A DNA stretch of 64,000 nt from Halonotius aquaticus (lineage in GTDB: Archaea > Halobacteriota > Halobacteria > Halobacteriales > Haloferacaceae): assembly GCF_003605575.1 (NCBI RefSeq), contig NZ_QKNY01000004.1:1-64000 (forward strand), in the 5' to 3' direction. Position 1 is the first letter of the stretch. Every line of letters begins with the position of its first letter. A program made the translations under genes and the position numbers. Positions 1 through 64,000 of this stretch are shown one piece after another. The notes beneath the pieces are model-generated. The model saw only the letters and a program-made list of their open reading frames with translations, was not told the origin of the DNA and did not search any database.

Positions 1-1
1 G

Positions 2-115
2 ACTGTAGAAGCTGGAAGATCCTGTTCACGACACCTGAACGCTCAGATAGTCACCGAAACCACCGATTCAGCATCGGCTATCGGCAGTGGTGAGCTGCTC
101 GATGTGATCGACTGA
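2..115 (+). CDS. C-terminal fragment of an unidentified protein, cut by the window edge
   Basis: One frame is open from base 2 to a TGA at 113-115 and encodes 37 residues ending in SGELLDVID. The acidic, Ser/Thr-rich tail looks like a haloarchaeal C-terminus, but there is too little to assign a family, and a chance open frame is possible. Bases 116-331 hold no gene and form the upstream region of the next gene. Confidence 0.3.
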   Translation, partial: TVEAGRSCSRHLNAQIVTETTDSASAIGSGELLDVID

Positions 116-331
116 GCCTATTGTCGCTAATACCGTTCGACGATTCATTACAATGGCAATGTATCGATCTATTATGCTTAAAAATCTCCTCTATGTAGCA
201 ATTTTCACGGTGCCCCGAATACGGAACACCATGCTCAGGCGTGGACAGCAGTTCTGACTAACCTATGTTATTTTAATCTGAATTTTCTAACCAATCGTTA
301 CAATTAAAGAACCTTTTCGAATAAGGCCACC

Positions 332-1546
332 ATGACGAAACGTAGGGTTTTACTCTCAAGTATCGCTGCCACAACTGCGGTTAGTGGGTGTTTACGTACA
401 GAATTTGGAGACTCAAATGGAACGTCTCCTGATTCAAACCAAGAAACCTCATCTCCAGAGGGACAATCACTATCTGGGCAAGCTATCGATTGGTCGCAGT
501 ATGGTTATAATGCGGCGAACACGGCATATGTGCAGGAAAGAGTCGGACCCACTCAAATTGGAAACACCCAGAATGGAACAGTAGACGTCAATGATTCCTT
601 TGCGATTTATGACGGCCTCTTGATTGGTGGTGGCAACCAATATGAGCTCCCAATCGAATTGCCAAATGGATCGGAGATCGCCCGGCGAGCCAACCACTCA
701 ATGGCGGTCGATAATATGATTTATTTGAGTGGAAGCAGAGAAGATGGCGTTACGGGATGGGTGGGGGCATTTGAGCTCGATGGCGGAGAAATCTGGAATA
801 AGGATCTTGAACCAATTGATGACGATCGTAGTTTTCCAATGGGAAGCCCAGCTATAGCGGATAATACGCTCTATCAGGCAACTGGAGACGGGATCCTCAG
901 AGCAATAGACGTTGATAGTGGAGAACCCCGATGGCAATACGATTTAGGTGGTCAAAAACAACTGACACCAGCCATAGTCGATGGGGTGACGTATGCAACG
1001 GGAAGTGAAACAGTTGCTATCAATCAATCGGGGGATGTGGAGTGGACCAGATCATTTGAACTTCAATCGTCACCAGTTGTTGAAGGTGAGAGACTGTATG
1101 CCGTAGGAAACGTCGGCTCGTTTGCAGCCGATGACTCAGAACCTTCTGGGGTGATGGGTTTGTACTCGTTAGATACACAGACCGGTTCAATAGAGTGGGC
1201 CACCGAGTTAGGGGGCCTCAATTACGAGGGCCTCCGAAATATCGCTGTAGATGATTCAGCTGTTTATGTGAATACGAATACTTCATTGGCTGCAGTCGAG
1301 AAATCTACCGGTGACATTCAATTCCAATCTGAACTCGATAATTCCGGTGAGGTGATCGTTACAACTGACCGAATTTACACAGTTGGAAAAAGTAGTAGTG
1401 CAGGTTCAATTACGGCTCATTTGAAAGACTCTGGTGAAGAACTTTGGACTGAAGTCATATCATCGCCAATTATGACTGAACCTGTTGTATCAAATAATCG
1501 ACTATATGTTGGAGCAGGAAATGGCTTGCACGTATTCATAGAGTGA
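332..1546 (+). CDS. PQQ-like beta-propeller lipoprotein
   Basis: A 404-aa secreted, lipid-anchored protein. The N-terminus has basic residues KRR, a short hydrophobic stretch and a lipobox (AVSGC, Cys20), followed by a Ser/Thr-rich linker. The rest is built from PQQ-enzyme-type repeats, visible as blades such as DVDSGEPRWQYDLGG, DTQTGSIEWATELGG and LKDSGEELWTEV, expected to form a beta-propeller on the outer face of the membrane. The tryptophan-docking pattern of PQQ repeats does not mean that PQQ is bound; such propellers are usually binding or scaffold proteins. Two similar lipoproteins lie at 2370-3515 and 14278-15456. Codon use is less GC-rich than in the core genes further right. Confidence 0.85.
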   Translation: MTKRRVLLSSIAATTAVSGCLRTEFGDSNGTSPDSNQETSSPEGQSLSGQAIDWSQYGYNAANTAYVQERVGPTQIGNTQNGTVDVNDSFAIYDGLLIGGGNQYELPIELPNGSEIARRANHSMAVDNMIYLSGSREDGVTGWVGAFELDGGEIWNKDLEPIDDDRSFPMGSPAIADNTLYQATGDGILRAIDVDSGEPRWQYDLGGQKQLTPAIVDGVTYATGSETVAINQSGDVEWTRSFELQSSPVVEGERLYAVGNVGSFAADDSEPSGVMGLYSLDTQTGSIEWATELGGLNYEGLRNIAVDDSAVYVNTNTSLAAVEKSTGDIQFQSELDNSGEVIVTTDRIYTVGKSSSAGSITAHLKDSGEELWTEVISSPIMTEPVVSNNRLYVGAGNGLHVFIE

Positions 1547-1600
1547 TAGACTCGATATTTCATTTTACAGAGAATCCAATCAGTGATATTAATTTGGGAG

Positions 1601-1608
1601 GTAGTTTT
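1601..1608. repeat. Left copy of 8-bp target-site duplication
   Basis: The octamer gtagtttt lies directly outside the left end of the IS6-type element and recurs at 2306-2313 directly outside its right end. An 8-bp duplication is what IS6-family transposition produces, so the element entered here by transposition and the flanks have not recombined since. Confidence 0.85.
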
Positions 1609-1610
1609 CA

Positions 1611-1625
1611 TCGTGTTTAGTTAAG
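1611..1625. repeat. Left terminal inverted repeat of the IS6 element
   Basis: Fifteen bases that match the complement of 2289-2303 without mismatch; this end is downstream of the transposase. It overlaps the transposase stop codon, as is common in such compact elements. Confidence 0.9.
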
Positions 1626-2252
1626 CGAATTCCACCAGACTGCGAACGATTGGAGCCATGTTTCTGCGGTTGCTGGTTCGACGTGGCTGAAACTATTGCT
1701 AAACTAAGATGTACGGCGTTTTATTTCTCGAAATATACGTTCGACGGCATTCCGATTTCCATGGCGAACAGTCTGAAATCGGAGTCCTGCTCGGTTCAGT
1801 GCCGCTGAAAGATGGTGCGCATGATCGACGAGAAATATAGCCTCAGACACATCGTGTTTTTCACGGAGTTCTCGGAGAAATTTCTGCGTCAATACCGTTG
1901 TCGTAGTCGTAAACAGCCGAACATGGAGAAATTTGTTTGTCTCTGGATCGACCGCCGCGTACAGCCAATACTGCTGGCCATTGATCCGGATCACCGTCTC
2001 GTCTAACGCGATGTGATCCGGGGTTGCATCGGTGGCTGGCTGTAAATCTGCTTTCTGCACCCAATCGTGAACCGCTTTTCGTGAACGTTGGACACCGAAC
2101 TTCTCAAGTTCTGAGACGGTATTCGAAAGTGATAATCTAGCCAGATGTAACCGAATACCGAGCTTCATCAACTCGCTCGGTGTCCGCTCTCGCTCCACAA
2201 AATCTAATTCAAGCCAGTCGTTACAACCGCTGAGGCGAGTGATTTCTGCCAT
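1617..2252 (-). pseudogene. IS6-family DDE transposase interrupted by an in-frame amber codon
   Basis: Read from the ATG at 2252 (MAEITRLSGC), the frame gives the zinc-finger/HTH-like N-terminus and DDE core of IS6 transposases: ALDET (first Asp), FLVDHAHH (second Asp) and VERIFREIKRRT (Glu). A TAG at 1704-1706 stops it just after the Glu motif. The frame then stays open for 28 more codons to a TAA at 1617-1619 and encodes the usual C-terminus (FSNSFSHVEPA, WLQSFAVWW). Full family length would be about 211 aa; the truncated product keeps all DDE residues but loses the last helix. An upstream in-frame GTG at 2270 is less likely as a start because homologues begin near MxE. Confidence 0.85.
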
Positions 2253-2288
2253 AGACCAGCCGAAATTCACTCCGCCTCAGTTTTCACT

Positions 2289-2303
2289 CTTAACTAAACA
2301 CGA
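2289..2303. repeat. Right terminal inverted repeat of the IS6 element
   Basis: Partner of 1611-1625, about 37 bases upstream of the likely transposase ATG. Confidence 0.9.
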
Positions 2304-2305
2304 CC

Positions 2306-2313
2306 GTAGTTTT
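2306..2313. repeat. Right copy of 8-bp target-site duplication
   Basis: Second copy of gtagtttt, identical to 1601-1608. Confidence 0.85.
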
Positions 2314-2369
2314 GGGCTTTAGGCCTCTCGTAAAAAGTTGATTCTCGTTTTGAAGAATGATAGAGGCCT

Positions 2370-3515
2370 TCACTGATATCGACTGAGATTATCATAGGCT
2401 CGCAATACACCGTCTGAATGGCTAATGAAAACCGATCCAGCATCTACGGCAGGTGATTTCTCGAAGGATTGTGGGAAATCATAGGTATCTCCAATGGTGC
2501 CGTCTTGAGATATTGATGTGATTGCTGATGGTTCGAAAAAGTCACCGGTTGGTACCCAGGTCATCGATTCCTGCGTTGGGGGCTTTGAGGTAAGATGAAT
2601 GGATTCCGGAGACACTGTCCAATTGGTAGTTCCTGTTTCAAATTGGAAACTTACTATGTCTCCGGATACGAGCCAAAAGTTTCCTTCGAACGGGATTGGT
2701 TGTGGAGCACTCGATCCACTTCCTCTTCGTTCGATTTCGTCTTCCCATAAAACAGATCCGTCTGTGCCAGATAAACCAAAAATCTTGCCCTCATTATCAA
2801 CAACAACTATGTCATCGTACAATGTGTAGGCGATTCCCGCACTTCTACCGATGAAGTCATCTGGTGTGAAATCCCAGCGTTTTTGACCTGAATCCTTATC
2901 GAGCGCAAAGACCCGTGTGTCTTTATCACGGTCAGCATCTGGTGAATTCACGTAATCACTTACTGTGGCAAACAGGACGATATCATCACCTATGAGCGGC
3001 GAATAGGTATGTCCGTAACCTGTAGAAATACCACTTTGCCACAGTCGTGGCCCTTCAATACTTTCATACGCAGTAACACCTTCACCAACTTCTTCACCTA
3101 CTACCATCTCAGCTGAAACCGTAGCAAACTCTGCCCCAGGATACCCAGTCATCGCAGCTTGAACCTCACCCGAATCTTTATCGATACGGACTATATCCTG
3201 GTCAGTTTGGGCAACTATCGAATCTTCAAGAATAAACGGATTAGCCATGGTGAGTTCTGAAGATGAAAACTGCTCTGAACTGACACTCCATTCCGTTTCC
3301 CCAGTGGTTCTGTTGATCGCAAAAAGGGACTGGTTGAGAGAGCCAACGTAAACAGTTTCACCATCAGAGACAGGACTTGTTAGGGGAGCATCAGCTTCGA
3401 ATTCCCATGTGGTGCCTGTGAAACCACCATTTGAATTTGATTGTCCCTGCGTAAATTGAATGCAGCCGGAAAACAGTCCAGTCGAACAAGCTGCTAAGAG
3501 AGTACGCCGTTTCAT
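2370..3515 (-). CDS. PQQ-like beta-propeller lipoprotein
   Basis: A 381-aa secreted lipoprotein with an MKRRTLLAAC start, lipobox FSGC (Cys18), a short Gly/Ser/Asn linker and repeats of PQQ-propeller type (INRTTGETEWSV, IDKDSGEVQ, LDKDSGQKRWDF, SGTDGSVLWEDEI). It resembles the proteins at 332-1546 and 14278-15456, so the island carries a small family of these. A TATA-like run (atttaaat, about 3560-3569) lies roughly 50 bases upstream on the coding strand and fits a short-leader promoter. A binding or scaffold role outside the cell is inferred; no catalytic motif is visible. Confidence 0.83.
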   Translation of the reverse strand: MKRRTLLAACSTGLFSGCIQFTQGQSNSNGGFTGTTWEFEADAPLTSPVSDGETVYVGSLNQSLFAINRTTGETEWSVSSEQFSSSELTMANPFILEDSIVAQTDQDIVRIDKDSGEVQAAMTGYPGAEFATVSAEMVVGEEVGEGVTAYESIEGPRLWQSGISTGYGHTYSPLIGDDIVLFATVSDYVNSPDADRDKDTRVFALDKDSGQKRWDFTPDDFIGRSAGIAYTLYDDIVVVDNEGKIFGLSGTDGSVLWEDEIERRGSGSSAPQPIPFEGNFWLVSGDIVSFQFETGTTNWTVSPESIHLTSKPPTQESMTWVPTGDFFEPSAITSISQDGTIGDTYDFPQSFEKSPAVDAGSVFISHSDGVLRAYDNLSRYQ

Positions 3516-3835
3516 AATCTTGGTGTGCTAATCAGTATCCGATGTTTCTGATCCATTGATATTTAAATTACCTTCTTGTGCAATGTTTGAAACTCATCTT
3601 GAGACCCCACCGAATCAATTCCCTGGGTGGATTCTCGTCGGGTAAGCTGGCAGTTTCACAATACAACTAAGCCTTCGCTATTTTTGAACTATACCGGAGG
3701 TATCCGATGGGTAGCAGCCTTTAGTTGGTCTTTTCTGGAGAACTGAACCTACAACCTGGCATCAACATCATTCATATTGACTTACTGAGCAAGACAATGG
3801 AATACAATCGTCCCGCACTGCGCATAACTCGATTG
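3516..3835. other. Intergenic region, 320 bp
   Basis: No convincing gene on either strand. It contains the probable promoter of the leftward lipoprotein gene (minus-strand TATA-like sequence near 3560-3569) and the region downstream of the large coiled-coil gene. No terminal repeats of a mobile element are evident. Confidence 0.5.
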
Positions 3836-5812
3836 TTATCCTATATCGATCGCTAAGCCGTCTTCATCGATATAGAACTGTTCCCCATCGCCGTTGCTTT
3901 CGACGCGATCGAAAGAGCGTTTCACCACATGGCGATCGTAGTCGGTTTCGTTAGTGATCTCTTGGAGCATGACCGTTTCACGGCCCAGATCAGAGACATA
4001 CTCTGATTTGAGGTAGGCGTAACAATCATCGACAGCCTCAGTCTGGACAGCCCGCTCGAACAAGCTAATGTTTTCAGCGACGACCGGGTCAGCAGGATCG
4101 TAGATCAACTCGCCATTACGGAGATCAACCAGACAGACACTGACGTGGCGGCTGAAGCGTGTCCGAGCGAGTTCGTCCTCTTTGACCAGATTCTGCACGC
4201 GATCGGTCCAGCCAGTCGGTGAGGCGATCCCCAATAGATACGGGGTTTCCTGATTTGAGGCTTCACGCACCGCATCGTTGACGAAACCAAGGAGATCATC
4301 CAAATCAGCGGGTGTCGCGTCGAACCCATTAATCGCATGGGCCTCCAGATGGGAGGCCACCGTGGCTTCGATGATCATTTCAGTGGACTCACTGAGCCCC
4401 ATGTACTTGCTTTCGGTAATCGTGTACCGAGCGGTTGGGTTGGTAGGATGCGTCCCGGACAGTTCTTTGTCGTGCTCTTGGAGGAGGTTCGTCATCCGGG
4501 AGGCTTCATTGCGGCGTTCACTCCGGCCATCCCAGTAGTCATGTGGGACCTCAAAGGTGTCATTGGGCATGCGAATCGATTGAACTTCGAACATGCCAGT
4601 GTCGAACCGCCCCATGTAATCCATCTCAAAGAGTCGGGCCGTAGAGGCGGTCACGACGTCTTTGCCTTCCAACCCTCCCGTGTCGTCGACGGATGTTTCG
4701 ACTTCCTCAACTCGTTCTTCAAGCGATTGCTGGCGTTCATCGAGTCGATCCCGAGCGGATTCGATCTCCTCGCGCTCAACTTGGAGGCGGTCGATTTCGT
4801 TTTTGAGTTCAGACCGCTGTTCGGTGAGTCGCTCGAGTTCCGCTTCGACAACTTGGGCAGCTTGTTCCCCTACCTCTTCGCTGCCGGACTTGACGGCTTC
4901 CTCTTTGGCGGTTTCTAACTCTGTAATCTTCGTATCCAACTGCGTTTCGAGTTCTTGGGTTCGAGAGATGGCATCGTTCAACTCAGCCAACGCGTCTTCA
5001 TCGATGGTATCGATATTCTGAATCTCAGCGCGGATGTCCGCAGCATCGACGGTTTCACTCGCCACCTGCCGTTCGACCCGGCTGATTTCTGTTTGGATTT
5101 GAGTGCGCTGCCGTTCGAAGCCACGTTCGAGTGAATCTTCCAGGTCGGTCAGCTCCTCGCGGAGGGCGTCCTGGATCTTCTCTCGTTCGTCGGTGGAATC
5201 GGAGACTGCTTCGATGGCGTCTTCGATACTTTCGACAAGGTGTTCCAGCCCGTGAGTTTCGACGTAGACGAAGAAGCCTTGCCGAATCCGCTCGCGGCGA
5301 TCGTCATACCGTTCGACGAGTCGTTCGATGACCTCTTGTTGGACCTCCGGATTCTCTATCAGTTTATCCATGTTGGCGATCTGCGTGGAGGTGTATTCCT
5401 GCACCAGTTCGTACACTTCCCCTTCCATCCGGCGGACCTTCTCTTCGATTTGGTCTTCATCGAGTGCATCGAACTGTTTGAACCGGTCGAATTCGACGAC
5501 CGCTTCCAGTTCTTTCTCGATGAAGTCTCCCTGCATCGCGGTCGGAACTTCTGACTCCTTGTAAAAGCTGGCAGCCAACAGTAACCGAGCCAATGTCAAC
5601 TCCCCAGCCGCCCGTTGACGGGCATCTTTCGAGAGGAAGTCAGGACACTCCTTGCCGAAGTCCCAACGCAATTCCTCTTCATCAGCCTTGATTTCGTTGT
5701 ATTTCTCGATTCGTGATCGATCCGGCATTCTTGTGAGACCGGCCAAGTCACGATCAAGAACTCGATTCGCCGTGTATGTGAGTTCATCAAATTTCTCTTG
5801 ACAATCAGTCAT
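3836..5812 (-). CDS. Large coiled-coil protein of the ESCRT-like/AAA/FHA/PP2C cluster
   Basis: A 658-aa protein read from the ATG at 5812 (MTDCQEKFDE); the frame stays open further upstream, but only as a shadow of the neighbouring gene. Residues 1-200 are mixed helical. Residues about 205-375 form a long charged coiled coil with regular Leu/Ile heptads. Residues about 385-658 form a globular C-terminal domain (GIASPTGWTDRVQNL, VCLVDLRNGELIYDP) that I do not recognise. There is no signal peptide or membrane segment. It begins 4 bases after the stop of the 177-aa gene, so the two are probably co-transcribed, and both diverge from the AAA/PP2C operon. A scaffold or effector role is inferred from context only. 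Confidence 0.8.
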   Translation of the reverse strand: MTDCQEKFDELTYTANRVLDRDLAGLTRMPDRSRIEKYNEIKADEEELRWDFGKECPDFLSKDARQRAAGELTLARLLLAASFYKESEVPTAMQGDFIEKELEAVVEFDRFKQFDALDEDQIEEKVRRMEGEVYELVQEYTSTQIANMDKLIENPEVQQEVIERLVERYDDRRERIRQGFFVYVETHGLEHLVESIEDAIEAVSDSTDEREKIQDALREELTDLEDSLERGFERQRTQIQTEISRVERQVASETVDAADIRAEIQNIDTIDEDALAELNDAISRTQELETQLDTKITELETAKEEAVKSGSEEVGEQAAQVVEAELERLTEQRSELKNEIDRLQVEREEIESARDRLDERQQSLEERVEEVETSVDDTGGLEGKDVVTASTARLFEMDYMGRFDTGMFEVQSIRMPNDTFEVPHDYWDGRSERRNEASRMTNLLQEHDKELSGTHPTNPTARYTITESKYMGLSESTEMIIEATVASHLEAHAINGFDATPADLDDLLGFVNDAVREASNQETPYLLGIASPTGWTDRVQNLVKEDELARTRFSRHVSVCLVDLRNGELIYDPADPVVAENISLFERAVQTEAVDDCYAYLKSEYVSDLGRETVMLQEITNETDYDRHVVKRSFDRVESNGDGEQFYIDEDGLAIDIG

Positions 5813-5816
5813 GGTA

Positions 5817-6350
5817 TCACTCCGATTGGCTGGCTGCGTAATCCCCAAGCTCAGTTTCGAAAAAGTCCCCAAGGAACTCCGGAGCTGGGGGGATCCCATC
5901 GACACGAATTCTGACGACGACAATGTCGCCAGCAGTATCATCAAGCTCGTACGAGACTTCCGCACGACCCTTTTTGGTGTACATTTCGTATTCGTTTCTA
6001 GACCCAGATTGGAGTACTGCCTTCTTTTTGGACAGGATGTATTCCAAAAACGTCTCAACTGCATCAAGCGACGCCGATATTTCTTCAGTGACAGTAATCG
6101 ATTCGGATTCCACCTCTGGGGTTGTGGGTTGCAGCCGATAGACCCCGATTTGTTCGCTTGGGACTTTAGCAACCAATTCTTGGTACAATTCCTCATGGTC
6201 AACCCCCTCTGCAATGCGGGCAAGTCCCTCTGGCGTCTCGATGTCCCCCTCATTCCAATTTTTGAACAGATACTCCACCCGCTTCCGTTCGGCTTCTTCG
6301 GTGTATTGAACGGTATACAAATACCGTTCAGTATCGTCATTTTCAGCCAT
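5817..6350 (-). CDS. Uncharacterised 177-aa protein, first gene of the leftward arm of the cluster
   Basis: A soluble acidic protein (MAENDDTERYLYTVQYTEE) with predicted alternating helices and strands and no familiar motif. The C-terminal half (residues about 85-165) looks like a compact alpha/beta fold (EISASLDAVETFLEYILSKK, then GDIVVVRIRVDG). Its ATG at 6350 is 268 bases from the first gene of the rightward arm, so the intergenic space probably carries divergent promoters. The close spacing with the coiled-coil gene downstream suggests the two proteins act together. Confidence 0.75.
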   Translation of the reverse strand: MAENDDTERYLYTVQYTEEAERKRVEYLFKNWNEGDIETPEGLARIAEGVDHEELYQELVAKVPSEQIGVYRLQPTTPEVESESITVTEEISASLDAVETFLEYILSKKKAVLQSGSRNEYEMYTKKGRAEVSYELDDTAGDIVVVRIRVDGIPPAPEFLGDFFETELGDYAASQSE

Positions 6351-6617
6351 GGATTAGTTGGTGGAGCTTCCTGTCTGTGAGGGAAACCATTGTTGGATGG
6401 AATGCCGAGTGGTTCATGTCTGGGTACTGCATCAGGATGTTTCTACATTTGTCCCATAAATAACTATCTCTATCTCGGAGTGAGGGACACAAATAAATTA
6501 CAACGAAATAGATTATAGTTAGTCTATCCATTCTGGAGAAAACTACAAAATTACGTTCGGTACAAATCTTTAAGTGGTAATGGTATGACGGGTTAAGCGG
6601 GTGACACAAGACAACAA
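6351..6617. promoter_or_regulatory. Divergent promoter region of the ESCRT-like cluster
   Basis: 267 AT-rich bases between the two arms. A TATA-like sequence on the minus strand (cataaataac on the plus strand, about 6455-6464) could serve the leftward genes, and tctttaag near 6567-6575 could serve the rightward operon starting at 6618. An 88-codon minus-strand frame in this space has an unusual composition for this genome and is not called. Confidence 0.45.
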
Positions 6618-6896
6618 ATGAGCGTGATGCTATGGACAGTTGGAGCGTTCGTGGTGAACCTCCTGCTTGGGATTGGCCTCCTACTTGGCGTGTACAAATT
6701 CATGGAACGCCGGGTCACCTTGGGGGCTCTCTCAGGCATTGTCGTTGGAACAGGGGTCATTTACGCGCAGGCGACCCTCGGAGAGCAGTGGCTGACGGTC
6801 ACGGTTAGTGAGATGAAACTCCTCGTGATCGCCGCCTGCTTGGGGGCAGTTATCGGCGTCGTTGGGACCGTCTTGACGGTCAAACCAGACCTCTGA
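6618..6896 (+). CDS. Small membrane protein with three predicted transmembrane segments
   Basis: A 92-aa protein, mostly hydrophobic. Helices are at about residues 3-27 (LLLGIGLLLGVYKF), 34-52 (LGALSGIVVGTGVIYA) and 66-88 (LLVIAACLGAVIGVVGTVL), with a single basic loop (MERR) after the first. It is the first gene of the rightward operon, 50 bases ahead of the ESCRT-III-like gene, and could be the membrane anchor or target of the complex. The family is not recognised. Confidence 0.7.
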   Translation: MSVMLWTVGAFVVNLLLGIGLLLGVYKFMERRVTLGALSGIVVGTGVIYAQATLGEQWLTVTVSEMKLLVIAACLGAVIGVVGTVLTVKPDL

Positions 6897-6946
6897 ACGT
6901 ATAGTCAAAAAAAAAAATAATAACCTCACAACATACAACACCGATC

Positions 6947-7603
6947 ATGGAACTACGAAACTGGGTTCAGGACCGATTTGGCACCGCTGATACAGAATCA
7001 CTGCTTGACGAGAGCGTCTACAGTCAAAAGGAGCTACGGAAAGATAAGACGAAGCTCGAACAGAGCATGAAACAGGTCGAAAAGGAGATGGAAAAACATC
7101 AAAGGAAGTACGAGAAGCTCATGCAAAAAGGGGCTGAGGCCGATGAAATGAAACGCAAGCAGTACGCCCAGAAGGCCAAATTCGAGAAAAAGAAGTACAC
7201 CATCAAGAAACAAAAACACAAACAGAAGAGCGTCAAGCTGGGGACGATCATTTCGATCGAAGGGATGCGTGAAGTGATGGACATGCAGAGCAATGAGGCC
7301 GATATCACGCTCACTACTGTTCTCAATGATGAGATGAACGCCCAAGAGCTGCAGGGGCAGGTCATGGAGCAGATGGCAGAATTCGGTCTTGAAATGGAGG
7401 ATATGAAGGAAGTCCAGGAAGCTCTCGATGTGGAGATTCTGGATCAAGAGCTCCAGACCGAAGAACCGGAGGAACTCGAACTGATGGAAGAGATGGCCGC
7501 AGGCGAGATGTCGTCCGAACAGATCGATATCGAAGAAGAAGTAAATGGTGACACGGAGACGGACGATATCGATATCGACATCGAACAGAATCAAACGCTG
7601 TAA
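6947..7603 (+). CDS. ESCRT-III/PspA-like helical protein
   Basis: 218 aa, almost entirely helical. Residues about 28-98 form a strongly basic long helical hairpin (KELRKDKTKLEQSMKQVEKE, KFEKKKYTIKKQKHKQKS). Residues 100-165 are amphipathic helices, including ISIEGMREVMDMQ and VMEQMAEFGLEMEDM. The last 60 residues are very acidic, with a Leu/Met-rich stretch (EELELMEEMAAGEM) that could act as an MIT-binding motif. A basic N-terminal hairpin, a hinge and an acidic regulatory tail are the layout of Snf7/CdvB and of PspA/Vipp1. The next gene encodes a Vps4-like ATPase with an MIT-like domain, which supports the reading. A generic coiled coil remains possible. Confidence 0.7.
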   Translation: MELRNWVQDRFGTADTESLLDESVYSQKELRKDKTKLEQSMKQVEKEMEKHQRKYEKLMQKGAEADEMKRKQYAQKAKFEKKKYTIKKQKHKQKSVKLGTIISIEGMREVMDMQSNEADITLTTVLNDEMNAQELQGQVMEQMAEFGLEMEDMKEVQEALDVEILDQELQTEEPEELELMEEMAAGEMSSEQIDIEEEVNGDTETDDIDIDIEQNQTL

Positions 7604-7628
7604 TCGCCTTCGGCTGTAACTTCAATTC

Positions 7629-8792
7629 ATGTCGCTCAAAAAGAATGCCCAGAAGAAACACTTAGAGTCCGAGTACGAACGGTATCGGTCACAGGCTGAA
7701 ACCGCTCGCAGCGAGGATCACTACGACAAAGCCGCCCGCTACTACAAGGAGTGTGTCGACGTCTTAGAACAGTGGGCAGAGTTGGAATCAAACGAGTCAC
7801 TCAAACAAGAGCGGTTAGAGCTGGCTGAAAATCTCAAGGCAGCAGCGAAGAAACTATCCAACGGTGAGGCCCTCACCAGTGACTCCTCACCATCAGGGGG
7901 CTCATCCTCAGGGTCCAGCGGCAGTGGCTCGACCAGCGACCGACGTGACAGTCAACCACAGGGGCAACCTGATGACGACGACGAAATCGATCCCACCTCC
8001 TTCCTTGAAGATACCCCCGAGATGGATTTCGGCGATGTCGGTGGGATGACCGATCTGAAAGAAACCCTCAAAGATCAGGTGATCGACCCACTGAAACGCC
8101 CTGAGTTGTACGAGGAGTATGATTTAGGCGTCGTCAACGGGGTGTTGATGTACGGCCCGCCAGGAACCGGGAAGACCTTCATCACCAAGGCGTTGGCTGG
8201 TGAATTGGAATACAATTTCATCGAAGTGCAGGCCTCCGATATCACCAGTTCACTCGTCGGTGAAGCGGCGAAAAACATGGAGGAGGTCTTCGAAGTCGCA
8301 CGCAACCACCAGCCATGTCTGCTCTTCATGGACGAAATCGATGCCATTGCCGCCGAGCGTGAGGGCAGTGGCAACAAGACGATGAGTGAAGGGCAGATGA
8401 TCACGCAATTCCTGACTGAGATGTCCGACATCAAAGGTGAGGACGTGATCGTTGTCAGTGCAACCAACCTGCCTGATAGCATCGATGGGGCGGCGTGGCG
8501 GCGGTTCGATGAACGAATCGAAGTTCCGCCACCAGATGCCACGGCGAGGGCCGCTGTCCTGCGGGTACATTTGCGTGATCGGCCCGTGTTGACTGACAAA
8601 ATCGATTGGGACGAAATCAAAGCCCTGACCGATGGGTATTCCTCCAGTGACTTGGAGATCATCGCTTCGAAAGCCGCACGAAGCGCGCTGAAAGAGGCCC
8701 GCTCAGAGGATGAAATAGTCCCAATCACCCAACATCATCTTGAAACCGCAATCGAAGAAACAGAATCCAGTCTGGAAGCTTGGGAGGGATAG
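7629..8792 (+). CDS. Vps4/CdvC-like AAA+ ATPase with MIT-like N-terminal domain
   Basis: 387 aa. Residues about 5-77 form a three-helix bundle with the MIT-type signature of a tyrosine-rich second helix (HYDKAARYYKECVDVLEQW). A Ser/Gly-rich and then acidic linker spans 80-125. The AAA+ core follows: FGDVGG at 134-139, Walker A GPPGTGKT at 176-183, Walker B LLFMDEID at 231-238, sensor-1 SATN ending at 280, and arginine fingers in AAWRRFDERI (291-292), close to the Vps4/katanin form. A C-terminal lid helix (YSSSDLEIIASKAARSALKE) ends the core. One AAA domain plus MIT is the Vps4 layout; Cdc48-type proteins have two. Expected action: ATP-driven remodelling of the preceding gene product. Confidence 0.85.
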   Translation: MSLKKNAQKKHLESEYERYRSQAETARSEDHYDKAARYYKECVDVLEQWAELESNESLKQERLELAENLKAAAKKLSNGEALTSDSSPSGGSSSGSSGSGSTSDRRDSQPQGQPDDDDEIDPTSFLEDTPEMDFGDVGGMTDLKETLKDQVIDPLKRPELYEEYDLGVVNGVLMYGPPGTGKTFITKALAGELEYNFIEVQASDITSSLVGEAAKNMEEVFEVARNHQPCLLFMDEIDAIAAEREGSGNKTMSEGQMITQFLTEMSDIKGEDVIVVSATNLPDSIDGAAWRRFDERIEVPPPDATARAAVLRVHLRDRPVLTDKIDWDEIKALTDGYSSSDLEIIASKAARSALKEARSEDEIVPITQHHLETAIEETESSLEAWEG

Positions 8793-9527
8793 ATGAAACG
8801 GTATTTGATCCCCATTCAGGAAGCCAGCCAGGCAGAAACCATTGAACGGATTCCTGTTACAGACTCGCCAGTCGGACTTTACCGAAAAGACAATGGCAAC
8901 TTCGATGTCGTGGCGGAAGCTGACGATCGGATCTATGATCTCGGGGTTCGAGATGCTGGGGTATCTCGGAAATCCAATGGCCAAGCCCCAGTCGAACTGA
9001 GTGCAAGTACCCGCGGGATCAACGTGGAGAATCTAACGAGTACGAATCCAATCCTCGTCGAGACAGGCCCTGGACAAACAGAATTAGCGAAAGGGGAATT
9101 CATTGAGATCACCGATGATTGTGTCATTGAACTCGGAATCGGTGTGAAAATCCGCGCGAATGTGCGTGGGACTGTCGATGAATCCGAGTCTCAAGAGGTG
9201 GTCACAAAAGAAGAGTCTCATCGCCAGGAGGGCCCCGAAATCACTGCCTATGTGCAGACCGCCGGCGAATTGATTCGGAAAGAAGTCGAAAAGGAAGCTG
9301 TGACTGAATGTCACACCCACATTCAGACCCTCTATGATACGATCATCGAATGTCCTGTCGATGATCAGGCCTACAATAAGGTGGAATCGGATATGGAACA
9401 TGTGCTCCAACGACTGGATAATAAAGTCACGAACGCAACACTGTCTGAAACCGATATCGCAGATGAGTTCCAGCACGAAATCGTTTCACTGACAAATAGG
9501 GTCGAATCTCTGTACGCGAGGCACTAA
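8793..9527 (+). CDS. FHA-domain-like protein
   Basis: 244 aa, starting directly after the ATPase stop codon. Residues about 25-125 show the order of FHA landmarks: a serine-containing turn (GVSRKSNG), an LTSTNPILV segment equivalent to the ENLGSxNGT loop, then LAKGEFIEITDDCVIELG, matching the LxxGDxIxLG end of the fold. Residues 150-244 are helical (AELIRKEVEKEAVTECHTH, then a second hairpin). FHA domains bind phosphothreonine, so this could be the reader of a phosphorylation signal erased by the next gene. The first conserved Arg/Gly motif is weak, so structure comparison is needed to confirm the fold. Confidence 0.65.
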   Translation: MKRYLIPIQEASQAETIERIPVTDSPVGLYRKDNGNFDVVAEADDRIYDLGVRDAGVSRKSNGQAPVELSASTRGINVENLTSTNPILVETGPGQTELAKGEFIEITDDCVIELGIGVKIRANVRGTVDESESQEVVTKEESHRQEGPEITAYVQTAGELIRKEVEKEAVTECHTHIQTLYDTIIECPVDDQAYNKVESDMEHVLQRLDNKVTNATLSETDIADEFQHEIVSLTNRVESLYARH

Positions 9528-10237
9528 TGAATATCGCAGCCCAAACTGACGTCGGTCAGGAGAAGACGACGAACGAGGACGCAATCACGACAACCGAGTT
9601 TGAGTCGGCACACTTGGTGATTGTTGCCGACGGAATGGGCGGACATGCAGCCGGCGATGTGGCCAGCGATATGGCGACGTCGACCATCTCAGAGACCGTC
9701 GCGACGGCTCTGGGTAACGGGAGAGAAGATTTTGAATCGATTCTCGATGACGCAATCACGGCGGCTAATGAAGAAGTCCACGAGTATGCAGCGGCTGAAG
9801 ACATTCATACGATGGGCACGACCGTCGTTGCCGCGATTCTCACCGACGATGACATCGTGATTGCCAACGTCGGGGACAGTCGGGCATACAATGTTGGGGC
9901 GTCGCTTGAGCAAATCACTGTGGATCACTCGCTGGTCCAAGAGTTGATTGATGAAGGGGAAATTACGCCTGAAGAAGCGAAAACCCACCCTCAAAGGAAT
10001 GTTATTTCCCAATCGTTAGGGACAGAATCGTCTGTGAGTCCGGACTTCTACCAACCGGATATCGATGACTATCTACTCATGTGTTCTGATGGTCTGACTG
10101 AGGAAGTCGATGAAGAGAGCATCTACGACAGTATTAATTCATCGGCGTCACTTGGTGCTACTGTCGATGACTTGGTTACGACGGCCAATGACAACGGTGG
10201 CTCCGATAATATTGCAGTTATTCTCGCTGCCTGTTGA
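9527..10237 (+). CDS. PP2C-family serine/threonine protein phosphatase
   Basis: 236 aa, overlapping the FHA gene by one base (TAATG), so translation is probably coupled. The motifs of soluble PP2C enzymes occur in order: Asp8 with TTNED (residues 14-18), VADGMGGHAAGD, MGTTVVAA, ANVGDSRAY, DHSLVQELIDEGEI, CSDGLTEEVD and DNIAVIL. All metal-binding aspartates are present, so the enzyme should be active. It has no membrane segment. PP2C with FHA normally acts opposite a protein kinase; none is encoded in this cluster. Confidence 0.93.
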   Translation: MNIAAQTDVGQEKTTNEDAITTTEFESAHLVIVADGMGGHAAGDVASDMATSTISETVATALGNGREDFESILDDAITAANEEVHEYAAAEDIHTMGTTVVAAILTDDDIVIANVGDSRAYNVGASLEQITVDHSLVQELIDEGEITPEEAKTHPQRNVISQSLGTESSVSPDFYQPDIDDYLLMCSDGLTEEVDEESIYDSINSSASLGATVDDLVTTANDNGGSDNIAVILAAC

Positions 10238-10567
10238 GTGTGGGTATGGTAGCAACCCACTACGAATGATCTGGTCTCCTGGAATTCTGAGTGGATCCTC
10301 AGTGGCAAATGAAACAATTTTGTTATCGGGCGTCACCGTCGCTGATTCATTGGATGGAAGTAGCTGAGTGTGAACACGCAGAACATTCCAATGTTGCGGT
10401 TATCAATGCCAAATGAGAAATAGTCAATTGCAAGATGCAATTGCCCTATGCAGCACCTTATGAAGGTTTAGTTGGAAATACGCGCCTAAGCAGTAGTTTT
10501 ATATTTCGTAATTAAAAATTATATCGACATTTTTAGCCAGCCGTTATCATGTCGTGCTGTCGCTGGG
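10238..10567. other. Intergenic region, 330 bp, with a hairpin after the PP2C stop
   Basis: Three bases past the stop codon a 6-bp inverted repeat (gtgggt/acccac, 10240-10260) could form a terminator or processing hairpin. The rest is AT-rich. Near 10500-10520 it carries TATA-like sequence (tatatttcgtaattaaaaat) that probably drives the lipoprotein gene after it. No convincing coding frame. Confidence 0.5.
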
Positions 10568-11242
10568 TTGCTCGGTGGGTTTATATCGATCACAGGGGGT
10601 TGTCTCCGGTTTCAAGACAGTGAAACACAATCACAACAGAGTGAAACACAAACGCAAGAGGCCATAACAGGTACCATTCCGGTCAATCGCTACGAACCAC
10701 TCGGCGACGAAATCCGGAGCCAAAGCCAACAGGAGTTCCGCAGGGACGCAGACAAATTAGTTTTGAAAGCAGGCGATAAAGATGCCACAGAAGATGATCT
10801 TGAAGGCGCGATGGTTGCTGCAGAAGTCACTGTCGGGACCACTGAAAACCGGGTTGATCTCTCCAACGTTGCCCAAATCGTGTATACATTCAGGCACCGT
10901 TCAGATGCGTCAGAAGAAACGTACGCTGATGACCTGGACACTCAACACAGATCGTATCCCGGTATCGCTGACGAAATATATCGTGTCGACCGCGACTCGG
11001 TGGAAGCCGCAATGGCCGGCTATGAGGAGGACATCCGAGGGGTGATGCTGAACGATTTCGAAGATACAGGCGAGACGACACGCACTATCAATGTCGAAGA
11101 TATCGACGGCGGTCGCAACATTGGCATCGGGGTTGAGGTCAGTTCTGACTTCGCCCAAGAGGTTACGCTGGAAGTGTTCAGTGTCCGCGGAGAAGATACG
11201 AATGGGAATGAGGTGCTCCATCTCGTCACTACGGAGGAATAG
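10568..11242 (+). CDS. Secreted lipoprotein of unknown function, start codon damaged or non-standard
   Basis: The frame encodes a lipobox (SITGGC) followed by a Gln/Ser/Thr linker and about 190 acidic residues with no recognised domain. The only in-frame start is TTG at 10568, which would leave 11 hydrophobic residues with no basic n-region before the cysteine. Reading further upstream in frame gives LSCRAVAGLLGGF, a good twin-arginine-like signal, but with no start. An ATG at 10549 lies out of frame with it by a small indel. Either a frameshift has just removed the true start, or an unusual start is used. The body of the protein looks intact. Confidence 0.6.
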   Translation: MLGGFISITGGCLRFQDSETQSQQSETQTQEAITGTIPVNRYEPLGDEIRSQSQQEFRRDADKLVLKAGDKDATEDDLEGAMVAAEVTVGTTENRVDLSNVAQIVYTFRHRSDASEETYADDLDTQHRSYPGIADEIYRVDRDSVEAAMAGYEEDIRGVMLNDFEDTGETTRTINVEDIDGGRNIGIGVEVSSDFAQEVTLEVFSVRGEDTNGNEVLHLVTTEE

Positions 11243-11246
11243 TGTC

Positions 11247-11468
11247 ATGGAAAGTCTCCCAAGTGAGGCCGCAGGGTTTGGAAACTGTGTCCAGCAGTAC
11301 CACCGCTTGCAAGGCGTATTCATCGCTCTTTGTCTTCGCGTTGTCGTTGCGGTCACTAATTACGAACGAGAAGATGAAAACGAGTGTATCGGCGTTCACT
11401 TCGAAGTCGTAAGTGAGACCGAACTTGATGCGTTTACACGTTCAAAATGTCTCTCGGAAAACCCATAG
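11247..11468 (+). CDS. Hypothetical 73-aa protein
   Basis: An ATG 4 bases after the preceding stop opens a 73-codon frame (MESLPSEAAGFGNCVQQYHR) ending in an acidic stretch (NYEREDENECIGVHFEVVSE) that reads like real haloarchaeal protein. No domain is recognised. Overlapping frames give less plausible products. Bases 11469-11738 appear to be non-coding. Confidence 0.4.
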   Translation: MESLPSEAAGFGNCVQQYHRLQGVFIALCLRVVVAVTNYEREDENECIGVHFEVVSETELDAFTRSKCLSENP

Positions 11469-11738
11469 ACCACCGGGTGATCTATCGCGTCCGAAACGAG
11501 CAATCCTACGCTTGTTCTTGCATCTGATTCAGTCACATACTGAAAGAGTAATCGCAGTCATGCTGCTGCATACCTCCTCTACATCGGTCACTCGGCTACC
11601 TATCAGCTACCAAATGAGAGGATTCGCCGAGTGATAAATACAAGGTGCGTATTTTCCAGGATGTTTCAGTCATATAAATCTGAGAATATCCATGCAAATT
11701 CCACAAATCAGTATATAAGCCTGCTTATTCCCCCGAAG

Positions 11739-13025
11739 TCACTGGGTTAGACGACGTTTCAAAAGATACCCAAATCCGCCGAGGGCAGCAACCGTACCCC
11801 CTACACTGAAGCCCGGGACTTCTGACTCGGAAACTGATTCAGAATGATTCTGACTGCTATCGGTACGATTCCTGCTTGTCGAAGGAGTCTTGTTGTCATC
11901 AGAATCGGTCGCTGTTGCAGCCGAATCCGTCTGCCCCGACAGATCGAATGTTGCGACCACCCCTGCATGATCTGAGGGCCAGAGTCGAACCATTTCGCCG
12001 TCGGACTGGATCGTGATACGGTCATCGGGACGGTGACCCACGCGACCGATGGCAGTTGGGTGGAGATCGCCACGGTAGAGCGTGCCGTCGATGCGTCGAT
12101 CCAATTGTGAGTCATCGTTTTGGAGATCGGCAGCCTGACAGCAGGTACTGCCGTTAGCGTCCGGACGGAGGGCAGCGTAGGGATCATTGAGGGTCTCTGT
12201 CAGCAACCCATACGTTTCCGTCTCGGCTCTTGGGCCGCTATTAAAATCGCCACACAGGATAACCGGTCGATCCGAGGGGAGTATGGTAAGTAATTCCTCT
12301 GCCTGCCGCCGCCGGGGTTCCATGGCAGTCGATTCGAGATGGGTTGTGCTGACAGTAAGATCGACTCCTCCGACGCGGATATTCGCAGTGCAGTATCCTC
12401 GATGCAGTGTCACGTCCCCGGAGTTGGTCGGGATTTTGACCGTAATCGTCTCATCAAAGGTATCGGCTACAGTCTCAGTCACCTCTACTCCCTCACGAAC
12501 CAGCAGGGCGTCTCGATCTGCAAGGTCAAGGGTCACCTCCCCATCGGACAACTCCCCGGAAAGTTCGATGTCGGTCGTGACCGTGTCAGCCGCCACACGA
12601 TAAGAGAGGTCGCGGTCTTCAAGCGCGGATACGATGCGCGTCAAAAAATTGAATGCTAGTGCCTCGTCGTCAGTTTCCCCCGGCCGTTTTGTACGGAGCT
12701 GTCCGGCCTCCTGCAAGCCGACAATATCTGCCTGCTGGGATTCGATTTCTGCAGCGATAGCCTCTGCACGCGCCGCGTAGATAGTGGGATCGAAATCATT
12801 CAAAAACCGGCCGATGCGAGCGTAAAATTCCAGGTTTGATCCGGCCTGTAACAGGTTAGAGAGGTCGACACCGAGGTAGGCGTTTCTTGTCATGACTGTC
12901 ACCGTCGAGGCTGGCGAGGTGGCTGCAGCCCGTGAGATGGCCCCGACCCCAGCGGTCAGCCCAGCAACACTACCAAGAACCGCTCGACGACTCGTCGTCG
13001 ATTGGGACAACTCCGAGATATCCAT
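11739..13025 (-). CDS. Secreted endonuclease/exonuclease/phosphatase-family enzyme with PGF-CTERM anchor
   Basis: 428 aa from the ATG at 13025 (MDISELSQ). A twin-arginine signal (TSRRAVLGSVAG) ends near an Ala-rich cleavage site. The EEP fold follows with its metal and catalytic motifs: MTRNAYLG, IVGLQEAGQL (Glu), STTHLES (His), ILCGDFNSGP (Asp/Asn) and PSDHAGVV (Asp/His). A Thr/Ser/Asp-rich stalk leads to PGF, a hydrophobic helix and KRRL at the C-terminus, the archaeosortase A substrate signal. It should therefore be exported folded and anchored to lipid outside the cell. The substrate may be DNA, a phosphodiester or a phospholipid; the sequence does not decide. Confidence 0.88.
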   Translation of the reverse strand: MDISELSQSTTSRRAVLGSVAGLTAGVGAISRAAATSPASTVTVMTRNAYLGVDLSNLLQAGSNLEFYARIGRFLNDFDPTIYAARAEAIAAEIESQQADIVGLQEAGQLRTKRPGETDDEALAFNFLTRIVSALEDRDLSYRVAADTVTTDIELSGELSDGEVTLDLADRDALLVREGVEVTETVADTFDETITVKIPTNSGDVTLHRGYCTANIRVGGVDLTVSTTHLESTAMEPRRRQAEELLTILPSDRPVILCGDFNSGPRAETETYGLLTETLNDPYAALRPDANGSTCCQAADLQNDDSQLDRRIDGTLYRGDLHPTAIGRVGHRPDDRITIQSDGEMVRLWPSDHAGVVATFDLSGQTDSAATATDSDDNKTPSTSRNRTDSSQNHSESVSESEVPGFSVGGTVAALGGFGYLLKRRLTQ

Positions 13026-13405
13026 ACCGACGTGTTTGGAGGGTTTGAATAAAGCTACTTTCCCTGAAATCAATACTATAATTTGATCATGAATCCCAAC
13101 CGATTAACCGATTCGGAGACGCTCCCCTTTCGTATCGATAGATCACCGGCCGTGAGTGACATTCGGATAGCATTACTTTTCCTGTCGGTGCGTTCCCGAG
13201 GTTCTCTGAATCGGCTGTGAACATCATTTACAAAATAGAAACCATATCAGGTGTTGTTTTTCCATAATTAAGCGAAGCAACGGTCATAATAGAATATTGT
13301 TATTCATTGATGTATGATATGTGAGCTCTACATTCAGCAGTCATTAATTTGATTCGTCAGCGATATGCTGCCTTTCACTTCGCTGGATTGCCGTTATGAC
13401 CGTGG
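13026..13405. other. Intergenic region, 380 bp
   Basis: AT-rich space between the leftward nuclease and the rightward recombinase remnant, with TATA-like runs near 13262-13320. A 43-codon frame at 13089-13220 is open but has no supporting composition or signal and is not called. Confidence 0.45.
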
Positions 13406-14110
13406 ATGACAGACGATTATCAGCAGTCGAGCGAATGGGCCCAACAGCATCGGGAATCGTTGACCACGCGACATACCCACGAGGATGTCCTCACAGATCG
13501 AGAGTTCGAATTGCTGTTGGAAGCATGCAGTTCACTCCCGGAGCCAAAGGATCCACAAACACGGTTCGTGTGTCTGGCAGCTGGTAGGCTTGGGCTCCGA
13601 GCCGGTGAGATCGCTCACTTCCACGCAGAGTGGCTTGACTGGGATCGGATGCTCCTCCGCATTCCGCAACACGAACCCTGTGAGTGTGGCTACTGTCGGC
13701 GGCAAGCAACACAAGAGACGACTCATAACGAGGAACTCACACACGAGGAAGCGATGGAAGCGAGGTGGCATCCCAAGACAGTGGCCTCCGCGCGGTCTAT
13801 CCCAATCGATCTCTCGCTTCGGTTGGAACTGTGTCTGGAACGGTTCACCAACCAGTATGAGGCGTTTCCCCGGTCGCGCAGTGCTGTGAACAGACGAGTG
13901 ACGGCCGCCGCCGAGGCAGCAGACATTGACGGCCGAGTGTATCCGCACGCTTTGTGAGCGACTGCAGCCAGCTATCACGCATATCAAGGGGTTGCACCGG
14001 TTCCGCTCCAAGCACTGATGGGCTGGAACGATTTGGCAACGGCACAGAAGTATATCCGCATTTCAGGTAGAGCGACAGCCGACGCTCTCCGGCAGGTTCA
14101 CTACCGATAA
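13406..14110 (+). pseudogene. Tyrosine recombinase (phage-type integrase), inactivated by a stop at the second catalytic arginine
   Basis: The frame encodes a short haloarchaeal integrase: LAAGRLGLRAGEIAHF holds the first catalytic Arg, a Cys-pair insert (CECGYC) follows, and the protein then reaches VYPHAL. The next codon is TGA (13955-13957) exactly where the HxxR motif needs Arg; CGA to TGA is a single transition. The frame then continues with LMGWND (His/Trp box) and TAQKYIRIS (nucleophilic Tyr) to TAA at 14108-14110, 235 codons in all. The intact family member would be about 234 aa with no N-terminal SAM-like domain. Truncation before the Tyr makes the product inactive unless the stop is read through. 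Confidence 0.88.
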
Positions 14111-14277
14111 CGCCAGTCACATATCTATCACTTCTCAACGTGACTGCTGAATAAAGGGCGCGTATCTGTACACTGAGTGGTAGCAATAGTAGCAGGCCAG
14201 AAATGTTGCAACAGATTAGGTAAGAGTTGAGAATGCTTCTGTGGCCCCTCCTCTGGTACAAATAATGGGTTCTGAAG

Positions 14278-15456
14278 TCAGAAATTGATAGAATACCCTG
14301 TGACGGTATCGCCACCGATCACGAGTTCATCACTTGCAACGGCGATATCTTCACCATCGAGCGGTTGGGTCGACCGATGTACTATTTCTCCTGTCGAACG
14401 ATCATAACCTGTCAATCCAGTTTCTCTATCACCCACCCAAACGTGGGATGCAGAGGTGTCGATAGCCCTGACTGCGCCAGTGATACTTGTAGTCCATCGT
14501 TCCTCGCCGGACTCCCTTTCCAAAGCATATATATCGCCTTCATCTGCCGCGGCTACAACGAGAGAGTTATCCACGGCAAGGGGGGCATCGGGCCACCCTG
14601 TGTCTGAGTATGACCACTCGAGACCGTTTGTACCAATCGGATATGCGTGAACACCCTGTGGTGCACAAGCAAAGAGAGTTTCACCGTGAACATGACCCGT
14701 TGACCCGCCCCAAGCAGCATAGGTAATTGACCAGGAATCTTTCGAGTCGATCACTGTCCCGTCCGTTTTATTGAGGACCTTCGTCCCGCCTCCCCAGCCA
14801 AGGTAGATATCTCCATCGTGGCTCCCGACATAACCGAGCTTCAACATTTCATGTTCATCACGACTTTTTGCCCATAGTTCTTCTCCGGTGTCGACATCAA
14901 TACCCCAAACAAGTGGGTCTTGCTCACCATCCAGCTGGCCGCCTTTTTGCCTCGCCCCCACCACTGCGATGTCTCCTGAGATCGTCGCATCAATCGGAAA
15001 ATTGTGTTTACCGTCAGAGGGGGCTTCAGAGACCCATAATTCTTCACCAGCCCTATTATATGCGTGGAAATGGCCCCCCTGTTCGGGGTTCTCTGGACTA
15101 AACCCGAAAAGTATGTATTGACCCTGTTTTGCAAATGCTGGTTCAGGGCCGGTGGACTGAATGTTCGGATGAGTGACTTCACGAGACCACTCAAGGCCTA
15201 CATCGCCGAGTGCGTGACCAACTGCCCCCCAATCGTTCCAATAGAATTTGCCTTGATCCACATAAATGTGTGACGCTCCAATCGGATCACTCCATGATTC
15301 CGTGAGTGAAACATCACTTCCCCCAGTTGAGCCTGTTTGGGTTTCCTCATTTGGATCAGTAGCCTCCTGAAGCCGGAGACAGCCAGAGATGCCAGATGTA
15401 ATTAGTCCCCCCAGTATCAACATCTGTCGTCTACCGAAGCCCCTTTCGTGAGTCAC
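14278..15456 (-). CDS. PQQ-like beta-propeller lipoprotein
   Basis: 392 aa if the GTG at 15456 is used (VTHERGFGRRQ); the frame is open to 15519, but the extra residues spoil the signal. GRRQMLILGG followed by lipobox ISGC (Cys26) gives a twin-arginine lipoprotein signal. PQQ-type repeats follow (DVDTGEELWAKS, LNKTDGTVIDSK, LERESGEERWTTS, YDRSTGEIVHRS). It is the third such protein in the island. It probably acts as an extracellular scaffold or binding protein; no catalytic residues are apparent. Confidence 0.82.
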   Translation of the reverse strand: MTHERGFGRRQMLILGGLITSGISGCLRLQEATDPNEETQTGSTGGSDVSLTESWSDPIGASHIYVDQGKFYWNDWGAVGHALGDVGLEWSREVTHPNIQSTGPEPAFAKQGQYILFGFSPENPEQGGHFHAYNRAGEELWVSEAPSDGKHNFPIDATISGDIAVVGARQKGGQLDGEQDPLVWGIDVDTGEELWAKSRDEHEMLKLGYVGSHDGDIYLGWGGGTKVLNKTDGTVIDSKDSWSITYAAWGGSTGHVHGETLFACAPQGVHAYPIGTNGLEWSYSDTGWPDAPLAVDNSLVVAAADEGDIYALERESGEERWTTSITGAVRAIDTSASHVWVGDRETGLTGYDRSTGEIVHRSTQPLDGEDIAVASDELVIGGDTVTGYSINF

Positions 15457-15759
15457 ACTCCGGTATGAAAATTCTTGCAATAAATCACTACTGCACCCAG
15501 CGAAAGCGATAGATTCCACCCAGCAATACCTACGAGTGACTGTTTTCTATTTACAATTCAATATTTGAGTACTGTATTAACCCTCTATATCTTGCACAGC
15601 TTGATCTCTCAATTTAGGGACAGATACCGCTATTCGACTGTGCCCAGTAGAGTGGTAACTGAAGCGCGCGCTATTTCCCGGCAGCATTCTCCGTATTTTG
15701 TAAAAGTTTCTTGAAGAAGGTGAGTGTGTGAAAATAGGGCGGTTTGCCCGTAAATCTCA

Positions 15760-15834
<75 letters not shown>

Positions 15835-15860
15835 GCGGCATATCGAGTCACGCCGCGGCC

Positions 15861-15870
15861 ATACATAAAC
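15861..15870 (-). promoter_or_regulatory. TATA box of the tRNA-Glu gene
   Basis: The minus strand reads gtttatgtat here, centred about 31 bases before the tRNA 5' end, the expected spacing for an archaeal TATA element. Confidence 0.6.
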
Positions 15871-15946
15871 CTCATCAATCACGGCCGGGGTGTGTATCTA
15901 TTGCACACCCACAGTCGGTGTCACCGCCCGGGTGACTGGCCGGCGA

Positions 15947-16717
15947 TCAGTCGACGCGCTCGGCGAACGCAAAGCTTGGTTTCACGTCCGTAATCTCCAC
16001 TTCGACGGTGTCGCCGGTCGTTGTGTCGGGGACGAAGACGGTAAATCCGTCAATGTGTGCGACGCCGTCGCCCTCTTCGCCGACATCGATGATCTCGACG
16101 TCGCGGGTCTCGCCGACGCTGATCGGTGCGGTCAGGCGGTGTTTCCCGACGAGGTAGACCTCCGAGGATCTATCCCGGGAGGCTTCGGGGTTCATCGTCC
16201 GGACGTACTGGAAGGCGTCCTCAATCTCCTCGCGGAGCGCGTCGAGATCCTGTCCCTGGAACACCTTTGCCACGAAATCGCCGTCGGTCGCCAGCACGTC
16301 CTCGGCGACCCCGAAGGCTTGCCGGGCGAGATGGACTGAGCGGGCGTGATCGAGATCGTACTCGCCGGTCATATTCGGTGCCATATCCGAGATGACGAGA
16401 TCCGCGCCGCCCTCGCCGATCGTTTTGCTGAGCCGATCTTTCGTTCGTTCCTCGGTCATATCGCCCTTGATCGTCTCGATGTTTGCGTGCTCCAACTCCC
16501 GGATGCGCTGGAAGTCGACGCCGACGACGGTACCGGTTTCGTCGACCTCTTCGGCGGCGACCTGGAGCCAGCCGCCCGGGGCGGCCCCAAGGTCGACGAC
16601 GGTGTCGCCGTGGCTCAGGAGGTCGGCCTCCCGATCGAGTTGTTTGAGCTTGTAGGCCGCTCGCGTGCGGTAGCCCTCCTGTTTGGCGCGGTTGTAGTAT
16701 TCGTCTTTGCGGGTCAC
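15947..16717 (-). CDS. rlmE: 23S rRNA (uridine-2'-O)-methyltransferase RlmE/FtsJ with C-terminal TRAM domain
   Basis: 256 aa from a GTG at 16717 (VTRKDEYYNRAK; another in-frame GTG is three codons upstream). Residues 1-185 are the FtsJ methyltransferase with the SAM site VVDLGAAPGGWLQ, VVGVDFQRI, LVISDMAPNMTG and FVAKVFQGQD; the K-D-K-E tetrad is represented by AAYKLKQLD, SDMAP, AKVF and SEVYLV. The last 65 residues form a TRAM domain (GDGVAHIDGFTVFVP), the usual archaeal fusion that adds RNA binding. It modifies the A-loop of 23S rRNA. Confidence 0.93.
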   Translation of the reverse strand: MTRKDEYYNRAKQEGYRTRAAYKLKQLDREADLLSHGDTVVDLGAAPGGWLQVAAEEVDETGTVVGVDFQRIRELEHANIETIKGDMTEERTKDRLSKTIGEGGADLVISDMAPNMTGEYDLDHARSVHLARQAFGVAEDVLATDGDFVAKVFQGQDLDALREEIEDAFQYVRTMNPEASRDRSSEVYLVGKHRLTAPISVGETRDVEIIDVGEEGDGVAHIDGFTVFVPDTTTGDTVEVEITDVKPSFAFAERVD

Positions 16718-16870
16718 AGGTTCCACCTCGGGGTCGGCCGCTCACGGGTGTTCGTGCTCGAATCGGCGAGTGTGTCCATATCCGAGCCACGACACGCAGA
16801 CGCAAAGACGTGCCGCACTCCGCCCGTGGGGATACTTTATGCCCGTGACACCCATCTACGTAGTCGACGG

Positions 16871-17941
16871 ATGGACACCACACATCGGGTCGTCATCGAC
16901 GACGCCCGCGGCCTTGCGGGCCTTGCGGCTGACAGTGTCGAACTCGTTGTCACCTCCCCGCCGTACCCGATGATCGAGATGTGGGACGAGCTTTTTACCG
17001 ACCTTGATCCGGCCATCGGCGACCACCTTGCTGCCGGTGATGGTGAGGCCGCCTTTGAGGCGATGCATGCGATCCTCGATTCTGTCTGGGACGGCCTCGA
17101 TCGGGTTCTCGTCGACGGCGGCATCGCCTGTATCAACATCGGGGATGCGACCCGAACGCTGGATGGTGGCTTTCGGGTGTATCAGAACCACGCCCGGATC
17201 ATCGACGCCCTCACTACCCGTGGCTTCGAGCCACTTCCCGAGATCGTCTGGCGGAAGCCGGCCAACTCAGCGGCGAAGTTCATGGGCAGCGGGATGGTAC
17301 CCCCCAACGCCTACGTCACGTTAGAACACGAGTACGTGTTGCCGTTCCGTAACGGCGGCGACCGCCGATCGTTCGAGCCCAACGCGGAGTCCCGGTACAA
17401 CGCCGCGTACTTCTGGGAGGAGCGCAATCGCTGGTTTTCGGATCTGTGGACTGATCTCCGCGGGGTAGAGCAATCGCTCGCCGACGATGCGCTTCGGGAT
17501 CGCTCCGCGGCCTTCCCGTTCGGGCTCCCTTACCGCCTGATCAACATGTACAGCGTCTACGGCGACACGGTCTGTGATCCGTTTTTCGGTACCGGCACAA
17601 CCGGACTGGCGGCGGCCGTCGCCGGGCGCAACTCCGTCGGCTACGAACTCGATCCGGCGTTCGGGTCGGTCTTCGAAGCCAGGATCGACGACGTACCCGC
17701 CCTCTCCCGGCAGGTCATCGGTGACCGACTCGCCGCCCACCGGGAGTTCGTCGCCGCCGAACGCGACGCCGGCGAGACGTTCAGTTACGACGCAACCCAC
17801 TACGACGTGCCTGTTCGCACCAACCAAGAGCAATCAATCCGGTTTTACGCGGCTGAATCGGTGGACTCGACCGATGCAGGCTATCGGGTGACACATACCC
17901 CATTCGATGGCGACGACGCGGGTGTGGACTCTCCTTACTGA
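16871..17941 (+). CDS. zim: DNA methyltransferase of the TSPPY class, probably the haloarchaeal CTAG methylase Zim
   Basis: 356 aa from the ATG at 16871 (MDTTHRVVIDDARGL); the frame is open far upstream, but that is a shadow of rlmE. Motif IV is VVTSPPYPMIEMWDEL, typical of amino-methyltransferases acting on N4-cytosine or N6-adenine. Motif I near the C-terminus is VCDPFFGTGTTGLAAAVAGR, giving the circularly permuted beta-class order, and GYELDP follows. No restriction endonuclease gene is next to it, so it is an orphan. Assignment to CTAG modification comes from memory of the widely conserved haloarchaeal protein and was not checked. A TATA-like tactttatg lies about 30 bases upstream. Confidence 0.85.
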   Translation: MDTTHRVVIDDARGLAGLAADSVELVVTSPPYPMIEMWDELFTDLDPAIGDHLAAGDGEAAFEAMHAILDSVWDGLDRVLVDGGIACINIGDATRTLDGGFRVYQNHARIIDALTTRGFEPLPEIVWRKPANSAAKFMGSGMVPPNAYVTLEHEYVLPFRNGGDRRSFEPNAESRYNAAYFWEERNRWFSDLWTDLRGVEQSLADDALRDRSAAFPFGLPYRLINMYSVYGDTVCDPFFGTGTTGLAAAVAGRNSVGYELDPAFGSVFEARIDDVPALSRQVIGDRLAAHREFVAAERDAGETFSYDATHYDVPVRTNQEQSIRFYAAESVDSTDAGYRVTHTPFDGDDAGVDSPY

Positions 17942-18414
17942 GGTGCTTCGCTTGCCGCCGTCTCCGGCCAACGAACCCCCCAGTACCGATCGTTGTGAGG
18001 GTCGATCTCGAAGCCACAGGCGTCGTAGAATGGCCGAACACCCTCGTCGAACCCGGCGGTCAGCGGCCGCGGTGCAACGCGTTCGGCAGCCGCCACGATG
18101 AGCGCACGGCCGATCCCCCGGTCGCGTCGTCGCCGCCGGACGGCGATCGCTGTGATCCGCACCGGATCCGTGTCGCTGTCGACCCGCGTGCCGTCGACAG
18201 TGACTCGCTTCTCCTCGCTCGCTGGCGAGGCATCGAGGGCGATCGCTCCGACCGGTGTCTCCTCGCGGGTGGCGATGAGAACCAGCCCGTCTGTTGCGCT
18301 GAGTTGTCGACTGAGGCGGTCGGCAGCAGTATCGAGCATCGCGGCGTCGAACAGTCGGACAACGGCGAGTCGGTCTGTGGGATCGCCACGCCGGATCGAC
18401 ACCTGGTCGCTCAT
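17935..18414 (-). CDS. GNAT-family N-acetyltransferase
   Basis: 159 aa. The acetyl-CoA site is visible as ITAIAVRRRRRDRGIGRALIVAA (motif A, RxxGxG/A), followed by GFDEGVRPFYDACGFEID, the typical end of the fold. It overlaps the convergent methylase gene by 7 bases and starts immediately before the stop of the peroxiredoxin gene upstream, so those two genes form an operon. The substrate is unknown. Confidence 0.8.
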   Translation of the reverse strand: MSDQVSIRRGDPTDRLAVVRLFDAAMLDTAADRLSRQLSATDGLVLIATREETPVGAIALDASPASEEKRVTVDGTRVDSDTDPVRITAIAVRRRRRDRGIGRALIVAAAERVAPRPLTAGFDEGVRPFYDACGFEIDPHNDRYWGVRWPETAASEAPQ

Positions 18415-18903
18415 CTACTGATTTCGTTCAAGCTCTAAGAGGAGGCTGTCGACTGTCGGGCGATCCCCGGGTGCGTCGCCGACATAGGAGTACACCAGCC
18501 GTGGCTCCTCGCCGCGGCGGTCGATGATCACCACCAGCGGCATCCGGCCGATCAGATCGTGGAGCCTGCCGAGGACGCCGAAGCGGACGGGCTGGCCGAA
18601 CCGGTCGGCGGTTGTGCTGTCGGGGTCGGCCACGACCGGAAACGGGAGGTCGTAGCTGTCGGCCCACTCGGCGGCCCGTTCTTTCGACTCCGGCAGGATC
18701 GAGACAACGACCGCGTTATGCTGGCGAAACTCATCGTAGCGGGTGGCGATCTCGCTGGCCTGTGTTTGGCAGTTGCTACAGTGAAAATCGCGGTGAAACA
18801 GGAGGACGACAAAGTCGGCATCGACCTGATCGACGCGGAGCGGATCGGGCCCCGGCCCCCCGTTCGGGAGTTCGATCGAGAGGTCGGTCGGCGTCGAGTA
18901 CAT
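18415..18903 (-). CDS. Peroxiredoxin-like thioredoxin-fold protein (AhpC/TSA superfamily)
   Basis: 162 aa. VVLLFHRDFHCSNCQTQASE supplies a CxxC pair at the place of the peroxidatic cysteine, followed by VVVSILPESKERAAEWADSY and FPVVADPDSTTADRFG, both typical of the peroxiredoxin/BCP group. It probably reduces peroxides or acts as a thiol oxidoreductase in the cytoplasm. No signal peptide. It is co-transcribed with the GNAT gene downstream. Confidence 0.8.
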   Translation of the reverse strand: MYSTPTDLSIELPNGGPGPDPLRVDQVDADFVVLLFHRDFHCSNCQTQASEIATRYDEFRQHNAVVVSILPESKERAAEWADSYDLPFPVVADPDSTTADRFGQPVRFGVLGRLHDLIGRMPLVVIIDRRGEEPRLVYSYVGDAPGDRPTVDSLLLELERNQ

Positions 18904-18971
18904 ACCGGCCGTAGCGAACGCCGGAGTAAAAATACTCCCGTCCCGGCGCGTCAGCCGGGCTGGTTGGCCTG

Positions 18972-19172
18972 TTATCCGCCTTTGATCAGCCGGACGACCT
19001 GCACGGTGTCAGCCGCAACGGGCTGATCTTCCGGCACTGGGCTGCCGTCGACAAGCACCGACACCTCCTGTGGGCTGTAGTCGATCGCCGACAGCAGGTC
19101 GGCGTAGGTTGCGCCGTCGTCAATGCTCACCTCGTGGGTGGTCTCGCTGACGACATCGACGGTCACGTCCAT
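18972..19172 (-). CDS. samp2: Small archaeal ubiquitin-like modifier, SAMP2 type
   Basis: 66 aa with a beta-grasp pattern (MDVTVDVVSETTHEVSIDDG, SVLVDGSPVPEDQ) ending in VVRLIKGG. The C-terminal diglycine is exposed without processing. The length and LIKGG ending match SAMP2, which is activated by the E1-like UbaA, becomes conjugated to lysines and also serves as sulfur carrier for tRNA thiolation. It lies 68 bases upstream of the peroxiredoxin gene on the same strand. Confidence 0.9.
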   Translation of the reverse strand: MDVTVDVVSETTHEVSIDDGATYADLLSAIDYSPQEVSVLVDGSPVPEDQPVAADTVQVVRLIKGG

Positions 19173-19373
19173 AGCAGGGCTATAGCCGGCGACTCATAAA
19201 GCGTGTCGGCTCCACGATTGAACTGTTGGTGTCGACACCGATTGATACTGCTCTCTCACCGCAACATCCCACCGCTATTGATGGTCTAAACTGTCAATAG
19301 ATTCGCATACGCCGCACCGATACTGCCGTTGTGGCCGAAGCTATATCATTATCGACTGTGTAGTAGTGGTACA

Positions 19374-20972
19374 ATGCTTTTTGATCTGCTGGCTGGCATC
19401 CACGCTCGGTTCCGACGTGGCGACACCGAGCATCACGCCCCGCGTACTGATGGGGGACAGGTTACCGGGGCAGCGACAGCCGACGAGGGCACCGACGACG
19501 TCACGGTCGAACCGGTGATCGAAACCGATGAGCAGCCCGATGACGCGGCCGACCACGACTTCGATATATCGGGGCAGGTGTTGCTGAGTGGGATTCCGCA
19601 GGCCGCCTTTGTGATCGATCCCACCGGGACGATCCAGGCGTGGAATCACGATATGATGGAGCTCACCGGCATCACCGCTGATGAGGCACGCGGGCGCGAT
19701 GACATCGGAATGCTACTGTATGATTCGACCGACGACACGATGATCGAGAAGGTGCTTGCCGAACCGACGACCGCCGACGAGGTCTACGGGCTGACCGTCG
19801 AAGACGAGTCCCGCCATCTCTACGTCAAGGAAGACCGGATCGCAGACCACAGCGGCAACGTCGAACGGTACGCCAAGGTGACGGTGATGCCGGTGTACGA
19901 CGACGGCGAGTTGGTTGGTGCCGTCGAGATGGTACAGGATCTCACCGAGGAGCGTCGCCGCCAGGAGGCGACCGAGGCCTTGGTCGCTGAGGTGTCCGGC
20001 ACGCTGCAGGCGTTGACCGCCGGACAGCTGGATGCCCGTGCCGCCTTCGATGACACCGAGTTCGTCGACGATCAGCTGCTCGGCGTCGTCGCAGAGGTCA
20101 ACGGGATGGCCGACAACCTCCAAGAGGTCGTCACCCAGGTCGACCAGCAGGCAGCCCGCCTTGCGGACTCCGTCGAGCAAGCGGTCAGTGCGGCCGACGG
20201 GATCGCCACCAATGTCGATAACCAAAACGAACTGCTTGCGGAAAGTGTCGATGAGATGCAGACCTTCTCGGCAAGCATGGAGGAGGTCGCCGCCACCGCC
20301 GAACAGGTCGACTCGGCGGCCGAAACGGCGCGTGAGGCCTCCAACGATGGGCTTGCTGCCTCCGAAGACGCGCATGCTGCTGCCACCGACGTTACCGAGC
20401 TCGGCGAGGAACTTGTCGAGTCGGTCACCGATCTCGGCGAGCGGATGGACGACATCGAAAACGTCGTCGAGGTCATCTCCGATGTGGCCGAACAAACCAA
20501 CCTGCTGGCGTTGAACGCCAACATCGAGGCCGCCCGCGCCGGCGAGGACGGGGATGGCTTCGCGGTCGTCGCCGACGAGGTGAAAAACCTCGCCGACGAG
20601 ACGCGCCAACACACCGAGGAGATCACCGAAAGCATCAACGACCTCCAGTCGCAGGCCGACTCAACGATCACTGCAGCCGAAGAGAGCCACCAGCAGATCG
20701 AAACGGCCGGCGACCAGATCGACGACGTGTTGACCGCCTTCGAGGATATCGCGGCCGCCGTCGATCAGGCCGCCGACGGGATCGCCGAGGTCTCCCGGGC
20801 AACTGACGACCAGGCGGCGACCGTCGAAGAGTTGACATCGACGCTTGAGGAGGCCCGCGATCACGCTTCCGAGACGGACGCTGCCGCCGAGAACATCGTC
20901 GCCGCAACCGACGAACAGACCGAGGCGATCGACGAACTGGAAGATCGCGTCGATCAACTTCGCAGCAGCTAG
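19374..20972 (+). CDS. Soluble halobacterial transducer: PAS plus methyl-accepting signalling domain
   Basis: 532 aa from the ATG at 19374 (MLFDLLAGIHARF). No transmembrane helix. A PAS domain lies at about residues 65-190 (GIPQAAFVIDPTGTIQAWNHD ... VQDLTEERRRQ). Then come long helices and the signalling hairpin around VISDVAEQTNLLALNANIEAARAGEDG, with candidate methylation sites in the flanking heptads. It would relay a cytoplasmic redox, ligand or light cue to CheA. The sensed signal is not evident, and no heme or flavin motif is obvious. Confidence 0.9.
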   Translation: MLFDLLAGIHARFRRGDTEHHAPRTDGGQVTGAATADEGTDDVTVEPVIETDEQPDDAADHDFDISGQVLLSGIPQAAFVIDPTGTIQAWNHDMMELTGITADEARGRDDIGMLLYDSTDDTMIEKVLAEPTTADEVYGLTVEDESRHLYVKEDRIADHSGNVERYAKVTVMPVYDDGELVGAVEMVQDLTEERRRQEATEALVAEVSGTLQALTAGQLDARAAFDDTEFVDDQLLGVVAEVNGMADNLQEVVTQVDQQAARLADSVEQAVSAADGIATNVDNQNELLAESVDEMQTFSASMEEVAATAEQVDSAAETAREASNDGLAASEDAHAAATDVTELGEELVESVTDLGERMDDIENVVEVISDVAEQTNLLALNANIEAARAGEDGDGFAVVADEVKNLADETRQHTEEITESINDLQSQADSTITAAEESHQQIETAGDQIDDVLTAFEDIAAAVDQAADGIAEVSRATDDQAATVEELTSTLEEARDHASETDAAAENIVAATDEQTEAIDELEDRVDQLRSS

Positions 20973-21051
20973 GTTCTTTGAACGCTGCCGCGTCTCTCTC
21001 CGGCGACCACGTCTCGGGGCGTTTATCAGCCTCCCGGCCGCCACCACAGGT

Positions 21052-23334
21052 ATGAGCGACGCCGACGCCGCGGGGGCCACCGGTCGGGAGATCTGGATCG
21101 AAAAATATCGGCCACAGACCCTCGACGACATCAAGGGCCAAGCCGACATTGTCGAACGCCTCCAGAGCTACATTGATCAACACGACCTCCCGCATCTCCT
21201 GTTTTCGGGTGGGGCGGGCATCGGCAAAACGACCGCCGCGACCGCCATCGCCCGGCAGGTATACGGCGACGACTGGCAGGGGAACTTCCTCGAACTCAAC
21301 GCCTCCGATCAGCGCGGGATCGACGTGGTGCGCGACCGGATCAAAAACTTCGCCCGCGCCTCCTTCGGCGGCTACGACTACCGGATTATTTTCCTTGATG
21401 AGGCCGACTCGCTGTGTGTGCCGCCGGGCACGGAAGTCGTGACGGGATATCCGTCGAAACCGGAGGTCAAACCGATAGAGGAGGTCGCCGAAGACGGTGA
21501 ACCGATGCCGTCGGTTGACTTCGAGACAAACGAGATTCAGTCGGATAATGGAACCCTCGTTGACTCCGGCGTTGCGGACTTCTTCGAAGTCGAACTGGAT
21601 GACGGACGGACGATCCATGCGAGCCCAACCCATCCGTTCTTCGTGGTTGGAGCGGATGGCAAACTGATCGAAAAAGAGCTTCGAGAGCTGTCTTCTGGCG
21701 ATGAGATCGCGGATTTTAAAGACGACATCGGTGTCTCTCGGTGTGAAATCTGCGGCGACTGGACAGCAGGACGGTTCTGCTCCATCGACTGTAAGGACGA
21801 AGGCCACAGCCGCAGTATGAGCGGCGACGGCAACCCGATGTACGGCACGGAGTGGTCAGACGAGCGACGGGAGAAAATCGTCGAGAAACTCGCAGATGGG
21901 CGGTTCGCTGGCGAGAACAACCCGAACTACGGCGGTGCGTTCCACGGTGTCCACGTCTGGAAAATGGATGAAGAGACAGTCGAACGCGTCCGCGAATCGC
22001 TCAGTGAGATGCGAGCCGGAACTCCGTGGGAAAAGTGGGTCGTTGACGCTGATGCGGAATCCGTGAAAGAACAGATCGGCGAAACGATGTCGGAGTGGTG
22101 GACCGACTTGGACGAGGACGAACGCGAGCGACTGATCGAAAAAAGTACCGAGAACTGCGATTACCCGGTCTGCGACATCAGTGGCGATAACAACCCGATG
22201 CGCGATCCCGAAGTCGCTCAAAAGGTTTCCGAAGCACTTCAGGGACACGAACCGACGGGTGGAAATATCAGACACAGCGAGGAACTCGGCCATCTCGTCC
22301 GTTCGGACTGGGAGTACGAGGTCGCCAAGGCACTCCAAGAGGCCAACATCGAGTACGAGTACGAACCGGAGTTCGAACTGTCGGATTCGGTGTACCATCC
22401 CGACTTCCTGCTTGATGATACTGTGATCGAAGTCAAAGGTGTCGCCGAACTGTGGGGTCAACCCGAGAAGGTTAGAGAGTTTCTGGATACCTACGGTGAC
22501 GAATACACGTTCGTTGTCGTCGGAGATGGCGACCTCCCCCACCACGAGCATTACGAACGCGAGGAGTTCGAACCCGGACTCGTCGCTGACGGGGGCCGAG
22601 GTGACGTTCAAACTGCGACGATTTCCCGCATCGAGTACAGCCACCGCGGGAAAGCCTACAACATCAGCATGGACGACACGCCGAACTTCATGCTCGCTAA
22701 CGGGATTCTCACGCACAATACTGACGACGCCCAGTCAGCACTCCGCCGGACGATGGAACAGTTTTCCGACAACACCCGCTTCATTCTCTCCTGTAACTAC
22801 TCTTCGAAGATCATCGATCCGATCCAGTCGCGATGTGCCGTCTTCCGATTCTCGCCGCTGTCGGACGAGGCGATCGCCGCCCAGATCGACGAGATCGCTG
22901 CCGCTGAGGACATCGAAATCACCGACGACGGCCGGGAGGCCTTGGTCTACGCAGCGGGCGGCGACATGCGCCGGGCGATCAACAGTCTCCAGGCTGCGGC
23001 AACAACAGGCGAAGTCGTCGACGAGGAAGCGGTCTATCTGATCACGTCGACGGCTCGTCCCGAGGAGATCGAGGCGATGGTCACCGACGCGATCAACGGT
23101 GATTTCGCTAAATCGCGGGCGACACTCGATACCCTGCTGACCGATACCGGCATGGCCGGTGGCGACATCATCGACCAACTGCACCGGTCGGTGTGGGATC
23201 TCGGGATCGACGAACGGGCGGCCGTCCGGCTGATGGAGCGGATCGGCGAGGCCGACTACCGGATTACGGAAGGCGCGAACGAACAGGTGCAACTTGAGGC
23301 ACTGCTGGCGTCGCTGGCGTTAGACGAGAACTGA
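21052..23334 (+). CDS. rfcS: Replication factor C small subunit containing an intein
   Basis: 760-aa precursor from the ATG at 21052. Extein part 1 (121 aa) contains the clamp-loader Walker A GGAGIGKTTAA and ends directly after Walker B (FLDEADSL). Extein part 2 (204 aa) resumes with TDDAQSALRRTMEQF, then the SRC motif (QSRCAVFRF) and the sensor-2 region MRRAINSLQ. Spliced length is about 325 aa, normal for RfcS. The mature protein loads PCNA during replication. The intein splits the ATPase core, so the unspliced precursor should be inactive. Confidence 0.96.
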   Translation: MSDADAAGATGREIWIEKYRPQTLDDIKGQADIVERLQSYIDQHDLPHLLFSGGAGIGKTTAATAIARQVYGDDWQGNFLELNASDQRGIDVVRDRIKNFARASFGGYDYRIIFLDEADSLCVPPGTEVVTGYPSKPEVKPIEEVAEDGEPMPSVDFETNEIQSDNGTLVDSGVADFFEVELDDGRTIHASPTHPFFVVGADGKLIEKELRELSSGDEIADFKDDIGVSRCEICGDWTAGRFCSIDCKDEGHSRSMSGDGNPMYGTEWSDERREKIVEKLADGRFAGENNPNYGGAFHGVHVWKMDEETVERVRESLSEMRAGTPWEKWVVDADAESVKEQIGETMSEWWTDLDEDERERLIEKSTENCDYPVCDISGDNNPMRDPEVAQKVSEALQGHEPTGGNIRHSEELGHLVRSDWEYEVAKALQEANIEYEYEPEFELSDSVYHPDFLLDDTVIEVKGVAELWGQPEKVREFLDTYGDEYTFVVVGDGDLPHHEHYEREEFEPGLVADGGRGDVQTATISRIEYSHRGKAYNISMDDTPNFMLANGILTHNTDDAQSALRRTMEQFSDNTRFILSCNYSSKIIDPIQSRCAVFRFSPLSDEAIAAQIDEIAAAEDIEITDDGREALVYAAGGDMRRAINSLQAAATTGEVVDEEAVYLITSTARPEEIEAMVTDAINGDFAKSRATLDTLLTDTGMAGGDIIDQLHRSVWDLGIDERAAVRLMERIGEADYRITEGANEQVQLEALLASLALDEN
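21415..22719 (+). mobile_element. Intein in rfcS with NUMOD3-like repeats and a PD-(D/E)XK-type nuclease
   Basis: 435 residues, from Cys (CVPPGTEVVTGYP) to His-Asn (GILTHN), followed by Thr of the extein. Splicing block B is ASPTHPFFV and block F is YNISMDDTPNFML. The insert between the splicing halves has no LAGLIDADG motif. It shows a Cys-rich knuckle (CEICGDW ... FCSIDC), three NUMOD3-like motifs (GDGNPMYGT, GENNPNYGG, GDNNPMRD) and a nuclease-like core, WEYEVAKAL ... HPDFLL ... IEVKG (about 22303-22441). Base composition is slightly less GC-rich than in the exteins. Confidence 0.9.
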
Positions 23335-23372
23335 TTCTCCAACTGATACCGTGCGTACTGCGATGGGTACGG

Positions 23373-23642
23373 TTATTCTTCGGTGACCGGAATTGAGACG
23401 CCGTCCGTTCCACTGTCGCCGGCATTGTGCTCAGCGACCGGCTGACCGCCATCGGGAAGGAGCTTCTTTTTCCCGCCACAGCAGCCGCAGCTGGGGACGA
23501 GCGCGCCGGCGATGTATCCGGTTGCCCCGCCGAGACCGCCGCCGATCCCGGCCCCGAACGGGCCGGCTTTCCCACCGAGTGACGCACCGATTGAGGCTCC
23601 GACTGACGCCGCTGTTGTTGCTTTTTTGTCTGATGATCGCAT
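23373..23642 (-). CDS. Small glycine-rich protein with glycine-zipper segment
   Basis: 89 aa. Residues about 10-50 alternate Gly/Ala with small residues (GASIGASLGGKAG, GGGLGGATGYIAGALV), a glycine-zipper pattern that packs in membranes. It is followed by CGCCGGKKK and an acidic tail. No standard signal peptide. Function unknown; a membrane-inserting peptide or a membrane-associated stress protein are both possible. Confidence 0.55.
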   Translation of the reverse strand: MRSSDKKATTAASVGASIGASLGGKAGPFGAGIGGGLGGATGYIAGALVPSCGCCGGKKKLLPDGGQPVAEHNAGDSGTDGVSIPVTEE

Positions 23643-23842
23643 GCACCTTCGATAGGAGCGTGTCGATAATGAATATTGTGACCGAATGGCACGCGGCGAC
23701 AGCCGAGGCGCAACCGTCTTTTCCGTGTCGCACGTTACTGTCGGTGGCCGATGACGATAGCACCGCTCCGAGGCGGGGTGGCTCCTGCCGGTGACGAGCC
23801 CTATGAGTGCCGAGGCCGACTTTGAACGACGGACGCGGATTT

Positions 23843-24121
23843 ATGACCGATGCCGAACAACCACACAGCATGGCCGCTGAAATCTCCGACCGGGTTCGAG
23901 CAATTGCGGAAGCCCGCGGGCTTCCCGAGTCCGAAGTTTTCGAGCGCGCGCTCGAACGCGGGCTTGAAGACCTGTGGGACGATCTGGTGCTCGCCCAATA
24001 CCTCGACGGCGACCTCGACCGCGAGGACGCCATCGACCGCGTCGGCCGGACGAAGGTTGAGCGTGCTGAACGGGAGCGAGAGATCGTTGAAGAGGATGTC
24101 GACTGGGGTCTCAACGCGTGA
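23843..24121 (+). CDS. Antitoxin-like protein of a toxin-antitoxin pair
   Basis: 92 aa from the ATG at 23843 (MTDAEQPHSMAAEISDRV). An N-terminal helix-turn pattern (ARGLPESEVFERALERGLEDL) resembles small DNA-binding antitoxins, and the C-terminus is a charged helix that would wrap the toxin. Its stop overlaps the start of the PIN-type gene by 4 bases (GTGA), the usual arrangement of such pairs. Confidence 0.75.
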   Translation: MTDAEQPHSMAAEISDRVRAIAEARGLPESEVFERALERGLEDLWDDLVLAQYLDGDLDREDAIDRVGRTKVERAEREREIVEEDVDWGLNA

Positions 24122-24603
24122 CACTTGCGGCTGTCTCGGATGCTGGGCCGCTTATCCATCTTGCCGAAATCGATGCCCTCGAACTACTGGCAGCGTTCGA
24201 TACCCTCCTGATACCGGAGACGGTCTATGCGGAAGTCGAGACGGGTGGTATTCCCGACGGATTATCCGACCGCTCGTATGAACTCGTTGACGCGGCAGCG
24301 AGGCCCGTTCCATCCACGGAGCTGGATGCAGGCGAACGCGCCGCGTTGGCAGTCGCAACCGACTACGACGTAACGTTTCTGACGGATGATCTCGCTGCTC
24401 GGGAGGCCGCTTCCGAGGCTGGTGTTGATGTCCACGGCTCCATCGGCATCATCGCCCTCGGATACCACCGTGGAATGCTACACAGAGAGCAAGCCGCATC
24501 GCTCATGCACGCACTCCAGCAGGAGACGAGTCTTTTCGTGACCCGAGCCATTGTAGAACGCGGTATCCGGCAACTGGACGAGTCCCACCGAACAGATGAC
24601 TAG
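24118..24603 (+). CDS. PIN-like toxin (DUF3368-type)
   Basis: 161 aa, starting with GTG inside the antitoxin stop. The PIN landmarks are AVSDAGPLIHLAEI (first Asp), PETVYAEVETGG (Glu), DAGERAALAVA (Glu) and VTFLTDDLAAREAA (Asp pair). This is the layout of predicted PIN nucleases linked to small antitoxins. It would cleave RNA when released from the antitoxin. Confidence 0.82.
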   Translation: MTLAAVSDAGPLIHLAEIDALELLAAFDTLLIPETVYAEVETGGIPDGLSDRSYELVDAAARPVPSTELDAGERAALAVATDYDVTFLTDDLAAREAASEAGVDVHGSIGIIALGYHRGMLHREQAASLMHALQQETSLFVTRAIVERGIRQLDESHRTDD

Positions 24604-24691
24604 CTTTTGCTTCGTGAGTGTTGAGGCCAGTTTATATCGATACCCGGTCTCGTTGCACAGCAGTGACACAATGCTTTAGATACACGTACGT

Positions 24692-24838
24692 GTGCCTATC
24701 GCGTCGACGAATATCACGGTCACCGAGTCCACATACGAGCAGTTGCGGGCCCTGAAACGCGACGACGAGAGTTTCAGCGAGGTCGTCGAACACGGCGGCC
24801 AGCTGGTGACACGAGACCGCGATTTCAACGCTGAGCGG
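24692..24838 (+). pseudogene. Fused remnant of a VapBC toxin-antitoxin pair
   Basis: Residues 1-33 (ITVTESTYEQLRALKRDDES, FSEVVE) are the N-terminus of a VapB antitoxin. They run straight into HGGQLVTRDRDFNAE, which matches the last active-site strand of a VapC PIN toxin (LVTRDRDF). An internal deletion removing the end of vapB and most of vapC explains this. The frame then runs into non-homologous sequence that overlaps the convergent brp gene. Confidence 0.6.
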
Positions 24839-24860
24839 TCGAGGCGGCGACCGTCACCGG

Positions 24861-25925
24861 TCAGGGCACATACCAGATCCCGCGCTCGCGATCCCACAGT
24901 GAGCCGACGACGACATGGGGTAGCGCGATGATGCTGATGAAGATGCTCCAGAATGCCACCGCGCCGGCCAGCAGCGTGCTGTTCGCAAACGGATTCGGCA
25001 CAGCCCAGTAGACGACCGCCAACACAGCGACCGTTGCCATCGCACCCGCGACGAGCAGCCCCCACGCTCGGAGTGCGGTCGTCGTCGGGTCGTCACCGCC
25101 AAGCAGATCCCACTGATCGTCGCCGACCGGTGGCTCTCGCACCGTCTGTGCGCGGGCGACCTGCCGGGTGGAGTACCACAGCGGGAAGTACAGCCCGACG
25201 GCGACGACAACTGGCACGACCGCGAAATACGCCGCCAACAGCAGCGTTTCTCCAGCATCGACGAGCCACGAGCGACCGCCACCTCGCACGTAGCCCAACC
25301 CGATGTGGGCGACCAGTGCCAGCCCGTACCCGGCGGCGATCACCGGCCGCGTCACATCGAAGTACGCCGCATACGGCGCGAGTCCGCCCGGCTCAACTAG
25401 ACCGACCATGAGCGCGCTGAAGGCATGGAACGTCTCGGGCCAGAAGACGATGGGTACAAGCATCACGCTCCCGCCCCGGACGCCGGCCGCCAGCAGCCGT
25501 TGGGCCCGCGTCTGTAGGTGGTCGGTGCCGCTGGTCGCATCGAGTACCTTCACCCCGCCGAGGCCGCCTTTCGCCATGGCGACAGTGACCGCCAGCGCCA
25601 AGCCCGCAACCGGCGCAACCAACAGCAGTCCGAGGAAGCCACCAACAGCCGCCAGATATACTGCGACGTACCGCCACCGAAAGTCCGGGCGTCGCCGCCG
25701 GAGGTTGGCGACGTGCTCGTAGCCGCCGTGGGGGAGGTTGAGCGCGATCATCCCCACGAGATAGATGACCATCTGGGCCTCCATCGGCACCGACACCCCG
25801 GCTGCGGCCAGCGCCGCGAACGTCACGGCGACTACCAGCAACGCGACCCGTGAGAGCAGCAGCGACGGGTGATTGTCCGTCCGGTGAGACAGTCGGCTGA
25901 TTGCCCGCGCACTGAGCGCGCTCAT
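24861..25925 (-). CDS. brp: Brp/Blh-family beta-carotene 15,15'-dioxygenase
   Basis: 354 aa from the ATG at 25925 (MSALSARAIS; an ATG eight codons upstream also exists). Many transmembrane helices. The conserved histidine motifs of the family are present: LNLPHGGYEHVANLRRRRPD near the N-terminus, PETFHAFS and VAHIGLGY in the middle, and IALPHVVVGSLWD near the C-terminus. These enzymes cleave beta-carotene in the membrane to give retinal. The genome encodes halorhodopsin 12 kb away, which needs this product. Confidence 0.92.
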   Translation of the reverse strand: MSALSARAISRLSHRTDNHPSLLLSRVALLVVAVTFAALAAAGVSVPMEAQMVIYLVGMIALNLPHGGYEHVANLRRRRPDFRWRYVAVYLAAVGGFLGLLLVAPVAGLALAVTVAMAKGGLGGVKVLDATSGTDHLQTRAQRLLAAGVRGGSVMLVPIVFWPETFHAFSALMVGLVEPGGLAPYAAYFDVTRPVIAAGYGLALVAHIGLGYVRGGGRSWLVDAGETLLLAAYFAVVPVVVAVGLYFPLWYSTRQVARAQTVREPPVGDDQWDLLGGDDPTTTALRAWGLLVAGAMATVAVLAVVYWAVPNPFANSTLLAGAVAFWSIFISIIALPHVVVGSLWDRERGIWYVP

Positions 25926-26025
25926 ACGACGATTGTGGGGGTTGTTCACATATAAATGGGGCCGCGCAGTCCTACGATCTGGGAACGCCCGGCGAGCCGA
26001 TACGGGGGCCGCCCCATGATCCGAT

Positions 26026-27534
26026 ATGGGCAGCAGTCAGCCACAGCAGGCGACCGTCGTCGGTGGCGGGTTCGGCGGACTCGCGGCGGCAGCCTTCCTC
26101 GCCGACGCCGGGATTGACGTCCAACTCTACGAGCAACACGATCACCTCGGCGGCCACGCGGGCGTGCTCGAACGCGACGGGTTCCGGTTCGACATGGGGC
26201 CGTCGTGGTATCTCATGCCCGACGTTTTCGAGCGATTCTTCGGGCAGTTCGACCGACAGCCGAGCGACTACTACGGGCTCGAACGCCTCGATCCACAGTA
26301 TCGCGTCCACTGGAAGGACGGCGACAGCGTCGACATCGCGCCGAATCGCGCGAATATCCACGACATCTTCGACTCCTATGAGGACGGCGCGGGGGCGGCC
26401 CTGGATCGGTATCTCGACATCGCCGCCACAAACTATGAGTTGGCGATGGAGCGGGTGCTGTACGCCGGCCGCGAGCGACTCCGGGACTATCTGGATCCGG
26501 CGTTGATCCCGATGCTTCCTCGGCTTCGGCTGTTCGGCACGATGGACGACTACGTCGCCCGGTACTTCGACCATCCAAAGCTCCAGCAGCTCTTAGAGTA
26601 CACGCTTGTCTTCCTCGGTGGTGCGCCACACAACACGCCCGCGCTCTACAGCATCATGGCGCATGTCGATTTCAACCTCAACGTGTTCTATCCCGAGGGT
26701 GGGATAGCCGGCGTCGTCGACGCGCTGGCGACGCTTGCCCGCGAGCAGGGGGTCGACATCGAAACCGGGGTGACCGTCGAACAGATCACCCCAACCAGTG
26801 ATGGTCTCAGCGTCGCGACCGACCGCGGCACCGACCACAGCGAGGTCGTCGTCAGCAACGCCAATCCGGCCTACACTGAACGCGAGTTGCTCCCGCCGGC
26901 CGCTCGCGACCACAACCCCGAGTACTGGGAGGAGCGAACCTACGGCCCATCGGCGTTTATGCTGTATCTCGGCGTTGAGGGCGACATCGAGCCGCTGGCC
27001 CACCATACACTCGTGTTGCCGACCGACTGGGACGCCCACTTCGAGCACATCTTCGACGATCCGGGGTGGCCCGACGAGCCAGCGTACTACCTCTCGGTGC
27101 CCTCGGTGACCGACGACACGGTCGCCCCCGATGGTCACCACGCGGTCGTCGTCTTGGTGCCGCTGGCACCCGGATTAGATGACACGCCCAAGCGACGGGC
27201 TCAGTTCCGCGAGCAGATCCTCGCCGACCTGGCTGCCAACACCGGCGTCGACCTCCGCGACCGCATCGTCGTCGAGGAAACCGCTTGCGTCAACGACTAC
27301 GTCGACCGGTTTGGCGACCCGCAGGGAACCGCCCTCGGCTTAGCCCACACGCTATGGCAGACCGGGCCGTTCCGGCCGGGACACCGAACCGGCGTCGACG
27401 GGCTATACTACACCGGTGGGTTCACCGCACCCGGGATCGGGATGCCGATGTGTCTGCTCAGCGGCGAACATGCTGCCACCGCAGTTCTGGAGGATCATCC
27501 GACGCTCACAACTGACGCGGCGGCGGCCGACTGA
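26026..27534 (+). CDS. crtI: Phytoene desaturase-family (CrtI/CrtD-like) carotenoid oxidoreductase
   Basis: 502 aa. An N-terminal FAD-binding fold (ATVVGGGFGGLAAAAFLADAG, then EQHDHLGGHAG), the substrate region FDMGPSWYLMPDVFERFF, and the C-terminal FAD motif GLYYTGGFTAPGIGMPMCLLSG are characteristic of the CrtI family. It is divergent from brp with 100 bases between, so the two may share regulation in carotenoid and retinal synthesis. Whether it desaturates phytoene or makes the 3,4-double bonds of bacterioruberin cannot be settled from motifs. Confidence 0.88.
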   Translation: MGSSQPQQATVVGGGFGGLAAAAFLADAGIDVQLYEQHDHLGGHAGVLERDGFRFDMGPSWYLMPDVFERFFGQFDRQPSDYYGLERLDPQYRVHWKDGDSVDIAPNRANIHDIFDSYEDGAGAALDRYLDIAATNYELAMERVLYAGRERLRDYLDPALIPMLPRLRLFGTMDDYVARYFDHPKLQQLLEYTLVFLGGAPHNTPALYSIMAHVDFNLNVFYPEGGIAGVVDALATLAREQGVDIETGVTVEQITPTSDGLSVATDRGTDHSEVVVSNANPAYTERELLPPAARDHNPEYWEERTYGPSAFMLYLGVEGDIEPLAHHTLVLPTDWDAHFEHIFDDPGWPDEPAYYLSVPSVTDDTVAPDGHHAVVVLVPLAPGLDDTPKRRAQFREQILADLAANTGVDLRDRIVVEETACVNDYVDRFGDPQGTALGLAHTLWQTGPFRPGHRTGVDGLYYTGGFTAPGIGMPMCLLSGEHAATAVLEDHPTLTTDAAAAD

Positions 27535-27675
27535 TCTCACGCTGGCGGACGCGGCGGCGAACGCAACCGCTTGACTGTCGATGCAGAATTCGTCATTTGT
27601 CGAAACATCGGCGACAAAAAATATGAGTTATCAGTGCGGAGCACGACAGTCGACGTAGCGGCGGTAGATCCACCC

Positions 27676-29073
27676 ATGTCTGGCAAATACGACCTCGTGA
27701 TCGTTGGCGGCGGCATCAGCGGCGCGTCGCTGCTGTACACGACCGCGAAGTTCACCGACATCGACTCGATTGCACTGATCGAAAAGGAGCCCGAACTCGG
27801 CGCGATCAACTCCCATCACACCAACAACTCCCAGACCCTCCATTTCGGCGACATCGAGACCAACTACACGCTCGAAAAAGCCGAGGAGGTCAAGGAGGGC
27901 GCGGAGCTACTCGCGGGCTACCTCGAAAACCACGACCCTGACCGCGAGATGCACTCGAAACGCAGCAAGATGGTGCTGGCGGTCGGCGACGAGGAAGTCC
28001 CCAAACTTGAATCGCGCTACCACGAGGAGGGCTTCGGCGAACTCTTCCCGAAACTCCGGCCCATCGAGCGCGACGAGATCGCCGACATCGAGCCGAAGGT
28101 CGTTGAGGGCCGCGATCCCGACACAGACCTGCTCGCCCTCCAGACCCCTGACGGCTACGTCGTCGACTACGGCGAGACGACGAAATCCTTCGCCGAGCAG
28201 GCCCGCGAGGAGGCCAATGTCGACATCTACACCGACACGAAAGTTACCGACATCACGCCGACGCTCGACGGTCATACCATCGCCACCGATTCGGGCCGTT
28301 TCGACGCGGATGCGACCGTCGTCGCCGCCGGCTCTCACAGCCTTCAGATCGCCAAGGAACTCGACTACGGTGAGGATATGTCGCTGCTCCCGGTCGCAGG
28401 GAGCTTCTTCATCGCCGACGACCAGCTGTTGAACGGCAAGGTCTACACCCTGCAGATGAAGAAACTCCCCTTCGCCGCCGTCCACGGTGACGCGGAGGTA
28501 CACGACGACTCCATCACACGGTTCGGGCCAACGGCGAAGGTTGTCCCCGGGCTCGAACGCGGTCGGCTCTCGTCGGTGCCGGACTTCTTCGATGTCTTCG
28601 GCTTTACGCCAGCGGCGTTCCTCAGCTACGCCAACATCATGGCCGATCGGATTCTGCTCCCGTTCGTTCTCGAAAACCTCCTCTATGATCTTCCCGTCAT
28701 CGGCCGCAAACGATTCCTCCCGGATGTCCAGAAGGTCGTCCCGACCGTCGAGTTGGAGGACATCGAGCGCGCCAAAGGCTACGGCGGCATCCGGCCACAG
28801 ATTGTCGACACCGCCAACAAATCGCTGGATATGGGCGAAGCGAAGATCGTCGGTGACGACATCATCTTCAACATCACGCCTTCGCCCGGCGCGTCGACCT
28901 GTCTGAAAAACGCGATGCGGGACACCCACACCCTGCTGGACTCCCTGGAGGGTGACTACGAGTTCGACGAGGAGGCCTTCCGCGAGGCGACTATCGGCCA
29001 CTTCCCGCGAGCCGATGCCGATGATGATACCATCGAGGTCGACGCCGTCGATTCAGCTGCGGCCGACGACTAA
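27676..29073 (+). CDS. mqo: FAD-dependent malate:quinone oxidoreductase-like protein
   Basis: 465 aa from the ATG at 27676 (MSGKYDLVIVGGGISGASLL). The Rossmann glycine motif is followed by IEKEPELGAINSHHTNNSQTLH, close to the Mqo active-site region, and by GRFDADATVVAAGSHS, FRFG-like ITRFGPTAKVVPG and the C-terminal NITPSPGASTCLKNAMRD, again Mqo-like. It should oxidise malate (or a related hydroxy acid) and pass electrons to membrane quinone. It is shorter than bacterial Mqo, so the substrate is uncertain. Confidence 0.75.
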   Translation: MSGKYDLVIVGGGISGASLLYTTAKFTDIDSIALIEKEPELGAINSHHTNNSQTLHFGDIETNYTLEKAEEVKEGAELLAGYLENHDPDREMHSKRSKMVLAVGDEEVPKLESRYHEEGFGELFPKLRPIERDEIADIEPKVVEGRDPDTDLLALQTPDGYVVDYGETTKSFAEQAREEANVDIYTDTKVTDITPTLDGHTIATDSGRFDADATVVAAGSHSLQIAKELDYGEDMSLLPVAGSFFIADDQLLNGKVYTLQMKKLPFAAVHGDAEVHDDSITRFGPTAKVVPGLERGRLSSVPDFFDVFGFTPAAFLSYANIMADRILLPFVLENLLYDLPVIGRKRFLPDVQKVVPTVELEDIERAKGYGGIRPQIVDTANKSLDMGEAKIVGDDIIFNITPSPGASTCLKNAMRDTHTLLDSLEGDYEFDEEAFREATIGHFPRADADDDTIEVDAVDSAAADD

Positions 29074-29078
29074 TCGAC

Positions 29079-29120
29079 ACGACCGCGTTTTCAGAACCCA
29101 CGACCGCGTTTTGCAGAACC
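29079..29120. repeat. Two tandem 21-bp units between convergent genes
   Basis: Two adjacent 21-base copies beginning acgaccgcgtttt differ by a single-base insertion. They lie between the convergent ends of the mqo-like gene and the small gene after it. Each unit has a short T-run, so they could act as paired terminators. Confidence 0.6.
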
Positions 29121-29127
29121 AGCGACG

Positions 29128-29421
29128 TTAGTCGTCGCTATCGTCGAGATTGGCCTCGACCTTGCTGGCGTATTTTTCGAGATCAGCGGCGATGGTTCGC
29201 GCCTGCTCCGGCGTCAGCCGCACCCGGTCAGCGTGGGCTGGTAGGTGCTCAAGTTCGGCGTTATCGAGTTCCATCTCCAGTTTGACGTGGTCAGGGTTCT
29301 TTCGCGGCGCGGTGGCGTTGACGACGGCGTAGGCTGATTCGGTGAACTCGTGGGCCTCGGCTTCCCCGTCGAGCAGGTCGAGTGTCGTGTAGGCGTTGAC
29401 CGAGAGGAGTCGATCTGACAT
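29128..29421 (-). CDS. Small conserved haloarchaeal protein
   Basis: 97 aa from the ATG at 29421 (MSDRLLSVNAYTTLDLLDGE). It has an alternating beta/alpha pattern with VRLTPEQARTIAADLEKYAS near the C-terminus and is very acidic. I recall similar small proteins of unknown function in many haloarchaea (DUF6360-like, not verified). It lies on the same strand as the nitrite reductase gene and about 90 bases downstream of it. Confidence 0.7.
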   Translation of the reverse strand: MSDRLLSVNAYTTLDLLDGEAEAHEFTESAYAVVNATAPRKNPDHVKLEMELDNAELEHLPAHADRVRLTPEQARTIAADLEKYASKVEANLDDSDD

Positions 29422-29512
29422 GGCCGCCGATAGGCGGGGCTGGTTCTTGAGGCTTTGTTTCGAATCAGTTTCAATCGAGTAAAACAGCGTGATGAGCGAT
29501 AGTGTAGGCGGC

Positions 29513-31285
29513 TTAGTCGTCAGCCGGCGCGATGGAGTTGCCCTCGCCGTCGGTCGGCGCGGGGGAGGCATCCATGTCGTCGTCCTCGGCGTAGGGGTAC
29601 CACGTCATCTTCGTGTTGTGCATGTAGGGATCCTCGTAGCTCGTCTCCTTGGGCTCGATGAACTCCTCCAGTTCCGCCTCGTCGTGGCGGGCGATGAACT
29701 CACGGAACGTCTCACCGCCCTCACGGTTGGCCTCGAAGGTTGCCAGCAGATTTTCGATCGCACCGGGTACTTCGTCGGCTGGGACGCGCTGGCCGACCCA
29801 CTGGGCGAACTGTGGGTTTTCGCCGAGGCCGCCGCCGAGACCGATATCGAGGGCCTCAACCGGTTCGCCGTCCTTTCGCGTCTTCATCCCGCGCAGCGAG
29901 ATGTCGGCGATCTGCGGCTGGGCACAGGAGGCCGTACAGCCCGACAGATGGATGTGGAAGTCCTCGACGCCGTCGGGCAGCTCGACGTTCTCCTTGAGCC
30001 AGCGGGCATAGCGCACTTGGCGGTTTTTGGTCTCGACAATTGAGAGCGAACAGAATTCGGTGCCGGTACAGGCGACCGACCCACGCATGAACGGATGGGG
30101 ATCCGGCGAGTAGTCCTCAAGCAGTGGCTCGTCGAGGAGGTCGTCGAGATCGTCTTCCGGAACGTCGGTGATCATCACGTTCTGGCGTTGGCTGATGCGA
30201 ACCTCGCCGGAGCCATACTCTTCGGCGAGGTCGGCGAGTTCGAGCGTGTCGTCGGCACCCATCCGGCCGACGAGGACGTTGAGGCCGACGTAGTAGTTGC
30301 CGTCGCGCTGCTCGTGAACGCCGATCAGGTCGCCGTGTTCCTCGCCGCCGGCGTTGTAGGTGTACTGCTCGCGGATGTCCTCGCCGGCGGTTTCGAGTTC
30401 GAAGTCGACGAACTCCTCCTGGAGGACGCGGCGCATCTTCTCGGTGCCCCACTCGTCGACGAGGAACTTGATCCGGGCGTTGTACCGATCCTCGCGGTCG
30501 CCGTGTTCGCGGAACAGCGCGGACATGCCGCCGGCCACCTCAGCCGCGTTCTCGGGGCGGACGAAGACATCGATATCACGGGCCAAGCGCGGTTCGTTCC
30601 GCGAGAGGCCACCGCCGACACGGACGTTGAAGCCGCGGATTTCCTCGCCGTCGATCTCTTTGGAGGCTGGCTCAAGTGCGAGGTCGTTGATGTCGCCTTG
30701 GCCGGAGCCGTCCGGCGAGCCGGTGACCGACACCTTCCATTTGCGGGGCAGATTCGAGTGGTCGTCGTTGCCTTTGAACGTCTCGTTGAGCTCCTTGATG
30801 ACGGGCCATGCGTCGACAAATTCGGGGGCCTTGCCGGCCATCGGGTTGCCGACGATGTTCCGCCAGGAGTCACCACAGGCCTGCTGGGTTGAGAGGCCGT
30901 TGGCCTCGAGCTTTTCGAAGATCTCCGGGATATCCTCCAGTTTGATCCAGTGCAGTTGGATCGATTGCCGTGTCGTCCAGTCGACGTAGCCATCGCCGAA
31001 CTCAGGGTTCGTTTCGGGACCGCGGGCGTACTCGTCGGCGATCTCGGCGACGACCTCGGTTTGCCCCGGCTTGAGCACGCCGTTTGGCGTCCCGATCCGC
31101 ATCATGAAGTAGCTCTCTTGGCCGTTGCGCTGGTGGTACAACCCCCACCATTTGAACCGCTCGAACCAGGCGTCGTGTTCGTCTTCTGGGATCGACTCCC
31201 AGCCTTGCTCGGCGAACTCCATGAGATGCTCTCGGATCTCATTGCCGTAGACCTCCGATTTCCATCGCTCAACGTCAGTTGGCAT
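29513..31285 (-). CDS. nirA: Ferredoxin-dependent nitrite/sulfite reductase, nitrite type favoured
   Basis: 590 aa from the ATG at 31285 (MPTDVERWKSEVYG). Two repeats of the siroheme reductase fold are present. The first half has IGTPNGVLKPGQTEVVAEI and WTTRQSIQLHWI. The siroheme/4Fe-4S cysteines are in VACTGTEFCSLSIVETKNR and HLSGCTASCAQPQIADISLRG. The CTGxxFC form with ETKNR is closer to assimilatory nitrite reductases than to sulfite reductases. It would reduce nitrite to ammonium with electrons from ferredoxin. No nitrate reductase or transporter gene is adjacent. Confidence 0.9.
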   Translation of the reverse strand: MPTDVERWKSEVYGNEIREHLMEFAEQGWESIPEDEHDAWFERFKWWGLYHQRNGQESYFMMRIGTPNGVLKPGQTEVVAEIADEYARGPETNPEFGDGYVDWTTRQSIQLHWIKLEDIPEIFEKLEANGLSTQQACGDSWRNIVGNPMAGKAPEFVDAWPVIKELNETFKGNDDHSNLPRKWKVSVTGSPDGSGQGDINDLALEPASKEIDGEEIRGFNVRVGGGLSRNEPRLARDIDVFVRPENAAEVAGGMSALFREHGDREDRYNARIKFLVDEWGTEKMRRVLQEEFVDFELETAGEDIREQYTYNAGGEEHGDLIGVHEQRDGNYYVGLNVLVGRMGADDTLELADLAEEYGSGEVRISQRQNVMITDVPEDDLDDLLDEPLLEDYSPDPHPFMRGSVACTGTEFCSLSIVETKNRQVRYARWLKENVELPDGVEDFHIHLSGCTASCAQPQIADISLRGMKTRKDGEPVEALDIGLGGGLGENPQFAQWVGQRVPADEVPGAIENLLATFEANREGGETFREFIARHDEAELEEFIEPKETSYEDPYMHNTKMTWYPYAEDDDMDASPAPTDGEGNSIAPADD

Positions 31286-31361
31286 ATGCCCACCCAATAG
31301 CTCTACCTGTAAACAGTCCGCCCCCGCGTCAACCATCCCCGGTGGTTCACTAAACCGGATA

Positions 31362-31847
31362 CTATTGCTGGTTTCTGTCCGACCGGTTCGTAATCGGTTC
31401 CATTATCACGTGTTCGCGGTCGTAGTTGCGGTATTCCCCTTCGTGAATGTAGCCAACCGGGAGTTTCCCGGGGACGCCGCTTTCCCCACACTCGATACAC
31501 TGGCCGTAGGTCGTCACCGCCACATCGCGGCCGTCGGCGGAGACCTCGGTGAACCCCTCGGCGATGAAGTCGACAAGCTCACAGGAACAAAACTCGGGGG
31601 CATGGAGCCGCCAAAGTTCGCTGACGCTGACGCGTCGCTGGTCGTTCACCGAGAGCCACGCGCCGTCATCGAGGATACGTAGGGCAACGCTCACACAGTC
31701 TGTTGGGTCGCCGGCTACCTGTAGGAGTCGCCCGCTGCAATCGCTGACCGCACCGGTGACACCGTTTCGATACCACAATCCACCGTCGTCGTGTGGTTTT
31801 GGAATGAAGTCGGCGTCCGGTATAGCTGCAACACGATCCGGTATCAC
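31362..31847 (-). CDS. Conserved haloarchaeal protein of unknown function with cysteine motifs
   Basis: 161 aa. Cysteines in APEFCSCELVDFI and TTYGQCIECGESGVPGKLP could form a zinc or metal site. The N-terminal part contains AVSDCSGRLLQVAGD and ALRILDDGAWLSVND. No recognised domain, signal or membrane segment. It sits alone between the nitrite reductase and a small gene on the other strand. Confidence 0.65.
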   Translation of the reverse strand: MIPDRVAAIPDADFIPKPHDDGGLWYRNGVTGAVSDCSGRLLQVAGDPTDCVSVALRILDDGAWLSVNDQRRVSVSELWRLHAPEFCSCELVDFIAEGFTEVSADGRDVAVTTYGQCIECGESGVPGKLPVGYIHEGEYRNYDREHVIMEPITNRSDRNQQ

Positions 31848-31987
31848 CGAGCGCGGGCCAGTGTTACGGGTTCGATGTTGGTTAAGACGGATGGACTACT
31901 ATGGAAGTATGATGACCGAAACGACGCACATCACCACTGTTGCAGCGATCTCTACTCGGCGACGTGTCGGGGCCACGGAGGGTAGCG

Positions 31988-32155
31988 ATGCAAACTGAGG
32001 AAGCCGACCATCTCGCGGAGCTTTCCGACGGAGCCGGCTGTACCGAGATCTGGGAACACCTCTCCGAGCGGCGCGAGGCCGATGAGGCGGCCGCCGAGGA
32101 CGCTGTCGACGAGGCCGCACCCGAGTCACGCGACGCCACCGCTCACCAGGACTGA
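31988..32155 (+). CDS. Small conserved acidic protein
   Basis: 55 aa from the ATG at 31988 (MQTEEADHLAELSDGAGCTE). Very acidic and helical (IWEHLSERREADEAAAEDAV). I believe close relatives occur in other haloarchaea, but function is unknown. A longer in-frame start at 31940 is less likely because the added residues are basic and atypical. Confidence 0.5.
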   Translation: MQTEEADHLAELSDGAGCTEIWEHLSERREADEAAAEDAVDEAAPESRDATAHQD

Positions 32156-32251
32156 CACCGTGCGGATGGAGCCCCGCTTTTGCCTGCGGTTTGCCGCGAC
32201 GGCTACCACCGTGCGCGGCACTTTTGTCCCGGGCAGTTCTTTGTTGGGTAA

Positions 32252-32911
32252 ATGACCACGGAGTACGGCTCAGACCGCGATACACCGGTTGGCACCCCCG
32301 TCGTCCGCGCCGATCCGGAGATCACCGGCGAGCGCGCCGCCGACGCGGTCGACTTTGATCCCGACGACCCCGACAGCGTCGCGGAGGCCGCCGAGGTCGT
32401 CCACGATTTTGCGACCGGCGCGGTCGGTGGCAACGACCACGTGCTGATGCTGCGCGGCGCGGCGGCCTGTGCAGCCCTCGTTCGAGGCCGGGGATCCTAC
32501 AAGGCTGCCGCCGAGGCCGCCGGCGACGGCGTCACCGTCTCGTTTATCCGCAAGTGGGCGCGCGTCCATGATCTCCCGCAGTCGATCCGCCGCCACGTTG
32601 CCCGCGGGCATATCGCGCCGACCGCCGCCAAGCATATCGCTCGCGTGCCCGCGGAGGATCGGTATCTCTTGGCGTGGGCGAGTCTCGATGCCGAGTTGAC
32701 CGTGCGGGATATCCGGTCGATCGCCAGCGCGATCAACGACGGCGCTGACACCGAAACCGCACTCCGCGATCACGATATCACGCCCGGCGAACTCACGGTG
32801 ACGCTGCCGACCGAGGAGTATATCCAACTGCGGCACCGCGCATCGATGGATAACCGGCCGCCGGGGGATATCGTCGCCGACGCGCTGGCCGCCTACTTCG
32901 CCGACGAGTAG
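32252..32911 (+). CDS. Conserved haloarchaeal protein with ParB-like helix-turn-helix
   Basis: 219 aa. An acidic N-terminus precedes a region (GRGSYKAAAEAAGDGVTVSF, IRKWARVHDLPQSIRRHV, HIAPTAAKHIARVPAEDRYL) that follows the helix-turn-helix and linker pattern seen in ParB/KorB-type DNA-binding domains. The C-terminal LPTEEYIQLRHRASMDNRPP is a conserved tail. It is probably DNA-binding; target unknown. A tRNA-Lys gene follows 77 bases downstream. Confidence 0.65.
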   Translation: MTTEYGSDRDTPVGTPVVRADPEITGERAADAVDFDPDDPDSVAEAAEVVHDFATGAVGGNDHVLMLRGAAACAALVRGRGSYKAAAEAAGDGVTVSFIRKWARVHDLPQSIRRHVARGHIAPTAAKHIARVPAEDRYLLAWASLDAELTVRDIRSIASAINDGADTETALRDHDITPGELTVTLPTEEYIQLRHRASMDNRPPGDIVADALAAYFADE

Positions 32912-32988
32912 CCGAGGGCGTCGCCGTCGACGCTTGCTCCGCACCGATGTAAAAACCCTTATCACCGCCTGCCGGCAAGCACTGGTGA

Positions 32989-33062
32989 GGGCTGGTAGCT
33001 CAGTTAGGGAGAGCGTCTGGCTTTTAACCAGACGGTCGGGGGTTCAACTCCCTCCCAGCCCG
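32989..33062 (+). tRNA. tRNA-Lys (anticodon TTT)
   Basis: A full cloverleaf: acceptor GGGCTGG/CCAGCCC, D-arm with TAGCTCAGTTAGGGAGAGC, anticodon stem TCTGG/CCAGA with loop CTTTTAA (anticodon TTT), T stem GGGGG/CCCTC with loop TTCAACT, and discriminator G. A TATA-like aaaaaccctta about 30 bases upstream is a plausible promoter. Confidence 0.97.
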
Positions 33063-33215
33063 TTTTCCTGTATCAGGATAATCAAGCTCTCCGAACCACC
33101 GGTTCTCTGTGTCGATGCGTGCCTGCTGACCGCAACTGCCTACTCAACTGTGAGAAACAGTTTTGAGAGTCCACCACGAAGAGGAGATAGACACCGGAAG
33201 CGGTTCGATCCATCG

Positions 33216-33782
33216 ATGAAACGACACGAAACCTCACCAAACGTTATCCGCTCTGAAGCCACCGAGCCAGCCACCGACTCGGCGGCAAGCGACGACTCAC
33301 TCCGGAGTCTCGTCAAAGATCTTGTTGTCTCCTTCCAGAGTCGGTCGGTGCCGGATCTCCAAGAGATCCGCGAGCGGACGACGATCCGTAACATCGTCGA
33401 CTACCGTGAGATCGACCGCGTGTTGGATCCCGGCTGGGCCGCAGCCCCCGAGATCGTCCAGTTCGGTAACGACCCGCTGGCCGATACCCTCGTTTTCAGC
33501 CACACGAACCGCCCTTACGAGGTCGTGCTCAAACCCGATGACGTGTTCGTGCCGACTGACGACATCGAGGTCTACGTCCTCGATCGCAACAACGGCACCC
33601 GCCATCGACTCATCCGCACCCTCCCGACGCTTGACGGCGCGCTCGAACACACCGTCTTCAAATTCACACACAAGCATTTCGATCCCGACGCTGTCTACCA
33701 GATGTCGATGGTCGGCCCCGAACTCAGGAAAGCACCGCCCGTCGGTGACACTGACCTGACGGCGATCGACATGGACGACTGA
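33216..33782 (+). CDS. Hypothetical conserved protein
   Basis: 188 aa from the ATG at 33216 (MKRHETSPNVIRSEATEP). The first 30 residues are disordered, then a compact domain (SLVKDLVVSFQSRSVPDLQE, IRNIVDYREIDRVLDPGWAA). The second half is beta-rich (YEVVLKPDDVFVPTDDIEVYV). No membrane segment. No family recognised. Confidence 0.65.
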   Translation: MKRHETSPNVIRSEATEPATDSAASDDSLRSLVKDLVVSFQSRSVPDLQEIRERTTIRNIVDYREIDRVLDPGWAAAPEIVQFGNDPLADTLVFSHTNRPYEVVLKPDDVFVPTDDIEVYVLDRNNGTRHRLIRTLPTLDGALEHTVFKFTHKHFDPDAVYQMSMVGPELRKAPPVGDTDLTAIDMDD

Positions 33783-33821
33783 CGCAGCTGTTCTGGAGTG
33801 TTTTCTCGTCGCTGTGAGGGG

Positions 33822-34286
33822 CTACTCCGTTCGTTCACCCTGATAGTCGCCGTCGTAGGTTGTCTCGTGGTCGGCTTCGGCGAGGACAAGTTGGCCGATG
33901 CGCGCGCCGTCTTCGATCTCGATGTCGTGATGCACCTCCAGCAGCCCCTCGCCTTTGCCCTCGTAGCCGGCGTCCCAGACCGCCGTGTGTAGCATACAGG
34001 AGTTCCGCATCAGTGACGACCGCGGATAGATGAAGCCAATGTGGCCCTCAGGGATCTGAACGGTTTCGGCGTACTGGAGGACGTACGCTCCTGGATCGAG
34101 CCGAAAAACGCCGTCGTCGGCGTCAATCTCCTGGCGATCGCCGATCGTCTTTCCGTCCCGGCCGATCCGGCCGGCGGTTGTCTGCTCGTAGATCGCGGCG
34201 GCGGTGAGGTCAACGCCGTTGGGTTGGAGTTGGCTGTCGGTGATTGAGGTAAGGTACTCGCCGACGAACGCGCCGGATTCAAACAT
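33822..34286 (-). CDS. dut: dUTPase / dCTP deaminase-family nucleotide hydrolase
   Basis: 154 aa from the ATG at 34286 (MFESGAFVGEYLTSITDSQL). The trimeric dUTPase/Dcd fold is recognised by QLQPNGVDLTAAAIY, IPEGHIGFIYPRSSLMRNSCMLH, AVWDAGYEGKGEG and ARIGQLVLAEAD. Archaeal members remove pyrophosphate from dUTP, deaminate dCTP, or do both; the short length and PRSSLMR motif fit the haloarchaeal dUTPase. It keeps uracil out of DNA. Confidence 0.85.
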   Translation of the reverse strand: MFESGAFVGEYLTSITDSQLQPNGVDLTAAAIYEQTTAGRIGRDGKTIGDRQEIDADDGVFRLDPGAYVLQYAETVQIPEGHIGFIYPRSSLMRNSCMLHTAVWDAGYEGKGEGLLEVHHDIEIEDGARIGQLVLAEADHETTYDGDYQGERTE

Positions 34287-34461
34287 GGCTGAGCGGTCGC
34301 CGGCAACGCCGAAAACAGTACCGGAGCCGGTGGGCTGTGGTCTCATCGTGACCCGTGGCTTGGTGGGTCGAACCCGCTGTAGCAGCCTCCTACCGGCTCT
34401 GATCGGGTTTCTCACGGCATACGCGGGATTTATGTCCGCGTAGGCACGACGAGCGAACGTT

Positions 34462-36435
34462 ATGGGACAGACACTTACAGAAAAAATCCTTGACGATCAC
34501 CTCGTCGAAGGGGAACTCACCCCCGGAGAGGAGATCGGTATCGAAATCGACCAGACCCTCACGCAGGACACGACCGGCACGATGGTCTGGCTGCAGTTCG
34601 AGGCCCTCGGGCTCGAAGACGTCCAGACTGAGCTCGCGGCCCAGTACTGCGACCACCAAACCTACCAGTTCGACTTCAAAAACACCGACGACCACCGCTT
34701 CCTTCGCTCGGCGGCCGGCAAATTCGGCGCGCACTTCTCTCGGCCGGGCAACGGCATCTGCCACAACGTCCACAAGGAGAACTTCGCCGCTCCTGGCAAG
34801 ACGCTGCTGGGTTCGGACAGCCACACGCCGACCCCCGGCGGGCTCGGCCAGCTTGCGATCGGCGCGGGCGGCCTCGATATCGCCGTCGCCATGGGTGGCG
34901 GCCCCTACTACGTTGAGATGCCGGAAGTCGTCAACGTCCGGCTTGAGGGCGAACTCGAAGGGTGGGCCTCCGCGAAGGATGTCATCCTTGAGATGCTGCG
35001 CCGCCTCTCGGTCAAAGGCGGCGTCGGCAAGGTCTTCGAGTATACCGGCCCCGGCGTCGAGTCGCTGACGGTGCCCGAACGGACGACGATCACCAACATG
35101 GGCACCGAGCTCGGTGCCACGTCGTCGATCTTCCCGACCGACGAGCAGACGAAAGATTACCTCGAACGCGTCGGTCGACCCGAGGACTTCGAAAAGCTCG
35201 AACCCGATGCCGACGCCGAGTACGCTGACGAGATCACGATCGATCTCGGCGAACTCGAACCGCTCATCGCCACGCCGAGCATGCCGGACAACGTCGTGCC
35301 CGTTCGCGAGGTCGAAGGCGAGCGCGTCGAGCAGGTCATGATCGGCTCCTGTACGAACGGCAGCTACGAGGACATCCTGCCGGGCGCGAAGATGCTCAAA
35401 GGCCGCGAGGTCGCCAAACACACCGAGATGATCGTCGCCCCTGCTTCGAAACAGTCCGCGGAGATTCTGGCCCGCCAGGGCTGGACGGCCGAGCTGATGG
35501 CCGCCGGGGTCAACTTCTCGGAGGCGACCTGTGGTGCCTGTATCGGGATCGGCCACGTGCCGGCTTCCGACTCCGTCTCGCTGCGAACCTTCAACCGCAA
35601 CTTCGAGGGTCGCTCCGGCATCGAAGACGACAGCGTCTACCTCTGTTCGCCGGAGGTCGCCACCGCCGCGGCGATCAAAGGCGAAATCGTCGATCCGCGT
35701 GATCTCGCCGAGGAACTCGGCGACCTCGAACCGCCGGGCATCGAACTGCCGGAGAGCTACGACGGCTCCGACGCCGACCTCATCAGCCCCGACGAGTCGA
35801 TCGACGACGAACTCATCAAGGGCCCCAACATCGGCGACGTGCCGCTGAAGGACTCCCTGGATGAGACGGTCGGCGGCGAGACCATCCTCAAGATGGAGGA
35901 CAACATCACGACCGACCACATCATCCCCGCGACGGCGGACATCCTGATGTACCGGTCGAACATCGAGAAGCTCTCTGAGTTCACCCTCTCCCGGATTGAC
36001 GACACCTTCGCCGACCGCGCGCTCGAAGCCGATGGCGGCGTCCTCGTTGCCGGCGAGAACTACGGCCAGGGCTCCTCGCGTGAACACGCTGCGCTGTGTC
36101 CGATGTATCTCGGCATCGAGGCTGTCTTCGCCCAGAGTTTCGCCCGGATCCACCGTGCGAACCTGTTCAACTTCGGGATCGTTCCGCTGACGATCGACGA
36201 GGAAACGTACGCCAAGATCGAGCAGGGCGACGACATCGTTGTCGTCGACGACATCGGTGGCGGCGTCCGTGATGGCTCCGAGGAGTTCACCTGCCGTGTC
36301 AACGACGATTGGGAGTTCACGGCCGAACTCCACGCCTCCGAACGCGAGCGGGATATCCTCGCTGCCGGTGGCAAGCTCTCGTGGACGAAACAGCAAGCAA
36401 CCGGCGGCAGCGGTGCCGCACCCGCCGACGACTAA
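34462..36435 (+). CDS. acn: Aconitate hydratase
   Basis: 657 aa. The domains are in the order of mitochondrial-type aconitase: LGSDSHTPTPGGLGQLAIGAG, the iron-sulfur cysteines in IGSCTNGSYEDIL and EATCGACIGIGH, and the C-terminal swivel domain with NYGQGSSREHAALCPMYLG (substrate Ser/Arg) and FGIVPL. It interconverts citrate and isocitrate in the citric acid cycle with a 4Fe-4S cluster. The antisense strand carries a 668-codon frame that is only a by-product of GC-rich codons. Confidence 0.96.
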   Translation: MGQTLTEKILDDHLVEGELTPGEEIGIEIDQTLTQDTTGTMVWLQFEALGLEDVQTELAAQYCDHQTYQFDFKNTDDHRFLRSAAGKFGAHFSRPGNGICHNVHKENFAAPGKTLLGSDSHTPTPGGLGQLAIGAGGLDIAVAMGGGPYYVEMPEVVNVRLEGELEGWASAKDVILEMLRRLSVKGGVGKVFEYTGPGVESLTVPERTTITNMGTELGATSSIFPTDEQTKDYLERVGRPEDFEKLEPDADAEYADEITIDLGELEPLIATPSMPDNVVPVREVEGERVEQVMIGSCTNGSYEDILPGAKMLKGREVAKHTEMIVAPASKQSAEILARQGWTAELMAAGVNFSEATCGACIGIGHVPASDSVSLRTFNRNFEGRSGIEDDSVYLCSPEVATAAAIKGEIVDPRDLAEELGDLEPPGIELPESYDGSDADLISPDESIDDELIKGPNIGDVPLKDSLDETVGGETILKMEDNITTDHIIPATADILMYRSNIEKLSEFTLSRIDDTFADRALEADGGVLVAGENYGQGSSREHAALCPMYLGIEAVFAQSFARIHRANLFNFGIVPLTIDEETYAKIEQGDDIVVVDDIGGGVRDGSEEFTCRVNDDWEFTAELHASERERDILAAGGKLSWTKQQATGGSGAAPADD

Positions 36436-36657
36436 ACAGCGCGCTCCCCGGTTCGATTTTTATTACCTCCCACGACGGTGAGACGTTGCTCTATCGCGTC
36501 GTTGACTTTTGTGTGCTACTGTGGCATGTATAGTGCAAACGGGAGCGTTTCGTGTGGAGCTATCTCCTGTGGCGTTGGTTGTTGGGTGCGCTTGTCCCAT
36601 CGTTGCCTTCGAGACATCACGACTCAAAATATCACTTTTGATTCTCAGGGCAAAATC

Positions 36658-36666
36658 TATTTATAT
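36658..36666 (+). promoter_or_regulatory. TATA box of candidate small RNA 1
   Basis: tatttatat, a near-ideal haloarchaeal TATA element. Its centre is about 27 bases before the hairpin at 36686-36715. No start codon of a plausible protein follows. Confidence 0.5.
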
Positions 36667-36685
36667 CTCTCCCGCCGATATCACA

Positions 36686-36765
36686 GTAGTCCCTTGATGC
36701 AATCAAGGCGACTACCCCCCAACTGAACAGGTGTGGAAGTTCCCCCACTTCCCTTCCTTCGCAGT
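36686..36765 (+). ncRNA. Candidate small RNA with 5' hairpin
   Basis: Begins with an inverted repeat (gtagtc-ccttgat / atcaagg-cgactac, one bulged base, 36686-36715) at the position where transcription should start. A second hairpin, ggaagt/acttcc, lies at 36735-36752. The 3' end is not defined by the sequence; the coordinate given is approximate. Transcription itself is inferred from the TATA box only. Confidence 0.3.
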
Positions 36766-36893
36766 TTTCTACACACCCCAGCCGACGCATTGTCGATCGT
36801 CCTGTAGCCAAGTTTGTCTCCCTGAGAGAGCGACTCGTTCGCTGGTGCTCTGTTTCACCCGAAATTATCTAATGTGATATTCTCGGCGGCAGG

Positions 36894-36902
36894 TATTTAT
36901 AT
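36894..36902 (+). promoter_or_regulatory. TATA box of candidate small RNA 2
   Basis: tatttatat within gtatttatattcc, a 13-base string repeated exactly upstream of the hairpin at 45234. The expected start site is close to 36925. Confidence 0.5.
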
Positions 36903-36922
36903 TCCACTCGCCAACCAATGAG

Positions 36923-37000
36923 TGTCGCCACCGACGTAACGGCGACATTGACCCCCCTAGAACCCCGCTACCCCACTGAACATGGTGGTAGCACTGCAAT
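36923..37000 (+). ncRNA. Candidate small RNA (or short leaderless gene)
   Basis: A perfect 7-bp inverted repeat (tgtcgcc/ggcgaca, 36923-36947) sits at the expected start site, and a second (gctacc/ggtagc, 36967-36992) follows. A 66-codon frame starts at 36918, but its Thr/Ser-rich, weakly acidic product does not look haloarchaeal, and its ATG lies before the predicted start site. Confidence 0.28.
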
Positions 37001-37125
37001 CTTACTTGCAACCCCCCTTTCGGAACAACTCACATCGACGAGTGACACCAGTCTCGTAGCTAAAACTGTCAGCACTGCCGCGTCTAATCAAGCGACAAGA
37101 TCGCACCCGTCGGCTTGAGGCCTCC

Positions 37126-37356
37126 TTACTCGGTCAGTGGCAACAGCACACCGAAAATAAACGGCGACAGCAACCCGATCAGGATGCCAAGCAGTTCGAT
37201 ATCGAACAGCAGTGCGCGCTCCCAGTCCGGCACCGTCAGCCCCGCGGCGGTCAGCCCCAGCTCACCGAGGGCCCCAATCGCAAACAGCGCGACCCCAATC
37301 AGGAAGCCGCGTTTCGTGAGGACTGAGTAGTCCAGTTCACCGTATCGTCCAGCCAT
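37126..37356 (-). CDS. Small membrane protein with two transmembrane helices
   Basis: 76 aa from the ATG at 37356 (MAGRYGELDYSVLTKRGF). Helices are at about 17-37 (IGVALFAIGALGELGLTAAG) and 50-73 (LLFDIELLGILIGLLSPFIF). Small proteins of this shape are common in haloarchaea. It is downstream of the halorhodopsin gene on the same strand by about 100 bases; a functional link is not shown. Confidence 0.7.
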   Translation of the reverse strand: MAGRYGELDYSVLTKRGFLIGVALFAIGALGELGLTAAGLTVPDWERALLFDIELLGILIGLLSPFIFGVLLPLTE

Positions 37357-37456
37357 ATTCGTCACTGGTGGCTGCAGCGATAAAATGCGTTTCGTTGCCT
37401 CGTTGCCGTCGATACGCGAAAAACATGGAACCGCAAGCCGGGTCCGACGTGTGTCG

Positions 37457-38287
37457 TCAGTCAGCCGACGAGACCGAACCGAGTGAGCCGCCGGCGATAC
37501 TCCCGATCACGTTCTGATTGGCAGTCACCCATCGCAGCAGGAGGAACGCGAAGATGTACTTCGCGCCGACATCCAGCAGGCTGTAGGCCCAGGAGGTCTG
37601 GGTGGTTCCGAGCACGGCCAGCCCTTCAGAGCCGACCGCCCAGACGACCGGGTAAGCCAGCCACAGGGTGACAGTGAGGGTTTTCAGCGTGCTAAAGATC
37701 TCCGCGGTGCCGGCAGCCTGTGCATCTTTGGGCCACTCCACAAGGAGGATGTAGATGACGGCCACGAAGAACGCACAGCTGATGAGATACCAAAACCAGC
37801 GCAGCAGCAGTGAAGAGGTGGTCAACGCGGCGGCAAGCCCGGTGATACACATCCCGATATCCATCACGACAGCGGTGAAGAGCTTCGTCAGGTTGGTGCC
37901 CGCCAGCAGGCCAAGCGCGATGAGAATCATCGGTGTCGACAGCGCCCATGTGAGGTATCGACCCCACATAATAAGCACATCTTCCGAGCCGCCGCCGGGA
38001 TAGGGAACGTTAATGACGCCGACTGTCAGCCCCGACACGAGGCCGGTGTAGCTCGAAATCGAGACAAGCGGAACCATCATCGTCGCCACGAAGATCAACT
38101 GGGCACGCGAATCCGACACGTTTCGTCCCATATACACGAACAGAAGGATCGCAAGCCCAGCTAAGGCAATATTGACCCAAAACGAGGCCGACAGCGATGT
38201 GTTTCCTGCGATCTGTGCGAACAACTCCGATTGTGTGAAATCGGTTGTCAGTGCGACCGCCGGTGGGGCTGCTGTGAGTGCTGCCAT
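37457..38287 (-). CDS. hop: Halorhodopsin, light-driven chloride pump
   Basis: 276 aa from the ATG at 38287 (MAALTAAPPAVA). Seven transmembrane helices. Helix C reads MWGRYLTWALSTPMILIALG, with Thr and Ala where bacteriorhodopsin has its proton-acceptor and donor aspartates, which is the chloride-pump (TSA) pattern. Helix G carries the retinal lysine in SLLDVGAKYIFAFLLLRW. The BC loop YPGGGSEDVLIMW is also halorhodopsin-like. It imports chloride under light to maintain osmotic balance. The gene is divergent from a Bat-like regulator. Confidence 0.96.
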   Translation of the reverse strand: MAALTAAPPAVALTTDFTQSELFAQIAGNTSLSASFWVNIALAGLAILLFVYMGRNVSDSRAQLIFVATMMVPLVSISSYTGLVSGLTVGVINVPYPGGGSEDVLIMWGRYLTWALSTPMILIALGLLAGTNLTKLFTAVVMDIGMCITGLAAALTTSSLLLRWFWYLISCAFFVAVIYILLVEWPKDAQAAGTAEIFSTLKTLTVTLWLAYPVVWAVGSEGLAVLGTTQTSWAYSLLDVGAKYIFAFLLLRWVTANQNVIGSIAGGSLGSVSSAD

Positions 38288-38407
38288 AATCCATTTGTCC
38301 CATCGATCGGTGACCACTAAAATTGATTGGATATTCCGCAAGTACTATTTCAAAAACTGATACACCAACGCCGCGACGCACACGCCGGCAACGTCGTCGT
38401 CACCGGA

Positions 38408-38499
38408 TTGCGACCACCATCGCCACTGAGTTGCCACCACCGTCGCCACTGAGTTGCTACCCCTGTCGCCACAGGAGTACCACCGCCGTCGTTCCCGGT
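38408..38499. repeat. 23-bp tandem repeat array between hop and the Bat-like gene
   Basis: Four head-to-tail 23-base units. The first two (38408-38430, 38431-38453) differ by two bases; the third and fourth (38454-38476, 38477-38499) are more diverged. Each contains a cgcc/gtcg-type core followed by cact or caca. The array ends about 40 bases before the regulator start codon. Confidence 0.75.
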
Positions 38500-38539
38500 T
38501 CGCCGTAGCTATTTACCTGTCCGATTCCAACCGGCAGGT

Positions 38540-40519
38540 ATGTCCGCACCGCGAGTGTTAGTGGTCTCTTCGTCCGATACCGACGATCGGTTGACCGACG
38601 CGCTTGCGGCCGCCGGCTGTGATGTACAGACCGCTGACACCGCCACGGCCGCTCTGGGGATGCTCGGCACGACAGCCATCGACTGTCTGATCAGCGAGTA
38701 CACCCTCCCCGGCGACGACGGCCTTGCGTTGCGCTCGGCTGTCCGACAGCTCGATCCCGACCTGCCGTTCGTCTTGGTCACCGATGCCGACAAGGACGAG
38801 CTCCCGCTGTCGTTTGAAGCTGATATCGACCGCTACGTCCACAACAATGGCGCAGACACGACCGAGCGGCTCCTTGCGGTGCTACCGTCTTCCACCGGCA
38901 CCGACACGGAACCAACCCCACAACCGGATGTCACCGACCACGAACCCGACGCGGCGGAGCTACAGCGTGCGATCGAGGCCGCGCCGATCGGCGTCAGTCT
39001 GACCGACCCCTCGCTGCCGGATAACCCGCTTGTCTACGTCAACGACACCTGGGGTGAGTTCACCGGCTACGATGCCGAGGAGACGCTCGGCCGAAACCCA
39101 CGGCTGCTCCAGGGGCTTGGTACCGATCCAGAGACGACGGCACAGCTGGCGTCGGCGATCGACAACGAGGAGCCGACGACCGTCGAGGTGCGGAACTACC
39201 GGAAAGACGGCACCCCGTTTTGGAACGAGCTGACGATCGCGCCGATCCACGACGAGGACGGCGAACTCACCCACTACGTCGGCTTCCAGATCGACGTCAC
39301 CGACCGCCGGGAGGCCACCGAAATCGCCGCCGACCGCGCCGACAAGCTCAGCCAGCACCGCCGGACGCTTCGTCGCCTCCTTGATCGGGTCGACGGGCTG
39401 CTCCGTGAGGTCTCGGGCGTGCTGTTGGATGCCACCGATCGTGAGGTGATCGAACACCGCGTCTGTGAGGCTATCGCCGCCGAGCCGGGCTACACCGCCG
39501 GCTGGATCGGTTGCGTCGACGACGAGTCGTTTACGATCACCGCCAGCAGCGGCTGTTCGCTTCCATCGTCGGTGTCGATCTCGGCGTTGGCACCCCCGAT
39601 TCAGACCGCCATCGAGACCAACGAGCCGCGGCGATGTTCCGACTGTGCCGACGGTGAACTCGCTCCCGAGGCAGTCGACGCCGAGTGCCTGCTTGTCATC
39701 CCGCTGTGTTACGGCGACCGTCGGTACGGGCTGCTCGGCGTCTACGCGGACGATGCGGAACTTCTCGACGATAGAGAACAGACCATCCTCGCCTCCCTCG
39801 CCAAGATGATCGCCAACGGGATCCACGCCGTTGAGACGACTCGGGTGCTCACGACCGACCAGGTCACCGAACTCCAGATCGACATCCGTGATCGAACGTT
39901 CCCGCTGTCACAGATCGCCGACACGCTTGGGACGCCGGTCGAACGCGTCGGGACGACCCGCGCCAGCGACGGCCGCTGTGAGTGGTATCTCGCCGCCGAG
40001 TCCTGTGATGTCCCAACAACAGAGTTGGAATCCCTCTCGTTCGTGAGCGACGCCCGCACGGTCTCGGCCACCAACGCAGAACGCACGGTGGCGGTGACTG
40101 TCGAGACCACGGCTCCCGGGGAGCTGTTGGCCGACCACGGCGCGGTGATCACCGGCATCACGGCGACTGCCGACGGCGCAGTGCTGACCGTCGAGACCCC
40201 GCCGGAGCGGGATGTGCGGTCGCTGCTTGAGGTGCTTGGCGACGCCTACGATGGGGTTGACCTGCGGGCGCGCACCCAGCGCGACCGCCGTGACCGCCGG
40301 CTCAACGAGGTGACCGCCGAGATCGACGAGCGGCTCACCGACCGTCAACAGGAGGCCCTTGAGGCGGCGGCCCTCAACGGCTACTTCGAGTGGCCACGAC
40401 CGGTCGATGGCGCTGAGATCGCCGACACGATGGATATCACCCGCCAGACATTCCACCAACACCTCCGGGCCGCCCAGCGGAAACTTGTCTCTGCGTACGT
40501 CGACGCCGACGACCGGTAG
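38540..40519 (+). CDS. bat: Bat-like multidomain regulator: receiver-like, PAS, GAF and HTH
   Basis: 659 aa. The receiver-like domain (1-120) has LISEYTLPGDDG, with Glu at the phospho-acceptor place. The PAS domain (about 130-255) is LOV-like in sequence (VYVNDTWGEFTGYDAEETLG) but reads GRNPRLLQG where photoactive LOV has GRNCRFLQ. A GAF domain follows (about 290-420), then a regulatory domain and a C-terminal bacterio-opsin-activator HTH (LTDRQQEALEAAALNGYFEW ... DITRQTFHQHLRAAQRKL). Bat proteins activate opsin, brp and carotenoid genes. Its position divergent from hop suggests control of halorhodopsin. Confidence 0.88.
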   Translation: MSAPRVLVVSSSDTDDRLTDALAAAGCDVQTADTATAALGMLGTTAIDCLISEYTLPGDDGLALRSAVRQLDPDLPFVLVTDADKDELPLSFEADIDRYVHNNGADTTERLLAVLPSSTGTDTEPTPQPDVTDHEPDAAELQRAIEAAPIGVSLTDPSLPDNPLVYVNDTWGEFTGYDAEETLGRNPRLLQGLGTDPETTAQLASAIDNEEPTTVEVRNYRKDGTPFWNELTIAPIHDEDGELTHYVGFQIDVTDRREATEIAADRADKLSQHRRTLRRLLDRVDGLLREVSGVLLDATDREVIEHRVCEAIAAEPGYTAGWIGCVDDESFTITASSGCSLPSSVSISALAPPIQTAIETNEPRRCSDCADGELAPEAVDAECLLVIPLCYGDRRYGLLGVYADDAELLDDREQTILASLAKMIANGIHAVETTRVLTTDQVTELQIDIRDRTFPLSQIADTLGTPVERVGTTRASDGRCEWYLAAESCDVPTTELESLSFVSDARTVSATNAERTVAVTVETTAPGELLADHGAVITGITATADGAVLTVETPPERDVRSLLEVLGDAYDGVDLRARTQRDRRDRRLNEVTAEIDERLTDRQQEALEAAALNGYFEWPRPVDGAEIADTMDITRQTFHQHLRAAQRKLVSAYVDADDR

Positions 40520-40602
40520 GTCGTTGCTGTCGCCGAGTGGGCCGCCGGTGCCCCGTGAGCCAGCGTCTTTTTATTTCCCGCCGTGTAGCTGCACATGTAG
40601 CT

Positions 40603-41100
40603 GTGGCGACATCGATCACCCCGGGCGAGGACAGCCCGCTGATACGGGAGGCCACCCGCGCTGACCTGCTGTCGATCTACCGGATCGAAACGCAGGTCTT
40701 CGAGCAGCCGTGGCCCTATCCTGCCTTCGAGGGGTTTCTCACCGAGCCGAACTTTCTGGTTGCTGCGACCAATGGCTCGATCGCCGGCTTCATTGTCGCC
40801 GACGTGACGCCGACCTACGGCCGTGATCTCGGCCATATCAAGGATCTTGCCGTCCACCCGACGGCGCAGGGCAACGGAATCGGTCGTCGTCTCCTTCAGC
40901 GGGCGGTGTTGGGGCTGACAGTCGAGGGCGTCGGCCGGATCAAACTCGAAGTCCGCGAACACAACAGCCGCGCCCGAGGGCTCTACCGCTCGGAGGGCTT
41001 TGAGCCGGTCACCCGTCTCTCGGGGTATTACGACGACGGCGAGGATGCTATCGTGATGGCGAAACAGCCGGAGCGAACGCACATATTCGATACGGAATAG
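40603..41100 (+). CDS. rimI: RimI-type N-acetyltransferase
   Basis: 165 aa from a GTG at 40603 (VATSITPGEDSP), which lies about 30 bases after a TATA-like tttttattt and therefore fits a leaderless transcript. The longer frame upstream is not haloarchaeal in composition. The GNAT motif is IKDLAVHPTAQGNGIGRRLL, and the RimI end is KLEVREHNSRARGLYRSEGF. It acetylates N-terminal residues, classically of a ribosomal protein and in archaea of many proteins. Confidence 0.9.
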   Translation: MATSITPGEDSPLIREATRADLLSIYRIETQVFEQPWPYPAFEGFLTEPNFLVAATNGSIAGFIVADVTPTYGRDLGHIKDLAVHPTAQGNGIGRRLLQRAVLGLTVEGVGRIKLEVREHNSRARGLYRSEGFEPVTRLSGYYDDGEDAIVMAKQPERTHIFDTE

Positions 41101-41182
41101 CACAGTCGGATCGTTGTGCGCGGGTACTGTGCAGCCGCCAATCGAGCAGTGCTGTTTTGTCGCTGTCGGCGCTACCTGCTCT

Positions 41183-41560
41183 ATGAGCTATCTGTGTCCG
41201 GTCTGTGCGGCTCCCTTCGGCGGCGGCGAGCCGTTGGCCGACCATCTTGCGGTCAGCGCGATCCTCCACGGCGGCGACCACGAGGCCTGGTTGGACGATA
41301 CCGTCGCCGACTGGGACGGGCTCTCGCGGGCTGCTCTCGGCGAGCGCGTCGTCGACCACGCCGAAACGACTGATGACCACGAGCATGTTGGCGACCACAG
41401 CCACAGCGATCCCGAACCCGCGAGTGGCCTGCCAAACGGGATCGATGGCGGGGCGTCGGCACACAACGCCGCTGACAGCACCCTCGACGCCGACGCCCAG
41501 GCGATCATCGAGGAAGCCCGCGAATTCACCCGCGAGATGCAGGGCGAGGACGAACAATAA
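41183..41560 (+). CDS. Small conserved protein with zinc-finger-like N-terminus
   Basis: 125 aa from the ATG at 41183 (MSYLCPVCAAPFGGGEPLAD). A CxxC pair with downstream His residues (ADHLAVSAILHGGDH) suggests a zinc site. The C-terminus is an acidic helix (AQAIIEEAREFTREMQGEDE). It resembles DUF5810 proteins from memory. It lies just upstream of the gene at 41592 in the same direction. Confidence 0.75.
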   Translation: MSYLCPVCAAPFGGGEPLADHLAVSAILHGGDHEAWLDDTVADWDGLSRAALGERVVDHAETTDDHEHVGDHSHSDPEPASGLPNGIDGGASAHNAADSTLDADAQAIIEEAREFTREMQGEDEQ

Positions 41561-41591
41561 GAGTCCTACCGCGGCAGCGACTTGGATCGGT

Positions 41592-42032
41592 ATGGAAACT
41601 GATGGCGTCTACGCTCCCGAGACAGTCGATGCGGCCGAGGAAGTCTACGAGTCGCTGGGATCGACCGCCCAGATCGTCGTCAAGGAGACGGCGAAGGCGA
41701 TGGAATTTGCGCCCGAGGAGTACGACGACCGTGTCACGAGCGATGTGATCGAAACCGCTCGCCACGCGCTGTTTGCCTCCCTGTTGGAGGTTCACCACGG
41801 CGACCGCGCGGCCTTCGAGTCGTGGTGTGACGATCACCCGGATTACAGTGTCGAGACGCTCGGCAGCGACGACGTTCCGTCAGTCGTCTGGCACCCAGTC
41901 CCGTTCGCCGAGACGGTTGTTGCGGCAACGTATCAGAACGAACCCGATGCGGCCGCGGCGACGGTTCGGCGACGAGCGTTTGGCGAGCAGTACCGACCGG
42001 CCTTCGAGGCGACCGACGACGAGATGGAGTGA
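41592..42032 (+). CDS. Conserved haloarchaeal protein
   Basis: 146 aa from the ATG at 41592 ([20 protein letters not shown]). It is helical and acidic, with [21 protein letters not shown] and a C-terminal [20 protein letters not shown]. It resembles DUF5809 from memory; function unknown. It is 31 bases downstream of the zinc-finger gene and 77 upstream of aIF2 gamma. Confidence 0.75.
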
Positions 42033-42096
42033 CGGGACGCACCCAGAACAGCACCTTTATCAGTCGTTCAGGGCGAACTTTTGGTAGAACTACTCT

Positions 42097-42104
42097 GAGG
42101 AGGT
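42097..42104 (+). promoter_or_regulatory. Strong Shine-Dalgarno sequence deciding a GTG start
   Basis: gaggaggt ends 5 bases before the GTG at 42110. Most genes here lack such a site, so this fixes the aIF2 gamma start and argues against the longer frame from 42029. Confidence 0.8.
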
Positions 42105-42109
42105 CAATA

Positions 42110-43339
42110 GTGACACAAGAGACTACACAACCGGAGGTGAACATCGGACTCGTCGGCCACGTCGACCACGGGAAGACGACGCTCGTCGAAGCACTGAGCG
42201 GTTCGTGGACCGACCAGCACTCCGAGGAGATGAAACGCGGCATCTCGATTCGACTCGGCTATGCGGACACGACGTTCCGGAAATGTCCGGGCGTCGATGA
42301 ACCAGACTGCTACACTGTCGACGAAGCGTGCCCCGACGGCGAGACCAGCGAGCCGCTGCGCACCGTCTCCTTTGTCGACGCGCCCGGCCACGAGACGCTG
42401 ATGGCGACGATGCTCGCCGGCGCGTCGCTGATGGACGGCGCGGTGCTTGTCGTTTCGGCAACCGAGGACGTACCACAGGCCCAAACTGAGGAACACCTGA
42501 TGGCCCTCGATATCATCGGGATCGACAACATCGTCATCGCCCAGAACAAGCTCGATCTTGTCGACCGCGAGCGCGCGATGGAAAACTACGAGCAGATCCA
42601 GGAGTTCGTCGAGGGGACGGTCGCCGAGGACGCCCCGATCATCCCGATCAGTGCTCAACAGGAGACGAACCTGGATGTGCTGATCGGCGCGATCGAGGAG
42701 ACGATCCCGACGCCGGATCGCAGCGACGACGACAACGCCGAGATGTTCGTCGCCCGGAGCTTCGATATCAACCGCCCGGGAACAACCTGGGAGGATCTCA
42801 CCGGCGGCGTCGTCGGCGGGAGCCTCGTCAGCGGCGAACTCACCCCTGACGACGAGATTGAACTCCGCCCGGGCCGCGAGGTTGAGGAAGGCGGCCAAAC
42901 CGAGTGGCAGCCGTTGACGACGACGATCCGGTCGCTGCAGGCCGGTGACGGTGCTCCCGATTCCGTGGGGCCAGGCGGTCTCATCGGCGTCGGCACCGGC
43001 CTCGATCCGAGCCTCACGAAGGGCGATTCGTTGGGCGGGCAGGTCGCCGGCGAGCCCGGCACGCTGCCGCCGACGCGGAACGGCTTCGAGATGGACGTGG
43101 AGTTGCTTGACCGCGTTGTCGGCGAGAACGACGAGGTCGAGACCATCTCGACAGGCGAACCGCTGATGCTGACCGTCGGTACTGCGACCACGGTCGGTGC
43201 GGTGACCAGCGCGCGCGACGGCGAATGCGAGGTCAACCTGAAACGCCCGGTCTGTGCCCGCGACGGCGCGACCATCGCCATCAACCGCCGTGTCGGCGCG
43301 CGGTGGCGGCTGATCGGCATCGGCACACTGCGGGCGTAG
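42110..43339 (+). CDS. eif2g: Translation initiation factor aIF2, gamma subunit
   Basis: 409 aa from GTG ([20 protein letters not shown]). GTPase motifs: [13 protein letters not shown] (G1), [10 protein letters not shown] (switch 1), VDAPGHETL (G3), AQNKLD (G4) and ISAQ (G5). Zinc-knuckle cysteines ([16 protein letters not shown]) and the two beta-barrel domains follow, with [14 protein letters not shown]. It forms the aIF2 heterotrimer and delivers initiator Met-tRNA to the ribosome. It heads a run of four closely packed genes. Confidence 0.97.
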
Positions 43340-43340
43340 C

Positions 43341-43724
43341 ATGGTCGTCGTCGGGCTGGATACCAACGCACTCATGATGCCGGTCGAATGTGATATCCGT
43401 GTGTTCGACGAACTCGACCGGCTGTTCGGCCCCACCGCCGAGTTGGTTGTCCCGTCGGCGGTGATTGAGGAGCTTGATTCGCTCGCTGGCGGTCACAGCG
43501 AGGCCGCGACCGCCGCCAGCGTGGGAAAAGATCTTGCCGGTCGGTGTCGTGTCGTCGAAACGAACGTCTCATATGCTGACGACGCAATCGTTGAGCTAGC
43601 CACCGACGGCGAGCTCGATTACGTCGTCACGAACGACGCCCCACTGCGTGATCGCCTTCGATCCCACGGCGTTCACGTTGTCAGCAGACAGGGCGAAACC
43701 ACTCTCGGGATACGATCACCATAA
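43341..43724 (+). CDS. PIN-domain protein (rRNA-processing-type nuclease)
   Basis: 127 aa. The active-site acidic residues are in VVGLDTNALMMPVE (Asp), VIEELDSLAG (Glu), YADDAIVELA (Asp) and YVVTNDAPLRDRL (Asp). This resembles the stand-alone archaeal PIN proteins related to eukaryotic Fcf1/Utp24 rather than VapC toxins: no antitoxin is next to it, and it sits between translation and transcription genes, starting one base after the aIF2 gamma stop. Confidence 0.85.
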   Translation: MVVVGLDTNALMMPVECDIRVFDELDRLFGPTAELVVPSAVIEELDSLAGGHSEAATAASVGKDLAGRCRVVETNVSYADDAIVELATDGELDYVVTNDAPLRDRLRSHGVHVVSRQGETTLGIRSP

Positions 43725-43725
43725 T

Positions 43726-44304
43726 ATGTACAAACGGGTACGACTCAAAGATACGGTCGAAGTGCCGCCGGAACAGCTGGCGGATGTGTCGCCACAGCGG
43801 GTCAAACGCCTGCTGCAGGACAAACTAGAGGGACGCATGGACGAGGATGTCGGCAGCGTCGTCAGCGTCATCGAGGTTCACGAGATCGGCGAAGGCACCG
43901 TGTTGCCGAACCGCCCCGGCGTCTACTACGAGGCCGAGTTCGACGCCATCACGTTCGATCCCTCGATGCAGGAGGTCACCGACGGCACCGTCGTCGAGGT
44001 TGTCGAGTTCGGTGCCTTCGTCGGGATCGGTCCCGTCGATGGCCTGCTCCACGTCTCGCAGATCTCCGATGAATATCTCGCCCACGACGCCGAAAACCAG
44101 CAGTTGGCCTCGACGGAGTCGACCGACTCCCTTGGCGTCGACGACGCGGTACGCACGCGGATCGTCACAAAAAGCATCGACGAGCGCAACCCGCGGGACT
44201 CGAAGATTGGGTTGACGGCCAAACAGCCCGGCTTGGGTAAACACGAATGGCTGGAGCGGGCCCGCAAACGGCGCGAGCAGGACGCGACGGCGGAGGGTGC
44301 CTAA
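43726..44304 (+). CDS. rpoE1: DNA-directed RNA polymerase subunit E' (Rpo7)
   Basis: 192 aa from the ATG at 43726 (MYKRVRLKDTVEVPPEQLAD). An N-terminal RNP-like domain is followed by an S1/OB domain (GTVVEVVEFGAFVGIGPVDG, LLHVSQIS) and a charged tail. Rpo7 pairs with Rpo4 to form the RNA-binding stalk of RNA polymerase. It starts one base after the PIN gene and abuts rpoE2. Confidence 0.96.
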   Translation: MYKRVRLKDTVEVPPEQLADVSPQRVKRLLQDKLEGRMDEDVGSVVSVIEVHEIGEGTVLPNRPGVYYEAEFDAITFDPSMQEVTDGTVVEVVEFGAFVGIGPVDGLLHVSQISDEYLAHDAENQQLASTESTDSLGVDDAVRTRIVTKSIDERNPRDSKIGLTAKQPGLGKHEWLERARKRREQDATAEGA

Positions 44305-44502
44305 ATGGCGGCCGACCGGCTGGCCTGTCGGGAGTGTCACTTTGTCAACGAGGCCGACAGCCAAACCTGTGAGAACTGCGGGTCTTCCAGTCTGACCGAG
44401 GACTGGGCCGGCTACGTCATCGTCTCCCACCCCGAGGAAAGCGAGATCGCCACCGAGATGAACGTCAGCGACCCAGGCAGCTACGCCCTGAAGGTTCGGT
44501 AG
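44305..44502 (+). CDS. spt4: RNA polymerase-associated elongation factor Spt4 (subunit E'')
   Basis: 65 aa beginning directly after the rpoE1 stop. Four cysteines form the zinc site (LACRECHFVN and QTCENCGSS), followed by SLTEDWAGYVIVSHPEES, the Spt4 beta-sheet that binds the NGN domain of Spt5. It is a processivity factor for RNA polymerase. Confidence 0.96.
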   Translation: MAADRLACRECHFVNEADSQTCENCGSSSLTEDWAGYVIVSHPEESEIATEMNVSDPGSYALKVR

Positions 44503-44503
44503 T

Positions 44504-45076
44504 GTGCTTGAGCTCCCCGAGACGCTCCGTGTCGAGCTGAAAGACCCACTCGGCGAGATCTACACTGATCCCGACGCCCTGTTGGCAGCCGTCGATGAGC
44601 ATGCCGAAACAACAGCCACTGCAGACGCGTCGCCGCCCCCACGGCTGTTGACCGTCGGCGATGTGGTGACCGCCACGCTCGCTGACGCCGGTCGCCAGCC
44701 TGATATCGCTGTTATCGATGGCCGTACCGAGCGCGAACCCGTCGATCCCGCTGTTGAAGCGACGCTGGCCGATCTTGCGGGTCGGCGGCTGTTGGTCACA
44801 AATCCGCCGGCGACGATCTCGGAATCGTTGCTGACGACGCTTCGTGAGGCGGCGATCGGTACGGAGTATCCCGTCACGATCAGCGTCGACGGCGAGGAGG
44901 ATCTGGCCGCGTTGCCGGCGATCCTCGCGTTACCCGACGGTGCCAGCGTTGTCTACGGCCAACCCGGCGAGGGGATGGTACATGTTCCGGTCAGGCCAGC
45001 GGTTCGCACGACAGCCCGTGAGTTGCTTGCCGATTTCGACGGCGACACCGACGCCGCGATCTCGCTTTTCGACTAA
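44504..45076 (+). CDS. GTP-dependent dephospho-CoA kinase (DUF359 family)
   Basis: 190 aa from GTG, one base after the spt4 stop. Typical family segments: LLTVGDVVTATLADAGRQPD, IAVIDGRTER, LLVTNPPATISESL, VSVDGEEDLAALPAILALP-type block and VVYGQPGEGMVHV. It performs the last step of archaeal coenzyme A synthesis, phosphorylating dephospho-CoA with GTP. The conserved position behind spt4 supports the call. Confidence 0.92.
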   Translation: MLELPETLRVELKDPLGEIYTDPDALLAAVDEHAETTATADASPPPRLLTVGDVVTATLADAGRQPDIAVIDGRTEREPVDPAVEATLADLAGRRLLVTNPPATISESLLTTLREAAIGTEYPVTISVDGEEDLAALPAILALPDGASVVYGQPGEGMVHVPVRPAVRTTARELLADFDGDTDAAISLFD

Positions 45077-45202
45077 CGTTTGCTGGAGATCACACAGCCG
45101 CGGTGGAGCGTGCTTTTTATACTCCGCTGGTTCATGTGAACGACCCACATACGCCGAATTCGGGCGGTATGGTAGCTCTTTGCAGGGTCTCTCCCACCGA
45201 AG

Positions 45203-45211
45203 TATTTATAT
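45203..45211 (+). promoter_or_regulatory. TATA box ahead of a hairpin leader
   Basis: tatttatat inside gtatttatattcc, identical over 13 bases to the site at 36893-36905. Its centre is 27 bases before the hairpin at 45234. A further TATA-like tttttatac lies at about 45113. Confidence 0.55.
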
Positions 45212-45233
45212 TCCGGCCCACAGAATGTAGAGT

Positions 45234-45258
45234 CACCAGAACGCCTCCGGCGCTGGTG
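45234..45258 (+). other. Inverted repeat at the predicted transcription start
   Basis: caccag-aa-cgcc-tcc-ggcg-ctggtg forms a 10-bp stem with a 2-base bulge and 3-base loop. It could be the 5' end of a leader of about 125 bases for the coiled-coil gene at 45359, or of a separate small RNA. Confidence 0.5.
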
Positions 45259-45358
45259 GCATCGCACGACGAATGATCGGGAATTCTTATCCACGGTCGA
45301 TCGCACAGTGGCTGGCCACTGCCATGGCCGGAGCAACAATGGTACCGAGGTTCAAATC

Positions 45359-46270
45359 ATGAGTGTAGTAACTGAATACGACATCGACAAGCTTGACGAA
45401 GCGGATAACGTCGAGCTCACCGACGAACGACTCGAAAACGGCTCGAAAGGCAAACTGATCAAACTCGCTGGGCAGCTCCGCGACCGACGCAATGAGCTCA
45501 ACCAGATGGCATCCGAGCGCGCCGACAAGCGCGACGAGCTCAACGCCAAAACACGCGAAAAGGTCGACGAGGCCCAGGAACACCGCGAAAAGCGCGACGA
45601 GCTCAACGAGGAAGTCCAGGAACACAAGGACAAACGCAACGAGCTCAACGCCGAGGCCAACGAACTCTTCGATGAAGTCGAGGAGATGAAAGAGGATCTC
45701 GAGCTCGACGAGGGGAAATCCATCGAGGAGCTCGAATCCGAGATCGAGGATCTGGAGTTCCAACAGCAGACCGAGGTGCTGTCCTCGGAGGACGAACAGG
45801 AGCTCATCGAGAAGATCGAGGCCAAACGCGAGGAGCTCGCCGAAAAGAAAGATAAGGTCGACAACAGCGGTGAACTCGACGAGCTTGTCGAGGAAGCCGA
45901 GGAAGTTCGCTCCGAAGCCTCCCAGCACCACCAGAAGGTCACGGAGCTTGCCGACAAGGCCCAAGAGCACCACAACCAGATGATCGAAGCCTATCGGGAG
46001 GCCGACGAGGTGCGCGATGAGGCCGACGAGATGCACGAGCTGTTCGTCGAGGCCCAAGAGGCCGCTGACCGCCACCACGAGGACTTCGTCCGCGTCCAGA
46101 AGCGCCTCCGCGAGCTGGACAAAGAGGAAGAAGAAGAGCGCAAAGACGAGCGCCAAGAGAAGATGGAAGAAGAAAAGCAGGAAGCCGAGGACATCTACCA
46201 GAAGTTCAAGGAAGGCGAAACCCTCGAAACCGAGGATCTGATGAAGCTCCAGAAGACGGGGCTGCTCTAA
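45359..46270 (+). CDS. Long coiled-coil protein of haloarchaeal type
   Basis: 303 aa from the ATG at 45359 (MSVVTEYDIDKLDEADNVEL). Almost the whole length is highly charged coiled coil (RRNELNQMASERADKRDELN, KRDELNEEVQEHKDKRNELN and later READEVRDEADEMHELF), ending with a short conserved tail (GETLETEDLMKLQKTGLL). Similar archaeal proteins are often mis-annotated as phosphoserine phosphatase, but no phosphatase motif is present. Likely cytoplasmic and structural. Function unknown. Confidence 0.85.
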   Translation: MSVVTEYDIDKLDEADNVELTDERLENGSKGKLIKLAGQLRDRRNELNQMASERADKRDELNAKTREKVDEAQEHREKRDELNEEVQEHKDKRNELNAEANELFDEVEEMKEDLELDEGKSIEELESEIEDLEFQQQTEVLSSEDEQELIEKIEAKREELAEKKDKVDNSGELDELVEEAEEVRSEASQHHQKVTELADKAQEHHNQMIEAYREADEVRDEADEMHELFVEAQEAADRHHEDFVRVQKRLRELDKEEEEERKDERQEKMEEEKQEAEDIYQKFKEGETLETEDLMKLQKTGLL

Positions 46271-46379
46271 GTCGGCTGTTAGGCGGATTTGCTTTTGTTT
46301 GTGTCACCTCGGTAGCCGCGCCACTGTGTCGCCGCGGCGACCGACTGGCTTTTTACTCACTCGCCTATTTGGATCGGCT

Positions 46380-47468
46380 GTGACGACGTTGGTCTGTTGT
46401 CTCGACCGGGACAGCACCGTGACGACAGCGACGGGGTTGACCCCGCCGGTTGTCGGCTGGGAGGCGGTGCGATCGCTGGTGACCGATGTCGGATTGGATG
46501 ATCCCGAGGCGACGACCGTCAACTGTCTACTGGAAGCCCTCCGCGTGACCCGCGATCTCAATGATTCCGGCACTGACGCGATGGTAGCGGTGGTATCGGC
46601 TTCGCCAGCGGGGACGACCGCCCCCGACCGCGCGGTGGCCGACCAGATCGACGAACTTGCCGCCGAGTATGATCTGACGGCGACCGTTGTCGTGACGGGT
46701 ACGACCGACGACGAGCGACTCCTGCCGGTGATCGAAAGCCGGTTGCAGGTCGACGGCGTCGATCGCGTTGTCGTTCGACAGGCCCGGGATATCGAGTCGA
46801 CGTACTACCTGCTCAAACAGTTTCTTGCCGACGAGGAGTTGCGCACGACGGTGTTGGTGCCGCTGGGGATTAGCCTGTTGTTGGTGCCGGCGTTGTTGCT
46901 GTGGTTTTCGCCTGCGGTCGCGCTTGCTGGGTTGGCGGCGCTTCTCGGTGGTGCGGTGTTGTATAAGGGATTGGGGATCGACGAATACGTTAGTCGCCTC
47001 CCGGAGGTGAGCCGAGAACTGCTGTACTCCGGGCAAGTCTCGCTTGTCACGTATGTGACCGCGGCTGGGTTGATGATTGTTGGCTTGGTTTCGGGTGGCA
47101 TTGCGGTGACGCCCCTGCCGGAATCGTTGGCCCCGATTGTGGTCGCTGCCTTCCTTCACAGCAGCAGCCCGTGGCTGACGGGTGCGGCTGTCACCGCCGC
47201 CACCGGTCGGCTGCTTGATCGCTGGATCGCCGATGAGCCGCTGCCGACAGCGATGTTGAGTCTGCCAGCAGGGATGCTGGCGGTTGGGATCATCGCCCGC
47301 GGGTTCACCGGCTATCTGCTGACCGTCGAGTTCACCGTCGGGTCGGTTGGGCTGTCGCCGATCCAGCGACTCGCTGTCTTCGTTGCTGGCGGGATACTCG
47401 TGAGCCTCCTCGGGGTTAAGTTGGCGACCGCGCTTGCGACACAGCCGGCTGACCCGGTGAGCGAGTAA
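46380..47468 (+). CDS. DUF373-family membrane protein
   Basis: 362 aa from a GTG at 46380 (VTTLVCCLDRDSTVTTATGL), about 30 bases after ctttttact, fitting a leaderless start. Residues 1-150 form a soluble alpha/beta domain with LVCCLDRD at its start and VVVTGTTDDERLLPVIESRL. The remainder has about six transmembrane helices. DUF373 proteins are conserved in archaea without known function. Confidence 0.87.
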   Translation: MTTLVCCLDRDSTVTTATGLTPPVVGWEAVRSLVTDVGLDDPEATTVNCLLEALRVTRDLNDSGTDAMVAVVSASPAGTTAPDRAVADQIDELAAEYDLTATVVVTGTTDDERLLPVIESRLQVDGVDRVVVRQARDIESTYYLLKQFLADEELRTTVLVPLGISLLLVPALLLWFSPAVALAGLAALLGGAVLYKGLGIDEYVSRLPEVSRELLYSGQVSLVTYVTAAGLMIVGLVSGGIAVTPLPESLAPIVVAAFLHSSSPWLTGAAVTAATGRLLDRWIADEPLPTAMLSLPAGMLAVGIIARGFTGYLLTVEFTVGSVGLSPIQRLAVFVAGGILVSLLGVKLATALATQPADPVSE

Positions 47469-47663
47469 TCAGTTGGTTGCGCGATACGCACCGTGTTTGA
47501 CGCCGATGGCGAGGGTGATAAGCCCAAAAATAGCCATTGAGGGCAGTACCATCATCATGATCGTTGAGGGGGCCATCGGGATCGGCGCGGCGATCAGCCC
47601 GCCGACGCCGAGGGCAACGATAGCAACGAACAGTCCAGCGGTGGTTCCAGTCGTAAACTCCAT
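47469..47663 (-). CDS. Small membrane protein with two helices
   Basis: 64 aa (MEFTTGTTAGLFVAIVALGV) with hydrophobic segments at about 8-28 and 33-54. It is convergent with, and abuts, the DUF373 gene. Small membrane proteins of this type are conserved in haloarchaea. Function unknown. Confidence 0.7.
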   Translation of the reverse strand: MEFTTGTTAGLFVAIVALGVGGLIAAPIPMAPSTIMMMVLPSMAIFGLITLAIGVKHGAYRATN

Positions 47664-47710
47664 ACCCTCGATAGGGGATCCGCCGGCCTAAACGTAGCGG
47701 AGACGACCGC

Positions 47711-48472
47711 TTATGACTCGTCTTTCGGGCGGATGATGTCGGCAAACGCCACCAGTCCACCGAGGAACCAGCCCAGTGGCACCGACAGCGAGAGCCACAT
47801 CAGCACGTAGCCGGTGCCTTCCAGGGTGAACTGCTCGCGGATGATCTCGTTGAGCCCGCCAACACTGAGTGGGCCGTCGAGAATCCCGATCGCCAAATCC
47901 TCGCTCCACGGGAAGATGGTCTCTTGGAGTGTCGGCTCGAAGAGTGCGGCGACGACCGGCGGGAGAAACAGCGCGGTCATCGCTGCTGGATAGGCCAACA
48001 GGACGCTCGTTCCCCGCCCACCAACACGGCTGAACAACACCGCTAATACCGCCGAGACTGTCGCCACGACACTGGCGGCGACGACCGCGAGGAACCCTTC
48101 GGCGTTGAGACTGATTGTACCGACAGTTCCGAACTGATAGCTTGCAACCGCTGAGAGTACACCCCAGACAACGACTGAGACCAGTACTGCACCGAGAATA
48201 CCGAGGCGGGTGGCCGCACTATCGAGTTTGATCGCATAAAACCGCGTTCCGTAGCCGACCAACAACAGCGGGTAGCCGATCAACACCAGCGGCAGGCCGA
48301 GTGCCGCCCAGAGGTAGTAGCCAGCCGTTTGGACGCCAGTCTCCGGCTTCCATTTCCCAAGGACGTGTCCGGGATCGAGTTGGCGCGGGAACACAACCTC
48401 CATCCATGTCTCGTGGAGCCGCAGGAGGTCGATGCGGATCGCGCCGATCAATCCGGGTGACCGCTGTGCCAT
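47711..48472 (-). CDS. Polytopic membrane protein of unknown function
   Basis: 253 aa. A soluble N-terminus (LRLHETWMEVVFPRQLDPGH) precedes about six transmembrane helices (from YYLWAALGLPLVLIGYPLLL to GWFLGGLVAFADII). The short motif WMEVVFPRQ near the N-terminus looks conserved in haloarchaeal relatives from memory. No transporter motif is seen. Confidence 0.78.
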   Translation of the reverse strand: MAQRSPGLIGAIRIDLLRLHETWMEVVFPRQLDPGHVLGKWKPETGVQTAGYYLWAALGLPLVLIGYPLLLVGYGTRFYAIKLDSAATRLGILGAVLVSVVVWGVLSAVASYQFGTVGTISLNAEGFLAVVAASVVATVSAVLAVLFSRVGGRGTSVLLAYPAAMTALFLPPVVAALFEPTLQETIFPWSEDLAIGILDGPLSVGGLNEIIREQFTLEGTGYVLMWLSLSVPLGWFLGGLVAFADIIRPKDES

Positions 48473-48516
48473 TGCTATCTACTGATCCGCGGGAGTATGT
48501 GAAGGTTGTGTTCCTG

Positions 48517-49356
48517 TCAGTTGTTCCACGGTCCAAAGTCGGGGTCGACCCGCCGGTCGGTGGTCTCAATGCTGTCGATGGTTTCGATCTCCGCGTCGGA
48601 CAGTGACACCGACAGCGACGCCCAGTTGTCTTGGATGTGATCGGCCCCTGTCGCCTTCGGGATCGCCGTGATCCCGTGGTGGCGCAGCCACGCGAGGCTG
48701 ATCTGGGCCGGACTCACGCCGTGGTCGTCGGCGATCGATTCGATCTCGGGGATATCGAAGACCTCGCCGCGAGCCAGCGGGGAGTAGGCGACGAGTTCAA
48801 CGTCGTGGTCGGCACAGACCTCCCGTAGTTCTTCCTGTTGGAGCAGGGGATGAATCTCGATCTGGTTGGCGAAGATCGGCGCGTCAGAGAGCTCGATGGC
48901 TTCGGCGAGCTGCTCGGGCTCGAAGTTGCTGACGCCGATCCGGTCGATCTTGCCTTGGTCGTAGAGTTCGTTGAACGCCGCCAGCGTCTCCTCGGCCTCG
49001 TAGGTTCGGGACGGCCAGTGGACGTACAAGAGGTCAACGCTGTCGACACCGAGGCGATCAAGGCTTGCCTCGGCGGTTTCCAGCACGTCGTCGTATGCGA
49101 GATTGTCGATCCAGATCTTGGTGGCGAGGAACACGTCCTCGCGGTCGACGGCGGCCTGCTCGATTCCGTTGCCGACAGCGTCCTCGTTGCCGTAGGCTTG
49201 GGCGGTGTCGATATGTCGGTAGCCGGTTTCGAGGGCGGTGGCGACCGACTCGGCGCAGGCCTCGGGATCGCTGTTTTTCCATGTACCGAGTCCAACCATT
49301 GGCATCTCGTTGGCGGTCGGACACTCGTCGCTCGCGGGGTGTTCGTTTTGTGCCAT
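48517..49356 (-). CDS. Aldo/keto reductase
   Basis: 279 aa from the ATG at 49356. The TIM-barrel AKR signature is clear: RHIDTAQAYGNEDAVGNGI (catalytic Asp and Tyr), LATKIWIDNL (Lys), LLYVHWPSR (His) and FANQIEIHPLLQQ, with the NADPH site AITAIPKATGADHIQDN-like near the end. It should reduce aldehydes or ketones with NADPH. The substrate is not predictable. Confidence 0.93.
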   Translation of the reverse strand: MAQNEHPASDECPTANEMPMVGLGTWKNSDPEACAESVATALETGYRHIDTAQAYGNEDAVGNGIEQAAVDREDVFLATKIWIDNLAYDDVLETAEASLDRLGVDSVDLLYVHWPSRTYEAEETLAAFNELYDQGKIDRIGVSNFEPEQLAEAIELSDAPIFANQIEIHPLLQQEELREVCADHDVELVAYSPLARGEVFDIPEIESIADDHGVSPAQISLAWLRHHGITAIPKATGADHIQDNWASLSVSLSDAEIETIDSIETTDRRVDPDFGPWNN

Positions 49357-49427
49357 CACCGGAGTATTGTCTCGTTGCCGAAAAGGCGTTGTGGTCAGCC
49401 GCGATTCGTGTCAGCCAGCTTGCTGGC

Positions 49428-50801
49428 TCAGTATTTCGGGTCGGCGCCGGTGATCTCGTAGAGCTCATCCATGATGCCATCCCGAACCGACTGCCACGCC
49501 GGGAACCCCTCGGGGCTTGCCGGGTACCGGGCGTAATGCTCGGAGAGCTCTGATGCCTTCGAGCGAACCTTGGCAAGCTCCATGAGCTCACCCCAGTGAC
49601 CGAAGGTATCAACGAGCGTCCGCAGCTTCAGCGACAGCGGCATCGACGCGGTGCCGGTGCCGGCCAAGGCGTCGGCGAGGTGTTGGCCCGGCACCGATGA
49701 CACCATCTCGGTGATCTCTTGGACGCTGCTTGTTGTTCCCCAGATATTGTACAGATCGATGGCCGCGAAGTGTTTGCCGAAGCCGGTCATCACCTTGCGG
49801 TTGTACTCCCAGAGATTGGCCTCGCTCACGTCGCCGTCGGCGATCGCTCCGATCGCCTGTTTTGTCGCCCAGTAGGCCGATTTTGCCGCTCCTGGGATGC
49901 CGCCGCCGGTTGTCGGATTGACGTGGCCGGCAGCGTCGCCGACCGCGATGTAGCCGTCGGCGACCGCCGAATCGTATGGCCGGCGAGTTGGCAACGCTGC
50001 CCCCAGTTTATCCTGGACGGTCGGCTCGATTAGATCCGGGCGATCCTCGACGGCCCGCTTGAGCTCCGGCACCATCTGCATCTCCGGTTGATCCATCTGG
50101 AAGCCCAAGCCGGCGTTGATCTCCGTCGCTGTCCGGGGGAAATACCAGAGATAGCCGAGTTCCTTGGTCGGTTTGAACACGATCGCATCGTGCCACTCGA
50201 CGGGCTCCTCGACATCGATGACCTCGCGGTAGGCCGAACAGAACTGTGAGTACCGAACATTCGTGTCGAAATAGCTACCGTCGAAGTCGGTTTTCTCCTG
50301 GAGGATCGACAGCGCGCCGGCGGCGTCGATGACGACCTCGGCGTCGTAGCTGACGGGCTCGCCCTTGCGGGTGCCGACAACGCCGGTGACGGTGCCGTCG
50401 TCGGCCTGGGTGACATCCTGGACAACAGTGTCGTAGTGGATCTCGCTGCCGACGCGTTCGGCTTCCTCTAAGAGGACTTCGCCGTAGCGTTTCCGGTCGA
50501 GTACCGCGCCGGGTTCGCCAAACTCGATCTCGATATCCTCGCCGTCGGCGGGGTTTTCGAACACTGCCCGGCGGATCTCTCGGTTGGTAAATGACTCGTC
50601 TTTGAGGTAGTCGAGATCGATCACGTCGGGGAACGTACTTTTTCCCTTGATAGCGTCGCCGCAGGCGATATGGCCGGCGTCGGCCTCGGATTTTCGCTCT
50701 ACGATCACGACATCGAGGCCGTCAGTGGCGGCGGTCGCGGCCGCGAAGGCCCCGGCGGTACCGCCGCCGACAACCACGATATCGTAGGCGTCGGAGGACA
50801 T
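49428..50801 (-). CDS. Geranylgeranyl reductase-family flavoprotein
   Basis: 457 aa from the ATG at 50801 (MSSDAYDIVVVGGGTAGAFA). FAD site: VVVGGGTAGAFAAATAATDG and VIVERKSEADAGHIACGDAI, the latter with the CGD motif of geranylgeranyl reductases, then GYIAVGDAAGHVNPTTGGGIP. Such enzymes saturate the isoprenoid chains of archaeal lipids or other isoprenoids. Haloarchaea carry several paralogues, so the exact substrate is open. Confidence 0.88.
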   Translation of the reverse strand: MSSDAYDIVVVGGGTAGAFAAATAATDGLDVVIVERKSEADAGHIACGDAIKGKSTFPDVIDLDYLKDESFTNREIRRAVFENPADGEDIEIEFGEPGAVLDRKRYGEVLLEEAERVGSEIHYDTVVQDVTQADDGTVTGVVGTRKGEPVSYDAEVVIDAAGALSILQEKTDFDGSYFDTNVRYSQFCSAYREVIDVEEPVEWHDAIVFKPTKELGYLWYFPRTATEINAGLGFQMDQPEMQMVPELKRAVEDRPDLIEPTVQDKLGAALPTRRPYDSAVADGYIAVGDAAGHVNPTTGGGIPGAAKSAYWATKQAIGAIADGDVSEANLWEYNRKVMTGFGKHFAAIDLYNIWGTTSSVQEITEMVSSVPGQHLADALAGTGTASMPLSLKLRTLVDTFGHWGELMELAKVRSKASELSEHYARYPASPEGFPAWQSVRDGIMDELYEITGADPKY

Positions 50802-50990
50802 ACACCTGCTTTCAGGGTGCCGAGTAAAAAAGTGCGTCATCCGTGCCGGCCACCGGCATCGAAACCAGTTACCTGCCGGCACCAACCTCGCGAAGCGTCT
50901 CAATCGGTGAACGCAACCGCGTTCCTTTCGGCCACCAACTATCAGTATTCTTTCATCGGACTTTTAATACTAACAGTGTATCCTGCATGC

Positions 50991-51890
50991 ATGTATTCAC
51001 GACGACAGGCGATCGCCGCCACCGGGCTTGGCATCGCCGCGCTCAGCGGCTGTACGGATCTCACAGAGTTTGCGACCGGCAGCGGGCCACTCACAGAAAC
51101 AGCACAGCCGGCAGCGATCGCCGAACAGACACTCAGCGAGACAGGGTACTCGCTCGCCACCCGCGATACCCTCGAAATCAACGAGGAGGTCGAGGTCGGT
51201 GGGGAAACACGCCGGATTGAGATCACAAACCAGGTCGCCACCTACGAGCGACCGGTTGATCTCGCGGAGGCGGCACTCGGTGATTCGGCATCGTCCGGTG
51301 AGGTCGACGCTGATGACGTTGATGAAGGAGATCTCCCGGATGATGTTGATCCCGAAGATCTTCCGGACGATTACGACGAGGAGGATCTCCCGGACGATGT
51401 TGACCCCGACAGTCTCTCGAACACTGTCGGCGGTGGGAGCCAATCGATGACGGCTGCTCATTCGATAGCCAGCTCTTCGGGGGTGACACCTCAGCAATTT
51501 GGCGGGACTGACTCGGCGAACAGCGCCTTCGTTGTCGTGACCACGCCTGGGTTTGAGTTCTTGGGGCAGTCGTTGAATCCGCTTGGACAGCTCGACAACA
51601 AGGCCTTAGCTTCTGAGCTGGCCGGGCAGGTTGGACAGCTTTCTGTCGGCAGCGAGCAGTCAACGACGACACGACCAGTGCTGGGCTCCGAGACGACCGT
51701 TTCGACGTTTGCTGGAATTCTCAGCGAGAGCGGTGCTGAGATCGATGTTCGGATCGTCGTCACCGCGGTCACCAACGAGGGAGATTACGTGATCGGGTTC
51801 GGTGCGTACCCACAGCTGCTTGCGGAAACGGAGTCAGCCAACGTCTCAGCACTGCTGGATGGGCTTGAACATCCGGTGTCGACTCAGTAG
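50991..51890 (+). CDS. Secreted lipoprotein with a three-copy acidic repeat
   Basis: 299 aa from the ATG at 50991. Twin-arginine-like n-region (MYSRRQAIAATGLGIAALSG) with Cys at the lipobox. The middle holds three 9-residue repeats starting DLPDD (51330-51410). The C-terminal half is a compact domain of unknown type (DUF6517-like from memory). It is convergent with korB, and the two genes overlap by 7 bases at their 3' ends. Confidence 0.78.
   Translation: MYSRRQAIAATGLGIAALSGCTDLTEFATGSGPLTETAQPAAIAEQTLSETGYSLATRDTLEINEEVEVGGETRRIEITNQVATYERPVDLAEAALGDSASSGEVDADDVDEGDLPDDVDPEDLPDDYDEEDLPDDVDPDSLSNTVGGGSQSMTAAHSIASSSGVTPQQFGGTDSANSAFVVVTTPGFEFLGQSLNPLGQLDNKALASELAGQVGQLSVGSEQSTTTRPVLGSETTVSTFAGILSESGAEIDVRIVVTAVTNEGDYVIGFGAYPQLLAETESANVSALLDGLEHPVSTQ
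51330..51410 (+). repeat. 27-bp coding repeat, three copies
   Basis: Three in-frame 27-base units encode DLPDDVDPE, DLPDDYDEE and DLPDDVDPD. They form an acidic, Asp-rich linker resembling a calcium-binding or spacer segment. Confidence 0.8.
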
Positions 51891-52747
51891 AATTCCCGCA
51901 CCAGATCCGTCGCGTCCTCGGGTGCGCCGTCGGGGATCTCGGCCATATTCTCGGTGAGGCCGTGTTCCGCGCCGTAGGCGTTGGCCTGCTCGTTCTGGTA
52001 GAGGACGCCCTGATACTCGTTTTCGGCGTCGAGGATCACGTCTTGGGCCGCCTCAAGATCAGTCGGGTCGTGGTCGGTTTCGCCGACATCGACCAACTCG
52101 TCGCGGAAGTAGTCGTAGGTGTCGACGTCGTTGAACGTCACACACGGGCTGAAGACGTTGACGAAGCCGAAGCCGTCGTGTTCGATCGCCTCTTGGACGA
52201 TTTCCGTGTGGCGCATCGCATCCGAGGAGAACGATTGGGCGATGAACGTCGCCCCAGCAGACAGGGCGAGCGCGAGTGGATTGACCGGGGGCTGTTTCGG
52301 TCCCTCTGGCGTCGTCGACGTTTCGAAGTCCTCACGCGAGGTCGGTGAGGCCTGGCCCTTCGTCAGCCCGTAGATCCGGTTGTCCATGACGACGTAGGTC
52401 ATATCGACGTTCCGGCGGACGGCGTGGATGAAGTGTCCAACACCGATCGAGTAGCCGTCGCCGTCGCCGCCGGCGGCCATGACTTCCAGATCGGGATTGG
52501 CCATCTTGACACCGGCCGCCAGCGGGAGTGCGCGGCCGTGAACGCCGTGGAGCGCGTAGCTGTGCATGTACGTCCCGATCTTGCCGGAACAGCCGATGCC
52601 GGCGACAACGAAGGTGTTGTCGGGGTCGTTGCCGGTGTTGGCGAGTGCTTTCATCATCCCGTTCATCGTCCCGAAGTCACCGCAGCCGGGACACCAGGTC
52701 GGTTGTTTGTCGGATTTGAAGTCGGTGAAGCGTACGTCTGAGCTCAT
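51884..52747 (-). CDS. korB: 2-oxoacid:ferredoxin oxidoreductase, beta subunit (KorB)
   Basis: 287 aa. The thiamine diphosphate/Fe-S motifs are PTWCPGCGDFGTMNGMMKAL, VVAGIGCSGKIGTYM and AGGDGDGYSIGVGHFIHAVR with VVMDNRIYGLTKGQASPTS. It pairs with the alpha subunit encoded upstream, whose stop overlaps this start by 4 bases. The enzyme decarboxylates 2-oxoglutarate (or a related 2-oxoacid) to the acyl-CoA and reduces ferredoxin. Assignment to Kor rather than Por rests on overall resemblance. Confidence 0.93.
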   Translation of the reverse strand: MSSDVRFTDFKSDKQPTWCPGCGDFGTMNGMMKALANTGNDPDNTFVVAGIGCSGKIGTYMHSYALHGVHGRALPLAAGVKMANPDLEVMAAGGDGDGYSIGVGHFIHAVRRNVDMTYVVMDNRIYGLTKGQASPTSREDFETSTTPEGPKQPPVNPLALALSAGATFIAQSFSSDAMRHTEIVQEAIEHDGFGFVNVFSPCVTFNDVDTYDYFRDELVDVGETDHDPTDLEAAQDVILDAENEYQGVLYQNEQANAYGAEHGLTENMAEIPDGAPEDATDLVREFY

Positions 52748-54507
52748 TGTGATACCTCCGGGGCGTCGGCGAGTGCCCCACTGATCCGCTCGGCGAGTTC
52801 GTCCGCGGTAAAGCGGACGCCGTTGTACTTGTTGATGCGGTCGACGCGGGCCAGGGCGTCGCGTTCGAGCAGGTCGGCGAACTGGCCGTTGTTGTTACAC
52901 TCGACGACGAACACGTCCTCGGCGTCGTCGATGGCGTCGCTCAGATCCGGTCGCGGGAAGATGTACGGCACCGAGATGAACCGCACGTCGATCCCGTCAT
53001 CGGCAAGCATATCGATGGCCTCGACCATCGCACCCTCGTTGGAGCCCCACGAGACGATCAGCGTGTCTGCGTCGGCGTCGCCGAACTCTCGGGGCTCCCA
53101 ATCCTCCCGCTCTTTGGCTGTATCGACCTTCCGGTCGCGTTTGTCGACCTGTTTGATCCGCATCTCGGTGTCCTCGGTACGCCGACCCAACTCGTCGTGT
53201 TCGAGCCCGGTCGTCATGTGGGCACCCTCGTCGGTACCGGGAATCGCCCGCGGGCTGATCCCATCATCGGTGAGCGCGTGGGGCTGGAACTGGCCCTTTT
53301 CGTTCTGCCATTCGGCGAGGCCGTCCTCGTCGACGAGCTTTCCCCGGTCGATTTCGACCGCGTCCATATCGAAGGCGTCGGGCTCGAAGGTCTGCTCGGT
53401 CACCGCCAAGGAGAGGTCGGCGGTGAGATACACCGGCAACTGGTATTTCTCGGCGAGGTTGAACGCCTCGACGGTTTTCCAGAAGCATTCGTCGATCGTT
53501 GTCGGCGCGAGCACGAAGCGGGGGATCTCGCCGTGGCCACCGTACAGCATCGCGTTGAGATCGCCCTGCTCTTGTTTGGTCGGCATCCCCGTCGAGGGCC
53601 CCGACCGCATCACATTACAGATGACCAGTGGCGTCTCGGTCGTCGCCACAAGTCCAAAGCTCTCGGTCATGAGGTCGATACCGGGCCCGGAGGTCGCGGT
53701 CATCGCCCGCGCGCCGGCTCGGGCCGCGCCCAGCGCCATGTTGATCGCCGAGAGTTCGTCTTCGGCCTGGACAACGTGGCCGCCGTACTGCTCGATCCGA
53801 CCCTTCAGATACTCCATCACATCGGTCGCGGGCGTGATCGGGTAGCCGGCGTAGTAGCGACAGCCGGCGGCGATCGCCCCCATCCCGATGGCTTCGTCGC
53901 CGTTCAGGAGGACGTAGTCGTTGTCGGTCGTTTCGAGGTCGTACTCGAAGTCGTGGTCGTGGTTGTCCTCGACGTAGGACTGGCCCTTGCGGGCGGCCTC
54001 CTTGTTGTTGTCGACGAGCTTCTGGCCTTTCGCGCCGAACCGCTTTTCGAGCGCGCTGTCGAGGTTTTCGATCGGGAACCCGGTGACCGCACAGGCCGCG
54101 CCCAGCGCGACGACGTTGCGCATGATCGCGCCGCCGGCGTCCTCGGCGAGCCGTTTCAGCGGCACGTCGAGACCGATGACGCCATCCGGGATCGGCGCGT
54201 CCTGCATGGTGGTGCGCTCGCCGTCGTAGATGATCACCGAGCCATCGTGGAGCTCATCGCGGTTCTCCTCGATGGTTCGCGGCGTGAGTGCAATCAACAC
54301 GTCGAGGCGGTTGACGACACTCTGCACACGGTCGACCGACGTGCGGATCTTATACGCCGTGTATCCGCCGCGGATACGTGAGGCGAAATCCTTCGAGGTG
54401 AACACGTGGCGGCCGGCCCGCGAGAGTGCCTGAGCGAAGATTTTCCCCGTAGAGTCGATGCCGTCGCCGGCCTCGCCGCCGACAGCCCAGTTGAAATCCG
54501 CAGCCAT
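52744..54507 (-). CDS. korA: 2-oxoacid:ferredoxin oxidoreductase, fused gamma-alpha subunit (KorA)
   Basis: 587 aa from the ATG at 54507 (MAADFNWAVGGEAGDGIDST); the frame upstream of it is not coding. Residues 1-190 are the gamma domain (SRAGRHVFTSKDFASRIRGG). Residues 205-587 are the alpha domain (YYAGYPITPATDVMEYL, VVQAEDELSAINMALGAARA, TATSGPGIDLMTESFG). This gamma-alpha fusion is the normal haloarchaeal form. It replaces the NAD-linked 2-oxoglutarate dehydrogenase in the citric acid cycle, next to aconitase elsewhere in the window. Confidence 0.95.
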   Translation of the reverse strand: MAADFNWAVGGEAGDGIDSTGKIFAQALSRAGRHVFTSKDFASRIRGGYTAYKIRTSVDRVQSVVNRLDVLIALTPRTIEENRDELHDGSVIIYDGERTTMQDAPIPDGVIGLDVPLKRLAEDAGGAIMRNVVALGAACAVTGFPIENLDSALEKRFGAKGQKLVDNNKEAARKGQSYVEDNHDHDFEYDLETTDNDYVLLNGDEAIGMGAIAAGCRYYAGYPITPATDVMEYLKGRIEQYGGHVVQAEDELSAINMALGAARAGARAMTATSGPGIDLMTESFGLVATTETPLVICNVMRSGPSTGMPTKQEQGDLNAMLYGGHGEIPRFVLAPTTIDECFWKTVEAFNLAEKYQLPVYLTADLSLAVTEQTFEPDAFDMDAVEIDRGKLVDEDGLAEWQNEKGQFQPHALTDDGISPRAIPGTDEGAHMTTGLEHDELGRRTEDTEMRIKQVDKRDRKVDTAKEREDWEPREFGDADADTLIVSWGSNEGAMVEAIDMLADDGIDVRFISVPYIFPRPDLSDAIDDAEDVFVVECNNNGQFADLLERDALARVDRINKYNGVRFTADELAERISGALADAPEVSQ

Positions 54508-54714
54508 TGGTAGTGCTCGCCCTACTCCACCACAAATCAAAAGGCTTCTGGAACACCCACCGCAGAACCGCCAGTATTCCCCATTTCTGTTCGGAGATGG
54601 ACAAACGAAGCGACCGTTTTCAACTGTTTTTGGTTTCATGATTAATATCACCGCGTTGCGCCGCCACCATCCTGCGGAGCAAAGAGCCTTTGGCGTCGCC
54701 CCCGAAGCGGGTGT

Positions 54715-55356
54715 ATGGATGCGACGGTGACGGTCACTGACGTGACCGCTGTCGGCCCGGAGACGGTTGCCATCGAGTTCGAGAGCCCCGACGGCTTCGA
54801 TGCCCAGCCGGGACAGTTTATCAAGCTGCTGGCAACCGTCGATGGTGAGGACTACGCTCGCTTTTATACGCTGTCCTCGCCTGACGTGGCCGACACCTTC
54901 GAGATTACAGTTGAGATCGACCCACAGGAAAGCGGCCCGTTTAGCGACCACCTCGCCGACCTGACAGCCGGCGATGGGATCGATATGAGCGGCCCGTTCG
55001 GTGCCGAATACTACGAGAGTGAAGCCCGTGTCGTCGTATTGGCAGGCGGCCCCGGTGTCGGCCCGGCTGTTGGCATCGGCGAACGCGCAAACGAGGACGG
55101 CAACACGGTACACATCGTTTACCGCGCCACCGACCCGGTACATGAATCACGGCTGTCGGCACTCGATTCGGCTGGTGCAACCGTCACGATCACTGACGAC
55201 GACGGCTTTGCTGCCGCCGTCGACGAGGCACTCACCACCAACGACGACGAACAGGTGTTTGTCTATGGGTTTGCTGGCTTCGTTACCGCCGCAACCGACG
55301 CCATCGACGCCGCTGGCGGCGACCCGGACGCCGCCAAGATCGAAAACTTCGGTTAG
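54715..55356 (+). CDS. FAD-dependent oxidoreductase of the ferredoxin-NADP reductase family
   Basis: 213 aa. FAD-binding RxYS-like motif ARFYTLSSPD, then SGPFSDHLADLTAGDGIDMS GPFG-type loop and the nucleotide-binding VVVLAGGPGVGPAVGIGERA. It is divergent from korA with about 200 bases between. A role in moving electrons between ferredoxin and NAD(P) would fit its neighbours but is inferred. Confidence 0.85.
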   Translation: MDATVTVTDVTAVGPETVAIEFESPDGFDAQPGQFIKLLATVDGEDYARFYTLSSPDVADTFEITVEIDPQESGPFSDHLADLTAGDGIDMSGPFGAEYYESEARVVVLAGGPGVGPAVGIGERANEDGNTVHIVYRATDPVHESRLSALDSAGATVTITDDDGFAAAVDEALTTNDDEQVFVYGFAGFVTAATDAIDAAGGDPDAAKIENFG

Positions 55357-57239
55357 TCGCCGCTGTTGACTGCGACACCTGTTCCGCTGTCAGACTGTGA
55401 TTGTGCGTCGCCGCCGACCTGCGGGAGCAGGAGGGCGATCCGTGTGCCGGGGTTGGCGTCGTCAATGTGGATGTCGCCGCCGAGCAGTGACATCGCCCAG
55501 TAGACCAGCCACAACCCGAGCCCTGTCCCGTGTTGCAGCGGCGTTTCTTCGCCGCTTTCGATCGCTTTTCGTTCGTGTTTGGGGATGCCGGGGCCGTTGT
55601 CGGTGATCACGATCTCGACGGCTGGCTCGCCGTCCCGGACGACCGTTTCGGTGGTCAACTGCACCTCCGGGGTTGCGCGGTTGTTGTGGACGACGGCGTT
55701 GTTGACTAACTCTGAGAGGGCCATCTTCAGCCGCACGTCGGCGTTGACATACAGCGACTCCTCGGGGGCGTCGACGACGACGCGCGCTCCGGGGTGGCGA
55801 TCCTCAAACTCTCTGGCGACTCGCATGAGCAATGCCTGCACGTCGCAGGCCGTTGTCGTCGACCGCCCCTGATCGAACAGCGAGCGGACGGTGACCGCTT
55901 TCTCGCTGAGCTCTTCGAGATTCGACACCCGGCGTTCGATCCCTTCGACGTGGCTTTGGAGCTCATCGTCGTCAAGCCCCGCGTTGAGCATCGCTGCGTT
56001 GCCATCGATCACGTTCAGGGCGTTCCGTAGGTTGTGTCGTAACACCCGATTGAGCACGTCTAACTGCTGATCGCGCTCTTTTCGGGTCGTGATGTCTTGA
56101 AGGGCGAGCTCGAACACCGGGCCGTCGTCGGTCTCGGTGACGATGCCGGAGACTTCGCCCCAAATCTGGTTGCCCGCGGCGGTCTCAAATTGCAGTTCGA
56201 CGTTGTCGACAGTCCCTTCGGCCAGCAGGCGATCGCTGAAGGCCGCCCGTTCGTCGGGGTCGACGTAGATCTCGCTGACCGACCGGTTCTCGAAGTAGGC
56301 TTTCGAGTCAGCCTCAAGGATGTCGACCAGCCCTTGATTGACCAGTTTGAACTCGCCGTCTGGCCCCGGCGTTGTCCGGTAGACGCCGATCGGGAGGTTT
56401 TCGACGAGTCGCTCATATCGTTGCAGCTCACCCTCCCGGCGTTTCTGGTCGGTGATATCGACGTAGAGGTGGATGTATTCGTCAGCCTGGTCGCCCGCAA
56501 CAGGGACGCCATGGAAGAGGAACTCCCCGGGGCCATCGACGGTCTCACAGGTCGTTTCGGTGGTGATCCGGTGGTCGCCCTCGTCGGTGTCGATCGGGCG
56601 ACTATGCTGTGTCGACTCGCCGGTGTCGCTGTCGGTGACCTCAGGTACCATCGCGGTGCCGGGTGTTTCGTCGGTGTCGCCGAACGTGCGCTCAAACTCG
56701 GCGTTGCTGGCGATGATCTCCTCGGTGCCGTCCTCGACGACGGTGTCGGCGATCGGCTCGGGGATGGCGTCGAAGACGGCCTCAAACCGGTTGCGCTGCT
56801 CCCGAAGTTGGCGTTCGACGAGCTTGTTCCGGCAGGCCTCAGCAAGCTTCTCGTTGAGCGGCGTCAACGCCGACCGTGTTGCGGTATCGATCTCTCCGCC
56901 CTGTTTGCCGATGACGAGCGCGCCGAAGTCGGGCAGCGAAAACAGATAGCAGTGATCCCCGGCGGTCGGCTCGGTGTGGCTGGGAAACGCTTCGCTCGAT
57001 AGCTCCGCAAGTTGGTCGATCCCGGCCGACAGTAAGGCGTTGCCCGCCGGATCGGCTGGGATCGTCGCCGTCGGCGTATAGCCGTCCTCGGTCGCCCGGA
57101 AGATGCCGCCGACCGAGCAGTTTAGCTTTCGGAGATAGCCCGCTAACGCGGCGTCGGCGGTCTCCGTGAGTGTCTCTTTGCCGCCGATCGTGAGGGCGAT
57201 CTCATAGAGGGCTTGCACCCGCTGTTGGCGCTCAGGCAT
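55353..57239 (-). CDS. Cytoplasmic sensor histidine kinase with two PAS domains
   Basis: 628 aa, no transmembrane helix. An N-terminal GAF-like region (1-150) is followed by two PAS domains (about 155-270 and 275-400; the second includes NRSVSEIYVDPDERAAFSDR). The kinase core has the H-box LNRVLRHNLRNALNVIDGNA, N-box ALSELVNNAVVHN, G1 VITDNGPGIPKHE and G2 GTGLGLWLVYWAMS. It overlaps the FIST gene upstream by 8 bases, so both are one operon and FIST is probably its sensory partner. The end overlaps the FNR-like gene by 4 bases (convergent). Confidence 0.93.
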   Translation of the reverse strand: MPERQQRVQALYEIALTIGGKETLTETADAALAGYLRKLNCSVGGIFRATEDGYTPTATIPADPAGNALLSAGIDQLAELSSEAFPSHTEPTAGDHCYLFSLPDFGALVIGKQGGEIDTATRSALTPLNEKLAEACRNKLVERQLREQRNRFEAVFDAIPEPIADTVVEDGTEEIIASNAEFERTFGDTDETPGTAMVPEVTDSDTGESTQHSRPIDTDEGDHRITTETTCETVDGPGEFLFHGVPVAGDQADEYIHLYVDITDQKRREGELQRYERLVENLPIGVYRTTPGPDGEFKLVNQGLVDILEADSKAYFENRSVSEIYVDPDERAAFSDRLLAEGTVDNVELQFETAAGNQIWGEVSGIVTETDDGPVFELALQDITTRKERDQQLDVLNRVLRHNLRNALNVIDGNAAMLNAGLDDDELQSHVEGIERRVSNLEELSEKAVTVRSLFDQGRSTTTACDVQALLMRVAREFEDRHPGARVVVDAPEESLYVNADVRLKMALSELVNNAVVHNNRATPEVQLTTETVVRDGEPAVEIVITDNGPGIPKHERKAIESGEETPLQHGTGLGLWLVYWAMSLLGGDIHIDDANPGTRIALLLPQVGGDAQSQSDSGTGVAVNSGD

Positions 57240-58344
57240 CGTCGCTCACCGCCGCCACAACCGCTGTTTTGTTGTAGTAGTCCAGATGGCCGGTGCCGTC
57301 GTTGGCGATCTCGCCGATCGTGAGGGCGCCAACCATCGGCCAGCCGCCGGCGTCGATCGCCGCGACCTCCTGGTCGAAGGTCTCATCGAGATACAGATGC
57401 CGGGAGATACAGTCAAACACACAGAGGGTTCCCGCGCCGTCGGCGATCGGCTTCTCTGTCAGAGCGGTTTCGGCTGCCTGCTCGGCGGCGTCGATCAACG
57501 AGTCGGGGTCGCCGGCCAGCACCGTTACAAACTCCCCTTCCGGCACGGGCCCGAAACAGGAGATCGCGTCGCCGTCGACAGCGAAGGGATCGCGGACGAT
57601 CGGCTCGCCGTCCAGCCGGCTGATACCGAATGGGTAGGCGGTGGCGGTCTCGAAAAAGTCCTCGCGGTGGAGCGTCGCATCGGTGTTGGTCTCGATCGCT
57701 TCTTGGTAGACCTCGAAGGCCGACTCGCCGTCGAGTTCGCGGATCGTCCCGTGGTCGGCATCGGTGACGCGAAACGGTCCGGCGACCTCGTTCCAGCCGT
57801 GGCGGACGCCGATCCCGATCGGTTGGTCGACGGCAGCCATCACGGCTGCGTCCTCGATGATGCCATCGCCGGTAAACAGACACGGCTCGCCGCCGCCGTC
57901 GAGGCGGCCAGCCCCGCCGCCGACAACGCTGAGGCCGACGCTGTAGGTGCGGAACAGCGCGTCGATAAGCGATCCAACCCCATCGGCGTCGGCGTGGGCG
58001 TCGACAAAGACGAAGGCGGCTTCCGAGCTCCCCGCCGGCAGCGATGCATCAAGCTCGTCGTCGGCCTCGCTCAACTCGGAGACGACGGTAACCGTCGGCG
58101 ACGTTGGGAGTCCGATCGCCAGCAGGCCCGACGTTCGTGACTCGCCGTCGACGATCACCTGTGGAAACAGCCCGCCACAGACCGGCACTGATAGCGACTC
58201 CAGCGTGGTCTCGAAGCTATCGGCGGTGATATCGACTGACGGCGTGGCCAACACCAACAGCCCCTCGACGCGCTCCTGTGAACTCAGGCTCGTCAGCTCG
58301 TCTCGGAGTACGTCACCGGACGCCGAGCTGTAGGCGAGTTCCAT
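57232..58344 (-). CDS. FIST-domain sensory protein
   Basis: 370 aa from the ATG at 58344 (MELAYSSASGDVLRDEL). An N-terminal FIST domain (residues 20-200, with SVPVCGGLFPQVIVDGESR, VVGGGAGRLDGGG) and a C-terminal FIST_C domain (SCFGPVPEGEFVTVLAGDPD, VAAIDAGGWPMVGALTIGE). FIST domains are thought to bind small molecules such as amino acids. Overlap with the kinase gene points to one sensory unit. Confidence 0.9.
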   Translation of the reverse strand: MELAYSSASGDVLRDELTSLSSQERVEGLLVLATPSVDITADSFETTLESLSVPVCGGLFPQVIVDGESRTSGLLAIGLPTSPTVTVVSELSEADDELDASLPAGSSEAAFVFVDAHADADGVGSLIDALFRTYSVGLSVVGGGAGRLDGGGEPCLFTGDGIIEDAAVMAAVDQPIGIGVRHGWNEVAGPFRVTDADHGTIRELDGESAFEVYQEAIETNTDATLHREDFFETATAYPFGISRLDGEPIVRDPFAVDGDAISCFGPVPEGEFVTVLAGDPDSLIDAAEQAAETALTEKPIADGAGTLCVFDCISRHLYLDETFDQEVAAIDAGGWPMVGALTIGEIANDGTGHLDYYNKTAVVAAVSDDA

Positions 58345-58602
58345 CAACTATCTGTTTTTACTAGTTATTATACTAAGTCCTTACGACACCTGTTGACACA
58401 TCTCCCCAGCGGTGGTACAGCTGCCGCCGCAGATGTTGTTGCCGTCGGCACGCGCGCTCGAATCAGTACTGCCACCAGAGTATGCAGCACTGACATCGCT
58501 GTCTGCATGCGGTTTTGCGACGCTCGATTTTGCACTGCATTCTCATTCACTGCGAGATGGTGAGTAGATTTATCATGGACAATCAAGTGAGATCAGATAC
58601 CA

Positions 58603-60594
58603 ATGGCTGATCCCGATGTTGACCTCGAAGCCAGACTCGCCGAACAGGATTCCTTCGAACCGCCGGCTGACTTCGTCGAGCAGGCGAACGTCACCGACCC
58701 CGACATCTACGACGAGTTTGAGACCAACTGGCCGGACTGCTGGACGCAGGCGGCCGACCTCCTCGATTGGGACACCGAGTATACTGAGATTCTCGACGAC
58801 AGCAACCCGCCGTTCTATGAGTGGTTTGCTGACGGCGAACTGAACGCCTCGGCAAACTGTCTCGACCGCCATCTCGACGAGCGCGGCGACGAGGCCGCCA
58901 TCGAGTGGGTCGGCGAACCGACCGACGAGGCCAACCGCACCTACACCTACCAGGAGCTCCACGACGAGGTCAACGCCTTTGCTGCCGCCCTCCGCGCCCA
59001 GGGCGTCGAAGAAGACGATATCGTCACGCTGTACATGCCGATGATCCCGGAGCTCCCGATCGCCATGCTGGCGTGTGCCAGGATCGGCGCGCCGCATTCG
59101 GTCGTCTTCGCGGGCTTTTCGGCCGACGCCTTGGCGACGCGAATGAATTCCGCCGACTCCGAGCATCTGGTCACCTGTGATGGCTACTACCGCCGCGGCG
59201 ACCCCCTGAACCACTTCGAAAAAGCGACCGAGGGGCTGGCCGATGTTGACCACGACACCGATACGATCGTCGTCAATCGCCTCCCCGACGACGATGGCTT
59301 CGATCACGATCTCTCGGGCCACGACACCTACGCTGACCTCGTCGCCGCCCACGACGGCGAGATGGTCGACCCTGTTTCCCGCAGTGCGGAGGACATGCTA
59401 TTCTTGATGTACACCTCCGGAACGACCGGCCAGCCAAAGGGGGTCAAACACACGACGGGTGGCTACCTCTCGTGGGCGAGTTGGACCTCGCATGCTGTCC
59501 TCGATATCAAACCTGAGGACACCTACTTCTGTGCGGCCGATATCGGCTGGATCACCGGCCACTCCTACATCGTCTACGGGCCGCTCGCCTTGGGCACGAC
59601 GACGATGATGTACGAGGGGACGCCGGATTATCCCGATCGCCACCGACTGTGGGAGATCATCGAGGAATACGAAGCCAACCAGCTGTACACCGCGCCGACG
59701 GCGATCCGCTCGTTCATGAAGTGGGGCACGGAGTACCCCGACGCGAATGATCTCTCCTCGTTGCGGCTGCTTGGCACCGTCGGCGAGCCGATCAACCCGC
59801 GTGCGTGGAAGTGGTACTACAAACATATCGGCGACGAGTCCTGCCCCATCGTCGACACCTGGTGGCAGACCGAAACCGGCGGGATGATGCTGACGACGCT
59901 GCCGGCGATCGGCGAGATGAAACCCGGTTCGGCGGGGCCGCCGCTGCCGGGGGTTAGTGCCGACATCGTCGACGTTCGCGGCAGCCCGGTCGGTGCAGGC
60001 GAGGCCGGCTATCTCGTCGTCAACAAACCGTGGCCCGGCATGTTGCGAACGCTGTACAACAACGACGACCGCTTCATCAACGAATACTGGCGGGAATACT
60101 CACAGGTCGACAGCAACGATTCGGCGGACTGGGTATACTTCCCCGAGGACGGCGCGAAGCTCGACGAGGACGGCTACTTTACTGTTCTCGGCCGTGTCGA
60201 CGACGTACTCAATGTGTCGGGCCACCGCCTCGGCACGATGGAGATCGAATCCGCGATCGTCGGCGTCGAAGGCGTCGCCGAAGCCGCTGTCGTCGGCGGC
60301 GACCACGAGATCAAAGGCGAGGCAGTCTACGCCTACGTCATCACCGAGGATGGCTACGAGGAAGACGAGGAGCTCCGCGAGCGAGTTATCGAGGGTGTCG
60401 AAGACGCCATCGGCCCGATCGCTCGCCCGGAAAAGGTCGTCTTCACGCCGGAACTCCCGAAAACGCGCTCGGGGAAGATCATGCGTCGCCTGCTTGAAAA
60501 CATCGCCAACGACGACGAGTTAGGAGATACGAGCACCCTCCGCAACCCTGAGATCGTCGACGACATTCAGACGGCCGCGGGCGGCGACGACTGA
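58603..60594 (+). CDS. acsA: Acetyl-CoA synthetase (AMP-forming)
   Basis: 663 aa. Motifs of acyl-adenylating enzymes: FLMYTSGTTGQPKGVKHTTG (phosphate loop), DTWWQTETGGMM, DGYFTVLGRVDDVLNVSGHR (hinge) and PKTRSGKIMRRLL with the catalytic, acetylation-prone lysine. It converts acetate, ATP and CoA to acetyl-CoA. The 258 bases upstream hold the promoter and a cysteine-rich reading frame without a start, described under findings. Confidence 0.96.
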   Translation: MADPDVDLEARLAEQDSFEPPADFVEQANVTDPDIYDEFETNWPDCWTQAADLLDWDTEYTEILDDSNPPFYEWFADGELNASANCLDRHLDERGDEAAIEWVGEPTDEANRTYTYQELHDEVNAFAAALRAQGVEEDDIVTLYMPMIPELPIAMLACARIGAPHSVVFAGFSADALATRMNSADSEHLVTCDGYYRRGDPLNHFEKATEGLADVDHDTDTIVVNRLPDDDGFDHDLSGHDTYADLVAAHDGEMVDPVSRSAEDMLFLMYTSGTTGQPKGVKHTTGGYLSWASWTSHAVLDIKPEDTYFCAADIGWITGHSYIVYGPLALGTTTMMYEGTPDYPDRHRLWEIIEEYEANQLYTAPTAIRSFMKWGTEYPDANDLSSLRLLGTVGEPINPRAWKWYYKHIGDESCPIVDTWWQTETGGMMLTTLPAIGEMKPGSAGPPLPGVSADIVDVRGSPVGAGEAGYLVVNKPWPGMLRTLYNNDDRFINEYWREYSQVDSNDSADWVYFPEDGAKLDEDGYFTVLGRVDDVLNVSGHRLGTMEIESAIVGVEGVAEAAVVGGDHEIKGEAVYAYVITEDGYEEDEELRERVIEGVEDAIGPIARPEKVVFTPELPKTRSGKIMRRLLENIANDDELGDTSTLRNPEIVDDIQTAAGGDD

Positions 60595-60616
60595 CTCAGG
60601 CGGCACCGACGATCAG

Positions 60617-61531
60617 TTATTCGCCTTTTCGTTTCACAAACTCGAAGCCGTTGTCATCGGGGTCGCCGGTGGTGAGCTCATCGCCTTCGAGCGGTTTGGT
60701 CGCCCCGTCCATCCCGTCAGGATCGGCTTCGGCCGCGCTTTTGGCGATCTCCTCGGCGTTTTGGAGGTCGGCGACGCCGCCCATACCGAGCACGGAGTCA
60801 TCATCATCCTCGTCGTCCGTCCCATCGCCAAGGACGAGGGCGTCAGCGATCTCCTGATACGCCATTGCTGCCGGGCTGTCCGGATCGAACAGACAGATCG
60901 GCTGGCTCATATCTTGGGCGGCCGCGACCGTCTCGTCTTCCGGCACCGCGCCGATCAGGTCGGTTTCGAGGAATGTCGCCAGCCGTTCGGGCGGCGGCGC
61001 GCGGCCAGTGCCCGCGCGGACGAAGACGACGCCCATCACCTCACCGTTGACGCGGTGGGCCAACTCGATGGTCTTCTTGGCATCGCGGATCGAGGCGACC
61101 CGCGGCGTTGAGACGATTAGTACCTCATCGGCCAATCGGAGCGGATAGATCGTCTCGGGGCTGACGCCGGCGGCGGTATCAAGCAGCACAAAATCGTAGG
61201 CCGGCCGAAGGCTCCGGATTACCGGCGCGAGCGCGGCGACGTTGATCGCGTTGAACTCCGCCAACTCGGTGCCCGACGGTAGGACGTGCATCCGGTCGTC
61301 GATCGGATACAGCGCCTCGGTTGTTGGGGCGGTGCCAGACAACACGTCGTGGAGGGTGCGTTCGGGTTCGAACTGCAGAAAGTCGACGATGTTTGCCATC
61401 GCCAAATCGAGTTCGACAACGGCCACTGTCTGGCCGGCTTGGGCGAGCGCCACCCCTAGGTTGATCGCGGTCGTCGTCTTCCCGACGCCGCCTTTCGCCC
61501 CCGCGACTGCGATAACGCGCCCGTCACCCAT
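60617..61531 (-). CDS. MinD/ParA-family P-loop ATPase
   Basis: 304 aa from the ATG at 61531 (MGDGRVIAVAGAKGGVGKTT; an in-frame GTG lies three codons upstream). Deviant Walker A KGGVGKTT, switch VVELDLAMANIVDFL, and Walker B FVLLDTAAGVSPET. The last 70 residues are an acidic tail ending FEFVKRKGE, without the usual amphipathic membrane helix. Haloarchaea have several MinD paralogues that position surface machineries; its own target is unknown. Confidence 0.9.
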   Translation of the reverse strand: MGDGRVIAVAGAKGGVGKTTTAINLGVALAQAGQTVAVVELDLAMANIVDFLQFEPERTLHDVLSGTAPTTEALYPIDDRMHVLPSGTELAEFNAINVAALAPVIRSLRPAYDFVLLDTAAGVSPETIYPLRLADEVLIVSTPRVASIRDAKKTIELAHRVNGEVMGVVFVRAGTGRAPPPERLATFLETDLIGAVPEDETVAAAQDMSQPICLFDPDSPAAMAYQEIADALVLGDGTDDEDDDDSVLGMGGVADLQNAEEIAKSAAEADPDGMDGATKPLEGDELTTGDPDDNGFEFVKRKGE

Positions 61532-61635
61532 GTTCGCCACTCACGCCGACACAGGCATAAATCCATGTTATTAACATGTCGACCATTGGGACGGTCGTCC
61601 GGTCGTCGCGTCGTGAGCTGCAAGCCGAGTGTCTC

Positions 61636-61905
61636 TCAGAGATAGGCCGCGTCCCACTGGGACGCCTTGCGGCTGTTGGCACACTCCTCGCAATCGAGCC
61701 GTCCCATCGGATCCATCCCGACAGCGAGACTGCCACAGGCACCACAGATGAACCCGTATCGCTCGCTGCGGTCGCTGTCGGCGTAGACGACATAGAATGG
61801 GGCAACCGAGCCGTCGGCGCGCTCGTTGTACGCGGCATACCCGGTGCCGTCGGCGGTTCGCACCGCGGCGGTCAACACATCACCGTCTGCAGGGTCGGCA
61901 CTCAT
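61636..61905 (-). CDS. Small zinc-ribbon-like protein
   Basis: 89 aa from the ATG at 61905 (MSADPADGDVLTAAVRTADG). Two CxxC pairs (FICGACGSLA, LDCEECANS) should bind zinc. The N-terminal part is beta-rich (FYVVYADSDRSERYG). DUF5816-like from memory; function unknown. Confidence 0.75.
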   Translation of the reverse strand: MSADPADGDVLTAAVRTADGTGYAAYNERADGSVAPFYVVYADSDRSERYGFICGACGSLAVGMDPMGRLDCEECANSRKASQWDAAYL

Positions 61906-62017
61906 AGCACAGTCTATCATGTACAATGACTAAAGATGTGCGTCCGTTCGATAAACCTGGACAGCTGTTCGATTTACGATCACTCTCCTCGCTGCGGCTG
62001 TGCGGCGGCGGCCGCCG

Positions 62018-62380
62018 TCACCGGTTCGCGTCGTCGTTGCTATCGGCTGTGGATTCGGTTCGCTCGTCGTCGTCGGTCGTCGATTCTGTCCGCTCGTCGG
62101 TGGTCGCTTGGGTGCCGATGCTCTCCGGCTCTACATCGTCGACACGGTCGGCGACGACGGTGACGGCGATCAGGAGCACGCCGAGAATGAGCGCGATCGT
62201 GATCGCGCCGTAGGCGGCCAACCCAAGCCGGGTTGCCGGTAACGGAATCAGAAACAGCAGTCGTGGTGGCTCGATCTGACCGACGACGCCCGCTGCGAGG
62301 TAGCCGGCAACCCCGGTAAAACAGACGATGCCGACGTAGATCCCAACGACGAGCCGTCGCCCGCCGACGTTCGTAGCCAT
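62018..62380 (-). CDS. Small membrane protein with acidic tail
   Basis: 120 aa. Two or three transmembrane helices (VVGIYVGIVCFTGVAGYLAA, LGLAAYGAITIALILGVLLI), then a cytoplasmic or external tail rich in Thr, Asp and Glu with a repeated DERTEST unit. Function unknown. Confidence 0.7.
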   Translation of the reverse strand: MATNVGGRRLVVGIYVGIVCFTGVAGYLAAGVVGQIEPPRLLFLIPLPATRLGLAAYGAITIALILGVLLIAVTVVADRVDDVEPESIGTQATTDERTESTTDDDERTESTADSNDDANR

Positions 62381-62458
62381 ATCCGTTGTGCGGTCGGCAG
62401 CCGGTTACCCGTTTCGTCCGACCGATGTCGTTTTGCCCCCGGCAGCCCAACACCGTGT

Positions 62459-62542
62459 ATGGATGACAGCGATCTGCTCGGAATCGTTCTCGGCGGGATC
62501 GCGCTGATGATGTTTGTGACCGGCATTGTGCTGGTGATGTAG
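62459..62542 (+). CDS. Very small membrane protein, 27 aa
   Basis: An ATG at 62459 opens MDDSDLLGIVLGGIALMMFV followed by TGIVLVM and a TAG at 62540-62542. It has an acidic N-terminus and one complete transmembrane helix with GxxxG-like spacing, as in known single-helix microproteins. It lies 79 bases from the divergent membrane-protein gene. Without homologues or expression data the call stays tentative. Confidence 0.45.
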   Translation: MDDSDLLGIVLGGIALMMFVTGIVLVM

Positions 62543-62557
62543 TCAGCCGACGCCGAT

Positions 62558-63061
62558 TCAGCCGTCAGCGAGCAGCCGACCGCGGAACGTGTTGGCCGCG
62601 GCCTCGTCGGCAAAGGTGAGGACGAACCGGCCGCTCCACTCGCCGCCCGCTATCTCCATGGCGAGCTCAGCGTTGATTCCGAACTGATTGATTCGTTCCC
62701 GATCAAGGGTGATCGTGATCGTTGCCGTCTCGTAGCTGGTCTCAAGGTCGACAGCGGCGGCTGTCTGGGTGACCGATTCGGTTCCCGCCGCGGTGAGTTC
62801 GATCGGTACCGACGGCCCGGTCTGTGGTCGTGTTGAGACGGCACCGACACGTGCGATGTCGGTGGTCGTAAACAACGTCCGGCTGTCGTCGCCGACTTCG
62901 AGTGTTGCCTCCAGTGCAGCGTCGTCGTTGATCTCGTTTGCCCCGCTATTTACTGAGTCTTCGTCATCAGCCGCTGACCCTGTTGGCTGTTCCAGACAGC
63001 CGGCGATGCTCCCGGTGGCGAGCACTCCGCCGGATGCAAGGATCACTTCTCGTCGCAGCAT
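62558..63061 (-). CDS. Secreted lipoprotein, SecD-like periplasmic segment
   Basis: 167 aa. Signal MLRREVILASGGVLATGSIA then GC (lipobox Cys22). After an acidic linker, DSRTLFTTTDIARVGAVSTR, PSVPIELTAAGTESV and WSGRFVLTFADEAAANTF resemble the external P1-type region of SecD proteins. A role outside the membrane is likely; function unknown. Confidence 0.72.
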   Translation of the reverse strand: MLRREVILASGGVLATGSIAGCLEQPTGSAADDEDSVNSGANEINDDAALEATLEVGDDSRTLFTTTDIARVGAVSTRPQTGPSVPIELTAAGTESVTQTAAAVDLETSYETATITITLDRERINQFGINAELAMEIAGGEWSGRFVLTFADEAAANTFRGRLLADG

Positions 63062-63113
63062 ATCAGTCCCTCAACAGCTGGTGGTGAAAAAAGACCGTGT
63101 CAGTCCGCGCCGA

Positions 63114-64000
63114 TCAGTCGTCGTCGCGTTCCTCAGCGACTGCCTCCGCCTCATCGGCCGGCTTGCCGCCGTCGGTTGCGACCTCCTCGTCGCCACCGTC
63201 GGTTGCGATCTGGGTGTCGAGTTTCTGCTCGAACCATTGCCACTCGACGGTGCGCACGTTGTCTTGGCGGAGATCCCATGGATCGCCGCTTTCGACGCGT
63301 TTGCCCTCAAACCACGAGGAGACCATATTGTACAGCCAGATGATCTGGCCGATCAACAGTAGGAAGGCTCCGAGCGTGGCGACCTGGTGGAGCGTCGCAA
63401 ACTGCGGTAGGTATGTCGCGTACCGCCGCGGCATCCCACCGTAGCCCAGCAGGATCATCGCGAGGAACGTGATGTTGCTGCCGACCATCGTGAGCCAGAA
63501 GTGGGCCTTGCCGAGACTGGCCTGGTACATCCGGTTGGTGACCAGCGGGAACCAGTAGTAGATACCCGCAAAGCCGGCGAAGGCGATCGCCCCCATCACG
63601 ACGTAGTGGAAGTGACCCACCACGTAGTAGGTGTCGTGGAGCACGAGGTCGATCGGGATCGACGCGAGGAAGACGCCGGTGACACCGCCGATGATGAAGT
63701 TCGAGATGAAGCCGATACAGAACAGCATCGGCGTCGTCAGCCGCACCCGGCCGTTCCACAGCGTCGTAATCCAGTTGAATGTCTTCACCGCAGAGGGGAT
63801 CGCAATCGCCATCGACACCGCCATGAACGACGCCCGGACGCGGGGGTCAATGCCGGTCGCGAACATGTGGTGGGCCCAGACGCCGAACGACAGCACGCCG
63901 ATCGCCAGCGTGGAGTAGACAACGAACTTGAAGCCGAACAGCTTCCGGCCAGCAAACCGCGGGAGGACGTAGCTGACGATCCCCATCATCGGCAACACGA
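63114..64000 (-). CDS. coxA: Cytochrome c oxidase subunit I, C-terminal part (runs off the window)
   Basis: The last 295 residues of heme-copper oxidase subunit I. Visible: FNWITTLWNGRVRLTTPMLF, the proton-channel region, YYVVGHFHYVVMGAIAFAGF with the heme histidines (HFH), and VGSNITFLAMILLGYGGMPR. The gene continues past base 64000, so the upstream heme and CuB ligands are not seen. The acidic tail (GGDEEVATDGGKPADEAEAV) is haloarchaeal. It is the catalytic subunit of terminal oxygen reduction in the membrane. Confidence 0.93.
   Translation of the reverse strand, partial: VLPMMGIVSYVLPRFAGRKLFGFKFVVYSTLAIGVLSFGVWAHHMFATGIDPRVRASFMAVSMAIAIPSAVKTFNWITTLWNGRVRLTTPMLFCIGFISNFIIGGVTGVFLASIPIDLVLHDTYYVVGHFHYVVMGAIAFAGFAGIYYWFPLVTNRMYQASLGKAHFWLTMVGSNITFLAMILLGYGGMPRRYATYLPQFATLHQVATLGAFLLLIGQIIWLYNMVSSWFEGKRVESGDPWDLRQDNVRTVEWQWFEQKLDTQIATDGGDEEVATDGGKPADEAEAVAEERDDD

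Follow-up and report, generated by a model that had tools for sequence, protein, structure and literature searches.

Comparative genomics led in 2024 to the prediction of an ESCRT clade named Halo_FHA, whose haloarchaeal members combine a Vps4 ATPase, an ESCRT-III protein and an FHA protein whose C-terminus is CdvA-like (Makarova et al. 2024, mBio, PMC10936438). According to the text of that paper, some of the loci also contain arCOG09748 (coiled coil, winged helix), arCOG08177 (Cas2-like, TBP fold), kinases and phosphatases, the helical domain at the C-terminus of these FHA proteins shows limited similarity to CdvA, and the proposed function is the sorting of phosphorylated proteins. We found no experiment on any such haloarchaeal ESCRT system in the literature.

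The window analysed here comprises the first 64,000 nucleotides of contig NZ_QKNY01000004.1 from Halonotius aquaticus. It contains a gene of 218 codons whose product is, with a probability of about 0.8, the ESCRT-III subunit of an archaeal ESCRT system of the Halo_FHA type, a reading that is based on its predicted helical hairpin, the adjacent Vps4 with MIT-like and AAA domains, and the published Halo_FHA loci with the same genes. Since the gene set fits the published description, the locus is a further and rather complete member of a kind of system that is already known. A first-pass annotation of this DNA had regarded the protein as an outlier among haloarchaea, which were taken to lack CdvB, but patchy haloarchaeal ESCRT systems have already been described.

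Gene content of the locus

The ESCRT-III-like gene and its surroundings contain the following features (window coordinates):

332-1546, plus strand: PQQ/beta-propeller protein, possible lipoprotein (PF13360, E 4e-21)
2370-3515, minus strand: PQQ/beta-propeller protein, possible lipoprotein (PF13360, E 3.4e-28)
3836-5812, minus strand: coiled-coil protein of 658 aa resembling arCOG09748 (C-terminal winged helix, ESCRT-II-like), kept at the same place in 19 of 20 loci
5817-6350, minus strand: protein of 177 aa resembling arCOG08177 (inactive Cas2-like plus TBP-fold; relatives, alignment)
6618-6896, plus strand: small hydrophobic protein of 92 aa, probably a membrane protein (locus conservation, alignment)
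6947-7603, plus strand: ESCRT-III-like protein of 218 aa (ATG at 6947, stop codon at 7601-7603)
7629-8792, plus strand: Vps4/CdvC-type ATPase of 387 aa with an MIT-like and one AAA domain (profiles, tree)
8793-9527, plus strand: protein of 244 aa with FHA and C-terminal helical domain, the arCOG13166-like signature of Halo_FHA (AlphaFold, Foldseek)
9527-10237, plus strand: PP2C Ser/Thr phosphatase, STP (NF033484 Stp1, PP2C_2)

The gene for the 92-aa protein ends 50 bp upstream of the ESCRT-III-like gene and the ATPase gene starts 25 bp downstream of it, followed by the FHA and PP2C genes at 0 bp and -1 bp, respectively, from the preceding gene. The ESCRT-III/Vps4 pair is found together in at least 18 of the 20 loci, and the 92-aa protein, which is without a family match, immediately precedes ESCRT-III in 11 of them. 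The genes for the 177-aa and 658-aa proteins run divergently from this cassette. Clustered relatives of the 177-aa protein occupy the same position in 11 other loci, and the similarity of the 658-aa protein, which is without a Pfam match, to SMC/Rad50 is confined to the coiled coil. From position and size, together with the published description of the former and the architecture of the latter, we infer that they are arCOG08177-like and arCOG09748-like, respectively.

The FHA gene that characterizes the clade adjoins the Vps4 and ESCRT-III genes also here. Its product is modeled by AlphaFold (pLDDT 82.6) as a beta sandwich followed by four helices, and the best of the Foldseek matches to FHA domains is that of ArnA (5a8i, E 6.8e-4, probability 1.00). 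The phosphatase scores 256 bits against NF033484 Stp1 (cut-off 230) and matches PP2C_2 with an E-value of 1.9e-17. Of the accessory genes, the STP is present, and no Ser/Thr kinase gene was found within the ESCRT cassette of this locus. A third PQQ/beta-propeller protein, probably a lipoprotein, is encoded at 14278-15519 in the window; such proteins recur near related loci, at a frequency that may or may not exceed chance.

A further contig of the genome contains a second ESCRT locus of the Halo_FHA type (L021, G000:C16:116000-133000), and its ESCRT-III-like protein is 67% identical to the one described here. This locus has a Ser/Thr kinase gene beside the FHA gene and encodes a shorter coiled-coil protein, the 177-aa and 92-aa proteins were not detected in it, and its type is common to congeneric genomes. 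In two related genomes (L035 and L036), a pair of ESCRT-III-like genes separated by about 5-6 kb stands around a more distant Vps4-like ATPase. A protein with a zinc ribbon and an SPFH/Band-7 domain is located near Vps4 in five loci (L123, at 5067-6845; L031; L032; L124; L125), and SPFH proteins are reported in the text of Makarova et al. 2024 (PMC10936438) for Meth_adaptin loci.

Sequence and predicted structure of the ESCRT-III-like protein

The open reading frame extends from ATG to stop exactly as first annotated. Homologs without internal stops were identified in 16 of the 170 family genomes and 24 of the 391 class genomes (about 6% of the sampled Halobacteria), and the GC content at the three codon positions is 0.60/0.22/0.63, which together identify it as a real, conserved gene rather than a chance reading frame. 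The calculated net charge is +4 for residues 27-64 and +9 for residues 65-114, followed by -16 for residues 115-172 and -19 for residues 173-218. With -35 in the C-terminal 104 residues, a basic hairpin is embedded in an otherwise very acidic protein, and the tail contains EELELMEEMAAGEM at residues 174-187, so that the basic hairpin and acidic tail of the first-pass annotation were correctly recognized.

An AlphaFold2 model built with 15 sequences places the main elements as follows:

7025-7138, plus strand: alpha1 of the predicted hairpin, residues 27-64 (pLDDT about 81-92)
7145-7288, plus strand: long basic alpha2(/alpha3), residues 67-114 (pLDDT about 72-89; residues 65-114 net +9)
7466-7507, plus strand: conserved acidic Leu/Met-rich tail segment EELELMEEMAAGEM, candidate Vps4-binding (helix 175-184, conservation)

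The hallmark of the ESCRT-III superfamily is a hairpin of alpha1 and a joined alpha2/alpha3 (PMC8281802), and the prediction contains it, with helices at residues 27-64 and 67-114 (pLDDT about 72-92), as anticipated when a structure prediction was first proposed for this protein. The model output consists of helix boundaries without coordinates, and we take the two long helices to be packed antiparallel because they are joined by a two-residue turn and because of the fold matches described below. A short N-terminal helix precedes the hairpin, and a disordered linker follows it. In the superfamily, this elbow leads into alpha4 and then alpha5, which swaps onto the hairpins of neighbors. The helices in residues 115-172, at positions 133-145 and 150-160, are both of low confidence, and a further helix is predicted at residues 175-184 in the acidic tail. 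In the model, the order of the helices is that of ESCRT-III, PspA and Vipp1.

None of the Foldseek matches of the model in PDB reached E <= 0.001, and the best match at the level of the superfamily had an E-value of 0.68. Nevertheless, 22 of the 50 matches listed belong to the ESCRT-III superfamily, including Vipp1, CHMP1B/IST1, Asgard ESCRT-IIIB, Snf7, Shrub, CdvB2, CHMP4B and CHMP2A-CHMP3. This enrichment supports the ESCRT-III reading but falls short of proof, since long helical hairpins resemble many things. The protein could instead be a coiled-coil adaptor or substrate of the Vps4-like ATPase, forming a hairpin that neither polymerizes nor remodels membranes, with the ATPase acting on it as an unfoldase or disaggregase. 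The nonsignificant fold matches, the poorly predicted alpha4-alpha5 region and the missing ESCRT-III profile match (see below) would all be compatible with such a protein. However, the gene order is the same as in ESCRT systems with a recognized ESCRT-III, a basic hairpin stands out in a protein that is otherwise very acidic, and the fold matches are enriched in the ESCRT-III superfamily, which together make the adaptor explanation improbable.

Profile searches and the relationship to PspA

The first-pass annotation had proposed searches with the Snf7 (PF03357) and PspA (PF04012) profiles, and these gave no match in the protein or its 14 homologs. Searches of Pfam, NCBIfam and PDB sequences with the protein or its alignment revealed no convincing family, and the family profile found no ESCRT-III chain among the PDB sequences. 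The missing match carries little weight, because the Snf7 profile remained below its cut-off in all 295 genomes of the phylum and also in Sulfolobus acidocaldarius; it gave no match in the genome studied here. The Snf7 and PspA profiles are thus insensitive for archaeal ESCRT-III, and a Snf7 match is an aid to detection rather than a defining trait. A methanogen protein encoded directly upstream of Vps4 matched Snf7 over nearly its whole length, with an E-value of 3e-4 that was below the cut-off. The comparison of our family with the methanogen ESCRT-III set was not significant in profile-profile searches, even with 21 diverse members, and the comparison with one euryarchaeal Snf7-like pair gave a probability of 9%. 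A profile search of PDB started from the methanogen set did not recover ESCRT-III chains either. The case illustrates that the Snf7 and PspA profiles are unreliable for detecting such proteins.

The profile-profile comparison with haloarchaeal PspA gave a probability of 32.8%, as compared to at most 0.3% for ten column shuffles. This link is suggestive, and by our reading the alignment register falls on the region of the hairpin tip. Together with the superfamily-level likeness of the fold to Vipp1, it could mean that the protein is a divergent PspA/Vipp1 paralog with a Vps4-independent role in protecting the membrane under stress. We regard this as very improbable, given that the PspA profile does not match the protein, that a canonical PspA is encoded on another contig (PF04012, E 1.4e-34), and that the gene is tied to those for Vps4, FHA and PP2C. 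The protein had initially been described as ESCRT-III/PspA-like. The first half of this description is well supported by the predicted hairpin, the Vps4 and the Halo_FHA gene set, while the second half applies at the level of the superfamily only, since the genome contains a separate, true PspA.

The Vps4-type ATPase and the acidic tail

The ATPase begins with the following domain:

7629-7868, plus strand: MIT-like domain, about residues 1-80 of the ATPase (hhalign)

The AAA domain of the ATPase is recognized by Pfam with an E-value of 5.5e-38, and the protein matches the CdvC model with an E-value of 8e-54, below the curated cut-off, and yeast Vps4 (5uie) with an E-value of 3e-52 over residues 31-363. 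The similarity of the N-terminus to MIT (PF04212), the three-helix domain of Vps4, is weak and below the cut-off (E 0.013), which is alike in the methanogen Vps4 (E 0.011). In hhalign, the N-terminus aligned colinearly with the N-termini of methanogen Vps4 (probability 68%, E 5e-5) and with those of other haloarchaeal Vps4 (probability 96%, E 4e-9), as compared to at most 1.8% in the reversed control. Judged from these alignments, the protein is an ATPase of the Vps4/CdvC type, and its N-terminus is probably a divergent MIT domain. In the phylogeny, the Vps4 family was separated from most Cdc48/PAN/FtsH-type sequences of the same genome (support 95/96), and the single AAA domain is of the Vps4 type rather than the Cdc48/PAN type. 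The placement of two further AAA proteins of the genome, which have long branches and group within or close to the Halo clade, is uncertain. The closest non-ESCRT relative in the genome is an AAA protein of 469 aa with a hydrophobic N-terminal region (42%; L129, G000:C4:525-1388).

A C-terminal MIM1 or MIM2 motif is found in many, but not all, ESCRT-III members. The conservation of the tail segment at residues 174-187 is similar to that of the hairpin, with a majority-residue fraction of 0.64 as compared to 0.42 for the loop at residues 115-132. Regular expressions for canonical MIM1 and MIM2 found no match in the acidic tails of the 15 members, and the tail is almost free of proline. The MIT-interacting motif of the first-pass annotation therefore stands as a conserved acidic segment but not as a canonical MIM1 or MIM2, and from its conservation we hypothesize that the segment is a non-canonical MIM.

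Location in a low-GC block

The cassette is located inside a block of low GC content, about 0.46-0.55 (about 50%) over the first 16 kb of the window as compared to about 0.62 beyond it. Two features are placed in or at the edge of this block:

13406-13957, plus strand: short integrase-like ORF of 183 aa, candidate remnant of an island integrase (PF00589, E 2.6e-4, below cut-off)
15760-15834, minus strand: tRNA-Glu, whose 3' end is the edge of the low-GC block (GC change; flank homology)

In three congeneric genomes, homology to the flank starts at the 3' end of the tRNA-Glu gene, at query base 20, which is window position 15759. This is as expected after integration, and positions 1-15760 probably represent an integrated island that is open towards the start of the contig. 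A search for a second attachment site of the island gave none, the contig ending at base 1, and no relatives were found on plasmids or viral contigs. The placement of the gene in an accessory region, as first annotated, agrees with the GC shift at the tRNA-Glu. An IS240-type transposase-like ORF is also located within the block. The low GC content raised the question of a transfer from another genus. However, the Vps4 phylogeny places this copy beside those of congeners with moderate support (91/79), and we therefore name no donor.

Proposed function

By analogy with ESCRT biology, the basic face of the hairpin would bind to acidic lipids in the cytoplasmic membrane, and the ESCRT-III-like subunits would polymerize side by side into a polymer that may be nucleated by the 92-aa membrane protein, the arCOG09748-like coiled-coil protein, or both. 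The FHA protein might read cargo or partners that a Hanks-type kinase, whose gene lies elsewhere, has phosphorylated on threonine, and the PP2C phosphatase might reset them. The MIT-like domain of Vps4 could then grip the helix of the conserved acidic tail, with the hexamer pulling subunits from the polymer. On balance, we lean slightly towards a role in budding or sorting that is controlled by phosphorylation. In Haloferax, the formation of vesicles has been attributed to a small GTPase (PMC10927574), and an ESCRT system would therefore represent an additional rather than a general route.

Cell division is unlikely to be the main role because the genome encodes two FtsZ-like proteins, for which the assignment to FtsZ versus CetZ is by score only, as well as other tubulin-family proteins. 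A component of a Cdv-like division ring, acting with or instead of FtsZ, is the least probable explanation, since the CdvB/CdvC-like pair and the limited CdvA similarity reported in the text of PMC10936438 for the helical C-terminus of the FHA proteins are set against these tubulin-family genes, the accessory location and the presence of the gene in only about 6% of the sampled genomes of the class.

As a tentative proposal, with the odds against it, Halo_FHA modules may move between haloarchaea on tRNA-associated islands and be stackable, resulting in two differing ESCRT systems per cell, with the 92-aa protein dedicated, in a role not described so far, to anchoring the archaeal ESCRT polymer in the membrane or nucleating it. 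For the ESCRT system that we favor, the locus suggests that a salt-loving archaeon that divides by FtsZ also carries a compact ESCRT set for membrane cutting on probably acquired DNA. Several haloarchaea are genetically tractable. A locus as compact as this, with polymer, ATPase, phospho-reader and phosphatase, would permit a direct test of the predicted Halo_FHA ESCRT, and of whether ESCRT outside the TACK and Asgard archaea serves phospho-regulated budding or sorting instead of division.

Comparison with known systems

The system is most similar to Halo_FHA (PMC10936438), with which it shares the haloarchaeal host, an ESCRT-III gene upstream of a Vps4 with MIT-like and AAA domains, the FHA protein with a helical domain and the STP, as well as the arCOG09748-like and arCOG08177-like genes as matched by position, size and description. 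It differs in that the cassette is without a Ser/Thr kinase and located on an island beside a tRNA-Glu gene, and in that the same genome contains a second, differently composed locus. The 92-aa membrane protein upstream of ESCRT-III is a further difference, as we found no mention of it among Halo_FHA systems in the paper's text.

Similar to the CdvB/CdvC systems of the TACK archaea, the locus encodes an ESCRT-III and Vps4 pair with a predicted hairpin, and the CdvB2 filament is among the Foldseek matches listed; unlike these systems, it is without a recognizable MIM2, and FtsZ is present, so that division is explained without it. The euryarchaeal "Main" clade of the methanogens also has ESCRT-III directly upstream of Vps4 and a related N-terminal domain in Vps4, but the ESCRT-III sequences are not demonstrably alignable and the Vps4 proteins are about 30-35% identical. 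The likeness to PspA/Vipp1 lies in the predicted fold of the superfamily, a hairpin followed by short helices, while the PspA profile has no match here and the genuine PspA of the genome is encoded separately.
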